Source of the DNA: Phorcysia thermohydrogeniphila
GTDB taxonomy: Bacteria > Aquificota > Aquificia > Desulfurobacteriales > Desulfurobacteriaceae
DNA length: 64,000 nucleotides
Direction of reading: 5' to 3'
NCBI RefSeq assembly: GCF_004339575.1
Contig: NZ_SMFV01000003.1
Span: 62,001 to 126,000 of the forward strand
The position numbers and the translations under genes were made by a program. Shown here one piece after another: positions 1-64,000 of this stretch. Under the pieces are notes generated by a model. The model was not told the DNA's origin, did no database searches, and saw only the letters and a program-made list of their open reading frames with translations. The stretch's first letter is position 1. Every line of letters begins with the position of its first letter.

Positions 1-1427
1 TCTCCTACGAAGGCCACAGAGTTCTCGGCTTCATTAAAGAAATAAAGAGGGTTAACAGAAAGTTAACCGATGACCTTGACCCAGAGGATATAGAGCAGTT
101 AAGGAAGCTAACCGGAAGGGATTCCTTCTTTAGGGGAAGGATTTCTCTCTTAGGGGACGTAGACAGAAAAATGTTTATCCCCAGAGTTCCCCCGGAGCCG
201 GGGACCCAAATCTATCCGGCCTCCCGCGAAACCCTTGAGAAGGTCTTCGGAAAAGAAGACGAGGGGAAGATTCACATAGGCCACCTTTTAACGAGGAATG
301 ACGTTAACGTTTACCTTGACATAGACAGCATAGTGAGCAGACACCTTGCCGTCTTAGCCGTTACAGGGGGAGGAAAGTCAAACACAGTTTCTGTGATTAT
401 TGAGGGACTCCTTGAAAAGGACGGAACTGTCTTGGTCTTTGACATGCACGGCGAATACGTGAACTTCTCCTTTACCAAAAACGGAAAACCTGCAGTAAGG
501 CGTATAGACGTCCTACTCAACCCCGTAAGGCTCAGCTACCACGAGTTTAGGATATTTGCAAACGTTGATGACAGCGCCTACATACAGGACAGGTACTTAA
601 GGAGGGCCTTTAAGCAGGTAGTTGAGGAGATAAGGAACGGGGAGACTCCAGCCTCAGACTTTTGGGCAAGGTTACTGCTGGAGCTCCAGTCCTACAGAAC
701 CGACGAGGCCTTTAAGGACGACTGGAAGTCCATCACCGGCGTTATAAACAAGGTTGAGGATATGCAGGAGTTTTACGGGGAGCTCTTTGACACCCTCCAC
801 CCTCCAATCGTTGAGCAGATAGAGTTTGGAAAGCTCAACGTAATAGACCTTTCCCACGTTGACGAGAAAATCGCCGATATCGTTGTAAGCCACGTTCTAA
901 GGAACATTCTTGAAAAGAGAAAGGCCTTTGTCAGGGGAGAAGGAGGAGGTCTTGAATTCCCAGTCTTTATGGTTCTTGAAGAAGCCCACATACTCGCCTC
1001 ATCAACTCTGAACACCCGCTCCCGCTACTGGATCTCAAGGATAGCAAGGGAAGGAAGAAAGTTTGGCCTTGGACTCTGCCTCGTCACCCAGAGGCCAAAA
1101 GCCCTTGACTCAAACGCTTTATCTCAGGCAAACAACATGATAATTCTCAGGCTCGTTGAGCCGGGAGACCAGAGACACGTCCAGCAGGCCTCAGAGTCCT
1201 TAAGCTCAGACCTTGTAGAGCAGCTTCCCTCACTAAACGTCGGAGAAGCCCTCGTTATGGGAAAGATGATACCCGTTCCTGCACTTGTTAAGATTAGACT
1301 TGCAAAAGCGAAAAAGAGTGGCAACGATATCAGCGCAGTTGAGGAGTGGAAAAAATACAGAGAGAAGTTTGAAAGAGATAGAAAAGAACTTAGCGACTTC
1401 TCCATCTTAGGAGACACGGAGTTTTAA
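1..1427 (+). CDS. HerA-type FtsK-like ATPase (5' end outside window)
   Basis: The reading frame is open from base 3, so the gene starts upstream of the window; 474 codons are visible. A Walker A motif (TGGGKSN, near base 361-381) and a Walker B with acidic pair EEAH (near base 980) identify a hexameric P-loop ATPase of the HerA/FtsK group, and the residues before it fit a HAS-barrel. HerA proteins pump DNA in end resection, usually with the nuclease NurA, which would lie outside this window if present. The gene is separated from the next one by only two bases. An ATG at 171 is internal, since coding sequence continues in frame before it. Bacterial HerA can also act with SIR2 or DUF4297 defence proteins, but nothing adjacent here suggests that. 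Confidence 0.85.
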   Translation, partial: SYEGHRVLGFIKEIKRVNRKLTDDLDPEDIEQLRKLTGRDSFFRGRISLLGDVDRKMFIPRVPPEPGTQIYPASRETLEKVFGKEDEGKIHIGHLLTRNDVNVYLDIDSIVSRHLAVLAVTGGGKSNTVSVIIEGLLEKDGTVLVFDMHGEYVNFSFTKNGKPAVRRIDVLLNPVRLSYHEFRIFANVDDSAYIQDRYLRRAFKQVVEEIRNGETPASDFWARLLLELQSYRTDEAFKDDWKSITGVINKVEDMQEFYGELFDTLHPPIVEQIEFGKLNVIDLSHVDEKIADIVVSHVLRNILEKRKAFVRGEGGGLEFPVFMVLEEAHILASSTLNTRSRYWISRIAREGRKFGLGLCLVTQRPKALDSNALSQANNMIILRLVEPGDQRHVQQASESLSSDLVEQLPSLNVGEALVMGKMIPVPALVKIRLAKAKKSGNDISAVEEWKKYREKFERDRKELSDFSILGDTEF

Positions 1428-1429
1428 CT

Positions 1430-2701
1430 ATGGACATCGTAAAGGAAAAGAAACAGATAGCCCTATACTCTGTTCTCTTAAACCTATTCCTATCACTCAT
1501 GAAGATAACCGTCGGTTTCCTCGCAGGTTCAACTTCCTTAGTAGCCGACGGTATCCACTCAGTAGCAGACCTTGCTGCAGCTCTCTCCGTCTACGCAGGC
1601 ATAGTTATCGCCAACATGAAGCTAAAGGAGTTCCCCTACGGGCTCTACAAAGTTGAAAACATCATCTCCCTTGCAAGCGCCTTTGCAATCTTCTTTGCAG
1701 GCTACGAGATAGCAAGGGACGTTCTCTTCAGCGGGCAGGTAATGGAGATAAAGAACCTGCCTTTAGCTGTAGCCGCAATATTCGTTACCATCGTTGTTAC
1801 GTACCTCTTTTCCCGTTACGAGAGGAGAAAAGGAGAAGAGCTCAACTCACCAAGCCTTATAGCCGACTCAGAGCACATAAAAACGGATATGCTCTCCTCT
1901 GTAGTAGTCCTTGCCGGTATTATCGGTAACTACGCCGGCTATCCAATAGTTGAAAAGTTGGCCGTCCTCATCGTTGTCGTCTTCATCTTCCACTCCGGAT
2001 ACGAGATAATGGTTGAAGCGCTAAAGGTTCTCCTTGACGCATCAGTTGACAGGGAAACCTTAGAGAAGATAGAGAAGATACTACAGTCTCACCCTCTAAT
2101 AACCTCTGTGAAATCTGTAACGGGTAGGAGCTCCGGCAGCTACCGTTTTATAGAGGCAGAAGTCTGCATTGCTACAAACAGCTTAGAGAAAGCCCACAAC
2201 ATCGTCCACGAGCTGGAAGAAAAGGTAAAGAGGGACGTTCCCTTCATAGAGAAGATAATCATTCACTTTGAACCAGAAGAGAGGAAAGAGTTTGTATACG
2301 CAATTCCCGTTGAAGGAGATAGGGTCTGTAGCAAGTTTGGAGAGTGCCCAGAAATCCTTCTCCTTAAAAAGAGCAACGGAGATATTGAAATCCTGCAGAG
2401 ATTAAAAAATCCAGCGGTAAACCTTAAGTACGGCAAGTGCATTGAGCTCGTTGAGTTCTTGGTCTCAAAAGGAGTAAACTGTATAGCCGTTAACTCCCTC
2501 CCAGTAGGAAAGGGCGTGATATTCGCCCTATCCAACTACGGAATCGGAATGACACTAATTCCAGAAGAAAACCTCAACGCTTTCCTGAAAGAGCTAAGAG
2601 AGAAACCGTGCGAGCCCCCCCTTGCCGTCTGGAACAGGTACGCCTGTGACATCAACGGAGGAGGTGAACGTGAAACCCCACGACCTTCTGGCCAGAGATA
2701 G
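1430..2701 (+). CDS. Cation diffusion facilitator transporter with C-terminal NifX/NifB-like domain
   Basis: A 423-residue CDF exporter. The two metal-site pairs of the family are visible as HxxxD at H43/D47 and H149/D153, in the second and fifth membrane helices, the arrangement typical of zinc or related divalent-metal/proton antiporters. A cytoplasmic domain follows (about 205-280). From about residue 285 a further 100 residues (IPVEGDRVCSKFGECPE and onward) resemble the dinitrogenase iron-molybdenum cofactor-binding fold (NifX/NifB C-terminus). Usual CDF proteins are near 300 residues, so this tail is an addition. The last 32 bases overlap the next gene. The metal is not identifiable from sequence; the tail may bind a metal cofactor or act as a sensor, which is inference. 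Confidence 0.85.
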   Translation: MDIVKEKKQIALYSVLLNLFLSLMKITVGFLAGSTSLVADGIHSVADLAAALSVYAGIVIANMKLKEFPYGLYKVENIISLASAFAIFFAGYEIARDVLFSGQVMEIKNLPLAVAAIFVTIVVTYLFSRYERRKGEELNSPSLIADSEHIKTDMLSSVVVLAGIIGNYAGYPIVEKLAVLIVVVFIFHSGYEIMVEALKVLLDASVDRETLEKIEKILQSHPLITSVKSVTGRSSGSYRFIEAEVCIATNSLEKAHNIVHELEEKVKRDVPFIEKIIIHFEPEERKEFVYAIPVEGDRVCSKFGECPEILLLKKSNGDIEILQRLKNPAVNLKYGKCIELVEFLVSKGVNCIAVNSLPVGKGVIFALSNYGIGMTLIPEENLNAFLKELREKPCEPPLAVWNRYACDINGGGERETPRPSGQR

Positions 2702-3257
2702 TATGCAGTCCCACCTAAACGTGGCCGTCTTTGTTGACATGCAGAACATCTATTACGGCGCAAAGAACACTCTTAGGAAGAAAGTTGACTTTAAAAGGCT
2801 TCTCCACATCGGAGTAAGGGGACGGAGGCTCTACAGGGCAATTGCCTACCTCATAAACCTTGACAGGGTAAATCAGGACAGCTTTATCTACGTCCTCAGA
2901 AACCTCGGCTATGAAGTCAAACTAAAAGAGCCCAAAAAGTTCTACAACTGGGACAGGGTAGAGTACAAAGCAGACTGGGACATGGGAATTGCCATTGACG
3001 CCATTGCTATGGCAGAAAACGGAAAAATAGACGTAGTTGTCCTAATGAGTGGCGACGGGGACTTTGTTGACCTTGTAAATTTTTTAAAAGCAAAAGGTAT
3101 AAAGGTTGAAGTTATCTCCTTCAGGACGATAACGGCAAAAGAGCTCATTCAGGCTGCAAACGAGTACATAGACTTAGAGGAGATGGGAGAATACATAGTC
3201 TTAGAGGAGAAGGACGATGAAGTTGGTGACAATTCCAGCAGGAGCTTTCGTAGTTAA
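2670..3257 (+). CDS. NYN domain protein (LabA/DUF88-like PIN-fold nuclease)
   Basis: 195 residues. The PIN-like NYN pattern is clear: an acidic strand VFVDMQN near the start, DWDMGIAIDA in the middle and LMSGDGDF followed by FLKAKGIKVEV near the end, which place the conserved aspartates of this metal-dependent ribonuclease fold. I chose GTG at 2670 because a strong GGAGG (2657-2664) sits at good distance; an earlier ATG at 2622 lacks a ribosome site and would overlap the transporter more. The 3' end overlaps the next start by 41 bases, so the genes are probably translationally linked. Role in RNA turnover is expected from the family; the substrate is unknown. Confidence 0.85.
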   Translation: MKPHDLLARDSMQSHLNVAVFVDMQNIYYGAKNTLRKKVDFKRLLHIGVRGRRLYRAIAYLINLDRVNQDSFIYVLRNLGYEVKLKEPKKFYNWDRVEYKADWDMGIAIDAIAMAENGKIDVVVLMSGDGDFVDLVNFLKAKGIKVEVISFRTITAKELIQAANEYIDLEEMGEYIVLEEKDDEVGDNSSRSFRS

Positions 3258-3864
3258 CACCCTTTTACTCTGGGACGAAGAGACAAAAGAGGCCGCCATT
3301 GTTGACCCGGGCGATAGGCAGGCAGTAGAGGAGATAGAGGACCTCGTTTCCCGCCACGACTTGAAAGTAAAGTACATCATCAACACCCACGAGCACCCAG
3401 ACCACACGGCAGCAAACGCTTGGGCAAAGTTAAGTTTTAAAGAAGCTAAGCTCCTAATGCACCCCTTAGCTGCAGAAAACCTTAACTACTGGACAGAAAG
3501 CGAAGTGGGGGAGCTCGCAGGAGCAGAGTACTCACCCCAGCCAGACGAAGTAGTAAACGACGGAGACGTTATAAAAATTGGAAACCTCTCCCTTGAGGTT
3601 ATCCACGCCCCGGGACACTCACCGGGAAGCATAGTTCTCTTCTCTCCGGAGACCAACGTGGCAATTGTCGGCGACCTGATTTTTAAGGGAAGCATAGGCC
3701 GTTACGACCTTCCGATGAGCGACTATACGACCCTTAAAAGATCCATAGTAAAGGTGCTAAACAGACTAAACCCCGACACCACAATAATTCCCGGACACGG
3801 CCCAAAAACCACAGTAAGAACTGAGGTCGCTGAAAATCCTTTCATAAGGGAATTCTTAGGATGA
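3217..3864 (+). CDS. Metallo-beta-lactamase-fold hydrolase (glyoxalase II-like)
   Basis: 215 residues with the HxHxDH zinc-binding motif (THEHPDHT, residues 58-65), the downstream PGHSPGS histidine, the bridging aspartate in GDLIFKGSIGR and the final GHGP histidine. This arrangement matches the short YcbL-type glyoxalase II branch, which hydrolyses thioesters such as S-lactoylglutathione or related thiol adducts. Start at ATG 3217 follows GGAGAAGG. It overlaps both neighbours (41 bases upstream, ATGA downstream), as expected for an operon. The true thiol cofactor in this organism is not known. Confidence 0.85.
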   Translation: MKLVTIPAGAFVVNTLLLWDEETKEAAIVDPGDRQAVEEIEDLVSRHDLKVKYIINTHEHPDHTAANAWAKLSFKEAKLLMHPLAAENLNYWTESEVGELAGAEYSPQPDEVVNDGDVIKIGNLSLEVIHAPGHSPGSIVLFSPETNVAIVGDLIFKGSIGRYDLPMSDYTTLKRSIVKVLNRLNPDTTIIPGHGPKTTVRTEVAENPFIREFLG

Positions 3865-4370
3865 CAGCCGGAACCCACGTCCTTGCAGCAATTTCTGTAG
3901 CAGCCATCTTTAACCTTCCGGCCATTCCTGCCGTGGCAGGGAGTATACTCCCTGACGTTGACCTTAAAAAAGGGCTGCCCTTTCCTCCTAAGAGGACGCT
4001 ATTTAACAGCCACAGGGGAATCACCCACCACGTCGCCATTCCGATACTTCTGTTCTTCATAGCTATTTGGATAAAGGACTTTGTTAACTTACAGCTTGGC
4101 ATTTACCTGTTGTCCTTTACCCTCGGTTACGCTTCCCACCTCTTACTTGATTCCCTTAACCCCTTAGGAATACCCTATACCACCAAATACTACCCAAGGT
4201 TTTCACTAAAACTAATGAAATCAGGTAGAACCGGAGAGATTTTTGTTATACTTCTCTTGGTTAGCTTCCTTATTTTCTTAGTAAACCAAGGAAAACTGGG
4301 TTTTGAAACCCTCTTTAGTGGAGAAATCCTGAAAGCGATAAAAAATCTGACGAAGGAGGTCGCAGGATGA
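3861..4370 (+). CDS. YdjM-like membrane-bound metal-dependent hydrolase
   Basis: 169 residues with about four membrane segments. Conserved features of the YdjM/DUF457 family are visible: a DVD-like acidic motif in [16 protein letters not shown] (two histidines) and [15 protein letters not shown]. In Escherichia coli the homologue is an SOS-regulated inner membrane protein whose substrate is unknown. It starts in an ATGA overlap with the hydrolase upstream and ends in an ATGA overlap with the transaldolase, so it lies inside the operon that begins before the window. Confidence 0.8.
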
Positions 4371-5029
4371 AGTTTTTTATTGATACCGCAGACATCAACG
4401 AGATAAAAGCCGCAATGGAAATGGGAATGGTTGATGGAGTAACAACAAATCCTACTCTCATCTCAAAGACCGGAAGACCGTTCCTTGAGGTTGCAAAGGA
4501 GATAGTAGAAACCGTTCCGGGGCCTGTAAGCCTTGAGGTGGTAAGCCTTGACACCCAAGGAATGGTTGACGAGGCAAGGAGACTTGCTAAGCTTGGCGAT
4601 AACGTTGTTATCAAGATACCTATGACAACAGAAGGCCTTAAGGCAGTTAAGATACTCTCACAGGAAGGAATCAAGACAAACGTTACCCTTGTATTCTCTC
4701 CACTTCAGGCAATCCTCGCTGCCAAGGCAGGGGCAACCTACGTTTCACCCTTTGTTGGAAGGCTTGACGACATAGGACACGACGGAATGGAGCTCATATC
4801 CCAAATTGTTCAAATCTACGACAACTACGGTTTTGACACAGAGATTATAGTCGCAAGCATAAGACACCCACAGCACGTCCTTCAGGCAGCACTGATAGGC
4901 GCAGATATAGCAACAATTCCATTCAAAGTCATAAAGCAACTTGCAAAGCATCCACTAACAGACGTTGGACTTCAGAGATTCCTTGAGGACTGGGCAAAAG
5001 TTCCAGATAGAGACCAGATTTTCCGTTAG
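4367..5029 (+). CDS. tal: Transaldolase (fructose-6-phosphate aldolase-like short type)
   Basis: 220 residues, the length of the small decameric transaldolase/FSA subfamily. The Schiff-base lysine is K83 in VIKIPMT, and TTNPTL near residue 26 is the N-terminal signature. Two positions separate true transaldolase from fructose-6-phosphate aldolase: here SLEVVS has Glu57 where FSA has Gln, and YVSPFVGR has Phe where FSA has Tyr. Both point to transaldolase, transferring dihydroxyacetone units in the non-oxidative pentose phosphate pathway. Start ATG 4367 follows GAAGGAGG and overlaps the upstream stop by four bases. Confidence 0.92.
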
Positions 5030-5054
5030 TAACTCTCAATAAACTGGGGGGAGT

Positions 5055-5603
5055 GTGGAATACGGCACTTTAATAAAGCAAGCTTTCCAGCTACTTCAGG
5101 AAAGCTTGAGGAAACTTGAAGAGGTTGAGTACGCCATAAAGCTCCTTGAGGAGGAGCTAAAGGAGTACAGGACTCTCGTTGACAAGGAGTCCTACATACC
5201 GAAAGAGAAGTTCATAAAGCAGAGGGTCCGCAGGCTCATTGAGCGTATGAAGTACGCCGTTGACGAGCTACTTATGGGAGTGGGAATAAAGATTTCTATC
5301 GTCGGAAACATTCCGGACTCTGACAGACACTCAATAGTGAACTACATAGCAACCTACATTGACAGGCACATCAGGCCAAGCGACACCCTCTTTATGCTGG
5401 AGGACGACAAGCTGGGAATCATCTTCACAGTTAAGGAGAGGGAACACTTTGAAGTGATAGTGAGGAGACTTGAGTCTATGCTCTTGAACCTTAAAGCACA
5501 GACCTACAGCACGAGGAACATCCTTCTAAACTACAAGATAACCTTCTTTGAAATAGAACCAACTATGACGGTAGAGGAGGTTTTTGAGAAATTGAAAACT
5601 TAG
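5055..5603 (+). CDS. Degenerate GGDEF-like protein of unknown function
   Basis: 182 residues, GTG start at 5055 after a GGGGGAG ribosome site. Residues 5-75 are charged and helical, probably a coiled coil. Residues 93-182 follow the GGDEF fold: IATYIDRHIRPSD resembles the helix before the active site, then LEDDKLGIIF stands where a diguanylate cyclase has GGDEF, with EDDKL (116-120) in place of the catalytic loop. The protein is therefore unlikely to make c-di-GMP; it may bind a nucleotide or a partner. I do not recognise a named family. It follows transaldolase by 25 bases. Confidence 0.65.
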   Translation: MEYGTLIKQAFQLLQESLRKLEEVEYAIKLLEEELKEYRTLVDKESYIPKEKFIKQRVRRLIERMKYAVDELLMGVGIKISIVGNIPDSDRHSIVNYIATYIDRHIRPSDTLFMLEDDKLGIIFTVKEREHFEVIVRRLESMLLNLKAQTYSTRNILLNYKITFFEIEPTMTVEEVFEKLKT

Positions 5604-5608
5604 AGGTT

Positions 5609-5617
5609 GGGGGGGGG
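5609..5617 (+). repeat. Nine-guanine tract before the GIY-YIG gene
   Basis: A run of nine G directly upstream of AGGAT and the ATG at 5623, merging with the ribosome-binding site. Such tracts slip during replication and can alter expression; no frame is broken here because it is intergenic. Confidence 0.7.
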
Positions 5618-5622
5618 AGGAT

Positions 5623-6156
5623 ATGGAAGAAAAAGTAAGGGTAAACGTTCCTTCCTTTTCTCTACCTAAAGAAGTAGAAGATATTTTGAAAAAGATTCGT
5701 GAAGGAATACCAATGAAAGAAAGTAGCAAGATTGAAACTGGTAAACATAAAGTTGAACTTAAAGTACTAAAAACTACCGATGAAGATGAACCAGACTCAG
5801 ATTTAGAGAAAAAAGCTGGATGCTATATTTTTGTAAAAGAAAATAAGGCAGTATATGTGGGTTTTGTTGGAAAGAAAATAAATCAAGAGCAGAAGCAAGA
5901 TCTTAAAAATAGATTGAAGGATCACCTAAAGGGAAAGCCCGATAATAGCTTTGTGAAAAATTTAATAAAGAAAGAATTAGGAATAGATGCTAAAGACATC
6001 ACATCAGAAGAGAGAAAAGAACTAATTAGAAGGCACACTGACCTTGTTATCACGATATCCACAGGCAATATAAAAGACGAAGAGGCAAAAAAATTAGCAC
6101 GGAAATTAGAGAGATGGCTAATTTGTATTTTAGAACCTAAGTATAACCTTGAGTAG
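5623..6156 (+). CDS. GIY-YIG nuclease-like protein
   Basis: 177 residues. Residues 66-177 carry the GIY-YIG layout: GCYIFVKENKAVYVGFVGK gives the two strands (GCY in place of GIY, YVG in place of YIG), then LKNRLKDHL supplies the conserved Arg and His, and the C-terminal LERWLICILEPKYNLE supplies the Glu and the Pro-x-Tyr-Asn end seen in this superfamily. The first 60 residues are charged and match nothing I know. Codon use is richer in A/T than the neighbours (AAA, ATA, TTA), suggesting recent acquisition. It ends inside a palindromic terminator. Role could be DNA repair, defence or selfish; the sequence does not decide. Confidence 0.65.
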   Translation: MEEKVRVNVPSFSLPKEVEDILKKIREGIPMKESSKIETGKHKVELKVLKTTDEDEPDSDLEKKAGCYIFVKENKAVYVGFVGKKINQEQKQDLKNRLKDHLKGKPDNSFVKNLIKKELGIDAKDITSEERKELIRRHTDLVITISTGNIKDEEAKKLARKLERWLICILEPKYNLE

Positions 6157-6176
6157 CGGGAGCTCCCGCTACTCAA
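6149..6176. terminator. Perfect 28-bp palindrome, bidirectional terminator
   Basis: A perfect inverted repeat centred on GGGAGCTCCC with TTGAGTAG at one end and CTACTCAA at the other. Both convergent genes end in it: TAG at 6154-6156 on the plus strand and TAG (read 6171-6169) on the minus strand. The stem is GC-rich in the middle; T-tracts are short, so termination strength is uncertain. Confidence 0.65.
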
Positions 6177-6408
6177 TTATCTCAAGAACAGCCCTCTTGC
6201 CCATCTTTGTAGCTGCAGCAGAAAGGAGAGTCCTTAAAGCCTTTGCAGTTCTTCCCTGCCTACCGATAACCTTTCCAAGGTCTTTTGGGTCAACCTTTAG
6301 CTCAATAACAACTGTTCTTTCGCCTTCTGTTACCGTTACAGAAACGGCATCTGGGTTGTCAACGAGCCTCTTAGCAACGCACTCAACCATCTCCTTTAGA
6401 GCAGACAT
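6169..6408 (-). CDS. KH domain RNA-binding protein (YlqC/KhpA type)
   Basis: 79 residues, typical length for the single-KH protein encoded next to rpsP. The GxxG loop is GRQG in [14 protein letters not shown] (residues 45-60), preceded by [18 protein letters not shown]. KhpA-type proteins bind many RNAs, often with KhpB, and affect division and translation in other bacteria. It lies 11 bases after rpsP and shares the terminal palindrome with the opposing gene. Confidence 0.9.
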
Positions 6409-6419
6409 CCTTCACCTCC

Positions 6420-6650
6420 CTACTGAACCACCTTCTTGATGAGGGACGCAACCCTGTCAGTAGGCTGAGCACCCTTTGCCAGCCACTCCTTCACTTTCTC
6501 AACGTCAAGCTGGAGCTCCTTAGACTTTGGGTTATAAGTTCCAAGGATGTCTATTGTCTTTCCGTCCCTCTTAGCCCTTGCGTCTGCAACTACAATCTTA
6601 TAGATTGGCAACTTCTTCCTTCCCATTCTCTTTAATCTTATCTTTACCAA
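6420..6650 (-). CDS. rpsP: 30S ribosomal protein S16
   Basis: 76 residues beginning [20 protein letters not shown], the unmistakable S16 signature, followed by [21 protein letters not shown]. It assembles into the 5' domain of 16S rRNA. It is the third gene of a minus-strand set MBL hydrolase-ffh-rpsP-khp; the more common rimM-trmD-rplS continuation is not found here. The 63-base gap from ffh contains no obvious terminator. Confidence 0.97.
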
Positions 6651-6713
6651 GGCAATCCTCCTACCTTTAAGTTTTGCACCAGTATTTTATTCCAAAACCA
6701 AATTAGTTCAAGC

Positions 6714-8060
6714 CTAAAAGAAGGGGAAGGGGAATCTTCCTCCCTTCTTCGCCAATTTTTTCTGCATCTTTCTCATCTGCTTCATTGCCATCTTGGCCTG
6801 TGCAAACTGCCGTAAAAGCTCATCAACCTCTTTAACCGTCGTTCCACTACCTCTGGCGATTCTCCTCTTCCTGCTTGCGTTGATAATTGCGTGGTTTCTC
6901 CTCTCTTCAGGGGTCATAGAGTCTATTATCGCCTCTATCCTCTTGAGCTTCTTCTCATCTATAACTTGCTGGAGCTGTTTTAACATCTTTTGACTTCCAA
7001 GTCCCGGTATCATACTGAGTATCTGGTGAAGGGGACCAAGCTTCCTTATCATCCTGAGCTGCTCACGGAAGTCCTCTAAGGTAAACTCTCCAGAAAGTAT
7101 CTTCTCCTGTAAGGAGAGTGCCTTCTTCTCGTCAATGACTTCCTGAGCCTTCTCAACGAGGGAAACGATGTCTCCCATACCGAGGATTCTTGAGGCTACC
7201 CTATCCGGATGGAAGGGCTCAAAGTCCTCAATCTTTTCACCAGTTCCAGCAAACTTAATCGGTTTACCCGTAACGCCCTTTACAGAAAGGGCTACACCAC
7301 CACGGGCATCAGAGTCCATCTTTGTAAGGATTATTCCCGTCATTCCAACGGCGTCGTTAAAGGCCTTGGCAATGTTTACAGACTCCTGTCCGGTCATTGA
7401 GTCAATGACAAAGAGGGTCTCATTTGGGTTAACCCTCTCCCTTATCCTTCTGGCCTCGTCAAGGAGCTCCTCGTCAATGTGAAGCCTTCCTGCAGTATCA
7501 ATTATCAGGACGTCGTAGCCCTCACTCTTTGCCTTTTCAAGGGCTTTTTCGGCAATCTTTACGGCGTCCTTTTCCTCCTCCATAAGGAATACAGGAACTC
7601 CAATCTTATCTCCAAGCTTTTTAAGCTGGAGCATTGCAGCAGGCCTATAAACGTCGGCAGAGGTAAGGAGAACCTTCTTCCCCTGCTTTTTTAGGTAAGC
7701 TCCAAGCTTTGCCGCAGTTGTCGTCTTACCAGAACCCTGAAGACCAATGAGAAGGATAACGGCAGGTTTTCCTTTTAGATCTAACTTTGCAGCCTCTCCA
7801 CCGAGGGCTTCAACAAGCTCATCGTAAACAATCTTTACAAGCTGTTGGGCAGGATTTACACCCTTTACAACCTCAGCACCAAGGGCCTTTTCCCTTACAT
7901 CCTTAATGAAGTCAGAGACTATCTTGTAGTTTACGTCGGCCTCTAAAAGGGCAAGCTTTATCTCCCTTAAACCTTTCTCTAAGGTCTCTTTATCAATCCT
8001 GCCCTTTCTGGCAATTTTCTCTATAGCAGACTGAACTCTCTCTGCTAAAGCATCAAACAT
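6714..8060 (-). CDS. ffh: Signal recognition particle GTPase Ffh (SRP54)
   Basis: About 448 residues with the N helical bundle (1-85), GTPase G domain (G1 GLQGSGKTTTAAKLG, DTAGRL, TKMDSD) and a methionine-rich M domain (from about 300; GLGSQKML, then KMAMKQMRKMQKK). It binds 4.5S RNA and signal sequences and delivers ribosomes to FtsY. I chose the second ATG (8060) because GGAGG lies six bases before it and directly abuts the first ATG at 8066. The start overlaps the stop of the upstream hydrolase by eight bases. Confidence 0.95.
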   Translation of the reverse strand: MFDALAERVQSAIEKIARKGRIDKETLEKGLREIKLALLEADVNYKIVSDFIKDVREKALGAEVVKGVNPAQQLVKIVYDELVEALGGEAAKLDLKGKPAVILLIGLQGSGKTTTAAKLGAYLKKQGKKVLLTSADVYRPAAMLQLKKLGDKIGVPVFLMEEEKDAVKIAEKALEKAKSEGYDVLIIDTAGRLHIDEELLDEARRIRERVNPNETLFVIDSMTGQESVNIAKAFNDAVGMTGIILTKMDSDARGGVALSVKGVTGKPIKFAGTGEKIEDFEPFHPDRVASRILGMGDIVSLVEKAQEVIDEKKALSLQEKILSGEFTLEDFREQLRMIRKLGPLHQILSMIPGLGSQKMLKQLQQVIDEKKLKRIEAIIDSMTPEERRNHAIINASRKRRIARGSGTTVKEVDELLRQFAQAKMAMKQMRKMQKKLAKKGGRFPFPFF

Positions 8061-8781
8061 TAACATCCTCCTCTAAGGGAATTTCCACGCCAGCAGCAAC
8101 TTCTATGAACCTATCTCCAAAAATACGGCGGAACACTTCTATGGCTAAATCTCCCGTGCAGTGGCAGGGAGCTACAAGCTGGGTTAGCTCAAGGAGCTCC
8201 TTGGCCGTCCTCTCAGCCTCCTCCTCTGAGGCTTCATTTAGGTGGAAACCTCCAGCTATGAGGAAGAGTTCCTCTTTACAGATAGAGACGGCCTTTTTGG
8301 CAATCTCAACTACCCCGGGATGGGCACAGCCGGTAAGGAGGAGGTATCCTGCCGGCGTGTTAACGATAAGCGCCTGCTCTTCCTTAGGACTATCCATTCC
8401 CGTTGGAAGGACTCCCGTAGAGAGAGCTCTCTCAGAAATTTGAACAGGTTCAGAAACCGGAACGCAGACGGCGGTTTCTGGAAGGAGCTCCTCAAAGCGG
8501 TTGCAGTCACTCTCAGGAACAAAGAGCTCTATCTCCTTATTTCTCTCCAAGATAAATGAAAGCCCTCCGGTGTGGTCCCAGTGGTTGTGGGATATAAAGA
8601 CAATGTCAATCTCCTCTGGAGCTACTCCAGCCCTCTCAAGGTTCTCCTTCAAAATTTCAGGGTTCGCACCGGTATCAAAAAGGATTAACTCATCCTCAAG
8701 CTCAACTAAAGCCGAAAATCCCCAGTCAGCCTTAAAACCTTCAGTTGCTCTATTGTCGTAAACAATCACCAAGTTCTCCAT
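8053..8781 (-). CDS. Metallo-beta-lactamase-fold hydrolase
   Basis: 242 residues from the ATG at 8781, which follows AGGGGAGAG; an in-frame start 27 bases earlier has no ribosome site. The zinc motif is SHNHWDHTGG, with LLTGCAHPG and the late CHCTGD supplying more ligands. This pattern (HNHxDHxGG, GCAHxG, PxHCTG) matches the group often annotated as dihydropterin-aminobenzene phosphate synthase-like hydrolases, whose real substrate is usually unproven. It is the first gene of the ffh operon. Confidence 0.82.
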   Translation of the reverse strand: MENLVIVYDNRATEGFKADWGFSALVELEDELILFDTGANPEILKENLERAGVAPEEIDIVFISHNHWDHTGGLSFILERNKEIELFVPESDCNRFEELLPETAVCVPVSEPVQISERALSTGVLPTGMDSPKEEQALIVNTPAGYLLLTGCAHPGVVEIAKKAVSICKEELFLIAGGFHLNEASEEEAERTAKELLELTQLVAPCHCTGDLAIEVFRRIFGDRFIEVAAGVEIPLEEDVNV

Positions 8782-8840
8782 CTCTCTCCCCTTAAAGCTT
8801 TCGTTCAAACGCTCAATTTATGCACTTCAACCAAAATTGC

Positions 8841-8899
8841 CTATATTATAGACATAACCTCGCAGGGGGGAATCCGAGGGGGGATGCAATCCCCCCTCG
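8841..8899 (+). promoter_or_regulatory. tRNA-Leu(CAG) promoter region and leader hairpin
   Basis: A -10-like block CCTATATTATA (about 8840-8850) is followed by GGGGGGAATC and then a perfect hairpin at 8875-8899: CGAGGGGGGAT, loop GCA, ATCCCCCCTCG. The stem ends eight bases before the mature tRNA. The same block, stem and spacing recur before the other tRNA-Leu gene at 29471-29519. No T-tract follows, so it is not a standard terminator. Confidence 0.65.
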
Positions 8900-8907
8900 C
8901 TTAAAGT

Positions 8908-8994
8908 GCCCGGGTGGCGGAATTGGCAGACGCGCAGGACTCAGGATCCTGTGGGCTTTCGCCCGTGCGGGTTCAAATCCCGCCCCGGGCACCA
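8908..8994 (+). tRNA. tRNA-Leu (anticodon CAG)
   Basis: An 87-base gene with encoded CCA. The acceptor GCCCGGG (8908-8914) pairs with CCCGGGC (8984-8990); the D arm has TGGCAGACGC; the anticodon arm is CAGGA-CTCAGGA-TCCTG, giving CAG. The long variable arm (GGGCTTTCGCCC) and T arm GCGGGTTCAAATCCCGC are typical of class II leucine tRNA. An AT-rich gene starts 22 bases downstream. Confidence 0.95.
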
Positions 8995-9016
8995 TCAAGA
9001 CCAAAGGAGGTAATAA

Positions 9017-10618
9017 ATGGTTGAAGAAGGGGGAACAATAAGCGTAGAAGAACTAGTAAACGGGGTTCTAAGAGGAGAAATTGTTCTTCCTGATTTTCAA
9101 CGTTCTTTTACATGGGAACCTGAAGAAGTCAGGGAGCTTTTAGTTTCCCTTTTAGGTGGATACTTTATTGGAACGATGCTTATTCTAGAAACCGTCAGAG
9201 AAGATGCTCCGTTTGCGTTGAGGTTTATAGAGGGAGCAAAAGAAGTTAATGAAAATATTGAAGTACAATCGCTTATTAAAATTATATTGGATGGACAGCA
9301 ACGAACAACAGCTATATTTTATGCCTTATACGAACCTAACATACCTTTGAAAGGAAGAAAAAATCCCTATTTCTATTTCCTTGATTTGGAAAAAGCTTTA
9401 AACGAGGAATGGAACGAGGCAGTAATTGGAGTATCAAAAAGCGACAGGAGGAAACTTGGAGAATTAGAAGAAAAAGAGCTTATCATACCCTTTAAGCTGG
9501 TGAAAGATAGAAAGGAAATACTTAAACGATTTAAAGATCATCCCCGATTTAGCGAAATATATGAGCTAGTTGACAAATTTCTTAAGCGTCCAATTCACAT
9601 TATTAAGTTACGGCGAAATACACAATTAGATAAGATAGCAGAAACCTTTGAAAGAATAAATAGAATAGGAAAACCTTTGTCAATTTTTGACCTCCTTTCC
9701 GCTCGCCTTTATAAACATGACATAAATCTTAGGAGACTCCTTAAAGAAACCAAAGACAGATACGAGTTCGCGTCTAACGTAAAAGAGGAATACATTTTAA
9801 GAACAATAGCACTAATCCGTGGACGTGAACTAAAGGCCAAAGAAATACTTTCTCTTAATCACGAAAACTTTGAAGATGACTGGGACAAAGCAGTAAAAAG
9901 TCTTCAAAAAGCATACGAAAGAATTACAGACATAAGAGATGGATATGGTGCTTTTGACTTTTCCAAATGGGTTCCTTATACTCCAATGATTGTACCATTA
10001 GCAGCACTTATTCACTACCTTGAATCACGAGGTAAGGAAAATCCCAAGAACTATGCCAAAATTGATAAATGGTATTGGATCTCCGTATTTACAAATCGGT
10101 ATGACCAAGGTGCCAATACTACATCTTTTAAAGATTATAAAGCTCTTATAGAATGGATTGAAGACGATTCAAAAATACCATCTTTCGTGAACAAGTTTAA
10201 CATATCAGATGTAGATTTAGACGTAAACAAACAAAGTTCTGCAACGTATAGGGGAGTAATGAACTTAATAACTTTGAGTGGAGCTCTTGATTTCCAAACA
10301 GGACAACCTCCACAGTTTAATCAAGAAAAAGTTCAAGACGATCACATTTTTCCAAAATCAAAATTTAAAACAAACAAGGTTAACTTTGTATATAACCGAA
10401 CATTAATAACTACAAACGCTTCCAAAGGGAACAAGCCTCCTTCTCTTTATTTTGAAAAGCGAATAGAAGAATACGGAAAAGAGAAACTTAAAGAAATACT
10501 CGCAACTCACCTTATCCCTGCAGACGCGATAGATGACTTATTAAGTGATAACATAGAATCCTTCTTGGAAAAGCGAAAAAAAGCGATTCTAGAGAAAATT
10601 TCTGAAATTACCCAATGA
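9017..10618 (+). CDS. DUF262/DUF1524 (GmrSD-like) nuclease protein
   Basis: 533 residues. The N-terminal DUF262 domain shows LPDFQRSFTW (24-33) and the nucleotide-associated LDGQQRTTA motif (91-99), then RINRIGKPLSIFDLL, a known DUF262 element. The C-terminal DUF1524/HNH-type site appears as DDHIFPKS (441-448), with N460 and a later NASKGNKPP. This is the single-chain form of GmrSD, a type IV restriction enzyme acting on modified phage DNA in other bacteria. Codons are markedly A/T-rich compared with flanking genes, and the gene lies just behind a tRNA-Leu, both signs of horizontal gain. ATG 9017 follows GGAGG. Target specificity is unknown. Confidence 0.85.
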   Translation: MVEEGGTISVEELVNGVLRGEIVLPDFQRSFTWEPEEVRELLVSLLGGYFIGTMLILETVREDAPFALRFIEGAKEVNENIEVQSLIKIILDGQQRTTAIFYALYEPNIPLKGRKNPYFYFLDLEKALNEEWNEAVIGVSKSDRRKLGELEEKELIIPFKLVKDRKEILKRFKDHPRFSEIYELVDKFLKRPIHIIKLRRNTQLDKIAETFERINRIGKPLSIFDLLSARLYKHDINLRRLLKETKDRYEFASNVKEEYILRTIALIRGRELKAKEILSLNHENFEDDWDKAVKSLQKAYERITDIRDGYGAFDFSKWVPYTPMIVPLAALIHYLESRGKENPKNYAKIDKWYWISVFTNRYDQGANTTSFKDYKALIEWIEDDSKIPSFVNKFNISDVDLDVNKQSSATYRGVMNLITLSGALDFQTGQPPQFNQEKVQDDHIFPKSKFKTNKVNFVYNRTLITTNASKGNKPPSLYFEKRIEEYGKEKLKEILATHLIPADAIDDLLSDNIESFLEKRKKAILEKISEITQ

Positions 10619-10633
10619 GGTTAACTGTATACA

Positions 10634-11452
10634 ATGGAAGTCTCCAAACTGATTATTGCACTCCAACGTTCAAAAAACGTTTCCATCTTCACCGGCGCTG
10701 GAGTAAGTGCTGAAAGTGGGATTCCTACTTTTAGGGGAAAGGACGGGCTCTGGAACAAGTACGACCCGACGGAGCTCGCCACCCTTTACGCCTTCAGGGA
10801 AGACCCTCTAAAGGTGTGGAAGTGGTACCTCTGGAGGATGAGACTTATCGCTTTAGCAGAGCCAAACACCGGCCACAGGGCAATAGCTGAGATGGAAGAG
10901 CTCTTCCCTAACTTCCTCCTCATAACCCAGAACGTTGACGGCCTTCACAGGAGAGCAGGCTCTAAAAAGCTTGTAGAGCTCCACGGGAACATCTTTGAGG
11001 GAAAGTGTCGCTCCTGCGGTAAGCGCTACAGTGAAGAAGAGCTCTCCAGTATCTTCCCCTTAGCCGATAAGAACTACCTCAGGAAACTCTCTGAGGACGA
11101 GTTCAAAGAGAGGATACTCAACGGCCTTAGAGAAGAGGAGCTCCCTGAGTGCTTAGTCTGTGGAGACCTTATAGGCCCGGGAGTTGTCTGGTTCGGAGAG
11201 AGTTTACCAGAAACTGCCCTGTCTAAGGCTTACAGGGCTTCTGAAAGCTGTGACGTGTTCTTCTCCGTTGGAACTTCTGCCCTCGTCCAGCCGGCAGCCT
11301 CCCTACCACTAATAGCGAAAAGGTCTGGAGCTCTCTTAGTGGAGATAAACCCTGAAGAAACCCCTATCTCCTCTTACTGCAACTTCGTCTTTAGAGCTCC
11401 CTCCTCTGAGGTTCTATCTGAAATACTTTTAAGGCTAAAAGAGCAGAGGTAG
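10634..11452 (+). CDS. cobB: NAD-dependent protein deacylase, SIR2 family (CobB)
   Basis: 272 residues. NAD-binding motif GAGVSAESGIPTFRG (21-35), catalytic H117 in ELHGN, QNVDGLH (99-105), and a zinc ribbon C125-x2-C128 ... C-x2-C (CLVCG). Y65 and R68 form the YxxR pair of class III sirtuins (Sirt5-like), which favour removal of succinyl or malonyl groups as well as acetyl. Composition matches core genes, unlike the AT-rich DUF262 gene 15 bases upstream. The 3' end overlaps the opposing glycosyltransferase by 79 bases. Confidence 0.92.
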   Translation: MEVSKLIIALQRSKNVSIFTGAGVSAESGIPTFRGKDGLWNKYDPTELATLYAFREDPLKVWKWYLWRMRLIALAEPNTGHRAIAEMEELFPNFLLITQNVDGLHRRAGSKKLVELHGNIFEGKCRSCGKRYSEEELSSIFPLADKNYLRKLSEDEFKERILNGLREEELPECLVCGDLIGPGVVWFGESLPETALSKAYRASESCDVFFSVGTSALVQPAASLPLIAKRSGALLVEINPEETPISSYCNFVFRAPSSEVLSEILLRLKEQR

Positions 11453-12939
11453 AACTTATGCTTCCCTAAGGGGAACTCTTTAAGAACATTTCCCTCTTTT
11501 CTACTGCTTAAGAATAGGGAATCTTTCGGGGGATTTTTAGAGAAGGGAAGGATTCTATCCCTATACTTTTCAACGTAAAAACAGAGCTGAAGGTACTTTG
11601 TCTTCGTGTAGAGTTGGTGGTCTTTCGTTAGCTCAGCAATTTCTTTTGCAACTTCCCTTACAGGTGGATACTTATACTCGGCAACTGAAACGTAGTAGGA
11701 GCTGTAAAATCCCCTTAAAAGCAACATCAGGAGGGCAAATAAAACTACAACCGGAGTGTAGTTAATCCTCGGCATAAAGAAGAAGTAGAAGAGGTATGCA
11801 AAAATTAGAAAGAGAATCGTCTGTTTTAGTATGAAAGAAGGGTTATGGGTTGCGACAACTCCGGCCACTATCCCGATGGGAACAAGGAGCTCCAGAGTAA
11901 ACCTCAAGATATCCTTAGCCCTCTTGTGGACAAAGCGAATTTCCCCTATCCACACGGCCAAAAGAACGGCTAGCAGAGGGAGAATAGGCATTACGTATCT
12001 TAGCCTTGAGCCGGGAAATATCCAGTAGACGAGAAGGTTAAGGAAAAAGGAAAGGAGCAGAAAACGAATGGTTCTGTCATTTAAGCTCTCTGAAGGATTT
12101 ATCCTTCCTTTAATGAAGTAGTAAATAAAGACCAGTGACCAAGGGAAAGTCGCCCCAACAAAACGGAAGGGAAAAGAGATGTAACGCTTTAAGGTCTTTA
12201 CGGCATCAAAGTGTCCCGGCGAACGGGAAACAACCTCAGAAAGAAGAGTTGCAACCGCCTGCTCCGTCTTTACCGAAAAGAGCCACCCTACAAAAGGCAA
12301 AAGGCCGACAGTAAGGCCGAGGAAATGGTTAAAGGAGAAAAGCCTCCTGAAATTTCCACTTATGAAGAAGTAAACTCCAACCGAAATCAGGAAGAAGTGA
12401 ACTGCCGGAAGTCCCTTAGTTAGGGCTGCAAGGGAAGTTAAAAAGTACCCAACTATCCAAGCAGGGAGCTCCCTCCCCCTTTCCATCAGGTAAAACCAGA
12501 AGAGTATGGAAGAGGATACCAATAGCGTAAAGAGGGTGTCGGGCTCACACTTACTTCCGTAGCCAAAGAGGACTATGTAAAAGGTGGAGAATATGAGGGA
12601 GGAAAGGAGAGCCCTCCTCCTGTCAAAAAACCTCCCAGTAAACCAGAAGACAAGCAGTGAAGTCAGGAGAACGGAAAGGACGGACGGGAACCTTAGAGCT
12701 ACTTCAGATACAGAGCCAAAGGCCATAGCAGAAAGCGAGAGAATCCAGTTATGGAAGGGGGGCTTTTTATAGTAGGGTTCCCCGAGGACAGTAGGCTGGA
12801 GGAAATCCCCCGTTTTTAACATCTCAAACGTAACTATTCCTCTCCTCGGTTCTTCGTGGTAAAGGGTAAGCGTTCCAATATTTATTGATAGTGCAAAAAG
12901 GAGAAAGAAAAGAAACCACCTAAAGTCCCTACTCTCCAT
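11374..12939 (-). CDS. GT39/ArnT-like integral membrane glycosyltransferase
   Basis: 521 residues with about 11 hydrophobic segments, a GT-C type enzyme using a polyprenyl-phosphate sugar. The first outside loop shows YHEEPRRGIVTFEMLKTGDF and then YYKKPPFHNW, matching the DExR ... KPP pattern of ArnT-like transferases, with HEE in place of the usual DE. Such enzymes add sugars to lipid A or proteins on the periplasmic side. Its start overlaps the stop of a small zinc-ribbon gene by 11 bases. Acceptor and sugar are not identifiable. Confidence 0.82.
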   Translation of the reverse strand: MESRDFRWFLFFLLFALSINIGTLTLYHEEPRRGIVTFEMLKTGDFLQPTVLGEPYYKKPPFHNWILSLSAMAFGSVSEVALRFPSVLSVLLTSLLVFWFTGRFFDRRRALLSSLIFSTFYIVLFGYGSKCEPDTLFTLLVSSSILFWFYLMERGRELPAWIVGYFLTSLAALTKGLPAVHFFLISVGVYFFISGNFRRLFSFNHFLGLTVGLLPFVGWLFSVKTEQAVATLLSEVVSRSPGHFDAVKTLKRYISFPFRFVGATFPWSLVFIYYFIKGRINPSESLNDRTIRFLLLSFFLNLLVYWIFPGSRLRYVMPILPLLAVLLAVWIGEIRFVHKRAKDILRFTLELLVPIGIVAGVVATHNPSFILKQTILFLIFAYLFYFFFMPRINYTPVVVLFALLMLLLRGFYSSYYVSVAEYKYPPVREVAKEIAELTKDHQLYTKTKYLQLCFYVEKYRDRILPFSKNPPKDSLFLSSRKEGNVLKEFPLGKHKFYLCSFSLKSISDRTSEEGALKTKLQ

Positions 12940-13165
12940 CCGTTACCTCTTTAAAGAACTCTTCTGGAATGTCTGGCTCTTCCCCAACGGGGTGAAACTC
13001 CACTTCAACAGAATTACACTCTGGACACCTAAAGTAGCTTATCCACATACTCAGCTCCCCGATTATATCCGAAACATCCCCTTTCTTGTTGACGTCCCTT
13101 GAACCTATGTAGGTAAACTCCCCAACGTTTCCGCAAACGGAACACTTTAAAATTCTCTTGTACAT
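12929..13165 (-). CDS. Small zinc-ribbon protein, unknown function
   Basis: 78 residues. Two CxxC knuckles (CSVC near the start and CPEC near residue 50) make a rubredoxin-like zinc ribbon; an acidic tail follows. I do not recognise a family. ATG at 13165 is preferred over GTG at 13174 because GGGAGG sits eight bases before it and touches the GTG. It overlaps the glycosyltransferase gene by 11 bases, so the two are co-transcribed. Confidence 0.65.
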   Translation of the reverse strand: MYKRILKCSVCGNVGEFTYIGSRDVNKKGDVSDIIGELSMWISYFRCPECNSVEVEFHPVGEEPDIPEEFFKEVTDGE

Positions 13166-13226
13166 CTTAGCCACCTCCCTATTCTCTGTTATACTTCAAC
13201 TTGCAACATCTTGAGAGTAGGACAGT

Positions 13227-14783
13227 ATGAAAGATAAGAAGTTCTGGATTCTTGTCGTTATCTCCTTCCTACTTCTCGTGCTGCCAAACGGCCTCTACTC
13301 TGCTTTTGACAAAGATGAGCCTAAATACTTAGAGGCAGCACGGGAGATGATAGAGAGTGGAGACTACATCACTCCCTACTACAACTACGAGTACAGGTTT
13401 GATAAACCCGTTCTCGTTTACTGGCTTATAGTCCTTGGCTATAAACTATTTGGATTAAACGAGTTTGGAGGAAGGTTTTTTGTCTCCCTTGCTGGCCTCT
13501 TAACCGTCCTCCTACTCTTCTGGTGGCTGTCGCGACACAAAGGAAAAGACTTTGCCTTCTGGGCATCCTTAGCTCTCCTCTCCCTCCTTGACTTTATCGT
13601 TATGGCCTCTGTTGCAATGCCCGACGCCCTACTTACCCTATTTATGACTGCAAGCTTAGTCTTCTTCTTTGAAGGTTACCACAGGAAGAGTGAGAAGTTC
13701 TACATCCTTGCCTTTGCTTCCTCAGGACTTGCAACCCTTACAAAAGGACCCGTTGGACTGGCGCTTCCGGGACTTATAGCCATCATTTACCTCATTCTAC
13801 GGAGAGATTTAATCAGAACCCTCAAGGAAATACCGTGGTTTAAGGGATTTGCCGTTTACCTTCTAATCGTAGCTCCATGGTACGTGGCAATCCTAAAAAA
13901 ACATGGCTACCAGTTCTTTAAGGACTTCATCATATTCCACAACATCCACCGCTTTACATCAAAAGTTCCGGGACACCCAACGGAGTGGTGGTACTACTTG
14001 GCAAACTACTTCTGGCTATTCTTACCCTTTAGCTTCTTCTTCCCCTTTGCCGTATATAAACTCTGGAAGGAGAAGTTAAACGTAACGGATGAGGTGTTTA
14101 GCTTTGTAGCAGTGTGGTTCTTTACGGTAGTTATCTTCTTCCAGATAGCCCACACAAAACTTGCCCACTACCTTCTCCCATCATTTCCAGCCTTTGCAGT
14201 AATAGTTACGTGGTACGTGAGGAAGTACAAAGATAAGCTTCCCTACCTAATCACTACCGGCATTTTCCTGCTTCTAACGGTTGGAGCAGTAGGATTTTTT
14301 GTCTACAAAGGATGGAAACCGGTAGGACTCATCGCCCTTCTGCCGGCCCTTTTGGGAGCTCTCCTCTCCCTCAAAAGGAAGGACTACCGCTTTTTACTCA
14401 CATCCTTTGTAGGAACGATGATTCTCTTTAAGTGGGTAACGCTACCCTCCCTTGAGGATTTAAGGGCAAAGCCGGCAGTCGGTAAGGAGATTAGGGAAAT
14501 CGCCGAAAAACATCCAGAGCTCCGCTTTTTCTTCTTTGACTACACAAGCCCAGAAATCGTTTACTACTTTAGAAAGGGTAAGCTTGAAAGCATTAACCCC
14601 AAGAAGGCGAAAGAACTTCTTTCAGGTGATAAACCGGTAGTCATCGTTACAAGGGAAAACAGGCTAAAGCATCTAAAGGGAACTAAGTACTACGTTTGGG
14701 ATAAAAAGAAGGAGCTCATAACTAAACACAGCATCGTAGTTATCTCCAACGTTTCGGAGGAAAAGTTAAATGGAAACGGTTAA
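13227..14783 (+). CDS. GT39/ArnT-like integral membrane glycosyltransferase
   Basis: 518 residues with about 11-12 hydrophobic segments. The first periplasmic loop has AFDKDEPKYLEAAREMIESGD then FDKPVLVYW, the classic acidic DE and KP motifs of polyprenyl-phosphate-sugar transferases such as ArnT. It heads a plus-strand cassette with a GT2 enzyme (overlap 14 bases) and a flippase-like protein (overlap 11 bases). The GT2 probably makes the lipid-linked donor that this enzyme uses in the periplasm. It is a paralogue of the transferase encoded on the opposite strand upstream. Confidence 0.87.
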   Translation: MKDKKFWILVVISFLLLVLPNGLYSAFDKDEPKYLEAAREMIESGDYITPYYNYEYRFDKPVLVYWLIVLGYKLFGLNEFGGRFFVSLAGLLTVLLLFWWLSRHKGKDFAFWASLALLSLLDFIVMASVAMPDALLTLFMTASLVFFFEGYHRKSEKFYILAFASSGLATLTKGPVGLALPGLIAIIYLILRRDLIRTLKEIPWFKGFAVYLLIVAPWYVAILKKHGYQFFKDFIIFHNIHRFTSKVPGHPTEWWYYLANYFWLFLPFSFFFPFAVYKLWKEKLNVTDEVFSFVAVWFFTVVIFFQIAHTKLAHYLLPSFPAFAVIVTWYVRKYKDKLPYLITTGIFLLLTVGAVGFFVYKGWKPVGLIALLPALLGALLSLKRKDYRFLLTSFVGTMILFKWVTLPSLEDLRAKPAVGKEIREIAEKHPELRFFFFDYTSPEIVYYFRKGKLESINPKKAKELLSGDKPVVIVTRENRLKHLKGTKYYVWDKKKELITKHSIVVISNVSEEKLNGNG

Positions 14784-15732
14784 AAAACTATCAGTAGTCA
14801 TACCAGTTTACAACGAGGAGGAAAACGTCCCTCTCCTCTACAAAGAGCTCAAAGAGGTGCTGGAAGAGCTCCCCTACGACTATGAAATCATCTTCGTTAA
14901 CGATGGTAGCAGGGACAGAACGGGTGAAGTACTTGAGGAAATTGCAAAGAAAGACAGAAAAGTTAAGGTCATAGAGTTTGCCAGAAACTACGGACAGACC
15001 TCTGCAATGATGGCCGGTATGGACATAGCCTCAGGCGACGTCATTATAACGATGGATGGAGACCTCCAGAACGACCCTAAGGATATACCGAGGCTTCTTG
15101 AAAAGATAAAGGAGGGATACGACGTAGTTAGTGGCTGGAGGAAAAACAGGAAGGATGCGGCCATATCGCGGAAACTGCCGTCAAAAATAGCCAACTGGCT
15201 CATAGGAAAGATTACCGGCGTTAGAATCCACGACTACGGTTGTACACTCAAGGCTTACAGAAGCGACGTTATAAAGAGGGTAAGGCTTTACGGAGAGCTC
15301 CACCGCTTTATCCCAGCCCTTGCCTCAACGGTTACCTGCGTGGATAAAATCATAGAGATTCCAGTAAACCACCGTCCAAGAAGGTTTGGAAAGTCAAAGT
15401 ACGGCATTTCAAGGACCTTTAAGGTTCTTTCAGACCTATTTTTTATCTGGTTCTTAAAGAAATTTATGCAGAAACCCATACACTTCTTTGGAATTCTCGG
15501 TCTAATCCTCTTCACGGTCGGTTTTATACCCTTCATCTACCTGATTGGACTAAAACTTACAGGACACTCCATAGGCGGTAGGCCTCTGCTTACCATTTCT
15601 GTTCTCTTTATACTCTCCGGCCTTCAGATGTTCACAACAGGAATAATCAGCGAGATACTCATGAGAATCTACTACGAATCTCAGGATAAAACTCCCTACG
15701 TTATAAGGAGAGTAATAAACGTTGAGGATTAA
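14770..15732 (+). CDS. GT2 polyprenyl-phosphate glycosyltransferase (ArnC/DPM1-like)
   Basis: 320 residues. N-terminal GT-A domain with VVIPVYNEEENVPLL, FVNDGSRDRT and the metal-binding MDGDLQNDP; two C-terminal membrane helices (about 232-300). This is the layout of dolichol/undecaprenyl-phosphate mannosyl- or aminoarabinosyl-transferases, moving a sugar from a nucleotide donor to the lipid carrier on the cytoplasmic face. It sits between the GT39 enzyme and a flippase-like gene with overlaps at both ends. Confidence 0.92.
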   Translation: METVKKLSVVIPVYNEEENVPLLYKELKEVLEELPYDYEIIFVNDGSRDRTGEVLEEIAKKDRKVKVIEFARNYGQTSAMMAGMDIASGDVIITMDGDLQNDPKDIPRLLEKIKEGYDVVSGWRKNRKDAAISRKLPSKIANWLIGKITGVRIHDYGCTLKAYRSDVIKRVRLYGELHRFIPALASTVTCVDKIIEIPVNHRPRRFGKSKYGISRTFKVLSDLFFIWFLKKFMQKPIHFFGILGLILFTVGFIPFIYLIGLKLTGHSIGGRPLLTISVLFILSGLQMFTTGIISEILMRIYYESQDKTPYVIRRVINVED

Positions 15733-16627
15733 ACATTTTATTCCCGTTGCAGTTGCAGTTATTTTTCTCTACTTCCTCTTTAAGTACGGCGTATTCTGGA
15801 AGCTGAAGGAGATATTCTCCGCTCTGCGTCCTGAGTACCTCATCCTCTCCCTTCTCTTTTACACCTCCACCTACATATTTAGAGCTCTAAGGTTTTCGGT
15901 TATGTTTCCAAGTATCCCAGTGTCAGAACTTTCAGCCGTTATGGGAGTTCACACCTTCTTTAACAATCTCCTCCCCTTTCGCTCTGGAGAGGCATCATTT
16001 CCCATAATCCTAAAAAAACTTTTTGGAGTTGACGCCGCAATATCATCAGTTGCTTTACTGCTTGTAAGGGTTCTTGACGTCCTATCACTATCACTCCTCT
16101 TCTCCATCTCAGCCTTTGTCGTTGCAACGCAAAAAACAGAGCTCCTCTGGATTCCCCTTTTAATCTCAGTAGCACTTTTAGGAGCTCTCTTTGTAGGAGC
16201 TAAACTGCTTAAAAAGCTAAAGGACAAGTTTTCCGTAGTAGGAATGGTTTTTTCCTTCCTTCAAGGTTTTGTTTCTCCCTCTAACCTCTTGCGTCTTTCT
16301 GCTTTTTCCCTTCTTACGTGGCTTTTCAAGTTTATCTCCTTCTTCTTCATACTGAAAGCTGGAGGAGTGGAGCTCTCTTTCTTCCAGACCACTTTTGCAT
16401 CAACTTTCGGGGAACTCACCAGCATCCTACCAGTTCACAGCATAGGGGGCTTTGGAACTTATGAAGCAGGCCTTACCGGAGGTTTTGCTTTACTTGGAAT
16501 TAAAACAGACCGCGCCTTAACGGTAGCCTTTTACTTCCATTTACTTTTACTTCTTATGTCCGCCGTATTGGCGGCCTTAGGGTGGAGCTTTTTAAGCTTT
16601 AGGCTAAAGAAAAGACAGGGAGCTTAG
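15722..16627 (+). CDS. UPF0104/AglD-like flippase-fold membrane protein
   Basis: 301 residues with about eight hydrophobic segments; LPFRSGEASFPIIL and SIGGFGTYEAGLTGGF are hallmarks of the lysylphosphatidylglycerol-synthase transmembrane family (UPF0104). Starts at TTG 15722 within the end of the GT2 gene. In such cassettes the protein is thought to help move or use lipid-linked sugars; direct proof is limited. Its last 24 bases overlap the convergent aroK. Confidence 0.8.
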   Translation: MRIKHFIPVAVAVIFLYFLFKYGVFWKLKEIFSALRPEYLILSLLFYTSTYIFRALRFSVMFPSIPVSELSAVMGVHTFFNNLLPFRSGEASFPIILKKLFGVDAAISSVALLLVRVLDVLSLSLLFSISAFVVATQKTELLWIPLLISVALLGALFVGAKLLKKLKDKFSVVGMVFSFLQGFVSPSNLLRLSAFSLLTWLFKFISFFFILKAGGVELSFFQTTFASTFGELTSILPVHSIGGFGTYEAGLTGGFALLGIKTDRALTVAFYFHLLLLLMSAVLAALGWSFLSFRLKKRQGA

Positions 16628-17104
16628 AATTTCCTCTACGCAAGCTTCCGGAGAATTTACGTCGGTTTTTACCCGCAGCTTTGCCCTCTCGTAAAAAGGA
16701 CGCCTTTTCTCAAAAAGCTCCCTTACCCTCTCCTTCCCCAGCAAAACAAGAGGCCTGTTTTTGTCCTCTGAAATTCTCTGCCAGAGTACTTCAAAGTCCG
16801 CCTCAAGGTAAACGGTAAAAGCCTTTTGGTTCAAGAGCTCCATATTGTTAAAGTAAGTAGGAAGTCCTCCGCCTGTTGAAATTACTGACTGCTGGGGAAG
16901 CGACAGGAGCTCCTCAATTAAAAGTCTTTCTAACTCTCTAAAATACTCCTCTCCCTTTTTCTTAAATATTTCAGGAATGCTCATTCCTGTCCTTTTCTCT
17001 ATCTCTGCATCGGTATCAATCAGAGGAACGCGCAAATGCTCAGAAAGAAGCTTTCCTACAGTTGATTTTCCGCTACCCATAAAGCCTACAAGGGCAATCT
17101 TCAC
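16604..17104 (-). CDS. aroK: Shikimate kinase
   Basis: 166 residues. Walker A GFMGSGKST (7-15), shikimate-binding D30/D32 in LIDTDAEIEKRTG, R57 in YFRELE, the GGG at 78-80 in ISTGGGLP, and the lid arginine region NRPLVLLG. It phosphorylates shikimate for chorismate synthesis. It is the last gene of a long minus-strand operon, two bases after an unknown gene; no other aro genes are nearby. Confidence 0.95.
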   Translation of the reverse strand: MKIALVGFMGSGKSTVGKLLSEHLRVPLIDTDAEIEKRTGMSIPEIFKKKGEEYFRELERLLIEELLSLPQQSVISTGGGLPTYFNNMELLNQKAFTVYLEADFEVLWQRISEDKNRPLVLLGKERVRELFEKRRPFYERAKLRVKTDVNSPEACVEEILSSLSFL

Positions 17105-17106
17105 AA

Positions 17107-17961
17107 CTACCTCACTGGAAGGGCAAAGAACGGCTTATAGCCCGATTTTGGTAGGGATTTTTTCTTATCGTCTTCAGTGCCAAGCTGTCCATCAAGACCG
17201 GGACTCACGACAGCGTCCTCTATCAGCCACACGTTCTTGCCCAAACAGTCAGTAACGGGGAGCTCCCTCCTGTCTACCTCCTCATCAAGAACTTTTTCCT
17301 TCATGGCCCAGTTTAAGGCCTCTAAAAGCTTTATATCCGTAAACCTTAGGAGATTAACAGGGAGAAAGAGGTAAAGGAGTGACAGGACAAGCAGAAGGAT
17401 TACCAGTATTCTCGCCTTCAGCGGTATTGCTTCCTGATAATCGTAGGGCTCTATTTCTATAGCTCCCTCTTCCATCAGCTTCAGGAAATCAGCTATGGAG
17501 ATTCCCAACCTGTGAAGGTCTACTTTCATCACCGGCTTTTTAGCCGTCCAGTAACTTACAAGAGCCGGCGGGAACTTAGAAGCGTCCATAAACTTTATGA
17601 TGAAGCTCTCCGGAAGCTTCTTTATAGACTTGAGGTGAGGGTCTCCCACTATCCCTAACAACTCCTCTTCAGAGAGAGTACCACCATAATCCTCTGAGCA
17701 GTCATCCGCCTCGTAGAGCTCAAATACAGGACGGGTTCCGGAAAGAACCCACCTCTCAACAAACCTCTTTACAGCGAAATCGGGAGGGAGTTCCTCAAGA
17801 GCTCTCACGTGAACCACAGAACCATCGTAACACAAAGTTAGCTCATCAACACCGTAGGGAAGCGTAACGGTTATCCTACCTGTGGTTCCCTTCTCTTTCA
17901 GAACGTCCAAAAGCATTGAAAAATCTTGAGGCTCCGATAGCTTCCCCTTTAGATACTGCAT
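17107..17961 (-). CDS. Unknown single-pass membrane protein with DUF4388-like N-terminus
   Basis: 284 residues; not recognised as a whole. Residues 1-75 (KGKLSEPQDFSMLLDVLKEKGTTG) recall DUF4388/PatA-type domains seen in signalling proteins of gliding and chemotaxis systems. A hydrophobic helix spans about 188-208. Beyond it, SPGLDGQLGTEDDKK resembles the calcium-binding end of type II secretion GspG pseudopilins, so the C-terminus is probably periplasmic. It overlaps the TPR membrane protein gene upstream by 13 bases. A link to secretion or pili is suggestive only. Confidence 0.55.
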   Translation of the reverse strand: MQYLKGKLSEPQDFSMLLDVLKEKGTTGRITVTLPYGVDELTLCYDGSVVHVRALEELPPDFAVKRFVERWVLSGTRPVFELYEADDCSEDYGGTLSEEELLGIVGDPHLKSIKKLPESFIIKFMDASKFPPALVSYWTAKKPVMKVDLHRLGISIADFLKLMEEGAIEIEPYDYQEAIPLKARILVILLLVLSLLYLFLPVNLLRFTDIKLLEALNWAMKEKVLDEEVDRRELPVTDCLGKNVWLIEDAVVSPGLDGQLGTEDDKKKSLPKSGYKPFFALPVR

Positions 17962-19193
17962 ACTGTCCTACCCAGAATGTAATTTGCTACTAAAACAAGA
18001 ACAAAGACAGCCACAAAGAAGGTTAAACTTCCGTTTATGTAGCTGGTAATTCCCGGAATTCTCAAAAGTTGAGGCTCATAAGAGCCTAAGCGAACAGGGA
18101 GAAACTGAATAATCAGGGCTCCGAGAGCTGCTCCCAAGAGCGCAATAAACAGCTCCTTTAGCGGGAAGTAGAAACCGTAGGAAGGAACTGGAACGTGAAT
18201 CACAAGCGGTACCGCCTTCATAAAGAAGAATTCATCCTTTTCAAGTTCATTCTTTAGCTCGGCCGCCTTATTAACTTCCAAGAGAGCGGAGTAGGCTAAG
18301 TAGAGGTTATACTTTGTAAACGGAGAAGGGTCCAACCTTAGGGAAGCAGAGAAGTAATTCTCTGCGAGTTTATACTTGCCTTTCATAAAGTAGTAGTAAC
18401 CAAGGTTATTGAGAATAACAGCTTTAAGCTTTGAATCGGAAACGGTATCTTTCAGTTTTTTTAAAGTATCCGCAGCTTTAAAGTCACCAACAGCTAAAAG
18501 GTTGCTCGCTTTTTCCACCTTCTTCGCTAACTCTCCTTCAAGGGCAAGATCTATAAGGTACTCCGGTACGTAGCCGTCCCTTTCTACTTTAAGACTATAG
18601 AGAGTTTTAGGACTCTTAAGGTAAGAAATGGCGTTCTTTTCAAAGGCGTGATAGAGGAAGATAAAAAGGATGCATAAAAAAGTAGCAACTGCCGTCTTTT
18701 TCTTCTCTACCCTGAAATTAAGCAGAACCGCTACAGAGGCAGAGAAAAGGAAAAGAGAAACGCCACCAACAAAGAGAGAGACAACTGGAACAACGAGTGA
18801 GGTAAAGGTCAGGAGTAACTTCTTCCTCCCAGAACCTTCAACCTGCTGAAAGTAGAAGAGAAACGTATAAAAAACAACAAGGAAAAGCACTGCGTAAATA
18901 GCCCTTGAAAGCTGACTAAAGTAGTAGAGCCCCTCCTTGATCCTTGAAAGACTCGTAGGAGGAACCTTTTCTACTTCCCTGCCAAGAAGGTAGTTAAGCT
19001 CTGGAACGTAATTAACCGGAAGGTGTTCTTTGGCGTCTAATATCTTCTTTACATCTTTCTCAATAACAGCGGTGTTCTTCTTTGCCCGAATATCGGACTC
19101 AAGCTTAAGGAGCAGAGAGTTTAAAGGCTCTCCCTTCGCCGTAACGCTAAAGAGAACGAAGAAGAGTACTAATAAAACCTTCCCTATCCTCAT
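17949..19193 (-). CDS. TPR-containing membrane protein, unknown function
   Basis: About 414 residues from ATG 19193 (AAGGGA nine bases upstream; a TTG nine bases earlier is possible). A signal-like N-terminus (VLLVLFFVLFSVTAKG), a periplasmic stretch, several membrane helices (about 95-185), then a tetratricopeptide-like region with AVILNNLGYYYFMKGKYKLAENYFSAS cut here to its core (LGYYYFMKGKYKLAENYF, about 265-285), and two more helices at the end. TPR parts usually scaffold complexes. It overlaps the unknown gene downstream by 13 bases and the LOG-like gene upstream by 47, suggesting a functional pair with the former. Confidence 0.6.
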   Translation of the reverse strand: MRIGKVLLVLFFVLFSVTAKGEPLNSLLLKLESDIRAKKNTAVIEKDVKKILDAKEHLPVNYVPELNYLLGREVEKVPPTSLSRIKEGLYYFSQLSRAIYAVLFLVVFYTFLFYFQQVEGSGRKKLLLTFTSLVVPVVSLFVGGVSLFLFSASVAVLLNFRVEKKKTAVATFLCILFIFLYHAFEKNAISYLKSPKTLYSLKVERDGYVPEYLIDLALEGELAKKVEKASNLLAVGDFKAADTLKKLKDTVSDSKLKAVILNNLGYYYFMKGKYKLAENYFSASLRLDPSPFTKYNLYLAYSALLEVNKAAELKNELEKDEFFFMKAVPLVIHVPVPSYGFYFPLKELFIALLGAALGALIIQFLPVRLGSYEPQLLRIPGITSYINGSLTFFVAVFVLVLVANYILGRTVCSI

Positions 19194-19593
19194 AGTAGTC
19201 AATCCCTTCTATTTTCCAAGTCTTGTATCCTAACACCCGCTTCCCGAGCTTGAGGGCGTGAGCTATTTCACTCAAAGTTCCGTAGTTCCCACCCAAGGCA
19301 ACAACAACCTCAGAAGATGAGACAACTAAAACGTTTCTTGCCTGTCCCATCCCCGTCGGGATTTCTATGTCTATGTAGGGATTGGCCACTGAGCTATACT
19401 CCGGTAAGATTCCAACCGTTATTCCACCGGCTTCTTTAGCTCCTTTTGCCGCTCCCTCCATTACGCCGTAAAGTCCCCCACAGACCAGAACGTACCCCTT
19501 TTCTGCAATAATCCTTCCAACCTCAACGGCTGTCTGGTAAAGCTCACTGCTACTTAAAACATTTCCGTCCCCTATGACGGAAACCGTCTCCAC
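19147..19593 (-). CDS. LOG/TIGR00725-like Rossmann-fold protein
   Basis: 148 residues. The family motif GGNYGTLSEIAHAL (101-114) is the PGGxGTxxE pattern, and VCGGLYGVMEGAAKGAKEAGG (shortened core GGLYGVMEGAAKGA) and GMGQARN complete it. Related LOG proteins cleave the ribose 5-phosphate from cytokinin nucleotides; the short TIGR00725 branch has no settled role and may bind nucleotide or molybdopterin-like ligands. It lies two bases after the KaiC-like gene. Confidence 0.82.
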   Translation of the reverse strand: METVSVIGDGNVLSSSELYQTAVEVGRIIAEKGYVLVCGGLYGVMEGAAKGAKEAGGITVGILPEYSSVANPYIDIEIPTGMGQARNVLVVSSSEVVVALGGNYGTLSEIAHALKLGKRVLGYKTWKIEGIDYYEDREGFISTLLRSL

Positions 19594-19595
19594 CG

Positions 19596-20486
19596 TTAGC
19601 CCCTTGTCTTCAGGTATTCCGTCAGGGGTTCTTTTACCTCAACAAGTCCCAGCTCCGTTATTTCCATAAGGTGGATTTTCGTATCGTGTCCGCACATACG
19701 GCACCCGTCAATCCTGAAAAGCCGCAGGATATCCCCTAAGTCCTTCTTAAAGGCCTTTGCCCTTGAAGGAGAAAGGAGAACCTCCTTTGAGAGGACTATA
19801 GTGCAGTCTACAATGTGACCAACGGCGTAGCCACCGGCAGCTTCAGCAGATAGCTCATCGTGTCCACTCCTCTTCTGGGAGACAAAGATTGCCGTTTGAT
19901 ACCACTTCTTCATGAAGTTGAAGAAGGCCCTTACGATTGAGCGGGCAAGCATCTCTTTCGCTTCGTAGAGTCCCGTTATAGAGTCTATGATTGTCCTGTG
20001 GCACTTGTAGGTCCTGTAGACGTAGGCAAGGGTGTCAAGCATTGTGGGTATGTCGTCCCTTAGCCTTGCGTTGCTTGCAGCGTCTATGAGGATGATGTTG
20101 TCCTCAATCTCCTCAAAGTTAACTCCCATTGCTGTAGCTCTCTCCTTTAAACCGGCAGCAACAAAAGAGGCAGGGCTTTCAACAGTTACAAAGCAGACCT
20201 TTTGCCCCATTGACGCCTGCTTTATCGTAAACTGCTCGGCTATGAGGCTCTTTCCGGTATCAGGCATTCCGGTAAGGTTTACAACGGCATATTCAGGAAT
20301 TCCCCCAAGAGGTTTCCTGACAGGTTTTCCATCCTCCCACTCAACCTTAAAGAAGAGCTCGTCAAGCCCCTTAACGCCGGTAGGAACTCCCCGGAGCTCC
20401 GGAGCTCTCTTTATGGCCTCTCCAAGTACGTAAATGTAATCTTTCATTACCTGAGGCTGTCTATCCTGAAACTGATAGTCAGACAT
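19596..20486 (-). CDS. KaiC/RadA-superfamily ATPase
   Basis: 296 residues from ATG 20486, which follows GGAGG; a longer frame lacks a ribosome site. RecA-like domain with Walker A GMPDTGKS (73-80), strand VCFVTVESP, Walker B-like RTIIDSITG, and SQKRSG then VDCTIVL. After the ATPase core, DGCRMCGHDTKIHLMEI holds two cysteines and a histidine that may bind metal. KaiC-like single-domain ATPases act in signalling, motility or repair in different organisms; here the operon context (phosphohexomutase, LOG-like) does not decide the role. Confidence 0.72.
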   Translation of the reverse strand: MSDYQFQDRQPQVMKDYIYVLGEAIKRAPELRGVPTGVKGLDELFFKVEWEDGKPVRKPLGGIPEYAVVNLTGMPDTGKSLIAEQFTIKQASMGQKVCFVTVESPASFVAAGLKERATAMGVNFEEIEDNIILIDAASNARLRDDIPTMLDTLAYVYRTYKCHRTIIDSITGLYEAKEMLARSIVRAFFNFMKKWYQTAIFVSQKRSGHDELSAEAAGGYAVGHIVDCTIVLSKEVLLSPSRAKAFKKDLGDILRLFRIDGCRMCGHDTKIHLMEITELGLVEVKEPLTEYLKTRG

Positions 20487-20528
20487 ACTTTCCTCCACAA
20501 ATCGGCTCAAAAAACCATATTAACAAAA

Positions 20529-21920
20529 TCACTCACCCCTAACAAGAGAAACGCCCCAAGAAAGGAGTTCCTCTGTCCTTTCTCTTTCTGGAGTCTCGGC
20601 GTAGACTCTAAATACTGGCTCTGTTCCAGAAGGCCTAAAGAGAATCCAAGAGTCGTCCTCAAAGATTATTTTCAGGCCGTCTATTGTGAGAACCCTGTCA
20701 ACTTTAAGGCCCTTCCACTTTTCCGGCGGATTTTCCTTTAGAGTTTCAAGCGTCTTCCTCTCCTTCTCTGTAACCGGTAAGTCCATCCTCTTATAGTAAG
20801 CCGTTCCAAACTCCTTAAAGAGCTCCTCAACCATCTGGGAAACGGTCTTTCCTTCCGCAAGCATCTTTTCAACTACTAAAAGACCCATTAAGAGTCCATC
20901 CCTTTCGGGGAGGTAGTCCATTATGGCGTATCCACCACTTTCCTCACCACCAAAGAGAACTTTCTCCTTTAGTGCAACCTCTGAAATGTTCTTAAAGCCC
21001 ACAGGAACTTCTTTAAGCTCTATACCCTCCTGCCTACAAATCCTATCCACCAAGTAGCCAGTTGAAACGGTCTTTACGACCATTCCACCTCTTTTGCCTT
21101 TGTTCCTAAGAACGTGGAGAAGGGTTAAAGCAAAGGCAATTTGTGAGTTAACGAAGTTCCCTTTTTCATCCACCAGACCTACCCTATCGCCGTCCCCATC
21201 GTTGGCTATTCCAATGTCTGCCTTTACCGCCCTAACCTTCTCCATAAGGGCTGTAATGTTCTTTTCAACTATGGGCTCTGGGTGCTTCCCTCCAAAGAGA
21301 GGATCGCGGTATGCGTGAATCTCCACAACAGAAGCTTTTGTTCCCCTTAGAGCTCTCGGCATGAGATTCTGCTGAGCGCCGTACATGGGGTCGTGAACGA
21401 TTGTGACTTCTTTCTCCTTAAAGAGGGAGAGCTCTAACTGGCTTCTAACACCTTCAACGTAGGGGGTTTTAAGGTCTTCTTCTTTAAACTCGCCGAAGGT
21501 AGGCTCTACGCCCTCAACTTCGGGTAGTTTTGCCTCAATCTCCTTTGTGAACTCCGTCCTTGCTGCCCCACCAAAGGACTCTTTTATCTTGTAGCCGTTG
21601 TACTTTCCGGGGTTGTGGGAAGCCGTAATCATAACGCCGTTGTCAAAGTTTTGATACTTTGTAACGTAAGAAATAGCTGGCGTTGGAAGGAACTCTTCCG
21701 CAAGAACAACTTCAAACCCCATCCCTGCCAATATCCCAGCTACAAACTTTCCGTACTCTTCAGATAAAAACCTCAAGTCGTATCCAACAACTACCCTCTT
21801 AGCTCCTTTTTCCTTTAGTACTTTCCCGTGGGCGAGAGTTACTTTTTTTAGGTTCTCAAAAGTAAACTCCCTTGAAATAACTCCTCGCCATCCGTCAGTT
21901 CCAAACTTAATCTTAGCCAT
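20529..21920 (-). CDS. Phosphoglucomutase/phosphomannomutase family enzyme
   Basis: 463 residues from ATG 21920, with GGAGGGAGA ahead of it. The phosphoserine loop is TASHNPGKYNG with S101, the magnesium loop is DGDGDRVG, and the sugar-binding GGEESGGYA and phosphate-binding RPSGTEP follow. It interconverts hexose 1- and 6-phosphates, supplying precursors for glycans or glycogen. Glucose versus mannose preference cannot be set from these motifs (GEESGG allows both). It follows the DUF445 gene by 37 bases. Confidence 0.9.
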   Translation of the reverse strand: MAKIKFGTDGWRGVISREFTFENLKKVTLAHGKVLKEKGAKRVVVGYDLRFLSEEYGKFVAGILAGMGFEVVLAEEFLPTPAISYVTKYQNFDNGVMITASHNPGKYNGYKIKESFGGAARTEFTKEIEAKLPEVEGVEPTFGEFKEEDLKTPYVEGVRSQLELSLFKEKEVTIVHDPMYGAQQNLMPRALRGTKASVVEIHAYRDPLFGGKHPEPIVEKNITALMEKVRAVKADIGIANDGDGDRVGLVDEKGNFVNSQIAFALTLLHVLRNKGKRGGMVVKTVSTGYLVDRICRQEGIELKEVPVGFKNISEVALKEKVLFGGEESGGYAIMDYLPERDGLLMGLLVVEKMLAEGKTVSQMVEELFKEFGTAYYKRMDLPVTEKERKTLETLKENPPEKWKGLKVDRVLTIDGLKIIFEDDSWILFRPSGTEPVFRVYAETPERERTEELLSWGVSLVRGE

Positions 21921-21957
21921 TCTCCCTCCACACTTTTTTTTAGCAATTATATCCAAA

Positions 21958-23112
21958 TTATTGGATAAAAAGCTGAGAAAGTCCTATGAGAAAGCCAAGA
22001 ACCCCGCCAAGGAGGGTTATGTAGCGGAGCTCCTCCCTTATCAGCCTAAGAACTATCTCCTCAACCTCTTCTATAGGGAGGGAATTAACTCTTTCCTTTA
22101 CGAGAGATTCAAGGTTTATGGATTCCAAGATTACAGGGAGCTCCACCTCTATTATCTTAAGTAGCCTGTCGGCTATAAGTTTGGATAGACTTTCTTTCTT
22201 CTTCCTTAAGAGCTCCTTTAAGGCAGAGAGTATTTCTAAAACCAATCTTTCCTTTGTAACCTCTGAGAGCCGTTTTTGTTTTACCTTATCTAAAACCGAT
22301 ACGGCCACTTCCCTTATGACGAGCTTAACGTTTTCTCCCCTTTCCCCCGAAAGGTCTATGGGTTTAGACAGGAGTTTTGAAAGCTCCACCCAGATAAACT
22401 TAGAGAGCTTAAACCTTAGCTCCTCACTCTTTGCTGCTTCCTCAATTAGCTTTAATAGCTGATGGGAGAGCTTTTCAGAAACATTATCAACAAACTTATC
22501 GCTAATTATTGGAACATAAGCTTTTAATCTTTCCACCCCGCTTTTAACGCTACTGAATAGAAGGTCTCTAAACTCAAGGCTCTTTGAAGCCTTAAGGAGC
22601 TCTTTAGTAACCTCCTCCGTTTTCTCATCAATGAAGGTTAAAAACTTTTTCCTCAAATGTGGTGGAAGGAGCTCCTCAAGGCTCTTTCCGTTAAGGCTTT
22701 TGACCAATCCCTCAATGGCGGGCTCTAAACTCTTTTCAACTGCTTTAAAGTCCAAAAGTTTTCCAATCTCCTCGTCGCCCACGCTCCCTACGAACTCCTC
22801 AAGGTAGTCATCCCCCTTTAAAAGGAGCTCGTCAATGAACTTAGATACTAAGGTTTCTAAACTCTGCCTTATCTTCTCCTCATTTAGACGCTTCCTTATA
22901 ACTTCTTCTGTTAAGAGGTTTTCTTTAACCACCTTCGCTATGGCCTCGGCGAGCTTCTCCCTTTTTGATGGAATGAGTCCCGGCGTAAAGGGAACTCTCT
23001 TTCCAAAGATGTAGTATGGTTTAAGAGGCCTAAAGAGCATCTTTATAGCAACGTAGTTTGTGAAGTAGCCGATTAGAGCTCCAAAAGTTGGCGGGACTAA
23101 AAGTTCAATCAA
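21958..23112 (-). CDS. DUF445 (YheB-like) membrane-associated protein
   Basis: 384 residues. It begins with the family signature FGALIGYFTNYVAIKMLFRP and FTPGLIPSKREKLAEAI, has a long helical middle, and ends with a hydrophobic helix (YITLLGGVLGFLIGLSQL). DUF445 proteins are anchored at both ends; their function is unknown. TTG start at 23112 follows GGAGG by nine bases and overlaps the thpR stop. Confidence 0.87.
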   Translation of the reverse strand: MIELLVPPTFGALIGYFTNYVAIKMLFRPLKPYYIFGKRVPFTPGLIPSKREKLAEAIAKVVKENLLTEEVIRKRLNEEKIRQSLETLVSKFIDELLLKGDDYLEEFVGSVGDEEIGKLLDFKAVEKSLEPAIEGLVKSLNGKSLEELLPPHLRKKFLTFIDEKTEEVTKELLKASKSLEFRDLLFSSVKSGVERLKAYVPIISDKFVDNVSEKLSHQLLKLIEEAAKSEELRFKLSKFIWVELSKLLSKPIDLSGERGENVKLVIREVAVSVLDKVKQKRLSEVTKERLVLEILSALKELLRKKKESLSKLIADRLLKIIEVELPVILESINLESLVKERVNSLPIEEVEEIVLRLIREELRYITLLGGVLGFLIGLSQLFIQ

Positions 23113-23653
23113 GGAGTATTTCCTCCAGAACTGAGTATATAGGCCCCTGTGGGGTCAGCTTACTCTCAATAAGACAAACCTTTGCCTCCAGCTTCCTCTC
23201 AAAGAGGTGCTCTCTCATCTTAAAAAGGTAGTTCTTAAATTTTGTCTGGTGTCTGAGTTTCTTTATTCTCAAAAGAGTAAGGTGAGGAGTAAAACGCTCT
23301 TCAAGAGGGAAACCAAAGGGTAAGAGAGCCATATCAACCTTCCTCTTTACCTCATAGAGAGCCTCAGAGTTCATTCCAACCCACAAAACTCTTGGAGAGC
23401 GTAAGGAAGGGAAAACGCCGAGTCCCTTATACTCAACAAGGGGAGCTCTTACTCCTCTTAGCTTTCCCTTTAACATACTCGCAATGCTTGGGATTTTCTC
23501 TTCGTCAACATCCCCAAGGAAACGGTAGGTAAAGTGGATGTTTTCCCTCTCTACCCACTTTCCTGTGATTCCAAGGGAGTCTATGACCTCCCTTACAGCT
23601 TCAAGACCTGAAACAAAGGTGAGAGTTCCGATAAATAACCTCTTTTTTGGCAT
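23105..23653 (-). CDS. thpR: RNA 2',3'-cyclic phosphodiesterase (2'-5' RNA ligase family)
   Basis: 182 residues from ATG 23653. Two HxT motifs define the 2H phosphoesterase active site: H40-F-T42 and H124-L-T126, about 82 residues apart as expected. The family opens 2',3'-cyclic phosphates on RNA and can ligate tRNA halves in the reverse direction. The frame stays open further upstream, but that part overlaps the pyk promoter and lacks a ribosome site. First gene of the long operon ending at aroK. Confidence 0.9.
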   Translation of the reverse strand: MPKKRLFIGTLTFVSGLEAVREVIDSLGITGKWVERENIHFTYRFLGDVDEEKIPSIASMLKGKLRGVRAPLVEYKGLGVFPSLRSPRVLWVGMNSEALYEVKRKVDMALLPFGFPLEERFTPHLTLLRIKKLRHQTKFKNYLFKMREHLFERKLEAKVCLIESKLTPQGPIYSVLEEILLD

Positions 23654-23712
23654 GCTCTCCTCGCTTTTGCCAAAAGAGATACAATTATTGTAAACCCTTA
23701 CTTGGAGAAAGA

Positions 23713-25113
23713 ATGAAAAAGAGAACAAAGATAGTAGCAACCCTTGGACCTGCCTCCTCAAGTGAAAAGGTTCTAAAGAAGATGGTTGAAGCTGGCCTTG
23801 ACGTCGTAAGGCTCAACATGTCCCACGGAACTCACAAGGAACACAAAGAGAGAATAGCTCTCGTTAGAAAAGTAGAAAGGGAGGTAGGACGTCCCTTACC
23901 GATACTGATGGACCTTTGCGGTCCAAAGATAAGAATTGGAAAGATAGAGAAAGAGCCTCTATACCTTCACAGGGGAGATTTAATCACCCTTACAACGGGA
24001 GAGCCTAAGAAGGGGAAGATAACTGTTAACTACCCTCACCTCCATAAGGAAGTTAAAAAGGGGGAGACGATACTCCTTGCAGACGGAACTTTTAGGCTGA
24101 AAATCAGGGAGGTTAAGAACAGGGATATTATCTGCGAGGTAATTGTTGGAGGCCCTCTTACATCCCACAAGGGAGTAAACCTTCCTCACTCAAATCTTTC
24201 CGTTCCGGCACTTACAGAAAAGGATAAGGAAGACGTCCTCTTTGGCGTTAAAAACGGCGTTGACATCATTGCTCTTTCCTTTGTCAGGAAGGCTGAAGAC
24301 GTCTTAGAGCTAAAGGAGCTCCTTAAATCCTTAGGAAAGGACATTCCAGTCATAGCGAAAATAGAAAAGCCAGAGGCTGTAAAGAACATAGACTCAATCA
24401 TCGCTGCTGCAGACGGAATAATGGTTGCCCGGGGAGACCTTGGAGTGGAGCTCCCCTTAGAGAGAGTCCCAGTTATTCAGAAGCAGATAATCAGGAAGGC
24501 AAACGAGGCCGGAAAACCCGTTATAACTGCCACCCAGATGTTAAGGTCAATGGTTGACCTCCCAACCCCCACAAGGGCAGAGGCCACAGACATCGCAAAC
24601 GCCGTCCTTGACGGAACGGACGCCCTTATGCTCTCAGAGGAAACTGCAGTCGGAAAGTACCCTGTAAGGGTAGTAAGAACCATGGCAAAGATAGCGATGG
24701 AAGCCGAAAAGATATACCCTTACAAGCGTTACGCTGACTTCTCGGCAAAAACACTGCAGGACTCACTCGCAAAGTCTGCCTGTAACCTATCAAGGGAGAT
24801 AAAAGTAAAGGCCATCGTTCCATTTACAAGGACCGGAGCAACAGCCATTGCCGTAGCAAAGTACAGACCTCCTGTTCCAATCTACGCCGTTACCCACGAT
24901 TCAAGAGTTTTCCGAAGGCTAAACCTCATCTGGGGAGTTGTTCCTCTCTTAACAACGCCTGCAAACTCTACAGACAGGATAATTGAGGAGTCAATCAAGG
25001 TCGCCAAGATGAAAGGCTTTGTCAAAAAGGGCGATAGGATAATCGTCCTTGCTGGAGCTCCCTCCGGAGTTCCCGGAACGACAAACCTTATGAGAGTGGT
25101 TACGGTGAATTAG
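23713..25113 (+). CDS. pyk: Pyruvate kinase
   Basis: 466 residues from ATG 23713 (TTGGAGAAAGA ahead). It begins with TKIVATLGPASSS and contains MARGDLGVELP-type motif VARGDLGVEL, the active-site signature IAKIEKPEAV, and TATQMLRSM. The C-terminal domain ends with AGAPSGVPGTTNLMRV, the effector-site region, without an extra PEP-utiliser domain. It makes pyruvate and ATP from phosphoenolpyruvate. A DASS carrier gene follows after 12 bases. Confidence 0.96.
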   Translation: MKKRTKIVATLGPASSSEKVLKKMVEAGLDVVRLNMSHGTHKEHKERIALVRKVEREVGRPLPILMDLCGPKIRIGKIEKEPLYLHRGDLITLTTGEPKKGKITVNYPHLHKEVKKGETILLADGTFRLKIREVKNRDIICEVIVGGPLTSHKGVNLPHSNLSVPALTEKDKEDVLFGVKNGVDIIALSFVRKAEDVLELKELLKSLGKDIPVIAKIEKPEAVKNIDSIIAAADGIMVARGDLGVELPLERVPVIQKQIIRKANEAGKPVITATQMLRSMVDLPTPTRAEATDIANAVLDGTDALMLSEETAVGKYPVRVVRTMAKIAMEAEKIYPYKRYADFSAKTLQDSLAKSACNLSREIKVKAIVPFTRTGATAIAVAKYRPPVPIYAVTHDSRVFRRLNLIWGVVPLLTTPANSTDRIIEESIKVAKMKGFVKKGDRIIVLAGAPSGVPGTTNLMRVVTVN

Positions 25114-25125
25114 AGGAGAGCTGTT

Positions 25126-26466
25126 ATGAAGAAAGGAATTGCCGTTGCCGTTGCTTTCTTTGCGTTTTTTGCTACTCTCCTCTTCTTCCCCACAGAAACA
25201 GAAGTGAGGAAAGGACTCGCCATCCTCTTTTTTGCAGCTATCCTCTGGATTAGCGAAGCACTTCCCCTTCCCGTAACCTCTCTCTCAATACCCCTTCTGG
25301 CCTCTCTCCTTGGAGTTCTTGACGTTAAGTCAGCCTTTTCTTCCTTTGCCCACCCGATAATCTTCCTCTTTTTTGGAGGCTTTGCCCTTGCTACTGCTTT
25401 AACAAAGTACAAGCTTGACAAGTTCTTGGCCTTTAAAATCGTTTCCCTCTCAAAAGGTTCTCTTCTCTGGACTTCCCTTTCAATCTTTGCGGCAACGGCC
25501 TTCGTCTCAATGTGGATAAGCAACACCTCCACAACCGCAATGATGCTCCCCTTAGCCCTCGGAATTGCTGGAGCGGTCTCGGCGGACAAAAGGTTAAGGA
25601 GCTTTTTGCTCCTTGGTATAGCCTATTCAGCAAGCGTTGGCGGAATAGGCACGGTGGTGGGAAGTCCTCCCAACGGAATTACGGCTGCAAATCTTGGGAT
25701 AGGTTTTTACGACTGGATGAAGTTTGGCCTTCCAACCGTAGCCATCCTTTTTCCTCTTCTCTTTTTGGCTCTCTACTTTTACTTTCGGCCTAACTTAAAA
25801 GAGAGGGTAACCATTGAGAAGTACTCCTTTAACCTCAGCAAAAAGAGCATTGGTGTTCTGGCCGTTTTTGCCCTTACGGTCTTTTTATGGCTTTTCGGGA
25901 AAAAGCTCTCCTTAGTCTTGGGAATTAAGAAATATTTTGACGCCCTCGTCGCAGTAACTGCGGTCTTCTTACTCTTTGCCTTTAAGCTTGTTGACTGGAA
26001 GGACCTTGACAAGGGAACAGACTGGGGGACCCTCTACCTCTTTGGAGGAGGGCTTTCCCTCTCCCACGTTCTTAAAACAACCGGCGCAAGTAAGTTCTTG
26101 GCCGAAAGCTTTATACAAGCTTCCGGCCACCTTCCCGCCTTCCTGCTCGTCTTTTCGGTTACGCTCCTTATGATATTCTTCACAGAGCTAATGAGCAACA
26201 CAGCAACGGCGGCTATCTTTATCCCAATCTTAATAACGCTTGCTTCTGAAATGAACCTCCCTCCCCACGAGCTTGCTCTGCCGGCGGGAGTAGCCGCTTC
26301 CTGCGCCTTTATGCTGCCCGTTGCAACTCCCCCCAACGCAATAGTTTATGGAACGGGGGAAGTGGAACAGAGGGATATGATAAAAGTGGGACTACTCCTA
26401 AACGTTATTTTTGCTGTCGCAATTAGCGTTCTCTCCGTTCTCCTCATAGGAAAAGTAGTAGGTTAA
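25126..26466 (+). CDS. DASS (SLC13) family sodium:dicarboxylate/anion symporter
   Basis: 446 residues, about 11-12 membrane helices. Both conserved SNT clamp motifs are visible: SMWISNTSTTAMMLP (near 125) and ELMSNTATAAIFIP (near 355), plus GGTVVGSPPN-like IGTVVGSPPNG and VATPPNAIVYG, which form the sodium and substrate sites. Likely substrates are C4-dicarboxylates or sulfate/phosphate. Co-transcription with pyk fits carbon-acid transport, but the substrate cannot be read from sequence. Confidence 0.9.
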   Translation: MKKGIAVAVAFFAFFATLLFFPTETEVRKGLAILFFAAILWISEALPLPVTSLSIPLLASLLGVLDVKSAFSSFAHPIIFLFFGGFALATALTKYKLDKFLAFKIVSLSKGSLLWTSLSIFAATAFVSMWISNTSTTAMMLPLALGIAGAVSADKRLRSFLLLGIAYSASVGGIGTVVGSPPNGITAANLGIGFYDWMKFGLPTVAILFPLLFLALYFYFRPNLKERVTIEKYSFNLSKKSIGVLAVFALTVFLWLFGKKLSLVLGIKKYFDALVAVTAVFLLFAFKLVDWKDLDKGTDWGTLYLFGGGLSLSHVLKTTGASKFLAESFIQASGHLPAFLLVFSVTLLMIFFTELMSNTATAAIFIPILITLASEMNLPPHELALPAGVAASCAFMLPVATPPNAIVYGTGEVEQRDMIKVGLLLNVIFAVAISVLSVLLIGKVVG

Positions 26467-26471
26467 CCGCT

Positions 26472-27797
26472 TCACTCAACGAGTTCCCTATACTTTTCCT
26501 CCAAAATTCCAGCTGCGTGGTAGACCTCGGCCACTGCCGTCCTGTAGAGGGAAAGGGCTGCAACGTAGTTGCTTCTTGCTTCGTTTAGGGCTGTCTGGGT
26601 GTCAAGGAGTTCCGTTATGGTCGCAAGTCCATTCTTGTAGCGCTTCTCAACAATCCTTAAGGACTCCTCAGCCGACTCAACAGAGGCTTGTGCAAGCTTT
26701 AACTTCTGTTCTGCCTCAAGGAAGCGGTAGTAGGCTCTCGCTACCTCAAAGGCCACTCCTTTTTCCGCCCTCTCTATGTACTCTTGGACTTTAAGCTTTG
26801 TAAGTCTTGACTTCCTGAGCTTTTTGAACTTTATACCGCCGTCAAAGAGGTTAAAGGTTACCTGCAGGCCAAAGGTCCAACTTGAGTTTTCCTTGTTCCA
26901 CGGGGCGGTATCGGCGGCCATAAAGTAATCGCCAAAGGCAGCAACGTTTGGCATAAAGTCCGACCTTGCAAGTCTTTCCATATCCTCAGACTGCTTGAGC
27001 CTCACCTTTAGCTCTTTTAGCTCAGGTCTACTCTTCAAAGCGGTCTCTATCAGCTCGTTTAGGTCTAAGTAAAAGGGTCTATAGGTTAGTTCCCCTTCAA
27101 CGTTAAGGTCTGTGGTTGGTTTTAGCCCCATCGCTACAGCAAGGGCTCTCTTAGCTATCTCGTAGTTGCTCTTGGCCTCAACGAGGGTCTCTTTAGCCCT
27201 CTCCAAGTAAACCTTTGCCCTTAAGAAATCGGACTTAACGCCTAAGCCGGCCCTATACACCGTTTCTGCATCTTTCAGGTGTTTTTCGGCGTCCCTCACG
27301 GCAAGCTCTGCGGTTTTAACAAAGGCCTTGGCCGTTAGAGCACCGTAGTAGGCCTTTACAACGTTATACACAACCTCTTCTTTGCTCTTTTTAAGCTGCT
27401 TCTTAGAAGCCTTTACCTCTTTTTCTGCTAAATCAACAGCAATCCTTAACTTTCCTCCCATCCATATTGGAACGGTTGCCCTTACTCCCGTCTTAAAGAG
27501 CTGGAACTTTGTAGGGTCGTTAAAGTCGGTAACCCTCGGGTCAAGCTTCTTAACCTCCATCCTGTTCATTATGGCGTAGGGAGGGTCTGTCGTCTTGTTG
27601 TACTCAGAGTAAAAGTCAACTCTCGGCAACAACCGAAGCTTAGAAATCTTAAAGTCAAGCTCCTTCTCTTTGAGCTCAAGCTTCTTGGCCTTTATCAGGT
27701 TGTTCTTCTCTAAGGCCGTCTGAACTGCCTCTTCAAGGGTCAAGGCGTTGGCGTTCCCAATTAAAAAAGCCGAAAGGAGCAAGAGCTTTAATTTCAT
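26472..27797 (-). CDS. TolC family outer membrane efflux protein
   Basis: 441 residues from ATG 27797, with signal peptide ending near NANA-LTLEEAV. Two long repeats of helix-strand pattern (LEEAVQTALEKNNLIKAKK early, VARAYYRFLEAEQKLKLAQ late) are typical of trimeric TolC channels used in type I secretion or RND export. No inner-membrane pump or adaptor is adjacent. A clear promoter lies at 27832-27860. Confidence 0.9.
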   Translation of the reverse strand: MKLKLLLLSAFLIGNANALTLEEAVQTALEKNNLIKAKKLELKEKELDFKISKLRLLPRVDFYSEYNKTTDPPYAIMNRMEVKKLDPRVTDFNDPTKFQLFKTGVRATVPIWMGGKLRIAVDLAEKEVKASKKQLKKSKEEVVYNVVKAYYGALTAKAFVKTAELAVRDAEKHLKDAETVYRAGLGVKSDFLRAKVYLERAKETLVEAKSNYEIAKRALAVAMGLKPTTDLNVEGELTYRPFYLDLNELIETALKSRPELKELKVRLKQSEDMERLARSDFMPNVAAFGDYFMAADTAPWNKENSSWTFGLQVTFNLFDGGIKFKKLRKSRLTKLKVQEYIERAEKGVAFEVARAYYRFLEAEQKLKLAQASVESAEESLRIVEKRYKNGLATITELLDTQTALNEARSNYVAALSLYRTAVAEVYHAAGILEEKYRELVE

Positions 27798-27831
27798 ACT
27801 TAGACCCCGTTGATTCAAATATTGCAATTAA

Positions 27832-27860
27832 TTTATATGGACTTTCCCATTTAATGTCAA
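27832..27860 (-). promoter_or_regulatory. Sigma70-type promoter of the tolC-like gene
   Basis: TTGACA (27860-27855) and TATAAA (27837-27832) on the minus strand, spaced by 17 bases, in the gap after UPF0280. The -35 is a perfect consensus; the leader is about 30 bases. Confidence 0.75.
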
Positions 27861-27870
27861 GGAATTAATC

Positions 27871-28608
27871 TTAAACAAGTCTTACAAGCTCTACCCTTCC
27901 CCGTATCACGAAGCGGTCGTTTAAGAGTCCTAAAGCGCCTTCAACCTCCTTTAGCCTATCTGTCCTCTCTATGAACTCCTCTTCTGTCCTGCTGTTTCCT
28001 AAGAAGGTAGCTGCACAGTCTGAGATAACAGGGTCTTTACAGATAGCCGTCGCTATGGTGGTGTTTCCAAGACTTAAGGAGTGACCAATCTTACTTGAGG
28101 AAGTACAGACGCCCCACTCCCCAGCTGGAAGTGAAACCCCAAGCTTTCCGTCAAGCTTAGGTACTCCCGTTATTAAGGCTAAAGTAACGCTGCGGCTGGA
28201 AGAAACGTAGACGTCTCCGCCATTTTCTATCATAAACTCCGTTATGCCAAGCTCTTTTAGCTTCTTGCCCAAGAAGTAGTTAATAGCTCCGGCCACCCCG
28301 GCCATAGGACCTACGCCAATTCTTTTAGCAGCCTCGGCCATCTTCTTAACGATAGAAGGAGCAAGGAGAGGAACTTTAACAGGGGTAAGGGAAGTTAAAA
28401 ACTCAGGGTTTTCCTTCCCAAAGGCAAGAAGCTGAGTTCTTAAGGAAACGAGACAATCAAGGAGGAGAGAGGGGAGCTCCGGCCTAAAAGATTTTTCTGG
28501 GACAGATATCCAAACGTCGCTTTCGCCGGCAATAACTTCAAATGACTTAAATCCCGGCCTCTTTATTAGTGCCCTGTAAAATCTCTTCTCAGGCCTAAGC
28601 TTTTTCAA
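27871..28608 (-). CDS. UPF0280 family protein
   Basis: 245 residues. IGVGPMAGVAGAINYFLG and FMIENGGDVYV are signatures of UPF0280, which structurally resembles ApbE-type flavin transferases. SSKIGHSLSLGNTTIATAI lies near the end. The function is unproven. It starts two bases after proC and so is co-transcribed with it. Confidence 0.87.
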   Translation of the reverse strand: MKKLRPEKRFYRALIKRPGFKSFEVIAGESDVWISVPEKSFRPELPSLLLDCLVSLRTQLLAFGKENPEFLTSLTPVKVPLLAPSIVKKMAEAAKRIGVGPMAGVAGAINYFLGKKLKELGITEFMIENGGDVYVSSSRSVTLALITGVPKLDGKLGVSLPAGEWGVCTSSSKIGHSLSLGNTTIATAICKDPVISDCAATFLGNSRTEEEFIERTDRLKEVEGALGLLNDRFVIRGRVELVRLV

Positions 28609-28610
28609 CG

Positions 28611-29429
28611 TTACATTCCTTCAACGAGCTTTGTTATTTCTACAGAACGTTTACAGGCCTCCTCAAGGGCCTTAATTAAGGCAAACCTCGTCCTGTTTTC
28701 CTCAAGGGCAGAAAGACCAGCTATCGTAGTTCCCGCAGGAGAGGTTACCTTATCTTTAAGAACCTCAGGATGCTCTCCAGCCCTTACCATCTCTGCAGAG
28801 CCAATTAGAACCTGAGTGGCAAGTTTCAACGCAACGTCCCGAGGCAGTCCAAGTTTAACTCCTCCATCGCTCAGAGCCTCAAGTATGAGAAAGACGAAAG
28901 CAGGCCCACTTCCAGCAAGGGCTGTAACGGCGTCAAAGAGCTTCTCGTCAAGGTCAAAGACTTCAGAGCAGGTGGAAAGGAGCTCCTTCACGTATTTTCT
29001 CTCTTCGTCAAGAAGTCTTTTGTTATCACAGTAGGCAACAACACCCTTTCTTATTTTTACGAGGATGTTAGGCATAATCCTCACTACCTTTTTATCGTCT
29101 CCAATAATTTCCTCTATTTTCCTTATCGGATACCCAGCAGCCATAGAAACGACAATTTGAGAAGGGTAAAGTGAACCAGCTACCTCCTTTAAAACGGTCG
29201 TCATAACCTGAGGTTTTACAGCAAGAAAAATAACGTCACTCTCCGTAACTACCTGCAGGTTACAAAGGTAGGTTTTAACCCCATACTTTTCCTTTAAGTA
29301 GTCAAGCCTTTCTTTTAGTACGTCAGAAACAGAAATCTGACTTGGAAGGAGGAGCTCTCCGTCAACAAAAGCACTTATAAAAGCCTCTGCCATATTACCA
29401 CCACCGATAAAACCAACTCTAAGATTCAT
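28611..29429 (-). CDS. proC: Pyrroline-5-carboxylate reductase
   Basis: 272 residues. NADPH-binding GFIGGGNMAEAF at the start, LAVKPQVM, and the C-terminal signature SPAGTTIAGLSALEE. It performs the last step of proline synthesis. It is the first gene of a minus-strand unit and is divergent from tRNA-Leu(CAA). Confidence 0.96.
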   Translation of the reverse strand: MNLRVGFIGGGNMAEAFISAFVDGELLLPSQISVSDVLKERLDYLKEKYGVKTYLCNLQVVTESDVIFLAVKPQVMTTVLKEVAGSLYPSQIVVSMAAGYPIRKIEEIIGDDKKVVRIMPNILVKIRKGVVAYCDNKRLLDEERKYVKELLSTCSEVFDLDEKLFDAVTALAGSGPAFVFLILEALSDGGVKLGLPRDVALKLATQVLIGSAEMVRAGEHPEVLKDKVTSPAGTTIAGLSALEENRTRFALIKALEEACKRSVEITKLVEGM

Positions 29430-29470
29430 TTTCCGCTCCCAAATTGTTTTAAAACTCTTTGAGCCTATAT

Positions 29471-29519
29471 TATAATTCCCGAACGGGGGGAGTCCGAGGG
29501 GGGATAAAATCCCCCCTCG
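29471..29519 (+). promoter_or_regulatory. tRNA-Leu(CAA) -10 box and leader hairpin
   Basis: TATAAT at 29471-29476 inside CCTATATTATAA, then GGGGGGAGTC and a perfect 11-bp hairpin at 29495-29519: CGAGGGGGGAT, loop AAA, ATCCCCCCTCG. It stops eight bases before the mature tRNA. The stem is identical to that at 8875-8899, while the loop differs. Confidence 0.68.
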
Positions 29520-29527
29520 CTATATAT

Positions 29528-29614
29528 GCCCGGGTGGCGGAACTGGCAGACGCGAGGGACTCAAAATCCCTTGCCCGTAAGGGCGTGCGGGTTCAAATCC
29601 CGCCCCGGGCACCA
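29528..29614 (+). tRNA. tRNA-Leu (anticodon CAA)
   Basis: An 87-base class II tRNA with encoded CCA. Acceptor GCCCGGG pairs with CCCGGGC (29604-29610). Anticodon arm AGGGA-CTCAAAA-TCCCT gives CAA. The variable arm is GCCCGTAAGGGC-like and the T arm is the same as in the CAG isoacceptor at 8908-8994. Confidence 0.95.
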
Positions 29615-29760
29615 AATAATTAAGCTTGAAAAACTTAGCTTTAATTGCCGTATCTCCCACTTTCCTTTTATTTTGGCAACCTTCAAATGGTCTACTCTTC
29701 CTACTAACTAAGAAGGAGTGCTAAAATTGAAAAAAAAGAACTTTAAACTAGAGGGGAGCT

Positions 29761-30180
29761 ATGAATGGCGATTCTATCCTACTGCAAAAGCTTAGAGATA
29801 TTGAAGAAAAACTCCAAAGTTTGGAACACCAAATAAACTTAGTCTATTACTCAAGGTACTATCCTTCTTTTGGAGTATTCTACGAACTAGGACTTTCCAA
29901 AGAACAAGTAGATAAGCTTTACGACATTCTTGATAAGTTCATGGAAATCCTAGAATCAGGAGAAACATTTAGCCGCATAGAATTAGAAAAAGCCTTATCT
30001 GAAGTAGGTATAGGCTATCAGAGTCTGAAATCAATATTCAATGCTTTTTGGGAAGAATCAAAGTACCGGCCTGTTATAGTTACATATCTCAAAGATATTA
30101 TGAAGCTTTTCAAATCAATACCGAGCGAATACCATAGAATTTGGAAAGAAATTGAAGAAACGGAAAGAAAAAATTCCTAA
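29761..30180 (+). CDS. Hypothetical protein, AT-rich
   Basis: 139 residues, mostly helical and charged: an initial coiled-coil-like stretch (LRDIEEKLQSLEHQINLVYY, residues 11-30) followed by LSKEQVDKLYDILDKFMEIL. I do not recognise a family and see no catalytic motif or membrane segment. ATG 29761 follows GAGGGGAG. The codon choice is A/T-rich, unlike the neighbours, and the gene lies 146 bases behind tRNA-Leu(CAA). The gap between contains no other convincing gene. Confidence 0.6.
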   Translation: MNGDSILLQKLRDIEEKLQSLEHQINLVYYSRYYPSFGVFYELGLSKEQVDKLYDILDKFMEILESGETFSRIELEKALSEVGIGYQSLKSIFNAFWEESKYRPVIVTYLKDIMKLFKSIPSEYHRIWKEIEETERKNS

Positions 30181-30198
30181 CTTTTAACTTCAAAGAAT

Positions 30199-30218
30199 AA
30201 AAGGGGGCAGTAGCCCCC
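30199..30218 (-). terminator. Rho-independent terminator of pyrH-frr-ferredoxin
   Basis: On the minus strand GGGGGC-TACT-GCCCCC is followed by TTTTATT, five bases past the ferredoxin stop. The plus-strand side has no T-tract, so it serves the minus strand. Confidence 0.85.
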
Positions 30219-30223
30219 GAATG

Positions 30224-30400
30224 TTACTCGGCGGAAATGGCGTCTGTTGGGCAAACTTCTACGCAAGCACCGCAGTCAATGCAGTCGTCAGCAGAAATTG
30301 CGTACTTTCCGTCGTCTGTTGGGTGGATTGCGTTTGTTGGGCATACTGATGCACACGCACCGCATCCGATACAGAGTTCAGCGTCAATCTTGTGAGCCAT
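30224..30400 (-). CDS. 2[4Fe-4S] ferredoxin
   Basis: 58 residues, beginning MAHKIDAELCIGCGACASVC. Two CxxCxxCxxxCP clusters (C10, C13, C16, C20 and the copy in CIDCGACVEVCP) make a classical clostridial-type ferredoxin with two cubane clusters, a low-potential electron carrier useful for reductive carboxylation in an autotroph. GGGAGGTG precedes the ATG. It follows frr by 12 bases and is the last gene of the unit. Confidence 0.95.
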   Translation of the reverse strand: MAHKIDAELCIGCGACASVCPTNAIHPTDDGKYAISADDCIDCGACVEVCPTDAISAE

Positions 30401-30412
30401 TTTTCACCTCCC

Positions 30413-31758
<1,346 letters not shown>

Positions 31759-32355
31759 TTACTTCCCAACTTCAAACCTACAGAACCTTTTAACCCTAAT
31801 GTTTTCTCCAAGCTTCGTAATGTAGTCCCTAACGAGGTCTGCAATCGTCTTGCTGTCGTCCTTAATCCAAGGCTGGTCAAGGAGGCACTTCTCAGAGTAG
31901 AACTTGTTTAACCTTCCCTCAACTATCTTCTCAACGATGTGCTCAGGCTTACCCTCAGAAAGAGCCTGCTGTCTGAGGATTTCTTTTTCCTTCTCAATAA
32001 CTTCAGCTGGAACTTCTTCCCTGCTAACGTATTCAGGCGCCATTGCCGCAACTTGCATTGCAATCTCACGACCGAGAGTCTTGAAGTCCTCAGTCCTCGC
32101 AACAAAGTCCGTTTCGCAGTTGAGCTCTACGAGAGCTCCAACCTTTCCACCGGCGTGGATGTAGGAGATAACAATTCCTTCTGCAGTTGCCCTGTCAGCC
32201 TTCTTAGCAGCCTTGGCAGCGCCCTTCTTCCTGAGTATCTCAATGGCCTTTTCCATATCACCGTCGGCTTCCTGAAGGGCCTTCTTACAGTCAACGATTC
32301 CTGCTCCGGTCTTTTCCCTCAGCTCCTTTATCATCTGAGTTGTAATTTCAGCCAT
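31759..32355 (-). CDS. tsf: Elongation factor Ts
   Basis: 198 residues, the short form found in several thermophiles and cyanobacteria (E. coli has 283). [16 protein letters not shown] and [12 protein letters not shown] are the two EF-Ts signatures. It exchanges GDP on EF-Tu. It follows rpsB by 30 bases and ends at a strong terminator. Confidence 0.97.
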
Positions 32356-32385
32356 TACTACCCCCTAATAAGCTACTTAAAGTTT

Positions 32386-33234
32386 TTACTCCTCTTCTGG
32401 GATGAAGTCTACCTCTTCTGCCTCTTCACCTTCGGCAAGCTTAACGGCTTCTCTTCTCATCTTCCCTTCAAGAACGGCGTCAGCAATCCTTGAGGTAAGA
32501 AGCCTGATAGCCCTTATAGCGTCGTCGTTTGCAGGAATTGGAATATCAACAAGGTCTGGGTCTGCGTTGGTATCAACGAGGGCTACAACGGGAATTCCCA
32601 TCTTCCTTGCTTCTGTTACGGCTATCTCTTCCCTAACAATGTCAACTACGAAGAGGGCATCGGGAAGCCTGTTCATATTCTCAATACCACCGATGTACTT
32701 CTCAAGCTTCTCCTTCTTCCTCCTCATTCTCATAGCTTCCTTCTTAGGAAGCTTGTCAAGGACGCCCTCTTCTTCCATCTTCTTGAGCATCTTCAGCTTG
32801 AAGATGGACTTCCTTATTGTCTGGAAGTTTGTAAGAGTTCCACCGAGCCACCTCTTGTTAACGTAGAACATTCCACATCTTTCAGCTTCTTCCTTAACGA
32901 TGTCCTGTCCCTGCTTCTTTGTACATACAAAGAGAACAGTTCCACCGTTTGCAGCGAGGTCTGCGATGTAGTCGTAGGCCTGCTCAAAAAACTTGATAGT
33001 CTGCTGGAGGTCAATGATGTGGATACCGTTACGCTCTGTGAAGATGTACTTCTTCATTTTGGGATTCCAGCGTTCCTTCTGGTGACCAAAGTGAACGCCG
33101 GCCTCAAGGAGCTCCTTCATAGTAACTCTCTGGCCGGGTGGCCTTGGCTTGAAGGTCTCCTGTTCAGCTACCTCTTGGGTCTGCTCAAGCTTTTGCTCCT
33201 GCTGTTCCTGAGTCTCTCTGATTTCCTCAGACAT
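32386..33234 (-). CDS. rpsB: 30S ribosomal protein S2
   Basis: 282 residues. The S2 core begins at [14 protein letters not shown] and includes [25 protein letters not shown] and PDALFVVD. An N-terminal extension of about 38 residues rich in Gln and Glu ([17 protein letters not shown]) precedes the core and is not part of most S2 proteins; an acidic tail ends the protein. AAAAAGGAGGAG precedes the ATG. Regulated by the promoter and structured leader at 33278-33370. Confidence 0.96.
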
Positions 33235-33277
33235 GTCTCCTCCTTTTTAAGTGGGTTTTGCCTCCCGAGCCATCCTC

Positions 33278-33312
33278 CTCCGGAAGAACCCAAAAAGGCA
33301 CCCCTTCCGGAG
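33278..33312 (-). promoter_or_regulatory. Structured rpsB leader (candidate S2 autoregulation site)
   Basis: The leader of about 100 bases between the rpsB promoter and start holds a perfect 9-bp stem on the minus strand, CTCCGGAAG paired with CTTCCGGAG across a 17-base loop. It is flanked by GC-rich stretches that could pair further. S2 is known to repress its own leader in other bacteria; homology to those leaders was not testable here. Confidence 0.5.
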
Positions 33313-33341
33313 TCCGGCCCGGTGAGTTTTTCGGAAAAGGA

Positions 33342-33370
33342 ATAATATAGTATCCATTATGGAGCGTCAA
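33342..33370 (-). promoter_or_regulatory. Sigma70-type promoter of rpsB-tsf
   Basis: TTGACG (33370-33365) and TATTAT (33347-33342) on the minus strand, spacer 17. The -35 lies inside the last codons of the SQR-like gene, so this promoter is embedded in the upstream coding end. Confidence 0.75.
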
Positions 33371-34541
33371 ATCCCGGAATTCTTGGAATCTTCCTCAACT
33401 TACTTGCCTTATAGTACCAGCCCCAGAGCTTTTTCAAGTAGTGTCCAACAATCGGAAGGGGTAGCATTATTGAACGCTTGTCGTTCCTGAAGACGAGAGC
33501 TCCTCCCATACTTCCCATATCCATGAGACAGAGGATGCTAAGGTGGTGAATGTAACTTTCCCTTTCTGGGTTTCCCTTTTCTTTGTTTTCTATGTTCCTT
33601 GCAACAATTCTTCCCATCACTTCTGCAAGGTGTCCCTGCTTTGCCTTCCACTTTGGCCCTTCAATGGCAGCGCTGTCGCCAATTGCCCAGACCGTTTCTT
33701 CAGTTCCCGGCACTGCACAGCTTGGCTCAATTTTTACGAACCCAGCTTCATTCAAGGGTAAGTCGGAACGTTGAAAGACAGGATGACCGTTAGTGGCAGC
33801 TATGAACATCGTCAAGTCTGACTTTAAGAAGTAATCGCCTTCAAACAAAATACCGTCCGGACGGAACTCAACTATCTTCCTGCCGAAGTGACGGCGAATA
33901 CCAAAGCTGTCAAGCATCTTGTAAGCTCTTTCTGCGTTTTTCTCACCAAGTCTTATACCGGGCTTTGGCATCGGAGCAAAGAACTCAAGCTGAAATTTAT
34001 CTCTAACTCCTTTCTTCTTTAAGTAAACGTGAAGGTTGAAGATGAACTCAAAGGCGGGCCCTCCTCTCACACCACTGGGGTCTTTCGGGTTTCCTCCAAA
34101 TCCAGCGGCAACTATCCCCCCACCCTTTTCTATCAACTGGTCAATTCTTTCTCTTATCTTGAGGGATTCTTCTGGAGCTCCACAAATTGATAGGGTGTTC
34201 TCAACTCCCTTATGTTTAACCTTTGAACCGCCTATCGCTATAACGAGGTAGTCGTACTCCTTGACAGTTCCATCTTCAAGATAGACTTTTTTCTCCTGCG
34301 ATAAAATTCTTTCAACCTTCCCGATGGTTAGTTTGAAGCCGTTAGCCCTTGCCACGTCTTCAAGGGGCATTACTACATCTTCCCAGTCGTACTCGTGAGT
34401 TGGAATCCAGATGGAAATCGGGTATATGTAGAGGTAGTCCCTGTCAGAAACTAACTCAACGTCAAAACCTTTACGGCACAGGGCAAAGGAAGCTTCTATA
34501 CCACCAATCCCCCCACCCAGAACAAGAACCTTTTTACTCAT
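33357..34541 (-). CDS. Sulfide:quinone oxidoreductase-like FAD protein
   Basis: 394 residues from ATG 34541 (AAGGGGAGAAAG ahead). FAD-binding VLVLGGGIGGIEAS at the start, second dinucleotide region GGGIVAAGFGGNP, and AIGDSAAIEGP near the end. Parts read closely against Aquifex-type SQR as I remember it: TLSICGAPEESL, GGPAFEFIFNLH, and LSILCLMDMG, which hold cysteines 120 and 338. The middle cysteine of the SQR active site (before the FGPAYEF-like segment) is absent; here the residues are GVRG. It might therefore be an SQR variant with altered chemistry, or another type 2 quinone reductase. A TSUP exporter lies upstream. Confidence 0.72.
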   Translation of the reverse strand: MSKKVLVLGGGIGGIEASFALCRKGFDVELVSDRDYLYIYPISIWIPTHEYDWEDVVMPLEDVARANGFKLTIGKVERILSQEKKVYLEDGTVKEYDYLVIAIGGSKVKHKGVENTLSICGAPEESLKIRERIDQLIEKGGGIVAAGFGGNPKDPSGVRGGPAFEFIFNLHVYLKKKGVRDKFQLEFFAPMPKPGIRLGEKNAERAYKMLDSFGIRRHFGRKIVEFRPDGILFEGDYFLKSDLTMFIAATNGHPVFQRSDLPLNEAGFVKIEPSCAVPGTEETVWAIGDSAAIEGPKWKAKQGHLAEVMGRIVARNIENKEKGNPERESYIHHLSILCLMDMGSMGGALVFRNDKRSIMLPLPIVGHYLKKLWGWYYKASKLRKIPRIPGFDAP

Positions 34542-34592
34542 CTTTCTCCCCTTAATTGGCATTTCAGAATAAAATAATAGCACATTGGAGGG

Positions 34593-35381
34593 CTAAATGA
34601 CCAACTTGATAGAAACCAAGAGCAGGAGGAGGGCAAAAGCTTTCCTTAGGAAGTGAGCATTAACTCTGTGAAGGATGTGCACCCCCAACTTGATACCGGG
34701 AACTGCCCCCAAAGCCGCTAAGAAAACAGCAGGAAGGTAAACAAGGCCTACTTGCCAGTCCAAAACTTCCTGTGTGGGGATTGCTGCGTAAAAACAGCCT
34801 CCAAGGAAAGCGTTGAAAAAAGAAACCGCCGACGCCAGAGCAACTACTTTCTCGGCAGGTCTTCTTGAAAAGGTAAAGAGAAGGGAGTTTATGACGATGC
34901 CCCCACCTATGCCAAGCATTGAGCTGAGGAAAGCCGAAAGGTAAACGGAAAGGGGAATCAAGACTTTTTCTTTGAGCTGGAGCTTAACCTCTGCTCTACC
35001 TTTAAGTAGCTTTAAACCCGTGGCTAAAAGGATAAAAGCAAAGCCTTTCTTAAGAAGAGAGGTCGGAAGATATGTGGAAGCTATCGTTCCACACGATACC
35101 CCTAAAGCTATCCAGACAAAAGTTCCCGCCAGCTCTTTCCAGTTGAGTCTTCCTCTTAAGAAGTGAAACCCGGAGGTAAAAAGCGCAACGGAAGTTATTA
35201 CGGCAAGACTTGTTCCAACAGAGAGCCTAACCGCTATATCCTCAGAAACGCCTAAGGAAGAAAAGAACCACCAGAAGAAAGGAACTAAGATAATTCCGCC
35301 ACCGATTCCAAACAGGCCAGCAGCAAAGCCCGATAGAGCTCCGAAGAAAAGCAACAAACCCCATAGAAAAACTTCTTCCAA
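34593..35381 (-). CDS. TSUP (TauE/SafE) family sulfur-compound exporter
   Basis: 262 residues, about eight membrane helices in two repeats, each starting with the family motif: GLFGIGGGIILVPFF near residue 22 and SMLGIGGGIVINSLLF near 155. TSUP proteins move sulfite, sulfonates or related anions. Placement 51 bases before the SQR-like gene fits sulfur metabolism; the substrate remains inferred. Confidence 0.88.
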   Translation of the reverse strand: MEEVFLWGLLLFFGALSGFAAGLFGIGGGIILVPFFWWFFSSLGVSEDIAVRLSVGTSLAVITSVALFTSGFHFLRGRLNWKELAGTFVWIALGVSCGTIASTYLPTSLLKKGFAFILLATGLKLLKGRAEVKLQLKEKVLIPLSVYLSAFLSSMLGIGGGIVINSLLFTFSRRPAEKVVALASAVSFFNAFLGGCFYAAIPTQEVLDWQVGLVYLPAVFLAALGAVPGIKLGVHILHRVNAHFLRKAFALLLLLVSIKLVI

Positions 35382-35384
35382 AAA

Positions 35385-35702
35385 CTACCTCACTTCCGAC
35401 TCTATCCAGTCAAGGTATGGTTTATAACCGGCCACAATAGGCACAGCTATTATTTCTGGAATCTCATAAGGATGCAAGTTCTTTATGGCCTCCTCTACTC
35501 GCTCGTAAAGCTTCTTCTTTGTTTTCGCTATGAGTATCCATTCCTGAGAGATTTCCTGTTTTCCTCTCCACCAGTACATACTCTCTATGGGACCAACAAT
35601 CTGGACGCAGGCTACAAGCAGGTGGTCAAGGAGTCTCTCCCCTATGCGCTCAGCATCCCTTTTAGTCGGTAGGGTCGTTACAACTTGAATGTATTTCTCC
35701 AT
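35385..35702 (-). CDS. cutA: CutA family protein
   Basis: 105 residues, standard length. LLVACVQIVGPIESMYWW and EWILIAKTK followed by HPYEIPEIIAVPI are diagnostic. CutA forms very stable trimers; it was linked to copper tolerance, though its biochemical role is unclear. GGAGG precedes the ATG. First gene of the unit with the TSUP and SQR-like genes. Confidence 0.95.
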   Translation of the reverse strand: MEKYIQVVTTLPTKRDAERIGERLLDHLLVACVQIVGPIESMYWWRGKQEISQEWILIAKTKKKLYERVEEAIKNLHPYEIPEIIAVPIVAGYKPYLDWIESEVR

Positions 35703-35776
35703 TTACACCTCCGACTTCTTATTCTGTATCTTTTCTGCAAATTTTAGGTTAAACAAAAATTCGCAAATGACAATAC

Positions 35777-37114
35777 TTACAGACGGGAAACTCTTTTCCA
35801 CAAAGCTAAATAGGTTAGAGCTCTCCAAACACTCTCTAACACCATAGCCCCCCACGGAACGTAAGGGGTTCTATAGAAGCTTAGGAGTAGTAAGGAAGGT
35901 ATCACTCTCACAATCCAGAAACTCAGAGTATTCACTACCAAAGGTAACTGGGTTTTTCCAAGCCCCCTGATAGCTCCCGACAGGACGAATGCTATAGCTA
36001 TAAGCGGCTGAGACAGAGCTATCATCCACAGGTAGCGAACAGCCCAGTAGACTACCTCCCTGTCGCCTGTGAAAAACTCCGTAAGCCATCGGGAAAACAG
36101 TCCCATAGAGAGGCCTAAGAACGTCATTATTGAAACTGCCAGAAGCAGAGTTGCCCTTACCCCCCTTTTAATCCCATCCCAGTTAACTGCACCAAAGTTC
36201 TGTCCAACTACGGTCGTCGCCACAAAGGAAAAAGCCATTCCGACAGCAAGGGAGAAAGACTCTACCCTTAATCCTATGTGAAAAGCAGCTAAGGCGGCCG
36301 TTCCACAGGTCGCGACAAGTCCAACGAAGAAGTTATAAGACAGCGTCATAACTATCTCTTCTAACCCTGCTGGAAACCCTACTTTTACGAGCTTTGAGAG
36401 ATTTTCAAGCCGAATTTCTACATCCTTTAGAGGATTTATCTGCTCCTCCTTTAAGAGAAAAGGAAGGTAGAAAAAGGCTGCAAGGCTCTCTGATATAGCA
36501 ACGGCCCAGCCGGCTCCCTCCACACCTAAAGCGGGAAACCCTAAAAGGCCGTAGATAAGAACTAAGGAAAGGGCAACGTTGAGAATACTTACAAAAAGCG
36601 TAGCGAAAAAGATAACTCTTGTCTTTCCAAGGCCGTTAAAACCTGCGTTAATTGCGTTAGTTATAAAGACAAGTGGAAGGAGAAGAAGTATTGGCCGGAG
36701 GTATTCTAAGGCAACGTCTATCACTCTATCGGGGGTTGAAAAGGAGGTAAGGAATAGGCGGAGGAGCTCCTCTCCCCAAAGGGTTACAGGGAGGGATATC
36801 ACTATTGAGAGAATGAAGCCGGCAAGCAGGATGCTACCTCCCCTCTTTCCAGCCCCTACTACTTGCGCAACAAGGACGTTTACGCCGGTGTAGACAACTT
36901 CCGTAGTTGCGTAAATGAGCCACAGGAGGGTTGACGCAAACCCTACCCCCGCAATAACTTCTTTACCCAGTGGAGACACTAAAAGAAGTGAAACAACGTT
37001 CTGAAAAGTGTAGAGCAGATTTGAAAGAAGGATGGGAACTGCAAGGTTTAGCACAGTCCTTAATACTTCCTTCTGAGAAGCCTCTTTTCTTATAAACCCC
37101 AAGGAGGTAGACAT
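35777..37114 (-). CDS. MATE family multidrug/metabolite exporter
   Basis: About 445 residues with twelve hydrophobic segments in two MatE halves (LNLAVPILLSNLLYTFQNVVS cut to its start VPILLSNLLY, and VGFPAGLEEIVMTLSYNF, with FSFVATTVVGQNFGA). It exchanges organic cations for protons or sodium. The start at 37114 is the ATG nearest the conserved part; it has only a weak ribosome site and lies nine bases from the start of the divergent acetyltransferase, so a somewhat later start is possible. The frame continues upstream but there only overlaps the acetyltransferase. Confidence 0.88.
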   Translation of the reverse strand: MSTSLGFIRKEASQKEVLRTVLNLAVPILLSNLLYTFQNVVSLLLVSPLGKEVIAGVGFASTLLWLIYATTEVVYTGVNVLVAQVVGAGKRGGSILLAGFILSIVISLPVTLWGEELLRLFLTSFSTPDRVIDVALEYLRPILLLLPLVFITNAINAGFNGLGKTRVIFFATLFVSILNVALSLVLIYGLLGFPALGVEGAGWAVAISESLAAFFYLPFLLKEEQINPLKDVEIRLENLSKLVKVGFPAGLEEIVMTLSYNFFVGLVATCGTAALAAFHIGLRVESFSLAVGMAFSFVATTVVGQNFGAVNWDGIKRGVRATLLLAVSIMTFLGLSMGLFSRWLTEFFTGDREVVYWAVRYLWMIALSQPLIAIAFVLSGAIRGLGKTQLPLVVNTLSFWIVRVIPSLLLLSFYRTPYVPWGAMVLESVWRALTYLALWKRVSRL

Positions 37115-37123
37115 AGAAACCCC

Positions 37124-37597
37124 ATGGAGAAGGTAAAGGTTGAAAGGTGGAAATTTATGGAGGATTTTAACTCTTTCTTCCCGATGCTTAGGGGAATGCT
37201 TGAGACCATTTACGGCTCTGCAGAAAAAGGACTCAGAATTTACTCTGAGCGCTACGACGCCATAAACTACTACAAAAACTACAGGGCAAGACCTCACTCC
37301 TACCTTCTCGTCGCAAAGAACGAAAAAGGGGAACCCATAGGCTTTCTCTACGCAAGGAGGAAGAAGAACCACACCTACCTATACGATATCTTCGTTAAGC
37401 CCGAATACCGGAAAAAGGGAGTTGCAAGGAAGCTAATCAGCACCTTAGAGGAGATGGCCGGAGGGCCTATTAGAGCAGATACCCACGCCGGAGCTCTCAA
37501 AGCATTCCAAAAACTCAACTTCAAGGTGCTAAAAGAGTACACAGAAGACGGAATAAAGTGGTATCTCATAGAAAAAGACCCTAACAAGGAGAAGTGA
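37124..37597 (+). CDS. GNAT family N-acetyltransferase
   Basis: 157 residues. The acetyl-CoA-binding motif A is visible as [20 protein letters not shown] (about 85-104), with GFLYARR strand before it. Substrate unknown. The best ribosome site (AAGGAGG, 37101-37107) is 16 bases from this ATG; an ATG at 37157 with GGTGG ahead would remove 11 residues. Stop codon overlaps the nfo start by one base. Confidence 0.82.
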
Positions 37598-38442
37598 TGA
37601 AGTTCGTCGGTGCACACGTTAGCACAGCGGGAGGAGTCTTTAACGCTCCCTTAAACGCCAAAAACATAGGTGCAAAGGCCTTTGCACTTTTTACAAAGAA
37701 CCAGAGACAGTGGAAAGCAAAACCCCTAACAGAGGAAGCGGTAAAGAAATTCAAGAACAACCTTAAAGAGGTAGGAATCTCCCCTAAATACGTTTTACCC
37801 CACGACAGCTACTTAATAAACCTTGGACACCCTGAAGAGGAGAAGAGGAGAAAGTCCATTGAAGCCTTCGTTGACGAAGTTGAAAGGTGCTATCAACTTG
37901 GGCTTAAGTACCTCAACTTCCACCCCGGAAGTCACCTACGGAAAGTCTCTGAAAAAGAGTGCCTGCGCATCATAGCCGACTCCATAAACGAGATACTCGG
38001 CAGGACAAAAGACGTCATATTAGTCCTTGAAAACACGGCAGGTCAGGGCTCAAACGTAGGGTATAGGTTTGAACACTTGGCAGAGATTATTGAAATGGTG
38101 GAGGATAAATCAAGAATCGGCGTCTGCCTTGACACCTGCCACATGTTCGCAGCAGGCTACGACATAAGGACAGAACCGGCCTACTTAAAGACGATGGAAG
38201 AGTTTGACAGCATCGTCGGCTTTAAGTACTTAAAAGGAATGCACCTAAACGATGCAAAATCTTCATTTGGCAGTAGGGTTGATAGACACCAGTCTATCGG
38301 TAAAGGAAACATAGGTCTTGAAGCTTTCAGGCTGATAATGAACGACCCAAGACTTGATGATATTCCCTTAATCCTTGAAACCCCAGACCCTTCAATCTGG
38401 GCAGAGGAGATAAAGCTTCTCTACTCACTTGTAGAAAAGTAA
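37597..38442 (+). CDS. nfo: Endonuclease IV (AP endonuclease)
   Basis: 281 residues from ATG 37597 after [20 protein letters not shown] at the start, [32 protein letters not shown] and [20 protein letters not shown] provide the three-zinc site ligands. It cuts DNA at abasic sites in base-excision repair. A bidirectional hairpin follows directly. Confidence 0.96.
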
Positions 38443-38443
38443 T

Positions 38444-38468
38444 CCCCTCCCAAAAAAAGCGGGAGGGG
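38444..38468. terminator. Hairpin terminator between nfo and btuB
   Basis: CCCCTCCC and GGGAGGGG separated by AAAAAAAGC, directly after the nfo stop and 12 bases before the end of the opposing btuB-like gene. It can serve both strands; T-tracts are weak. Confidence 0.7.
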
Positions 38469-38480
38469 TTAATTAATGGG

Positions 38481-40391
38481 CTACTTAAAGGAGACTTCAA
38501 GGCCTGCGAAGAGAGCTCTACCCATAGTGTTGTAACCGTAAGCAAGCTCGTAGTCTTTGTCCGTTAGGTTAATGCCTTTAAGGTAAAAGTTAACCCTGTC
38601 GTTAAGCTGGTAGGAGGCGTAGCAGTTGTAAGTCGTAAAAGGAGATAGAGAAACGTACTGGTTAGAAGAAAAATCTTTATCTTTCCTTGAGCTATAGTGT
38701 TCTCCCCAGAAGGAGAACTTAAAGTCTCCATGTTTAATGTTGAATCCGAAAACGTAACTATCTTCTGGTCTTCTCAGAACGAAAGCATCATCCCCACTTA
38801 GTCGTTGGTGAGTATAGCTACCAAATACGTCTAACTCCCGTAAAACCTTAAAGGAAAGCTTCACCTCCATCCCTTCGGTAATTCCTTTATTTGCATTCTG
38901 ATACTTTGGATCTGCCGAGCTATCATACACAATGGGATCCCAAATATGGTTCTTGAAATAATTTGCCTCAATTTCTCCTTTAACAACTAAAAGTTGCTGC
39001 TTAACTCCTAAAATCCAATTTTCACTTGTTTCAGCTCTTAAATGTGGATTTCCCAAAACAGTCTCTCCCCATGGAAAAACTGAAACAGCATATAACTGAT
39101 AGGGCGATGGAGCTCTAAATCCAGTTCCGTATTGTCCCTTAAGAGTTGTTCTTGTTTGTCTGACAGTGTAAACAGTGGAAATTTTGTATGTAGTTTTCGC
39201 TCCAAATTGGCTATGAAAATCCCTTCTTAAAGCCAAAGTGGTATGCAAGTTATAGTAATTAGAATGAACTTCTCCAAAAATAGAACGTGTATAAAGGCGT
39301 CCTTCAGCCTTTATGCTTGTTCCCCACGAAGGATAGTCTCCACTAAAGTCACCAATCTCTTGTTTATAGCTAAAACCAGAAGTAAAAATCAGGCTATCCT
39401 GAAAATAATATGCTAATTGCACAGAAGCATATCTCGTAATCCCTGTGTAATCCCCCTCTCCCGAGGAATCTATGGCAGTCCTTTCCTCTTTATTATTTCC
39501 GAAATTTGCTGTTATAAGTAAGGAATCGGTCAAAGCAGAATCAACCTTAATATTTGCAAAGTAGTTATAGTAAGTAGTATATGTATCAGAGTAAGGTTCA
39601 CAACCTATGAGAGCCCAAGTTGTCGGATCATACTCACATTTTGCACTATCATATTCTGCTTTACCATCCTTCAGTCTAAAGCTACCTCTTATCTTTGTAA
39701 ATTCATTAAGGTTCCAACCATAACTGAACCAAGCAGTTCTGTAATTATAGCCATCGTTATCTGGATCATAAGTAAAAATTCCAGCCTTATTGTTTGTAGC
39801 ACTAAAACCATTCGTTTTAAAGTTCTCTACCGAGAATAATAAGTAACCGTCATTAAACTTTAAAGAAGAAAAAACATTTTCCTTAAAAGTTTCGTACTTT
39901 CCACCCTCAAATCCAAACTTAAACTCATTTTTCTTAGGTTTTTTAGTAATAATGTTAATTACACCAGCAATAGCCTCAGAACCATAAAGGGCTCCTTGAG
40001 CTCCCTTAAGAACTTCTATTCTCTCTACGTTATTTAAGTCTATGTAGGCAAAATTAGCCTGAGAATCAACATTACTTGGATCGTTTATCGGTACTCCATC
40101 TATCATAACGAGAATATGTTTTGTTGGAAGTCCAAGCATATAAACACTTGTTGTCTGTCCAAAACCACCGTTTGAACTTATATGAATCCCCGCGACATAC
40201 TTCAGAACATCTGTAATACTTGTAAAACCATACTTCTTAATCTTTTCCTCCGTAATAATCTCAACGTCATCTCCAACGTGCTCTACCGGGACTTCAACCC
40301 TTGTGGCAGTTACCTGAATTTCGGGAACTTCTCCGGCAAAAGCCGTTGTCGCTGTAAGTAACGTAGTTAGAAGAATCAGGCTCTTCCTCAC
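38481..40391 (-). CDS. btuB: TonB-dependent receptor, BtuB-like (cobalamin)
   Basis: 636 residues. Signal peptide MRKSLILLTTLLTATTAFA, then a TonB-box-like EIQVTATRVE, plug domain (KYGFTSITDVLKYVAGI, VMIDGVPINDP, IERIEVLKGAQGALYGSEAIAG) and a beta-barrel ending in an aromatic residue (LEVSFK). It is last in the operon under the cobalamin riboswitch, which supports a B12 or corrinoid substrate. Codons in the barrel are more A/T-rich than the neighbours, common for surface proteins under diversifying selection. Confidence 0.92.
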   Translation of the reverse strand: MRKSLILLTTLLTATTAFAGEVPEIQVTATRVEVPVEHVGDDVEIITEEKIKKYGFTSITDVLKYVAGIHISSNGGFGQTTSVYMLGLPTKHILVMIDGVPINDPSNVDSQANFAYIDLNNVERIEVLKGAQGALYGSEAIAGVINIITKKPKKNEFKFGFEGGKYETFKENVFSSLKFNDGYLLFSVENFKTNGFSATNNKAGIFTYDPDNDGYNYRTAWFSYGWNLNEFTKIRGSFRLKDGKAEYDSAKCEYDPTTWALIGCEPYSDTYTTYYNYFANIKVDSALTDSLLITANFGNNKEERTAIDSSGEGDYTGITRYASVQLAYYFQDSLIFTSGFSYKQEIGDFSGDYPSWGTSIKAEGRLYTRSIFGEVHSNYYNLHTTLALRRDFHSQFGAKTTYKISTVYTVRQTRTTLKGQYGTGFRAPSPYQLYAVSVFPWGETVLGNPHLRAETSENWILGVKQQLLVVKGEIEANYFKNHIWDPIVYDSSADPKYQNANKGITEGMEVKLSFKVLRELDVFGSYTHQRLSGDDAFVLRRPEDSYVFGFNIKHGDFKFSFWGEHYSSRKDKDFSSNQYVSLSPFTTYNCYASYQLNDRVNFYLKGINLTDKDYELAYGYNTMGRALFAGLEVSFK

Positions 40392-40395
40392 TCTC

Positions 40396-41115
40396 TCACC
40401 TCCTCAAAAGTGGTTTTATGAAAGTTTCTCCTGAGACATGAACGACTCTAAGTTTTGTGTCATAAAGGTTCTCAAGGTTCTTAAGGAAGGTTTCTCTATC
40501 ACCGTAAAAGAGGAGCTCCCCCCCTTTAAGCCCCAAAAAGACATCACAAACGTCAAGGAGAAAGTTAACGTCGTGGGCAGTTACAAGAACTATTTTTCCT
40601 CTCTCTTTAAGCTCCAGTATTATCTCGGCAAGGAGGGGTAGAACCTCTACATCAAGGAATGCAGCAGGCTCATCAAAGAGGTAAATTTCAGGGTCTATAA
40701 GCAAAAGCCTTGCTATAAAGACCTTTACCTTTTCACCACCACTTAAAAGCCTAAATGCTCTACTCCTTAAATGGAGAATACCTACCCTTTGCAGAGCTCC
40801 CTCTAAAGCCTCTCTTTCTACCCTAAAGGGGATAGAGGCTGTAAGGAGCTCCTCAACCGTGAATGGAAAGAGAACCTCTATACTCTGTGGAAGGTAATTT
40901 ACGAGCTTAATCCTCTGCTTTAATGGAAGGTTTCCTATCTCTCTTCCATTCCAGTTAATACGGCCACTATAATGGTAATACCCTCCTAAGCACTTAAGGA
41001 GCGTCGTCTTTCCTGCACCGTTCTTCCCTGCAAGGCCAACGACAGTAGCGGACTCCACAGAGAAGGTGATTCCCCTGAGGATATCCTTGAAGCTAAGGTT
41101 TTTAACTTCTAACAA
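40396..41115 (-). CDS. btuD: ABC transporter ATP-binding protein (BtuD/FecE type)
   Basis: 239 residues from TTG 41115, with GGAGG seven bases ahead; an upstream frame extension has no support. Walker A GLAGKNGAGKTT, signature LLSGGEKVKV (SGGE in place of SGGQ), Walker B IYLFDEPA, and the switch histidine in VTAHDV. It powers uptake of cobalamin through the permease encoded just upstream, overlapping its end by 14 bases. Confidence 0.93.
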   Translation of the reverse strand: MLEVKNLSFKDILRGITFSVESATVVGLAGKNGAGKTTLLKCLGGYYHYSGRINWNGREIGNLPLKQRIKLVNYLPQSIEVLFPFTVEELLTASIPFRVEREALEGALQRVGILHLRSRAFRLLSGGEKVKVFIARLLLIDPEIYLFDEPAAFLDVEVLPLLAEIILELKERGKIVLVTAHDVNFLLDVCDVFLGLKGGELLFYGDRETFLKNLENLYDTKLRVVHVSGETFIKPLLRR

Positions 41116-42019
41116 GAGAGAACCTCCACAGGATATAGAGGAAGGCCGGAACGCCAATAAGGGAAGCAACTACTCCAACGGGTAGAACCGTTGGGTAGAT
41201 TACGTTTCTGGCAATCGCCTGTGAGAAAATGAGGAGAGCTCCTCCTGCCAAAAAGGAAACCGGTAAGAGCTCCCTGTGCACCCTAAACCCTAAGAACCTT
41301 ACAGCGTGGGGAACTACTATCCCGACAAAGCCGACTATTCCCGTCTTGGCGACAAAGACAGAAACAACGGCAGAAGTCAGGGCTAAGAGGAAAACACCTT
41401 CCTTCCTGAACTGAACGCCGGAAAAGTAGGAGAGCTCCTCACCTAAGGAAAGGGCGTCAACTTCCCTTGAGAAAGGTAAAAGCAGTAAAAGAAGGGCAAG
41501 CGATAGGAGTAAGAGTAAGAAGGCCTCCTTAATGCTTACAGGAGGAATAAATCCGAGGGTAAAGTAAATCGCCTCCTGCAAAGAGAGCGTCGGAATAACG
41601 GCGTAGGCAAAGAAAACACAGGCAGAAAGGAAGGCGTTTACACCAACTCCAAAAAGTAAGACCCTGAGGCTATCGTGAAAGGCAAGGGAAACAAGAAGCA
41701 AAAGTAGGATAGTGGCCATTCCTCCCATAAGTGCAAAAATCTCCAAGTTGCCGTTCAGTACCGTGCCGAGAGTCGCCCCAAAAGCTCCTCCGGCAGAAAC
41801 TCCAAGTATGTAAGGGTCTGCCAGAGGATTTCGGAGGACTCCCTGATAGATACACCCTCCCACCCCTAGGAGTCCTCCGAATGAAAGGGCTAAAAGGAGC
41901 TCCGGCAGACGAATATCAAGAAGTATCTCCCTACCACCTTCCGGTAAGTTCCAAAAAAGTAGTAAAGCCGAGCTTAAAAGGAGAGCTCCCACTAAGCCAA
42001 CTATCCCCGCTTTTCGCAA
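41102..42019 (-). CDS. btuC: FecCD/BtuC family ABC permease
   Basis: 305 residues, about nine to ten membrane helices. RLPELLLALSFGGLLGVGGCIYQGVLRNPLADPYILGVSAG in shortened form (GVLRNPLADPYILGVSAG) is the diagnostic stretch, plus GIVGFVGIVVPH. Moves cobalamin across the inner membrane. Start overlaps the btuF stop by 19 bases. Confidence 0.94.
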   Translation of the reverse strand: MRKAGIVGLVGALLLSSALLLFWNLPEGGREILLDIRLPELLLALSFGGLLGVGGCIYQGVLRNPLADPYILGVSAGGAFGATLGTVLNGNLEIFALMGGMATILLLLLVSLAFHDSLRVLLFGVGVNAFLSACVFFAYAVIPTLSLQEAIYFTLGFIPPVSIKEAFLLLLLSLALLLLLLPFSREVDALSLGEELSYFSGVQFRKEGVFLLALTSAVVSVFVAKTGIVGFVGIVVPHAVRFLGFRVHRELLPVSFLAGGALLIFSQAIARNVIYPTVLPVGVVASLIGVPAFLYILWRFSLVRS

Positions 42020-42765
42020 AGCTTTCTCTCCAGAACTTCTAATCCTTCCAATACTTTTGGGCTTGGATGGAGAAACACGTTCGGGTCAACCTCTAAACTC
42101 TTTATCCCGAAACGGCTGAAAAAGCTCTTAGCGTCTTCCGGATCTTTTAGGGCAAGGATTACAAGTGAAGGCTTCTCGGTTAAGAAAAACTCTAAGGAGA
42201 GAGCTCCAAAGGAAACGTCAGGAATAACCTTAGCTCCTGCTCTCTCAAGTATCTCTCCCAAGTAACTCCTCTTTCCGGCTACGTACAAAGGCCTAAAGGA
42301 GATTAAAAAGGTTACTTTCTGACCACCTATACAGCTTTTAAGCCTCTCGGTTTTCTCCCTTAAGAGCTTTAAGAACTCTTCCTTTTTCTCCTTGCCGTCT
42401 TTCCCTACTAAATTCCCAACTTCCTCTATGGCCTTTTCTATATCGCTTAAGGCGACGAGCCTAAAAACGTAAACCTTTATGCCGTAAGAAGAGAGCTTTT
42501 CAAGGAGAGCTCTCGGTGTAAGCGTTGTGGCAATAACTGCATCTGGATGTAGGGAGATAATCTTCTCAAGGGAAGGGTTCACAATTCCACCAACCCGTTC
42601 AACCCTCTTAGGAACGGAACAGAATACCGTTGCTCCCTTTAACTTCTCAGAAGCCCCGACGAAAAAGACTACTTCCGTGAGGGCTGGAGAGAGAGAAACT
42701 ACCCTGTCAAAACCGTAGGCTACACTGCTTAAGAGAAAAAACAAAAAAAGGACAATACTCCTCAT
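42001..42765 (-). CDS. btuF: Cobalamin periplasmic binding protein (BtuF-like)
   Basis: 254 residues. Signal peptide (MRSIVLFLFFLLSSVAYG), RVVSLSPALTEVVFFVGASEKLKG in shortened form (SLSPALTEVVFFVG) and VGGIVNPSLEKIISLHPDAV define the type III binding protein of B12/siderophore importers. GGGAGGAAAG precedes the ATG, right after the regulatory hairpin of the riboswitch. First gene of the operon. Confidence 0.93.
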   Translation of the reverse strand: MRSIVLFLFFLLSSVAYGFDRVVSLSPALTEVVFFVGASEKLKGATVFCSVPKRVERVGGIVNPSLEKIISLHPDAVIATTLTPRALLEKLSSYGIKVYVFRLVALSDIEKAIEEVGNLVGKDGKEKKEEFLKLLREKTERLKSCIGGQKVTFLISFRPLYVAGKRSYLGEILERAGAKVIPDVSFGALSLEFFLTEKPSLVILALKDPEDAKSFFSRFGIKSLEVDPNVFLHPSPKVLEGLEVLERKLCEKRG

Positions 42766-42774
42766 CTTTCCTCC

Positions 42775-42798
42775 CTGCCCTGAACCCCCGCAGGGCAG
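42775..42798 (-). promoter_or_regulatory. Expression-platform hairpin of the cobalamin riboswitch
   Basis: On the minus strand CTGCCCTG, loop CGGGGGTT, CAGGGCAG; the 3' arm abuts the btuF ribosome site GGGAGG. No T-tract follows, so control of translation is more likely than termination. Confidence 0.6.
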
Positions 42799-42808
42799 AA
42801 AGAGAGTT

Positions 42809-42972
42809 CGCGCAGGCCGGTCTCCCGGCTCGCAGGGTTTTAACGGACTTTAACCTTCCCAGAAGGGGAGCTCCTCACCCGACCCTTCCAGTGGCCAAAG
42901 CCCTTTTTGTTCCCTGCTCACGGTTGCGGGGACAGCGCCGGACTTTCACCGGACTTCCCGTTCACCTGCGCG
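42809..42972 (-). promoter_or_regulatory. Cobalamin riboswitch aptamer
   Basis: P1 is formed by CGCGCAGG (42972-42965, 5' side) and CCTGCGCG (42816-42809). Between them lie GGGAAGTCCGGTGAAAGTCC and GGCGCTGTCCCCGCAACCGTGA, both standard cobalamin-aptamer cores, and near the end the B12 box GCCGGGAGACCGGCCTGCG (42829-42811). It sits 44 bases before btuF and should repress uptake when cobalamin is plentiful. Confidence 0.95.
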
Positions 42973-43043
42973 GGCGCTATTTTAGCAAATAGACAACTTA
43001 GTTATAATTTCAGACTACTCCAGCTTCAATCGCGGAGAAGAGG

Positions 43044-44261
43044 ATGCCCAAGTTCCAGTTTGCAAGGATAGACAGACTTCCACCCTACGTGTTCGCCGTC
43101 GTAAACGACCTAAAGACCAAGCTGAGAAGGGCAGGCGAGGACATCGTTGATCTCGGAATGGGTAACCCAGACCTTCCTACGCCCCAGCACATCGTTGATA
43201 AGCTCTGTGAGGCTGCCCAGAACCCTAAGAACCACAGGTATTCACAGACAAAAGGACTCTACAGGCTAAGGGAGGCTTTAGCCCTCTGGTATAAGAGGAA
43301 GTACAACGTAGACCTTGACCCCGAAACAGAGGTCATAACTACCATAGGCTCTAAAGAAGGTCTTGCCCACTTAGCGTTAACCCTCATAAATCCCGGGGAC
43401 GTTGCAATCGTTCCAAGTCCTGCTTACCCCATTCACCCTTACTCAATCATCATAGCCGGTGGAGACGTAAGGAGCGTTCCCCTCTTTACAGACGACGTCT
43501 TTGACGAGGAAGCCTTCTTTGAATCAATCGTCAAGGCCTACAAGGAGAGCTGGCCAAGGCCTAAGGTTCTCATCCTCAACTTTCCCCACAACCCGACAAC
43601 TGCCTGCGTAAGCCTTAAATTCTTTGAAAAGGTCGTTGACTTTGCAAAGGAGAACAACCTGATAGTTATTCAGGACATTGCCTACGCCGAGATTTCCTTT
43701 GACGGTTACGTTCCACCGAGCATACTTCAGGTTAAGGACGCAAAAGAAGTTGCCGTTGAGTTCTACTCTCTCTCAAAAACATACTCAATGGCCGGCTGGA
43801 GGGTAGGCTTTGCAGCCGGAAATAAAGAAATCATCCACGCCCTCTACAGGATGAAGAGTTACCTTGACTACGGTATGTTCCAGCCGATACAAATCGCTGC
43901 AATTATAGCTCTAAAGGGCGACCAGTCCTGTGTTGAGGAGTACAGGAAAATCTACGAGCGCCGAAGGGACGTCCTCGTTGAGGGACTAAACAGAATCGGT
44001 TGGAAAGTTGAGAAGCCCAAATCTACAATGTTTGTCTGGGCAAAAATCCCGGAGCAGTTTCAATCAATGGGCTCTCTTGAGTTTGCAAAGATGCTCCTCC
44101 TTGACGGTAAAGTTGCCGTCTCTCCCGGTATAGGCTTTGGAGAGTACGGGGATAAGTACGTAAGGTTTGCACTCGTTGAGAACGAGCTCAGGATAAAGCA
44201 GGCCGTCAGGGGAATAAAGAGAGCCTTTGAGAAGTACGGCCTAAGGAATATTAAGGTTTAA
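43044..44261 (+). CDS. alaC: Glutamate-pyruvate aminotransferase AlaC
   Basis: 405 residues, class I PLP enzyme. [15 protein letters not shown] and [14 protein letters not shown] at the start match AlaC closely; PHNPTT (181-186) and the PLP lysine K245 in [12 protein letters not shown] complete the site. It makes alanine from pyruvate. The related LL-diaminopimelate aminotransferase is an alternative, but the N-terminus favours AlaC. hom follows after 15 bases. Confidence 0.88.
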
Positions 44262-44276
44262 TTTTTGGAGGGGAGC

Positions 44277-45560
44277 TTGGAGAGCTTTAAAGTTGGAATA
44301 GTTGGCTGTGGAACTGTCGGAGGGGGAGTTGTAAAGCTCCTCCTTGAAAATGCTAAGGTGATAGAGAGGCGAATCGGCAAAAAGGTAGAAATAGCCTTTG
44401 TTGCAGATAAAGAGATTGAAAAAGTTAAGAGGCTTGGGATACCCGAAGAGAAAATCTTTGACGATGGATTTAAAGCACTTTCAAAAGAGTGCGACGTAGT
44501 TGTTGAGCTAATAGGTGGAACTACAATCGCCAAGGAAATTATCCTGAAGGCAATAGAAAAGGGAAGACACGTTGTAACAGCAAACAAAGCGCTCCTTGCA
44601 GAAAGTGGTGAGGAGCTCTTCAAAAAAGCGAGGGAAAGAGGCGTCTCTTTAAAGTTTGAGGCAAGTGTTGGGGGAGGAATTCCGGTAATAAAAGCCCTAA
44701 GGGAAGGGCTTTCAGGAAACAGGATAAAGAGGATATACGGGATAATAAACGGAACGGCCAACTACATACTTACCGAGATGACAGAAAAGGGCGTTGACTT
44801 TGAAACTGCCCTTAAAAAAGCTCAGGAGCTCGGCTACGCCGAGGCCGACCCTACCCTTGACGTTGAGGGCTTTGACGCTGCCCACAAGATAGCGATACTC
44901 TCAACCCTTTCTTTTGGCAGGTGGGTAAGAACTGAAAACGTCTTTGTCAGGGGAATCAGGGAAATTACCCCCCTTGACATAGAGCTGGCTGCAGAGTTCG
45001 GCTACAGGGTAAAGCTCCTTGCCATTTCCAAGGTCGTTGACGGAAAGCTTGAAGTTAGGGTTCATCCAACGATGATTCCAGAGGAACATATCCTCTCAAG
45101 CGTTAACGGCGTCTTTAACGCCTGCCTCATAGAGGGGGATTTTGTCGGAGAGACCCTCTACTACGGTATGGGAGCAGGTGAAAGGCCAACGGCAAGCGCC
45201 GTTGTGGCAGACATAGTTGATATAGCTATGGGTAACACCTACGACGTTCCTGAGGAGCTCTTTTCTGACGACGAAAAGCTTGAAATAAAAGCACCGGACG
45301 ACTTTATTTCTTCCTTCTACTTAAGGTTTACAGCTGTTGATAGGCCGGGAGTTCTCGCAAAAATCTCCAAAGTTCTCGGTGACTACGGAATAAGCATAAA
45401 GATGGCACTTCAGAAGAGCATTAACGTTAATGGTGGCGTTCCGGTGGTTATGACTACCCACCCAGCCCCCAAGCGTAAAGTTCAGGAAGCTATAAATAGG
45501 ATAGACAGCTTTGACGTTATCCTAAGTCCTACATTTGTCTGCATGATAGAGGAGCTGTAG
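44277..45560 (+). CDS. hom: Homoserine dehydrogenase
   Basis: 427 residues from TTG 44277, with GGAGGGG four bases ahead; a TTG twelve bases earlier is within the ribosome site. NAD(P)-binding GIVGCGTVGGGVV, VTANKALLAESG, GIINGTANYILTEM, and the catalytic stretch LGYAEADPTLDVEGFDAAHK in part (EADPTLDVEGFDA). A C-terminal ACT domain (FTAVDRPGVLAKISKVLGDYG cut to DRPGVLAKISKVLGDYG, about 350-420) suggests threonine feedback. No kinase domain is fused. Confidence 0.95.
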   Translation: MESFKVGIVGCGTVGGGVVKLLLENAKVIERRIGKKVEIAFVADKEIEKVKRLGIPEEKIFDDGFKALSKECDVVVELIGGTTIAKEIILKAIEKGRHVVTANKALLAESGEELFKKARERGVSLKFEASVGGGIPVIKALREGLSGNRIKRIYGIINGTANYILTEMTEKGVDFETALKKAQELGYAEADPTLDVEGFDAAHKIAILSTLSFGRWVRTENVFVRGIREITPLDIELAAEFGYRVKLLAISKVVDGKLEVRVHPTMIPEEHILSSVNGVFNACLIEGDFVGETLYYGMGAGERPTASAVVADIVDIAMGNTYDVPEELFSDDEKLEIKAPDDFISSFYLRFTAVDRPGVLAKISKVLGDYGISIKMALQKSINVNGGVPVVMTTHPAPKRKVQEAINRIDSFDVILSPTFVCMIEEL

Positions 45561-45561
45561 G

Positions 45562-46269
45562 ATGATTATCGTAGCTTTGGACTTTGATTCTGCAGAAAAA
45601 GCGTTAAATCTTGTTGACACTGTAAAGGAGTACACCCCCTACTTTAAGGTAGGGCTGGAGCTCTTTTCCCGCTGTGGAACGAGTATAGTTAAGGAGATTT
45701 CAGATAGAAGCTGTAAGGTCTTCCTTGACCTTAAGTATCACGATATACCAAACACCGTTAAGTCTGCTGCCAAAGTAGCCATTGAGGCAGGAGTCTGGAT
45801 GTACAACATCCACGCCCTCGGTGGATACGAGTTCATGAAGTCTGTCGCCGAGTTTAACAGGGAGTACGCCGAAAAAATCGGAGTAAAACCTCCCCTCCTT
45901 ATAGCCGTAACGGTTCTCACAAGTTTAAGCAACGAGGATTTAAGGCTTGTCGGAATTGAATCTGACGTTGACGCAGAAGTTTTAAGGCTTGCAGAACTAG
46001 CCAAAAAAGCAGGCCTTGACGGAGTAGTTTGTTCCGCAAAAGAAGTAAGGAAAATAAAGGAAAATTTAGGAGAGGACTTCATTACAGTTACTCCGGGAAT
46101 AAGACCCTCTTGGGCTGCCAAGAACGACCAAAAGAGGGTAGTAACCCCAAGGGACGCCGTAAAACTTGGAACGGACTACATGGTCATAGGAAGGCCAATA
46201 ACGAGAGCTCCCTCCCCCGCCGAGGCCACCAAGAGAATCCTTGATGAAATAAACAGCTTAGAGGTCTGA
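45562..46269 (+). CDS. pyrF: Orotidine 5'-phosphate decarboxylase
   Basis: 235 residues. The active-site motif FLDLKYHDIPNTVK supplies the Asp-Lys-Asp triad; VTPGIRP and DYMVIGRPITRA are the phosphate-binding end. It forms UMP. Starts one base after hom. The end overlaps the convergent flavin reductase gene by 12 bases. Confidence 0.96.
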   Translation: MIIVALDFDSAEKALNLVDTVKEYTPYFKVGLELFSRCGTSIVKEISDRSCKVFLDLKYHDIPNTVKSAAKVAIEAGVWMYNIHALGGYEFMKSVAEFNREYAEKIGVKPPLLIAVTVLTSLSNEDLRLVGIESDVDAEVLRLAELAKKAGLDGVVCSAKEVRKIKENLGEDFITVTPGIRPSWAAKNDQKRVVTPRDAVKLGTDYMVIGRPITRAPSPAEATKRILDEINSLEV

Positions 46270-46842
46270 TAGATCTATCTCCTCATCAACCACAAAGTAG
46301 CGCTTTCCGCCAAGGCGGCCGACTATGCCTTTTTGGGTTTCAAGGAGCTCCTCCCTGTAATTAATCGCCACAACCTCACCAATTACTAAATCCATAGGCG
46401 TGTCACCAATTTCAACGATTTCCTTTAACTTACACTCTAAAGCTGCCGGAATACCTTTTACTCTTGGAGGCTTAACTAAAGCAGAGGGCTCAAGTTCAAT
46501 ACCGAGCTCCTCTGCCTCGCTAACTTCTGGAGGAAAATCTTTACCGCTAATGTGCATCTTTTCAAGGAAGTCTTTAGAGACAACGTTAATTACAAACTCT
46601 CCGGTTTCCCTTATGTTCCTTGCTGTGTCTTTTAACTTTCCGTCCTTCCTCTTACCGATTGAGACGACAACTATCGGTGGTTTTGTTGTAACTGCATTGT
46701 AGAAAGAAAAGGGGGCAAGGTTGATTACCCCCTCCTTAGAAAGAGTCGTAATCCAAGCAATAGGCCTTGGGACAACTGTATTGAAAATGAGCTTGCTGAT
46801 AAGTTTCTGTTCAGCTTTACCGACAACGGCAGTCTTTAACAT
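46258..46842 (-). CDS. Flavin reductase-like FMN-binding protein
   Basis: 194 residues. Split-barrel flavin-binding family: PRPIAWITTLSKEGVINLAPFSFYNAV in short form (INLAPFSFYNAVTTKPP) and TARNIRETGEFVINVV are typical. Likely binds FMN; the electron donor and acceptor are unknown. Its start overlaps the stop of the upstream aminotransferase by seven bases. Confidence 0.88.
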   Translation of the reverse strand: MLKTAVVGKAEQKLISKLIFNTVVPRPIAWITTLSKEGVINLAPFSFYNAVTTKPPIVVVSIGKRKDGKLKDTARNIRETGEFVINVVSKDFLEKMHISGKDFPPEVSEAEELGIELEPSALVKPPRVKGIPAALECKLKEIVEIGDTPMDLVIGEVVAINYREELLETQKGIVGRLGGKRYFVVDEEIDLSDL

Positions 46843-47984
46843 TTTTCAATTACCTCCATAGCAGCCCTTAGGGAGTCTCCAAGTGAAAACTTCCTGTATC
46901 CGAGCTTGTAAAGGGCAAACTCCGTTACTTCCAGAGCCGTTAAAACGTCAAAGATGTCAACGTAACCCATGTGGGAAAGGCGGAAGATTTTTCCTTTAAG
47001 GTGCGCCTGACCTCCAGCGATTGTAACGCCAAACTCTTCTCTTGCAATTTTTACTACATCCTGACCGTTAATACCCTCTGGAGCGTAAATTGCAGTTACG
47101 CCGTTGGCAGGCCTTTCAGAGAAGAGTTTCAGTCCTATGGCCTCCACTCCTGCCCTTGTGGCCTTTGCAAGGAGCTCGTGCCTCTTAGCAACATTAGCAA
47201 GTCCTTCTTCCTCTATCATCTTGAGGGCTTCGTTTAGGGCAACGACTAAGCTCGTTCCCGTAGTGTAGGCCGTCTGTCCCTTCTTCTGGTTCTTTAATTC
47301 TTTCTTAAGGTCAAAGTAGTAGCTCCTCGTTTCTACTTCTTCAAGCCTTTTGAGAGCTCTCTCATTTAGAGATATAACGGCAAGTCCGGGAGGAGTCATC
47401 AGGGCTTTCTGAGAGCCCGTTATTGCAACGTCTATACCCCACTCGTCGGTTGGAATGTCGTAAACGCCGTAAGCAGTAATTCCGTCAGCAATAAGGAGAA
47501 CGTCAGGGTAGTTCTTTAAAACCTCTCCTATTCCCTTTACATCGTGAATTGTTCCCGTTGATGTTTCACATATTTGGACTAAAACTCCCTTAACCTCTGG
47601 ATTTTCTTTTATAGCCTTTTCTATATCCTCAGGGTTTACGCTCCTTCCCCACTCAACTTCAATAACAACTGGCCTTACCCCGTAAACTTCACAGAGCTCC
47701 TTCCACCTCTCACCAAACTTCCCTCCAACAACTACAACGGCGCTGTCGCCGGGCTTAAAGAGGTTTACAACAGCAGCCTCCATTGCACCGGTGCCAGAGG
47801 AGGTAAGGATGAGAACCTCTCCATCCGTTCTAAAGAGCTTCTTTAGCCTCTCCCTCGTGTCAAGGAAAATCTCCTTGAACTCTGGAGAGCGGTGATAGAG
47901 AACAGGCCTTGAGAGAGCTTCAAGAACCCTTTCGGGCACCATTGTCGGCCCGGGAGTTAAAAGTCTCTTCTTTATGGTCCTCAA
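46836..47984 (-). CDS. Class V aminotransferase (alanine/serine-glyoxylate type)
   Basis: 382 residues. I chose TTG 47984, because GGAGG lies five bases ahead; earlier TTG codons lie before or in that site. LLTPGPTMVPERVLEAL, TSSGTGAMEAA, LLIADGITAYG and the PLP lysine K193 in TGSQKALMTPPG define the family. It can transfer amino groups between alanine or serine and glyoxylate or pyruvate; in autotrophs related enzymes serve serine and glycine synthesis. Exact substrates are not determinable. Confidence 0.88.
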   Translation of the reverse strand: MRTIKKRLLTPGPTMVPERVLEALSRPVLYHRSPEFKEIFLDTRERLKKLFRTDGEVLILTSSGTGAMEAAVVNLFKPGDSAVVVVGGKFGERWKELCEVYGVRPVVIEVEWGRSVNPEDIEKAIKENPEVKGVLVQICETSTGTIHDVKGIGEVLKNYPDVLLIADGITAYGVYDIPTDEWGIDVAITGSQKALMTPPGLAVISLNERALKRLEEVETRSYYFDLKKELKNQKKGQTAYTTGTSLVVALNEALKMIEEEGLANVAKRHELLAKATRAGVEAIGLKLFSERPANGVTAIYAPEGINGQDVVKIAREEFGVTIAGGQAHLKGKIFRLSHMGYVDIFDVLTALEVTEFALYKLGYRKFSLGDSLRAAMEVIEKC

Positions 47985-48006
47985 CTTATCCTCCAACAAT
48001 TAGTTT

Positions 48007-50118
48007 TTAAGCGAGTATTTTAAGAAACTTCATCACTATCGTTTTTTCACCGTAGTTTGCAAAGAAGGCGGTTACTTTTGCGTTCTCACCCTGTCCCTCA
48101 ACCCTCCTTACTACACCTTTACCAAACTTCTGGTGGAACACAATCTTTGGTTTCCTTTCCTTTTTGGGCAAGGTAACTGCAACGGGAGACTCCTTTTTGA
48201 CAGTTCCTTTCCTCTTTACCTCTTTTACAAGGTGTGAGGGAATTTCTGAAAGGAAACGGGACTCCTTTACATCTTTCAGACTTCCAAAGACCCTTCTTTT
48301 CTTAGCTCGGGAAAGAATTAGGAGCTCCATCGCCCTCGTTATCGCTACGTAGAAGAGTCTCCTCTCTTCCTCTACCTCCTCGGTAGTGTCTAAACTCTTC
48401 ACATGAGGGAAAAGTCCCTCCTCAAGTCCCGTTATAAAGACTATCGGGAACTCAAGGCCCTTAGAGGCGTGAACGGTCATAAGGGTAACTTTCTCACCCT
48501 CTTTTAGCTCATCTTGGTCTGAAGAGAGGGTTATTGTGTTTAGGAACTCAAGGTAGAGCCCCTCGCCCGTCAGCTTTTCCCTTTCTGCAAACTCCTGCAG
48601 GGTATTACCGAGCTCTCTCACGTTCTCCATTCTGGATTCCCAATCTTCGGGGTGCTCTTTCCTCAAAAACTCTTCATAGCCGGTAGCTACAACTATAAAC
48701 TTAATGAGGTCGTAAGGGGGCAAGGTGTGAACCTTTTCTTTAATGTTCTCTACCGTTGAAAGGAGGTCTGAAACTGCCCTTCTCTGTTTTTCGGAAACCC
48801 TTTCTTTTAAGAGCTCTAAAGCTTTGATGTTACTCTTCTCACTCTGGAGAATAGCCCTTAACTCCCTCTCAACGGCCGTTCCAAGGCCCCTCCTTGGAGT
48901 GTTTAAGATTCTAAAGAGGGAAATCGTGTCAGTCTCAAAGAGGGCAACCCTCAAGTAGGCAATTACGTCCTTTATCTCTTTCCTCTCGTAGAACTTCACG
49001 CCACCGACAATCTGGTAGGAGATACCTTCCCTCCTTAAGGCGTCCTCAAGAACCCGCGACTGGGAGTTTGTCCTGTAAAAAACAGCAATATCTGAAGGCT
49101 TTTTTCCCTTCTTTATGAGTTGCTTGATAGTTGAGGCAACGAACTTTGCCTCTTCCGTGTCTGTCTCTGCCGTGAAGACCCTTATCAGCTCGCCTTTGGG
49201 GTTATCTGTAAAGAGTACTTTTCCCTTCCTGAGCCTGTTGTTCTTTATGACTGCGTTGGCAGCTTCAAGGATTGTTTTCGTACAGCGATAGTTCCTCTCA
49301 AGCTTTATGATTTTTGCGTTGGGGAAGTCCCTCTCAAAGGAGAGGATGTTCTCTATGTTTGCTCCCCTCCACGTGTATATACACTGGTCCTCGTCCCCAA
49401 CGACACAGATGTTACCCTTTTCCTTTGATAGAGCTCTAACTATCTCGTACTGGAGGTTGTTTGTGTCCTGATACTCGTCAACGAGAACGTAGGCAAAATA
49501 GTTGGAGTAGCGCTTTTGGAGCTCTGGGTCTTTAAGGAGCTCCCTTCCGTAGATTAGGAGGTCATCAAAATCAAGGGCGTTATTCTCCCTTAACCTCCTG
49601 TTGTAGGCCTCAAGGACATCCTTAATCCTGTCGTAGTAAACAGACATAGACTCTTCAGAGTAGAGCCCGTTCTTTATGTTGCTTATGACGGAGGCTATAG
49701 CAGAAGGGCTGTACCTTTCAGGGTCAAGGTTAAGGTCCCTAATGACTTCCCTTAAAAGCCTCCTCTTGTCGTCTGTATCCAGTATCAAAAAGTTGGGACT
49801 GTAACCTACTCTTTTGCTGTGAGCCCTTAAAAGCCTTACGCAGAAAGAGTGAAAGGTTGCAACAAAGACAGGAGCCTCCTGTCCAACTAATTTCTCAACC
49901 CTCTCCTTCATCTCCCTTGCCGCCTTGTTAGTGAAGGTAACGGCAAGGATTCTCTCCGGTCTGACCTTAAGCTCCTTGACCATGTAGGCAATCTTGTACG
50001 TAATAACTCTCGTTTTTCCAGAACCAGCACCAGCTAAGATTAAAAGGGGAGAGTCAAAATAAAGAACCGCTTCTTTCTGCTCCGTATTCAAAGTTTCAAG
50101 GAGTCCTTCCAATGCCAT
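48007..50118 (-). CDS. pcrA: UvrD/PcrA family superfamily 1 DNA helicase
   Basis: 703 residues from ATG 50118 (AAAAGGAGTG ahead). Q motif LNTEQKEAV, Walker A LAGAGSGKTRV, motif II VLVDEYQDTN, QCIYTWRGANIENI, and motif VI YVAITRAMELL. The C-terminal HQKFGKGVVRRVEGQGE resembles the PcrA tail that contacts RNA polymerase. It unwinds 3'-5' in repair and removes RecA. A separate UvrD label is equally possible. Confidence 0.93.
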   Translation of the reverse strand: MALEGLLETLNTEQKEAVLYFDSPLLILAGAGSGKTRVITYKIAYMVKELKVRPERILAVTFTNKAAREMKERVEKLVGQEAPVFVATFHSFCVRLLRAHSKRVGYSPNFLILDTDDKRRLLREVIRDLNLDPERYSPSAIASVISNIKNGLYSEESMSVYYDRIKDVLEAYNRRLRENNALDFDDLLIYGRELLKDPELQKRYSNYFAYVLVDEYQDTNNLQYEIVRALSKEKGNICVVGDEDQCIYTWRGANIENILSFERDFPNAKIIKLERNYRCTKTILEAANAVIKNNRLRKGKVLFTDNPKGELIRVFTAETDTEEAKFVASTIKQLIKKGKKPSDIAVFYRTNSQSRVLEDALRREGISYQIVGGVKFYERKEIKDVIAYLRVALFETDTISLFRILNTPRRGLGTAVERELRAILQSEKSNIKALELLKERVSEKQRRAVSDLLSTVENIKEKVHTLPPYDLIKFIVVATGYEEFLRKEHPEDWESRMENVRELGNTLQEFAEREKLTGEGLYLEFLNTITLSSDQDELKEGEKVTLMTVHASKGLEFPIVFITGLEEGLFPHVKSLDTTEEVEEERRLFYVAITRAMELLILSRAKKRRVFGSLKDVKESRFLSEIPSHLVKEVKRKGTVKKESPVAVTLPKKERKPKIVFHQKFGKGVVRRVEGQGENAKVTAFFANYGEKTIVMKFLKILA

Positions 50119-50151
50119 CACTCCTTTTAGATTTTTTATACCTTCCTTCTA

Positions 50152-50178
50152 TTGATACAGCCTTTTGAAGGCTATAAT
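50152..50178 (+). promoter_or_regulatory. Promoter-like block with internal inverted repeat
   Basis: TTGATA (50152-50157) and TATAAT (50173-50178), spacer 15, shorter than ideal. The spacer is almost filled by AGCCTT-TTG-AAGGCT (50159-50173), a candidate operator. It lies 143 bases before the FIST gene. The rest of this 200-base gap shows no convincing gene or known riboswitch. Confidence 0.4.
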
Positions 50179-50320
50179 TTAGCTCATTAGTAAAGAAGTA
50201 AAAACCAGCTATAAGGTTCGCATCGGATAAATCTTTCAACAAGGAGGAACCCGCTGATATACTTTCATAATAACTTGGAGGGTAATAGAGGACCAAACTA
50301 CAATCAGGGAGGGCAAGGGT

Positions 50321-51472
50321 GTGAAAGTTAAGATTCTCTCTTCAACAAATCCTGTGCTCCAGTTAGCCTTTGAAGAGATAGCAAGAAGATTAGAAAGAAA
50401 ACCCGACTTTGCCTTTATATCGGTTTCTCCTCTTTACCCAGCTCAGGACGTTCCTTACTGCATAGAGAAAATCTTAGGCCTTGAAAGGGGAAAATACGTA
50501 GGTTTCAGTGCAGTAGATGCCTTTGAGAATACCAAAATAATAGCAGGCGGAATTGTTGCCTGTTTCTTCTGGTTTGAAGGGAAAGGAAGAGTTAAACAGT
50601 ACCACTTTCCAAGCATAGACAAGCGCTTAGCAAACCAAGAACTTTTAAAGGAAGTAACAGAACTCTTTGCAAGTCAATCAAACAGCCTCAATATCGTTAT
50701 TGCAGACTACATACATGGGCTGTTCCCGCTGTTCTTCAGAAAGGTTGGTACCTACCTTGATAGAGAAGGCGTAAAAACATCCAATATATGCGGAGGTATC
50801 GTCTCTACTGTTATAGATAACGAAAGACTTCCCGGCTACATATTTGCTGAAGGAGAAGTACTAAAAAATAGCTTTTCAGTTGTTAGCTTTGAAAACGTAA
50901 AGTTTGAGATGGGCTTATCCACGGGAATCTTTAAGAGAGGTCCCATATACACAATAACCTCAGGTAAAGGCTTTTTCATATACGAGCTTGATAACAAACC
51001 CGCAGGTTTCCTCCCTCAAGCCCTTTTAAGGGGAATTGAAAAAAGGAAAAAGGAATACCTCTGGTACACTCCCCTCGTTATTATGAACGAGGAGGGGGAA
51101 CTATTAGCACTAAGGACCTTCAAAAACTTTACCGATAGGTACGTAGAGGTTTGGGCTCCAGTAGAAAAAGGACAAAAAGTCAAGTTAGCTATCGTAATCC
51201 CCGACGAGATACTAAGAGACACGGAAATTGTGGCTAAGTCCGTCAAAGAAAAAATAGGCTTTGCGGAACTGGTTATTAACTTTTCCTGCACTGCACGACA
51301 GTACACCTTAGAAGACCGAGCCCACGAGGAAGTTGAAATCTACGGCAAAATACTAAACGCCCCCATTTTTGGTTTTTTCACCCACGGTGAAATAGCTTTA
51401 GGAATTGACGGAAAGAAACTGAAGTTACACAACCAGACCTCTGTTGTAGTAGCTATCAGGGAGGAAAAATGA
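50321..51472 (+). CDS. FIST domain sensor protein
   Basis: 383 residues, GTG start after GGAGGG. FIST_N covers about 20-200 and FIST_C about 210-375: the latter is clear from FSCTARQYTLEDRAHEEVEI then IFGFFTHGEIALG and LHNQTSVVVAI. FIST proteins sense small molecules; one well-studied branch (NosP) binds haem and senses nitric oxide, others are proposed to bind amino acids. No membrane segment. The stop overlaps the GGDEF gene by four bases, a common sensor-output pair. Confidence 0.87.
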   Translation: MKVKILSSTNPVLQLAFEEIARRLERKPDFAFISVSPLYPAQDVPYCIEKILGLERGKYVGFSAVDAFENTKIIAGGIVACFFWFEGKGRVKQYHFPSIDKRLANQELLKEVTELFASQSNSLNIVIADYIHGLFPLFFRKVGTYLDREGVKTSNICGGIVSTVIDNERLPGYIFAEGEVLKNSFSVVSFENVKFEMGLSTGIFKRGPIYTITSGKGFFIYELDNKPAGFLPQALLRGIEKRKKEYLWYTPLVIMNEEGELLALRTFKNFTDRYVEVWAPVEKGQKVKLAIVIPDEILRDTEIVAKSVKEKIGFAELVINFSCTARQYTLEDRAHEEVEIYGKILNAPIFGFFTHGEIALGIDGKKLKLHNQTSVVVAIREEK

Positions 51473-52068
51473 GAGACAACATTAAACTGAGAATATTTAT
51501 TAACTACTTGGACGAACTTACGAGGAAGTATGATGAGATTTTTTCCCTAAAAGAGCAATTAATGAAGGAACTCCAAGAGAGAGCCACTTATGACCTTCTA
51601 ACAGGCCTCTACAACCGTTACGCCCTTTTTGATTTTCTGGAAAGGGAGCTCCAGAGGCTCAAGAGAAAGGGAAAGGGCAAAATATACGTAGTCTTTCTTG
51701 ACTTAGACAACTTCAAGGTCGTTAACGATACATTCGGACACAGAAAGGGGGATGAAATTTTAAAAGCAGTGGCGGAGCTCCTGAAGGAGAACTTCCGCAA
51801 GTACGATATCGTCTCCCGCTTCGGAGGGGATGAATTTGTCATTGTTATCAGCGATGAAAACGGTTCTTGCGAGATAAACACTCTCCTTTCTAGGGTGAGG
51901 AAACTAATAGAAGAAGAATTTTCCCCCTATTCCCTCTCTGTTAGCTATGGAGTTGCTGTTGCCCCAGATGAAGGAACTGATGCCTACCAGCTGATACAGC
52001 TGGCAGACAGCAGAATGTACGAGATGAAAAATGGAAAGAAGGGGAAGACCCCCCCGACTATTTGTTAA
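51469..52068 (+). CDS. GGDEF diguanylate cyclase
   Basis: 199 residues. Short N-terminal helix (1-38), then a complete GGDEF domain: DLLTGLYNR, FLDLDNFKVVND, GGDEF at 119-123. The inhibitory I-site RxxD is RKYD at 110-113, five residues before GGDEF, so product inhibition is expected. It should make c-di-GMP under control of the FIST protein with which it overlaps by four bases. Its end overlaps cheY by 11 bases on the other strand. Confidence 0.93.
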   Translation: MRDNIKLRIFINYLDELTRKYDEIFSLKEQLMKELQERATYDLLTGLYNRYALFDFLERELQRLKRKGKGKIYVVFLDLDNFKVVNDTFGHRKGDEILKAVAELLKENFRKYDIVSRFGGDEFVIVISDENGSCEINTLLSRVRKLIEEEFSPYSLSVSYGVAVAPDEGTDAYQLIQLADSRMYEMKNGKKGKTPPTIC

Positions 52069-52459
52069 GGGCAGCAAATATCTTCTCTATCTTGTCCTTG
52101 AGAGTTTCTGCCGTAAACGGCTTAACAATATAGTTGTTGACACCAGCCTTAATGGCCATTAGGACGTTTTCCTTCTTAGCTTCAGCAGTAACCATCAAAA
52201 TCGGCAAGTGCTTTAGTTTTTCATCTTTCCTTATTTCCTGAACGAGCTCTATTCCAGTCATGTTGGGCATATTCCAATCTGTAATGACAAGCTGATATTT
52301 ATCAGGATTCCTCCTGAGTATCTCAAGAGCTTGCTTACCGTCCTCGGCCTCGTCAACGTTCTTGTAACCGAGCTGGGCAAGAAGCGTCTTAAGTATTTTC
52401 CTCATCGCTGCCATATCATCAACGATGAGGATATTGATGTCACTGTTAGGCATCGCCAT
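52058..52459 (-). CDS. cheY: Chemotaxis response regulator CheY
   Basis: 133 residues, single receiver domain. Acidic pocket D14/D15, phosphorylation site D61 in ITDWNMPNMTG, T91 in MVTAEA and K113 in IVKPF. WNMPNMTG is identical to classical CheY. Binds the flagellar switch after phosphorylation by CheA. AGGAGG lies six bases ahead. Last gene of the che operon. Confidence 0.96.
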   Translation of the reverse strand: MAMPNSDINILIVDDMAAMRKILKTLLAQLGYKNVDEAEDGKQALEILRRNPDKYQLVITDWNMPNMTGIELVQEIRKDEKLKHLPILMVTAEAKKENVLMAIKAGVNNYIVKPFTAETLKDKIEKIFAALNK

Positions 52460-52462
52460 CCT

Positions 52463-53440
52463 TTACCTCCTTTCTGGTAGCTTAGCGTACTCGTGAACAA
52501 GTTTAACTAAGTCTGGCGCATCAAATTTTACAAGGTGAGCATCTGCTCCAACAAACTTACTTTTATCAACGTTAGCTCTATCGCTTAAGGAAGTGTTTAT
52601 TATTACTGGAATTTTGGAGAGCTCCGGGTCCTCCTTAACTTTCCGCGTAAAGGTCAGCCCGTCCATTCCCGGCATTTCTATATCTGAGATTATCAGCTGG
52701 ACGTACTCCGTTATATCTTTACCGGACTTCTTAGCATCTTCAAGCCACTTGTGGAGAAGTTGTAGTGCCTCTATGCCGTTCTGAGCTTCAAAGACTGTAT
52801 GTCCATCAGCTTCCAGTATTCTTCGTATAATCTTCCTAGCTACCGGGCTGTCGTCAAGTATGAGGATGTTAAAGTGTCCCTTCCTCTCAATACCCTCTAT
52901 AACGTCCTCCGGCGTTTCTACGCCGAATATCTTTATCATTCCAAGCTCGTCAAGAATTCCCTCAAAGTCTAAAAGGAGCAGTAGCTTGTTATCTTCAATC
53001 TCTACAACGCCTATTACTTTACCTCCAAGTTTTTCGTCTATGCTCCTCGGAGGTCTCCTTATATCTGCCCAACGTATTCTTCTTATTCTCTTTGCCTCGT
53101 GAACAACAACTCCAACAATTTCCCTAAGAAACTCCATAACGATAACGTACTTGCCAGCCCCCGGAGGCTCCTTTATCCTCATCCAACGGGCAAGGTTGAT
53201 TATGGGAACCATCTGTCCCCTTATCTTCGCAAGTCCTTCCGCTTCCTTTGGAAGTCCGGGAGCTTTCACTATATCCTTAGGCTTAAAAATCACCTCCTTA
53301 ACCTTAGCTACGTTTACGCCAAGTATCCACTCGTAGGTGCCACCATCTTCAAGGACTTCAAACATCCTAAAGTCTATAATCTCAAGCTCGTTAGCTCCTG
53401 TCTCAAGTATTTTGGGGAGAAGTTCCTTTTTCCTTGCCAT
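52463..53440 (-). CDS. cheV: CheV coupling protein (CheW-receiver fusion)
   Basis: 325 residues. N-terminal CheW-like domain (about 15-175: KIRGQMVPIINLARWM, VVVHEAKRI) followed by a receiver (about 193-318: ILILDDSPVARKIIRRIL, LIISDIEMPGMDGL with the acceptor Asp). CheV couples receptors to CheA and adapts through phosphorylation. Since no CheR or CheB is in the operon, CheV may carry much of the adaptation, which is inference. Confidence 0.95.
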   Translation of the reverse strand: MARKKELLPKILETGANELEIIDFRMFEVLEDGGTYEWILGVNVAKVKEVIFKPKDIVKAPGLPKEAEGLAKIRGQMVPIINLARWMRIKEPPGAGKYVIVMEFLREIVGVVVHEAKRIRRIRWADIRRPPRSIDEKLGGKVIGVVEIEDNKLLLLLDFEGILDELGMIKIFGVETPEDVIEGIERKGHFNILILDDSPVARKIIRRILEADGHTVFEAQNGIEALQLLHKWLEDAKKSGKDITEYVQLIISDIEMPGMDGLTFTRKVKEDPELSKIPVIINTSLSDRANVDKSKFVGADAHLVKFDAPDLVKLVHEYAKLPERR

Positions 53441-53443
53441 AGC

Positions 53444-55315
53444 TTATTTCCTTTGCTGGTTTTTAAGAATCTCAGAAATCGCTAATATGAGGTTACTGCT
53501 AATCTGGCTTGTTATCTCTGCAATCTCAGACTCTTTGTCAGCCATCTCTTCAACGTCGTCGGCATTGAGGGCAAGGAAGAGCTCCTTGAGTAACAGTTTA
53601 ACGTCAAATAGTCTCTCTTCAACGTCGGAGAAGTACTTCTCTATTCCGGGGTATTTCCCGATAATCTCTGCTAAGTCCTTATCCTGCGGGCTCAGTAGCC
53701 TTATAAGCGTATCAACCTCTGAGATAATTGAGATATCGGGGTTAATGCCGTCTACAAACTTGCTCTTAATAACCTCGTTAACCTTCCTGCTAAACTCTCC
53801 AAGCTTAGCAAGCCTATCAAGGATGACAGCAGCGTCACCTATATCAACCAAGTAGAATGTCTCCCATATCTTGTGGAGGCTCGCGTCGGTCTTCTCGGCT
53901 ATCTTGATAACCTTGTCGGACTGTTCCCTTACAGAGGTTATAAGGTTGTTGGATCTGTGGATGTTCTTGACGATTTCGTCTATCTTCTCCTTCTGGATGT
54001 TAACAACCTCTGAGAGGTTGTTGATTACGGAAAGAACTTCTTTTGAGGATTCCTTAAGGGAGGTGTAGGTGTTCTGGTTTTCCTTGAATATGTTCATACC
54101 CTCTTCAACCGCCTGAACGCTCCTGCTCGTTATCTCTGCCGTTTTGCCCATCTGCTCACGCATGTTCTTAACAACTTCCCTTATCTCAATTGCCGACTTG
54201 TTGGTCCTCTCTGCCAGCTTCCTTACCTCATCGGCAACTACGGCAAAGCCCCTTCCGGCCTCTCCAGCCCTTGCCGCTTCAATAGCCGCGTTGAGGGCAA
54301 GGAGGTTCGTCTGTTCCGTAATTGAGGTTATAACTTCAACTACCCTGTCTATCTGCTCCGTCTGAACTTGAAGGGACTTAACGACTTCCTCCATCTCCCT
54401 CGTTATGTCCCTAATGTACTGCATCTGCTGGATTGACTCTATCGTCTTGGTCTCGGCCGTCTCAAGCTCTTTTAGGACAAACTGGTAGTTCTCAAGGAGC
54501 TTCTCTGAAACTTCAACCAGCTTGTTAACGGCCTTTTCAATGTCCTCAGTAGAAACTATCTGGCTCTCAGATAGCTTAAGAACTTCTTGAAGTTCCTTAA
54601 TAGCAACAGAGATTGCCACTATGGTCTCTAAGTTGTTTACTAAGGACTGCTTTGTAGCTTTAAGGTTCTGAAGGAACATTCTTTGGGCGTTTTCAAGCTG
54701 TTTTTCTATCTCCTTCTCTGCCGTTGCGTCCTTCCAAGTGGCTAAGTAGTACCTAATAGAACCGTCCTTGTTGGTTATGGCGTGCCTGTAGGAGGCCATT
54801 ACGTAAGGGCCAACCTGTATGTCGGCGTTCTTCTTGTGTTCTCCCGGACGTAGAGCTTTGAGGAGCTCCTTAACCCTTTCTGGATCCTTGTGGAAGAGGT
54901 GAATACTCGCTCCCACGAGCTTGTCCGGGTCAATACCAAACTCAGAAACGAAAACCTCCCTCCACTTGTGGGCTATCTCCAGAGCTCTCCTGTTGGCGTA
55001 GACTATCTTGTTACCGTCCCTTCCCGGTTTAAAGTCGGGCGTCGCTAAGAAGATTGCCTCCTCCATTAGGGAATCAAGTATCTGCTTGTACATGTGTATG
55101 TCATTTTCAAGGAGCTCTTTTTCCTTCCTTAGGGATTCAAGCTTTTTTGAGAGTTCAAGGTTCTTCTGAGAAAACTTTGAGAGCTCTCCGTTAAGCGACT
55201 CTTTTTCTTTCCTTAAAGAGTCACACTCCCTTTTTAGCTTTTCGTTTTCTTCCTTCAAAGACTCAAGCTCCTTACGGAGCCTCTCTATCTCCCTTCTCTC
55301 CCAAGAGCAAAACAT
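53444..55315 (-). CDS. Soluble PAS-containing methyl-accepting chemotaxis protein
   Basis: 623 residues with no membrane helix. Coiled coil 6-80 ([18 protein letters not shown]), PAS domain about 82-200 ([22 protein letters not shown]), then the receptor signalling hairpin with tip [20 protein letters not shown] at 334-353 and [15 protein letters not shown]. After it, about 100 residues (from [20 protein letters not shown]) form an added domain with no assignment. Start ATG 55315 follows GGAGG. A cytoplasmic energy- or redox-sensing role is likely from the PAS domain; no ligand residues are evident. Confidence 0.9.
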
Positions 55316-55317
55316 CA

Positions 55318-55821
55318 CTAATCCTCCCGATTGAAGATTGACTCTATGTTCAGAATTATCAGAAGCTCCCTATCAAGCTGAACAACGCCGGATATGTACT
55401 TAACGTCTATTCCTATCGTGCCTATGGGCTCTGGCAGGATGTCTCCCTCTAGGAACTTTATAGAACCAACAATCTCATCAACGACTACTCCCACCTCTCC
55501 CTTTGGAGTTTCAACAATGACAATCTTGTTCCTTGAGTAGATATCCTCAGGAATCTCGTCCACTATCCCAAGGTGCTCTTTAAGGTTTATGACAGGAACG
55601 ATTTTTCCCCTTAAGTTCATTACGCCAATTACAAAGCTTGGGGCTTTGGGAACGGGGGTTATATCTCTGTTGTTCGTAATCTCAACTACCTGTTCTATTG
55701 GAACGCTTACAAGCTCTTCCTTTAGCTTAAAGGCTATTACCTGAATTTCTTTCTCGTGAACCTCGCCTATGAGCTCTTCAACGCCGATAACGTTTATCTC
55801 TTTCTTCTCTGGCTGGTTCAT
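55318..55821 (-). CDS. cheW: Chemotaxis coupling protein CheW
   Basis: 167 residues. [36 protein letters not shown] and [12 protein letters not shown] are standard CheW strands. It links receptors to CheA. Overlaps the cheA stop by four bases and nearly abuts the receptor gene. Confidence 0.95.
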
Positions 55822-57767
55822 CTCCTCACTCCAATTAGCTTGACCTTGTAGTCTGAAAGGAGGGAGTTTAGGTCCAAGATTAGAACTACCCTTCCATCTC
55901 CTGCAATCGTTGCCCCGGCTATACCGGGAATGTCTGAAAGGAGCTCCCCAAGGGACTTAATGACTATCTCCTCCTCACCGTAGAGGGCCTCTATTGAAAC
56001 GGCTATTAACCTTTCCCCAACCTTTACGATTACGATAAAGTGCTTTTCGTCCTCGTCCTCAACTTCAAGGAGCTCGTTGAGAGAAAAGAGAGGTAGAACC
56101 TCGTCCCTAAGCATAAAGCTCTTAAAGCTTCCGACCTCCTTAACGAGGCTCTCGTCGTACCTTACTACCTCAACGACGGAGTGGAGGGGCACGGCGTAAA
56201 CCTGTCCCCTTATGCCTATCATGAGGGTTCTTATGATTGCTACAGTTAAGGGAAGCTTGAGAAGGATAGTAGTCCCTTTACCCAGCTCGCTGTCTATCTC
56301 TATTGAGCCCCTCAAGGAGTGAATCGTGCTTGCAACAACGTCCATACCGACGCCCCTTCCGGAGACGTCGCTCACCTTCTCGGCCGTAGAAAATCCCGGC
56401 AGGAAGAGAAGCTCGTAGGCCTCCTTGTCGGACATCTGGGCTGCCTGCTCCGGCGTTATAAGGCCTTTTTCAAGGGCTTTCTTCTTAACTTTTTCAGGGT
56501 CAATGCCCCTACCGTCGTCCTCTATGCCAACTACGATGTGGTCACCCTCGTGGAATGCAAAGAGCCTAATGGTTCCGGTTTCAGGTTTTCCTTTTTGAAC
56601 TCTCTCCTCCGGAGGTTCTATTCCGTGGTCAACGGCGTTCCTGACAAGGTGGATGAGGGGGTCTTCAAGCTTATCAAGGATAGACCTGTCAAGCTCTGTA
56701 TCTTCTCCCTCTATAATGAGCTGAACCTTTTTGCCAAGCTTTCTTGCAAGGTCCCTAACCACTCTTGGGAACTTGCTGAATATCTTCTTTATCGGCTGCA
56801 TCCTCAGCTTCATAACGGCGACCTGAAGGTCGCTCACAGTTCTATCAAGACTCGTTACCGCCTCTATTAGCTTCTCAACGGCCTCACTCCTGCACTCCCT
56901 ATCAACGTCGGCCGTTACCCTGAGTATCCTGTTTCGGTCAAGGACTATTTCACCAACGAGGTTCATAAGGTTCTCTACCCTTTCAACGTCTATCCTTATG
57001 GTCTCTGAGGATTTCTTCTCCGACTGCTTCTTCTCCTGCTTCTTTGTAGACCGTGGAGGGAACTCTTCTTTCTTCTCAGCTGGAGGAGGTGGTGGAGGCA
57101 GTTGAGGTTCTTCCTTCTTCTCCTTTGGTTTTATTAAGTCCTTAACGTCCTTACCCTCTTCAATTAACTTCTCAATCTCCGGTATAACCTCCATAGGACG
57201 CTCGTCCGGAGGCATCAGGATGATTTCCTCAAGGATGCCTGCAAGGTCCTTGTCGGGGAAACGCAGAATTAGCTTTTTAAGCTCTTCAGAAATTCCCTCT
57301 ACGAACTCTATTTCACCTTCCTGAATTTCTTCTTCTCTTTTTTCCCTTTCTTGCGAGGGTTCTTCACCTTTTAGAGCAGCGTCAAGCTTTGATAGGAGTG
57401 TCTGAATCTCCTCTATATCCGGGAGCTCCTCCCTCTCCTTTAACATCTGGAGGGCAGACTTCAGCTGGTCTATTCCCTCTAAGATAACGTCCATGAGCTC
57501 CGGAGTGAGCTCCATCTCGTCGTTTCGGAGTTTATTGAAAACGTCCTCTATCCTGTGGGCTATCTCAACGATTGGTGTAAGGTTCAGGAAACCGGCTCCC
57601 CCCTTTAGGGTGTGCATTCCACGGAAAATCTTGTTGAGGAGCTCCTTATCTTGCGGGTTGTTTTCAAGGTCAACGAGGTCTTGGTCAAGGTTTTCAAGTA
57701 TCTCCTCAGCTTCTACCAAGAACTCTTCAAGTATCTCTCTAAGCTCGTCGGGGATGTTTACCTTCAT
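55818..57767 (-). CDS. cheA: Chemotaxis histidine kinase CheA
   Basis: 649 residues. HPt domain 1-105 with phosphorylated H52 in MHTLKGGAGF; a linker with six prolines (PPPPPPA near 227); dimerisation domain starting IRIDVERVENLMNLVGEIV; ATP site with N-box HLVRNAVDHGIEPPEER, DDGRGIDPEKV and GRGVGMDVV; C-terminal CheW-like domain. A typical CheY-binding P2 domain is not obvious; the region 140-215 is novel-looking. Order cheZ-cheA-cheW is co-transcribed. Confidence 0.95.
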   Translation of the reverse strand: MKVNIPDELREILEEFLVEAEEILENLDQDLVDLENNPQDKELLNKIFRGMHTLKGGAGFLNLTPIVEIAHRIEDVFNKLRNDEMELTPELMDVILEGIDQLKSALQMLKEREELPDIEEIQTLLSKLDAALKGEEPSQEREKREEEIQEGEIEFVEGISEELKKLILRFPDKDLAGILEEIILMPPDERPMEVIPEIEKLIEEGKDVKDLIKPKEKKEEPQLPPPPPPAEKKEEFPPRSTKKQEKKQSEKKSSETIRIDVERVENLMNLVGEIVLDRNRILRVTADVDRECRSEAVEKLIEAVTSLDRTVSDLQVAVMKLRMQPIKKIFSKFPRVVRDLARKLGKKVQLIIEGEDTELDRSILDKLEDPLIHLVRNAVDHGIEPPEERVQKGKPETGTIRLFAFHEGDHIVVGIEDDGRGIDPEKVKKKALEKGLITPEQAAQMSDKEAYELLFLPGFSTAEKVSDVSGRGVGMDVVASTIHSLRGSIEIDSELGKGTTILLKLPLTVAIIRTLMIGIRGQVYAVPLHSVVEVVRYDESLVKEVGSFKSFMLRDEVLPLFSLNELLEVEDEDEKHFIVIVKVGERLIAVSIEALYGEEEIVIKSLGELLSDIPGIAGATIAGDGRVVLILDLNSLLSDYKVKLIGVRR

Positions 57768-57775
57768 GACTGCCT

Positions 57776-58297
57776 CTACATTCCGAACTGTTTCATTATT
57801 TGGTCTACTTCATCCTGAGAAATTTCTTTCTTCCACTCCAGCTCTTCTAATTTCTTCTGAAGGTCCTCCCTTCTCTCGTTCTCGCTCTCCTCAATACCGG
57901 CCAAGATAACAATCCTTAGTATGCTCTTTTCAACATCGGAAAGAAATCCCTTGATTTTAAGTAGCCTCTGAGCCATGATGTCCTGAAACTCAAGGAGCGT
58001 CAAGGCGTTCATTAGACTCTCAAGTGTACTGGAAAGGAGCTTCTCTGCCTTCTCTTTCTTTTCACCCTCGGGAAGTTCCCTGATGAGCGACAAAGCTTCC
58101 TGAACGGCCTCCATAGAGCTCCCTATCAGGTCTATTATCTTCTTCGTTGCCTCTTCGCTCTCTGAAATTGCTGTGTCTATGTGGCGGCTTACAGTCTTGA
58201 AACCTTCTTTTTGCTGGGAAATCTTGGAAATTTCAGATTTAAACGACTCTATGAGGTCTAAGAGCTTCTTGATTTCCTTCATAAGGTTTGTTTCCAT
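57776..58297 (-). CDS. cheZ: CheY phosphatase CheZ
   Basis: 173 residues from ATG 58297 (GGGAGGAG ahead). Long helical protein. LEFQDIMAQRLLK has D106 and Q110 four residues apart, the catalytic pair of CheZ. The C-terminus SQDEVDQIMKQFGM (160-173) matches the CheY-binding peptide of Escherichia coli CheZ. It speeds dephosphorylation of CheY. First gene of the che operon. Confidence 0.9.
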   Translation of the reverse strand: METNLMKEIKKLLDLIESFKSEISKISQQKEGFKTVSRHIDTAISESEEATKKIIDLIGSSMEAVQEALSLIRELPEGEKKEKAEKLLSSTLESLMNALTLLEFQDIMAQRLLKIKGFLSDVEKSILRIVILAGIEESENERREDLQKKLEELEWKKEISQDEVDQIMKQFGM

Positions 58298-58372
58298 CTC
58301 TCCTCCCAACATTCTCTAAAACTAATTCTATTTTATAAAATTTCAGTTTTCTGCAATGAAAAAACGGATTGC

Positions 58373-58378
58373 TATAAT
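58373..58378 (+). promoter_or_regulatory. Extended -10 promoter of the regulator gene
   Basis: TGCTATAAT, a TGn-extended -10 with perfect TATAAT, 55 bases before the start of the regulator at 58433; no good -35. On the minus strand TATAAA (58337-58332) may serve the che operon. Confidence 0.5.
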
Positions 58379-58432
58379 TAGATACATGAGGGAGGGAAAA
58401 AGTAAGAACAACTCTTCAGGAGGGGAAAACTC

Positions 58433-59119
58433 ATGAAAAGAGTCTGTGCCATAGGAATTCCCAATGACGACGAGGACCTACAGTCGCTGCTTGAAGGTTT
58501 TTCTCCACTAAAGGAACTCTCATTCTACGTTGAACCCGTTGATACAGTACCCACTCGTGAACTGGCCGATTTTATAGACCTACTCGCAATATCTCCCTCA
58601 AAGAAAAACCTTCCACTGATAGACCACGCTGTTGAGTCACTTAACCTCCCAGTTGTTGTGGTCCTGCCCTTTAGAGGAAAAGAGAAACTACTGGAAAACA
58701 TCTATCCCTACATCAATAGAGAGAGTGCCCTCATACTTGTTACCTACAGCGGAGAACTCTTTGTAAAAACAGGAATTAAACTCATTGTCAGAATTTCAAA
58801 CAAGCTCAAGCTTGAAGTAAGGTCAAAGGAATTTCTACAGCTGAGGCTCTCTCCCAACTGCTCTCACCTTGAGAAGTTCAAGGCAAAGAAGCTCCTAAGG
58901 AGGAACTCCCTTTCCTTCAAAGAAGCACTAATGCTAAAACTTTTCTTTGAAAGCCCGGGAGAAGTTATCCCATACGAAAGGTTTTTGGAGCTCGGAATAA
59001 AGGAAGATAGCTTGCCTGTTTACATATCAAAGCTCAGGAGAATGCTCAAATGTCTTGAGCCATCGGTAGTCATAAGGAGTAACAGGAAAAACGGCTACAC
59101 CTTAACTCAGGGCTTGTAA
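58433..59119 (+). CDS. Response-regulator-like protein with OmpR-type winged helix
   Basis: 228 residues. C-terminal 75 residues (LSFKEALMLKLFFESPGEVI, YISKLRRMLK, IRSNRKNGYTL) are the PhoB/OmpR DNA-binding winged helix. The N-terminal 120 residues have the alternating pattern of a receiver, but where the phosphorylated aspartate should be the strand reads FIDLLAISPSK; no canonical acceptor is present. It is divergent from the che operon and so may regulate it. The end overlaps the downstream Hfq-like gene by 13 bases on the other strand. Confidence 0.75.
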   Translation: MKRVCAIGIPNDDEDLQSLLEGFSPLKELSFYVEPVDTVPTRELADFIDLLAISPSKKNLPLIDHAVESLNLPVVVVLPFRGKEKLLENIYPYINRESALILVTYSGELFVKTGIKLIVRISNKLKLEVRSKEFLQLRLSPNCSHLEKFKAKKLLRRNSLSFKEALMLKLFFESPGEVIPYERFLELGIKEDSLPVYISKLRRMLKCLEPSVVIRSNRKNGYTLTQGL

Positions 59120-59601
59120 ACGATTGTTGAAATCGCGTGTTTGTAAACCAAGATGTTACCCATGTAGTTCCTTATCTTAATGCAGAACCTGTCAAAACCT
59201 TTTAGCTTCCCTTCAACCCGACTACCGCTCCGGAAGTAGATTATCACCCTCTTTCCCATAGCGCTGCGGAGCTCCCTGCTCTGCACGCCCCCCATGTAGG
59301 AGCAGGCAATAAGCTTGTGACCTTCCGCAAGCTTCTTCTCAACGTCCTTCTTCTGCTCTTCCGTTAGAATCGGTGGGATGGCTGGAATGAGAGAGGACGG
59401 CCTGATAATAAGCTCGTCTTCTATCTCTTCAAAGACAATGTCGCCAGAGGAACGCATTAGCTGGAGGAGCGGTTTTATACTCTCAGGGCGAACCTGAAGC
59501 CTTTCGGCCAGCTCTTCTATCGTTCCCCTGAACTCACCTTCAGACTCAAGGAGCTCTATGAGCTCTATCTGTGCATCCTCAAGCGTTTTATACCTTTTCA
59601 T
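59107..59601 (-). CDS. hfq: Winged-helix-Hfq fusion protein, second copy
   Basis: 164 residues from ATG 59601 (AGGAG five bases ahead). Residues 11-68 form a winged-helix-like domain (GEFRGTIEELAERLQVRPES). Residues 106-164 are an Hfq/Sm domain: VIIYFRSGSRVEGKLKGFDR is Sm1 and LVYKHAISTIV (151-161) is the Hfq Sm2 hallmark with Tyr-Lys-His; F139 stands for Phe42. Hfq normally has about 70-100 residues and no N-terminal domain. Its Hfq N-helix (GVQSRELRSAMGKR) keeps a glutamine and several basic residues. It starts eight bases after the stop of its paralogue, so the pair is an operon. Confidence 0.82.
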   Translation of the reverse strand: MKRYKTLEDAQIELIELLESEGEFRGTIEELAERLQVRPESIKPLLQLMRSSGDIVFEEIEDELIIRPSSLIPAIPPILTEEQKKDVEKKLAEGHKLIACSYMGGVQSRELRSAMGKRVIIYFRSGSRVEGKLKGFDRFCIKIRNYMGNILVYKHAISTIVYKP

Positions 59602-59608
59602 CCCTCTC

Positions 59609-60118
59609 CTACTCAAAGATTATTGTGGCAATAGCGTGTTTGTAGACAAGGGATTTCCCTTTCGGAGCAGTCATTGAAAGCGTAAAGTTGTCAAAGTCAA
59701 GGAGCTTACCTTCAAGCCTTGTTCCGCTTATGAGGAAAACGATAATGTCCTTACCAAGTAGAGAGTTAAGAACTTGGTCCTGAAGTGAAACTTTCTTCTT
59801 TTTCTTCTCCTCCTTCTCATCCGGCTGTGGCTTTGTCTCTTCCACGGCCGGTACCTCCTGAGTATCTTTTTTCTCCTCTTCCGCTTCTTCTTTTGCTTCT
59901 TCTTTGCTCACTAGAACGATTAAAAGTCCTTTACCTCTCTTTGACTCTGCCTTAAGGAAACCTTCCTCCTCAAGGTCTGAGAGGGCTTTCTTTATAAGGT
60001 AGGGAGATGCGTTTGCTAAGTTAGCAAGCTCTTCAAGGGTACCTGAATACTCCCCAAACTCAGAAAGGTACTCCTTAATCCATATTTTTACTTTTTCTGA
60101 TTTAGACTGAGATGCCAT
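59609..60118 (-). CDS. hfq: Winged-helix-Hfq fusion protein, first copy
   Basis: 169 residues. Winged-helix-like domain about 8-70 (GEYSGTLEELANLANASPYL), a Lys/Glu-rich linker 71-109, then an Hfq domain 110-169. SLQDQVLNSLLGK matches the Hfq N-helix (SLQDPFLNAL) with the conserved Gln and Asp; DFDNFTL holds the Phe42 counterpart; LVYKHAIATII is Sm2. The rim arginines of Escherichia coli Hfq (RRER) are replaced by LLGK. The shared pattern GE-x-x-GT-x-EELA shows it is a paralogue of the next gene. Hfq pairs small RNAs with mRNAs as a hexamer; how the extra domain changes this is unknown. Confidence 0.85.
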   Translation of the reverse strand: MASQSKSEKVKIWIKEYLSEFGEYSGTLEELANLANASPYLIKKALSDLEEEGFLKAESKRGKGLLIVLVSKEEAKEEAEEEKKDTQEVPAVEETKPQPDEKEEKKKKKVSLQDQVLNSLLGKDIIVFLISGTRLEGKLLDFDNFTLSMTAPKGKSLVYKHAIATIIFE

Positions 60119-60182
60119 TTCGTCCTCCGGATAATATTTGCAACTTTAAAAGGTTGTATCCAAGCTGCATTAGCGCAAGTGC

Positions 60183-61535
60183 TCAAACGGTTTTTATTTG
60201 CGGCAAAATTTTAGTCTCAAGTATTTTTGTGTCAAGCTCTCCTCTTATAAAGTTTTCATGCTCTAATAGTTTTATATGAAAGGGTATTGTTGTTTTCAAG
60301 TTTCCCTCAATGATAAACTCAGAGAGAGCTCTCTTCCCTCTCCTGATAGCTTCCTCTCTCGTTTCTCCCCAAACTATTAGCTTTGCAAGGAGCGAGTCGT
60401 AATACTGGGGAACTGAATACCCCTCGTAAATGTGGGTATCAACCCTTACTCCGAACCCTCCGGGAAGGAGTAGCTTTTCTATTTTTCCCGGCGTTGGACG
60501 GAAGTCCTTTTCAAAATCTTCACACGTTATCCTAAATTCTATAGCGTGTCCTTTCAAAGTGGGTTGATTTAAGTCAAGTTTTTCACCGGCAGCTACCTCA
60601 ATCTGATACCTTATAAGGTCCTTACCGGTAACAAGTTCAGTAACAGGGTGCTCCACCTGAATTCTGGTATTCATTTCTATGAAGTAGAAATTCCTGTCCT
60701 TATCAACGAGGAACTCAACCGTTCCAGCACCCTCGTAACCAATGTACTCTGCAAGCTTTTTTGCCGCTTCTGAAAGCTTCTCCCTTAAAGTCTCATCCAC
60801 AAATGGGGATGGCGCCTCTTCAACTACTTTTTGGTGTCTCCTCTGAAGGGAACACTCCCTTTCTCCAAAGGTTACCACATTACCGTGACCATCGGCAATG
60901 AGCTGTATCTCTATGTGCCTTGGGTTTTCTATGTACTTCTCTACGTAGACCTCCCCATTACCAAAGGCAGCCTCAGCCTCAGCCATTGCAGTAGCTATGA
61001 GGGTTTCAGCCTCATCGGGAGACTCTATAAGCCTCATTCCCCTTCCTCCACCCCCGTGGGCAGCCTTCACAAGAACTGGATAGCCAATCTCCTCACACGC
61101 CTTTAGGGCTTCTTGAACGTTCCTGAGGATTCCACTACCCGGAACTACCGGAACGCCTGCTTTAACAGCTACTTCCCTCGCCTTGGCCTTATCGCCCATC
61201 AGAACCATCGCCTCTGGCGATGGCCCTATGAACTTCATACCGCAGGCGGTACATATTTCGGCAAAACCCGGATTTTCCGATAGAAAGCCGTAACCGGGAT
61301 GTATAGCGTCAGCCCCAGTGACTTCGGCAGCTGAAATTATGGCCGGAATGTTCAAGTAGCTTTCCTGAGGAAGAGGACCTCCTATACAGATAGCTTCATC
61401 AGCTAAGTAAACGTGAAGGGAGTCCCTATCAGCCGTTGAGTAAATAGCAACGGTTTTTATACCGAGCTCCTTACAGGTTCTAATGATTCTTACTGCTATT
61501 TCACCTCTGTTGGCTATGAGGACTTTCCTGAACAT
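60183..61535 (-). CDS. accC: Biotin carboxylase subunit of acetyl-CoA carboxylase
   Basis: 450 residues. [22 protein letters not shown]-grasp loop [34 protein letters not shown]. It carboxylates biotin on AccB for fatty acid synthesis. Follows accB after four bases. It could instead serve a pyruvate carboxylase, but pairing with a short BCCP favours AccC. Confidence 0.95.
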
Positions 61536-61539
61536 AAGA

Positions 61540-61977
61540 CTACCTCGGTTCTATGTAGAAGAGGGGCTGACCGTACTCCACCGGTTGACCGTTCTCCACG
61601 AGGATTTTCCTAACTATTCCGGAAACTTCTGACTCTATCTCGTTCATAACTTTAAGGGCCTCTATTATGCAGAGTGTTTGCCCCTTTTCTACAAAGTCCC
61701 CTTCCTTCACGAAAGGCTCAGCGCCGGGGGCAGGAGCTCTATAAAAAGTTCCCACCATTGGAGCTTCTACGACGTAGTAGTTGGTCTTTTCTTCCTCAGA
61801 AGGAGCTTCTTGAGCGACCGGCTCTGCCGTTTTAGTTTCTTGAAGGGGAGCTGGAGCTCCAGCTCCCTTTTCCCTCTTAAACTTGACCCTAACTTTCAGA
61901 CCTTCAGTCTCTACTTCAAGCTCTTCAACAGAAGTATTTTCAAGAGCCTTTAAGAGTTCCTTTACTTTGTCCAGCAA
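61540..61977 (-). CDS. accB: Biotin carboxyl carrier protein of acetyl-CoA carboxylase
   Basis: 145 residues. N-terminal domain, Ala/Pro/Glu-rich linker (about 37-64), then the biotinyl domain [20 protein letters not shown] and the biotin lysine K109 in [12 protein letters not shown]. The usual motif is AMKM or AMKL; here both neighbours are changed to Leu and Val, a mild variation. Order efp-accB-accC is common. Confidence 0.94.
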
Positions 61978-61994
61978 CAGCTCCTCCAGTTAAA

Positions 61995-62567
61995 TCATTT
62001 AACACTTACCCTTTCTATGTACTCACCCGTTTCAGGGTTAACTTTGATGTAATCTCCGGGGTTTATAAACATCGGAACTTGAACAACCGCTCCCGTTTCC
62101 AAAGTAGCAGGCTTAGTAACGTTAGAAACTGTGTCGCCCTTAAATCCGGGCTCAGTATCAACAACCTGAAGAACAATACTCTTTGGCAACTTCACAGAAA
62201 TTGCTTCTCCTTTATAGAACTGAACGATAGTGGTTGTATTTTCCTTTAGGAACTTAGCTTTCTCGCCGAGGGCAGCGGCGGAAACGCCAACCTGCTCGTA
62301 AGTCTTGGAGTCCATAAAGTAGTAGTACTCTCCGTCGTTGTAAATGTACTCCATTTCCCTCTCTTCAAAGTCGGCAAGTTCTAACTTTTCTCCAACTTTG
62401 TAGGTTTTCTCAACAACGTTTCCAGTTTTAAGGTTCTTGAGCTTAATTCTTGCAAAGGCCTGTCCTTTACCGGGCTTAACGTGCTGGTAGTCTATTATCT
62501 CGTAAGGCTGTCCGTCAATTTCAAGTTTCATTCCCTTGGCTATCTGGTTAACATCTATGGAAGCCAA
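61995..62567 (-). CDS. efp: Elongation factor P
   Basis: 190 residues, three-barrel fold. The loop VKPGKGQAFARIK carries K34, which is modified in many bacteria; GDTVSNVTKPATLETGAVVQVP shortened to KPATLETGAVVQVP is the signature. It relieves stalling at polyproline, relevant to the six-proline run in CheA here. First gene of the efp-accB-accC unit. Confidence 0.96.
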   Translation of the reverse strand: MASIDVNQIAKGMKLEIDGQPYEIIDYQHVKPGKGQAFARIKLKNLKTGNVVEKTYKVGEKLELADFEEREMEYIYNDGEYYYFMDSKTYEQVGVSAAALGEKAKFLKENTTTIVQFYKGEAISVKLPKSIVLQVVDTEPGFKGDTVSNVTKPATLETGAVVQVPMFINPGDYIKVNPETGEYIERVSVK

Positions 62568-62588
62568 CTTTTACCTCCTAACCGTGTG

Positions 62589-62629
62589 TTTTGCGCAAAA
62601 TTATATCAGCAAAAGCTACCTGTGCTAAA
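62589..62629 (-). promoter_or_regulatory. efp promoter with TTTTGCGCAAAA palindrome
   Basis: On the minus strand TTTAGC (62629-62624) and TATAAT (62605-62600), spacer 18. Directly overlapping its -10 is a perfect 12-base palindrome TTTTGCGCAAAA (62589-62600). On the plus strand TGCTAAAAT lies across the -35, a possible promoter for the lipoprotein gene. Confidence 0.5.
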
Positions 62630-62661
62630 ATCCTTTCCACCCGAAAGCTACAGGAGGCAGT

Positions 62662-63594
62662 GTGAAAAAACTGCTTCTATTTTTCCCTTTACTTTCACTC
62701 TTTTCCTTTACAACGTGCGGAAGTAAGGGAGACCCAAAACCTCCCTTCAGCAAGTTGCCTTCTCCACCCCGTATTTCTATTATACAGCAATCCTTTAAAA
62801 ATCCAGTAGTTGTCTGGCAAAAAGTAACCACATTCGCCGACGGTAGAAAACTGCCAATACCGGATAGAGTCTCCTACGTAGTCAGCGTTAACTTCGGAAA
62901 ACGAAAAGTCAAGGTTGATAAGACCTTCTTTTCTGACCCTATACCTATCTCAGACGGTGAAAGGCGTTGCTACGCTATAATCGCCATTTACGACAGTTAC
63001 GAGAGTGAGCCTTCAGAGCCGGTCTGTATAATCGGCAAGGAACCGATAGAGGACAAACCCCGTATTAAAGAGGTCAAGTCAGGTGATGGATTCGTTGCTT
63101 TTACTTTTGAGCCTTATCACGATTATTCAGTTGAAATTTTCAAGAACGCCCACCCTCCTTTTGTAAAACCCTTTAAGACTCTACCACCGGGAACTCTTAA
63201 CTTCAAGGATGAGGCGGTAAAGAACGGCTCTACCTATACTTACCGCTTTAGGTTTTCTAAGGACAGCGTTAAGGGAGCTCTCTCTAAAGCTATAACGGTG
63301 ACCCCCCTTGACACGACTCCCCCGCTTCCTCCGAGAGCTCCAATCGTGCTTAAATCTTTAAAGGGTTGCTTAGTTATTTGGGAGCCCTCACCCTCAGCAG
63401 ACGTTAGCGAGTACAGAGTTCTCGTTAAAGGAAAACGGTTTTCAACTAACGGAAAGGGAATATACTTCTACTTTCCAGAGTGTCCAAGAGGAAATGTTTT
63501 TGTTGTAGCGGTTGATAAGGCAGGAAATCTTTCAAAACCAGTGAAAGCAAAGGAGGTGGTAGATGAAAAAAGTTGCAGTAATAATGGGAAGTAA
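62662..63594 (+). CDS. Lipoprotein with fibronectin type III-like domains
   Basis: 310 residues, GTG start after AGGAGG. Signal sequence ends in a lipobox-like FTTCGSKGDP with Cys19, so it is a lipid-anchored protein. Two or three Ig-like repeats follow; the last (WEPSPSADVSEYRVLVKG ... VVAVDKAGNLSKP, about 245-300) is a fibronectin type III-like repeat. No enzyme motif. It overlaps purE by 32 bases; a role in envelope binding is inferred. Confidence 0.72.
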   Translation: MKKLLLFFPLLSLFSFTTCGSKGDPKPPFSKLPSPPRISIIQQSFKNPVVVWQKVTTFADGRKLPIPDRVSYVVSVNFGKRKVKVDKTFFSDPIPISDGERRCYAIIAIYDSYESEPSEPVCIIGKEPIEDKPRIKEVKSGDGFVAFTFEPYHDYSVEIFKNAHPPFVKPFKTLPPGTLNFKDEAVKNGSTYTYRFRFSKDSVKGALSKAITVTPLDTTPPLPPRAPIVLKSLKGCLVIWEPSPSADVSEYRVLVKGKRFSTNGKGIYFYFPECPRGNVFVVAVDKAGNLSKPVKAKEVVDEKSCSNNGK

Positions 63595-64000
63595 ATCGGA
63601 CATGCCTATCATGGAAAGCTGTACTGAAACTCTTGAGAAGTTCGGCATTCCCTACGATGTAAAAGTTCTCTCTGCCCACAGAACTATTGATGAGGTTATC
63701 GCTTTCTGTGAGAAGGCAGAGGAGGAGTACGACGTTATCATTGCAGCTGCCGGTTACGCTGCCCACCTTGGAGGAGTAATCGCCGCAAAGACGGTTCTAC
63801 CCGTTATAGGAGTTCCTCTTGATGCCTCCCCTCTTAAAGGAATTGACTCTCTCCTCTCCATCGTTCAGATGCCGGGAGGTATCCCGGTTGCAACAGTAAC
63901 GATAGGTAAAGCTGGAGCTAAGAACGCAGCAGTCTTGGCAGCAGAAATTATGGCGATAAAGTACCCAGAACTAAAAGAGAAACTGAAAGCTTACAGGGAA
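63563..64000 (+). CDS. purE: N5-carboxyaminoimidazole ribonucleotide mutase (3' end outside window)
   Basis: 146 codons are visible; the frame is open to the window end. ATG 63563 follows AGGAGGTGG. VAVIMGSKSDMPIM, VLSAHRT, AAAGYAAHLGGVIA and VPLDASPL are PurE signatures, and QMPGGIPVATVTIGKAGAKN completes the class I enzyme. It acts in purine synthesis after PurK. About 20 more residues should follow outside. Confidence 0.95.
   Translation, partial: MKKVAVIMGSKSDMPIMESCTETLEKFGIPYDVKVLSAHRTIDEVIAFCEKAEEEYDVIIAAAGYAAHLGGVIAAKTVLPVIGVPLDASPLKGIDSLLSIVQMPGGIPVATVTIGKAGAKNAAVLAAEIMAIKYPELKEKLKAYRE

Follow-up and report, generated by a model that had tools for sequence, protein, structure and literature searches.

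A tandem pair of genes joining a predicted winged helix to an Hfq domain in the Desulfurobacteriales

Introduction

To our knowledge, Hfq is a bare ring with floppy tails at most. A locus of Phorcysia thermohydrogeniphila raises the question of what an Hfq-like protein might do with a second folded domain: two adjacent genes, A and B, encode proteins that each carry ~105 additional N-terminal residues compared to a short Hfq chain. They lie in a 64,000-nucleotide stretch of contig NZ_SMFV01000003.1, hereafter the window. The original prediction, made from the letters of this stretch, described two minus-strand paralogues of 164 and 169 residues, each joining a winged-helix-like domain to an Hfq domain, with divided duties and possibly six or more nucleic-acid-binding arms on a mixed ring. 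It proposed structure prediction for each chain, comparison of the N-terminal part with winged-helix families and a survey of Aquificota for the architecture and for a separate short hfq. Here we report what became of these proposals, how widely the pair occurs and what it may do.

Results

Both open reading frames are present in the predicted span and with the predicted lengths (Table 1). The open-reading-frame list starts the frame of gene B at an upstream TTG; the 164-residue form is counted from the ATG at 59601. Three genes identified by NCBIfam matches above the respective cut-offs, accC, accB and efp, lie upstream of gene A and share its strand. Four promoter-like sites were found in the region, against 2.1 expected by chance. 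At the other end, the last 13 bases of gene B overlap the 3' end of a plus-strand gene (58433-59119). The product of this convergent gene has 228 residues, with an OmpR-type C-terminal winged helix that scores 25.1 bits against a Pfam cut-off of 26.2; a seemingly similar gene occupies the same place in genome G132 (L098:5735-6442), and in G123 (L096:3837-4601) the spot just after B is occupied not by the convergent regulator but by a transposase-like frame, named by eye.

Table 1. Positions of the two genes, their domains and candidate signals in the window
Feature	Position	Strand	Basis or remark
Gene A: winged helix, Lys/Glu linker and Hfq domain, 169 aa	59609..60118	-	ATG 60118, stop 59609
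Gene B: winged helix, ordered middle piece and Hfq domain, 164 aa	59107..59601	-	ATG 59601, stop 59107
A residues 1-70: predicted winged-helix domain, wing motif KRGKG	59909..60118	-	AF2, Foldseek, HTH matches of orthologues
A residues 71-107: charged disordered linker	59798..59908	-	pLDDT <50, dN/dS 0.49
A residues 108-169: Hfq domain	59612..59797	-	PF17209 E 8.1e-15, site residues
B residues 1-70: predicted winged-helix domain, acidic wing	59392..59601	-	AF2, hhalign, charge
B residues 71-104: conserved connecting piece, followed by GGVQSRELR	59290..59391	-	AF2 and conservation
B residues 105-164: Hfq domain, Sm fold	59110..59289	-	PF17209 E 1.3e-12, Foldseek
A-to-B gap of 7 nt with GAGAGGG, ribosome-binding-site-like	59602..59608	-	Sequence
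GGAGGA ahead of gene A, ribosome-binding-site-like	60123..60128	-	Sequence
TTGACA-16-TAAAAT within the end of accC, promoter-like; may drive A-B (weak)	60208..60235	-	

The C-terminal parts of both proteins pass the Pfam Hfq profile PF17209 (54.6 bits for A and 47.6 for B, cut-off 27), in agreement with the predicted Hfq/Sm domain. Against the NCBIfam Hfq equivalog TIGR02383 (cut-off 61.7 bits) they score 56.6 and 45.2, below the threshold, so that automatic annotation may well miss the Hfq name. In AF2 models B has a full Sm fold, which Foldseek matches to Hfq crystal structures with E ~1e-4 and an rmsd of ~1-2 Å. The Sm part of A is poorly modelled by AF2 as a single chain, and its assignment to the Sm family is based on the profile match. 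The quoted motifs are exact: VYKHAIATI and VYKHAISTI are present in the pair, and GE-x-x-GT-x-EELA occurs in both proteins, as GEYSGTLEELA and GEFRGTIEELA.

Using what we take to be E. coli Hfq numbering, Q8, D9, F42, Y55, K56 and H57 are kept in 21 of 21 A proteins, with E at position 33 and S at position 52 replacing glutamine in all of them. The 19 B proteins all keep Q8, K56 and H57; position 42 is F in 17 and Y in two, and position 55 is Y in 18 and F in one. In B, D9 has become S, Q33 is E, and Q52 is I, M or L (I in the window). The predicted difference between the N-helices thus stands, refined as one in kind: QS in B for QD in A. At the distal site, to which positions 33 and 52 belong, both copies keep G29 and T61; short Aquificota Hfqs also vary at this site. 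The proximal face of A and B keeps the residues of the U-binding pocket, and RNA binding itself is predicted.

The arginine/lysine patch of the rim (positions 16-19), RKER or RKEK in canonical copies, is gone from both proteins, which have a loop of LLGKD- or ALGKR-type instead. A two-residue deletion common to A and B, in the stretch linking helix 1 to strand 1, removes it. The original prediction had set A, with a Lys/Glu linker and no rim arginines, apart from B, with a shorter linker. The rim is lost in B too, and the 'shorter linker' is a piece (residues ~80-104) that is conserved and confidently modelled, with a helix and a strand at ~82-100.

AF2, given 8-row alignments of the window proteins and proteins from related loci, models both N-terminal parts as folded rather than disordered, with the helix-strand-helix-helix-strand-strand topology that identifies them as winged helices in these models. 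The pLDDT is 74-89 in the N-domain of A and mostly 84-93 in that of B (mean over the B chain, 86). The best Foldseek matches of the A domain are winged helices (CodY C-terminal domain, Z-alpha, MarR and the centromere-binding AspA), none of them close (best E 2e-3); ribosomal proteins of winged-helix fold were matched as well. As for the proposed family assignment, no curated HTH family exceeds its cut-off for the window proteins (best E 0.004), but orthologues of A reach GntR at E 1.1e-5 and Rrf2 at 7.5e-5, and several of them match GntR, Rrf2 or HTH families. By sequence, A's N-domain matches DNA-binding regulators (GntR, Rrf2, Crp). Winged-helix profiles run against PDB sequences gave weak matches only, the best being spurious (repetitive designed proteins).

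The winged helices of A and B are homologous to each other (hhalign E 2.8e-6), yet they differ in charge. The wing of A carries K/R-K/R-G-K/R-G in 23 of 23 proteins, with a mean charge of +2.8 in family f1, whereas the wing of B is acidic (mean -3.3), as is the entire B N-domain in f1 (about -7). The recognition helix of A is near-neutral. This opposition of wings is stronger evidence for diverged copies with split duties than that first put forward, and the same charge pattern, basic in A and acidic in B, is what bears on possible DNA binding by the predicted arms.

We surveyed 391 genomes, 136 from Aquificota and 255 from other phyla, with 24 belonging to the order of the window. Gene A is found as a single copy in 23 of these 24, the sole miss being a 62%-complete assembly, and gene B adjoins it in every A-bearing genome but one, where A sits at a contig end. 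A model of the A winged helix finds one match per genome, essentially only in this order; beyond these, three matches in family f4 (E 3e-4 to 1e-3) and a single one to a B are all weak. With the full-length model, no protein outside the order scores above a bare Hfq in the 391 genomes, among the alignment ranges listed, and the pair was found neither in other Aquificota nor in any of the 255 genomes sampled from other phyla. Within the genomes sampled, the tandem pair is a signature of the order, a deep-branching group of heat-loving bacteria. A 195-codon frame in G294, which stood out by its length, encodes an ordinary Hfq extended by a C-terminal tail. A mobile-element origin was rejected, with no relative in viral contigs and plasmid matches that are partial and cover the Hfq domain only; conservation and dN/dS speak against chance or mis-called frames.

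Across the 136 Aquificota, Hfq-profile matches number three per genome in f1 and, as a rule, two short ones in other families; in f2 none exceeds the cut-off. In one f3 genome a third, weak Hfq-like match (L091, G043:C38:1280-1426) scores 27.1 bits in an 88-codon frame. The separate short hfq envisaged in the original prediction is present in the window genome, where it encodes 81 residues and lies directly after miaA (L001:1495-1740, G000:C1), a common arrangement in bacteria. For the window genome and f1, which still have an ordinary hfq, we rejected A and B as its replacement. Most other Aquificota (L079, L080, L082, L086 and other f3-f5 loci) have two short hfq genes. One is near hflX (named by eye) in most loci inspected, and after miaA in f4; the other is elsewhere, often beside an ADP-ribosylglycohydrolase-like gene (named by eye). 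In the tree, the hflX-side gene clusters with f1's canonical hfq.

That tree, built on 61 columns, places the Hfq domains of A in one group and those of B in another, and joins the two (97/94) apart from all short Aquificota Hfqs. The pair thus likely arose by ancient duplication of a single winged-helix–Hfq fusion, in agreement with the predicted duplication and with the homology of the N-domains; the exact root is unsure because of long branches and few columns. A and B are ~35% identical. A recent duplication is rejected: A and B each have a clade of their own throughout the family, and f2 too has both. Median dN/dS is 0.057 and 0.064 for the Sm domains, 0.155 and 0.105 for the winged helices, 0.20 for the middle piece of B and a relaxed 0.49 for the linker of A, figures that are rough given a high dS of ~1.4. 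The folded parts of A and B are under strong purifying selection.

The start of B overlaps the stop of A (ATGA) or follows it within 17 nt in 22 of 22 loci examined, and translational coupling is likely. Strict co-occurrence with stop/start coupling is usual for subunits of one complex, though no proof of a mixed ring. Outside the pair no neighbour is kept order-wide (accC accompanies it in f1 and rpe in f2), so the neighbourhood implies no target pathway. A functional link to accBC was rejected, as f2 does not keep that neighbourhood.

The explanation that we favor, tentatively as a whole, is a mixed A-B ring with U-rich RNA on the ring and duplex nucleic acid on the A arms. The coupled genes would supply both proteins at once, and A and B would join in a single mixed Sm ring, which we infer from their strict pairing and kept stop/start coupling. 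The proximal face of the ring would hold U-rich RNA 3' ends in the kept pocket. The winged helices of A, on long, flexible, charged tethers, would grip duplex nucleic acid through their basic wing, DNA more likely than structured RNA. The acidic winged helix of B, more rigidly attached, would probably bind a protein or the basic wing of A, acting as a spacer or brake. Six or more binding arms, as first proposed, are unlikely if this acidic domain binds no nucleic acid. Such a complex could hold transcripts in the vicinity of DNA or bring RNA to selected sites, with ordinary Hfq alongside doing the sRNA work. Canonical matchmaking is less likely as a role for the pair, because the rim and parts of the distal site are lost in both copies and a canonical Hfq is present.

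Family f2 bears most directly on what the ring is for. Its genomes G113 and G114 have the same tandem A-B pair, with an A winged helix ~50% identical to that of the window, and Sm domains that lack YKH in both A and B and match Hfq weakly (for B, Pfam Hfq E 0.009 and 0.025 and hhalign E 3e-4; for A, hhalign E 0.009; the hhalign probabilities are low). No other Hfq match was found in the two f2 genomes searched, which are 95% and 64% complete. The pair has thus been kept in f2 while its Sm domains decayed, so it can persist there without RNA binding by the ring. This fits the main rival explanation, in which the proteins are a DNA-binding regulator (a nucleoid protein or transcription factor), with the Sm ring serving only as an oligomerisation scaffold that provides avidity and with RNA binding vestigial; the basic wing, present in every A, fits it as well. 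It does not fit f1, where the proximal pocket is essentially invariant in 21 of 21 genomes and where constraint is strongest on the Sm domain, whose dN/dS lies below that of the winged helix in both proteins. We consider this explanation unlikely.

The same family has a gene for a T4-Rnl1-type RNA ligase next after B in both genomes (L095:8293-9444; L101, L102), its frame overlapping the end of B in G114. This neighbor would suit an RNA-only factor that works alongside ordinary Hfq in translation or in the handling of mRNA, and whose winged helix would bind the ribosome or structured RNA. Winged helices can bind RNA, and the ribosomal proteins among the Foldseek matches of A point the same way. 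In f1, however, the ligase gene is elsewhere in the genome and is missing from several genomes, and the A domain resembles DNA-binding regulators in sequence; we find an RNA-only role improbable. A functional link between pair and ligase was rejected, as their adjacency is seen in f2 only. In G132 (C2, ~155417-156001) an RNA-ligase match falls inside a 2910-codon stop-free frame, which may be a long or fused gene, or an artefact of the frame itself. Least probable of all are two separate homohexamers, subfunctionalised paralogues with different jobs that are merely co-transcribed: the deep divergence of A and B and their different linkers and charges speak for it, but strict co-occurrence and stop/start coupling across the order argue against it.

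Discussion

If the mixed ring bridging RNA and duplex nucleic acid is correct, it could go further than the reading set out above: it may be the first bacterial hetero-oligomeric Sm ring, with arms on DNA and the ring on nascent U-rich RNA, coupling transcription to RNA fate and distinct from the ordinary Hfq of the same cell. We regard this full version as rather unlikely. The pair offers a thermostable system in which to study Sm rings of mixed composition and the coupling of DNA to RNA, and f2, with decayed fused Sm domains and no detectable ordinary Hfq, a natural experiment on the purpose of the ring.

Among known proteins, A and B share with Hfq, for example that of Aquifex aeolicus (5SZD; PMC5379935), the Sm fold, the YKH motif, Phe42 and Gln8. 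They differ from Hfq by the extra winged helix, an altered distal site, their occurrence as two coupled paralogues, scores below the equivalog cut-off and the lost rim, a patch that in Hfq aids annealing (PMC5379935). The longer Hfqs of NCBIfam NF010691 (176 positions) likewise have an Hfq domain in a longer chain, without a winged helix; A and B match two different regions of that profile, partially and far below cut-off, which suggests that its chains contain two Hfq domains. Winged-helix regulators (CodY C-terminal domain, MarR, GntR, Z-alpha) share the H-S-H-H-S-S topology of the N-terminal parts, whereas in A and B they are fused to an Sm ring subunit, and the window's proteins exceed the cut-off of no curated HTH family.

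We found no paper in the open-access literature joining Hfq with Desulfurobacteri- or Thermovibrio, and no bacterial fusion of Hfq to a winged helix or helix-turn-helix described in the titles and abstracts of the open-access papers listed. The closest parallel is archaeal: the available part of one report describes zinc-finger–Hfq-like fusions on plasmids of Thermococcus and Methanocaldococcus, for which its authors proposed recruitment to DNA for regulating certain transcripts (PMC3543421). As far as that part of the report goes, these fusions resemble A and B in placing a DNA-binding-type domain before a C-terminal Hfq-like domain, and differ in having a C2H2 zinc finger, in lying on mobile elements and in no tandem pair being reported; neither A nor B has a Cys/His finger in its N-domain. 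Joining a DNA-binding-type domain to an Hfq-like subunit therefore has one precedent; what appears to be new is the bacterial form, which is chromosomal, in tandem, spread through an order and built with a winged helix. A coupled pair of this kind, with folded domains of nucleic-acid-binding type, would show that in bacteria too, as in eukaryotes and on some archaeal plasmids, Sm proteins have diversified by fusion to other domains and by the pairing of paralogues.
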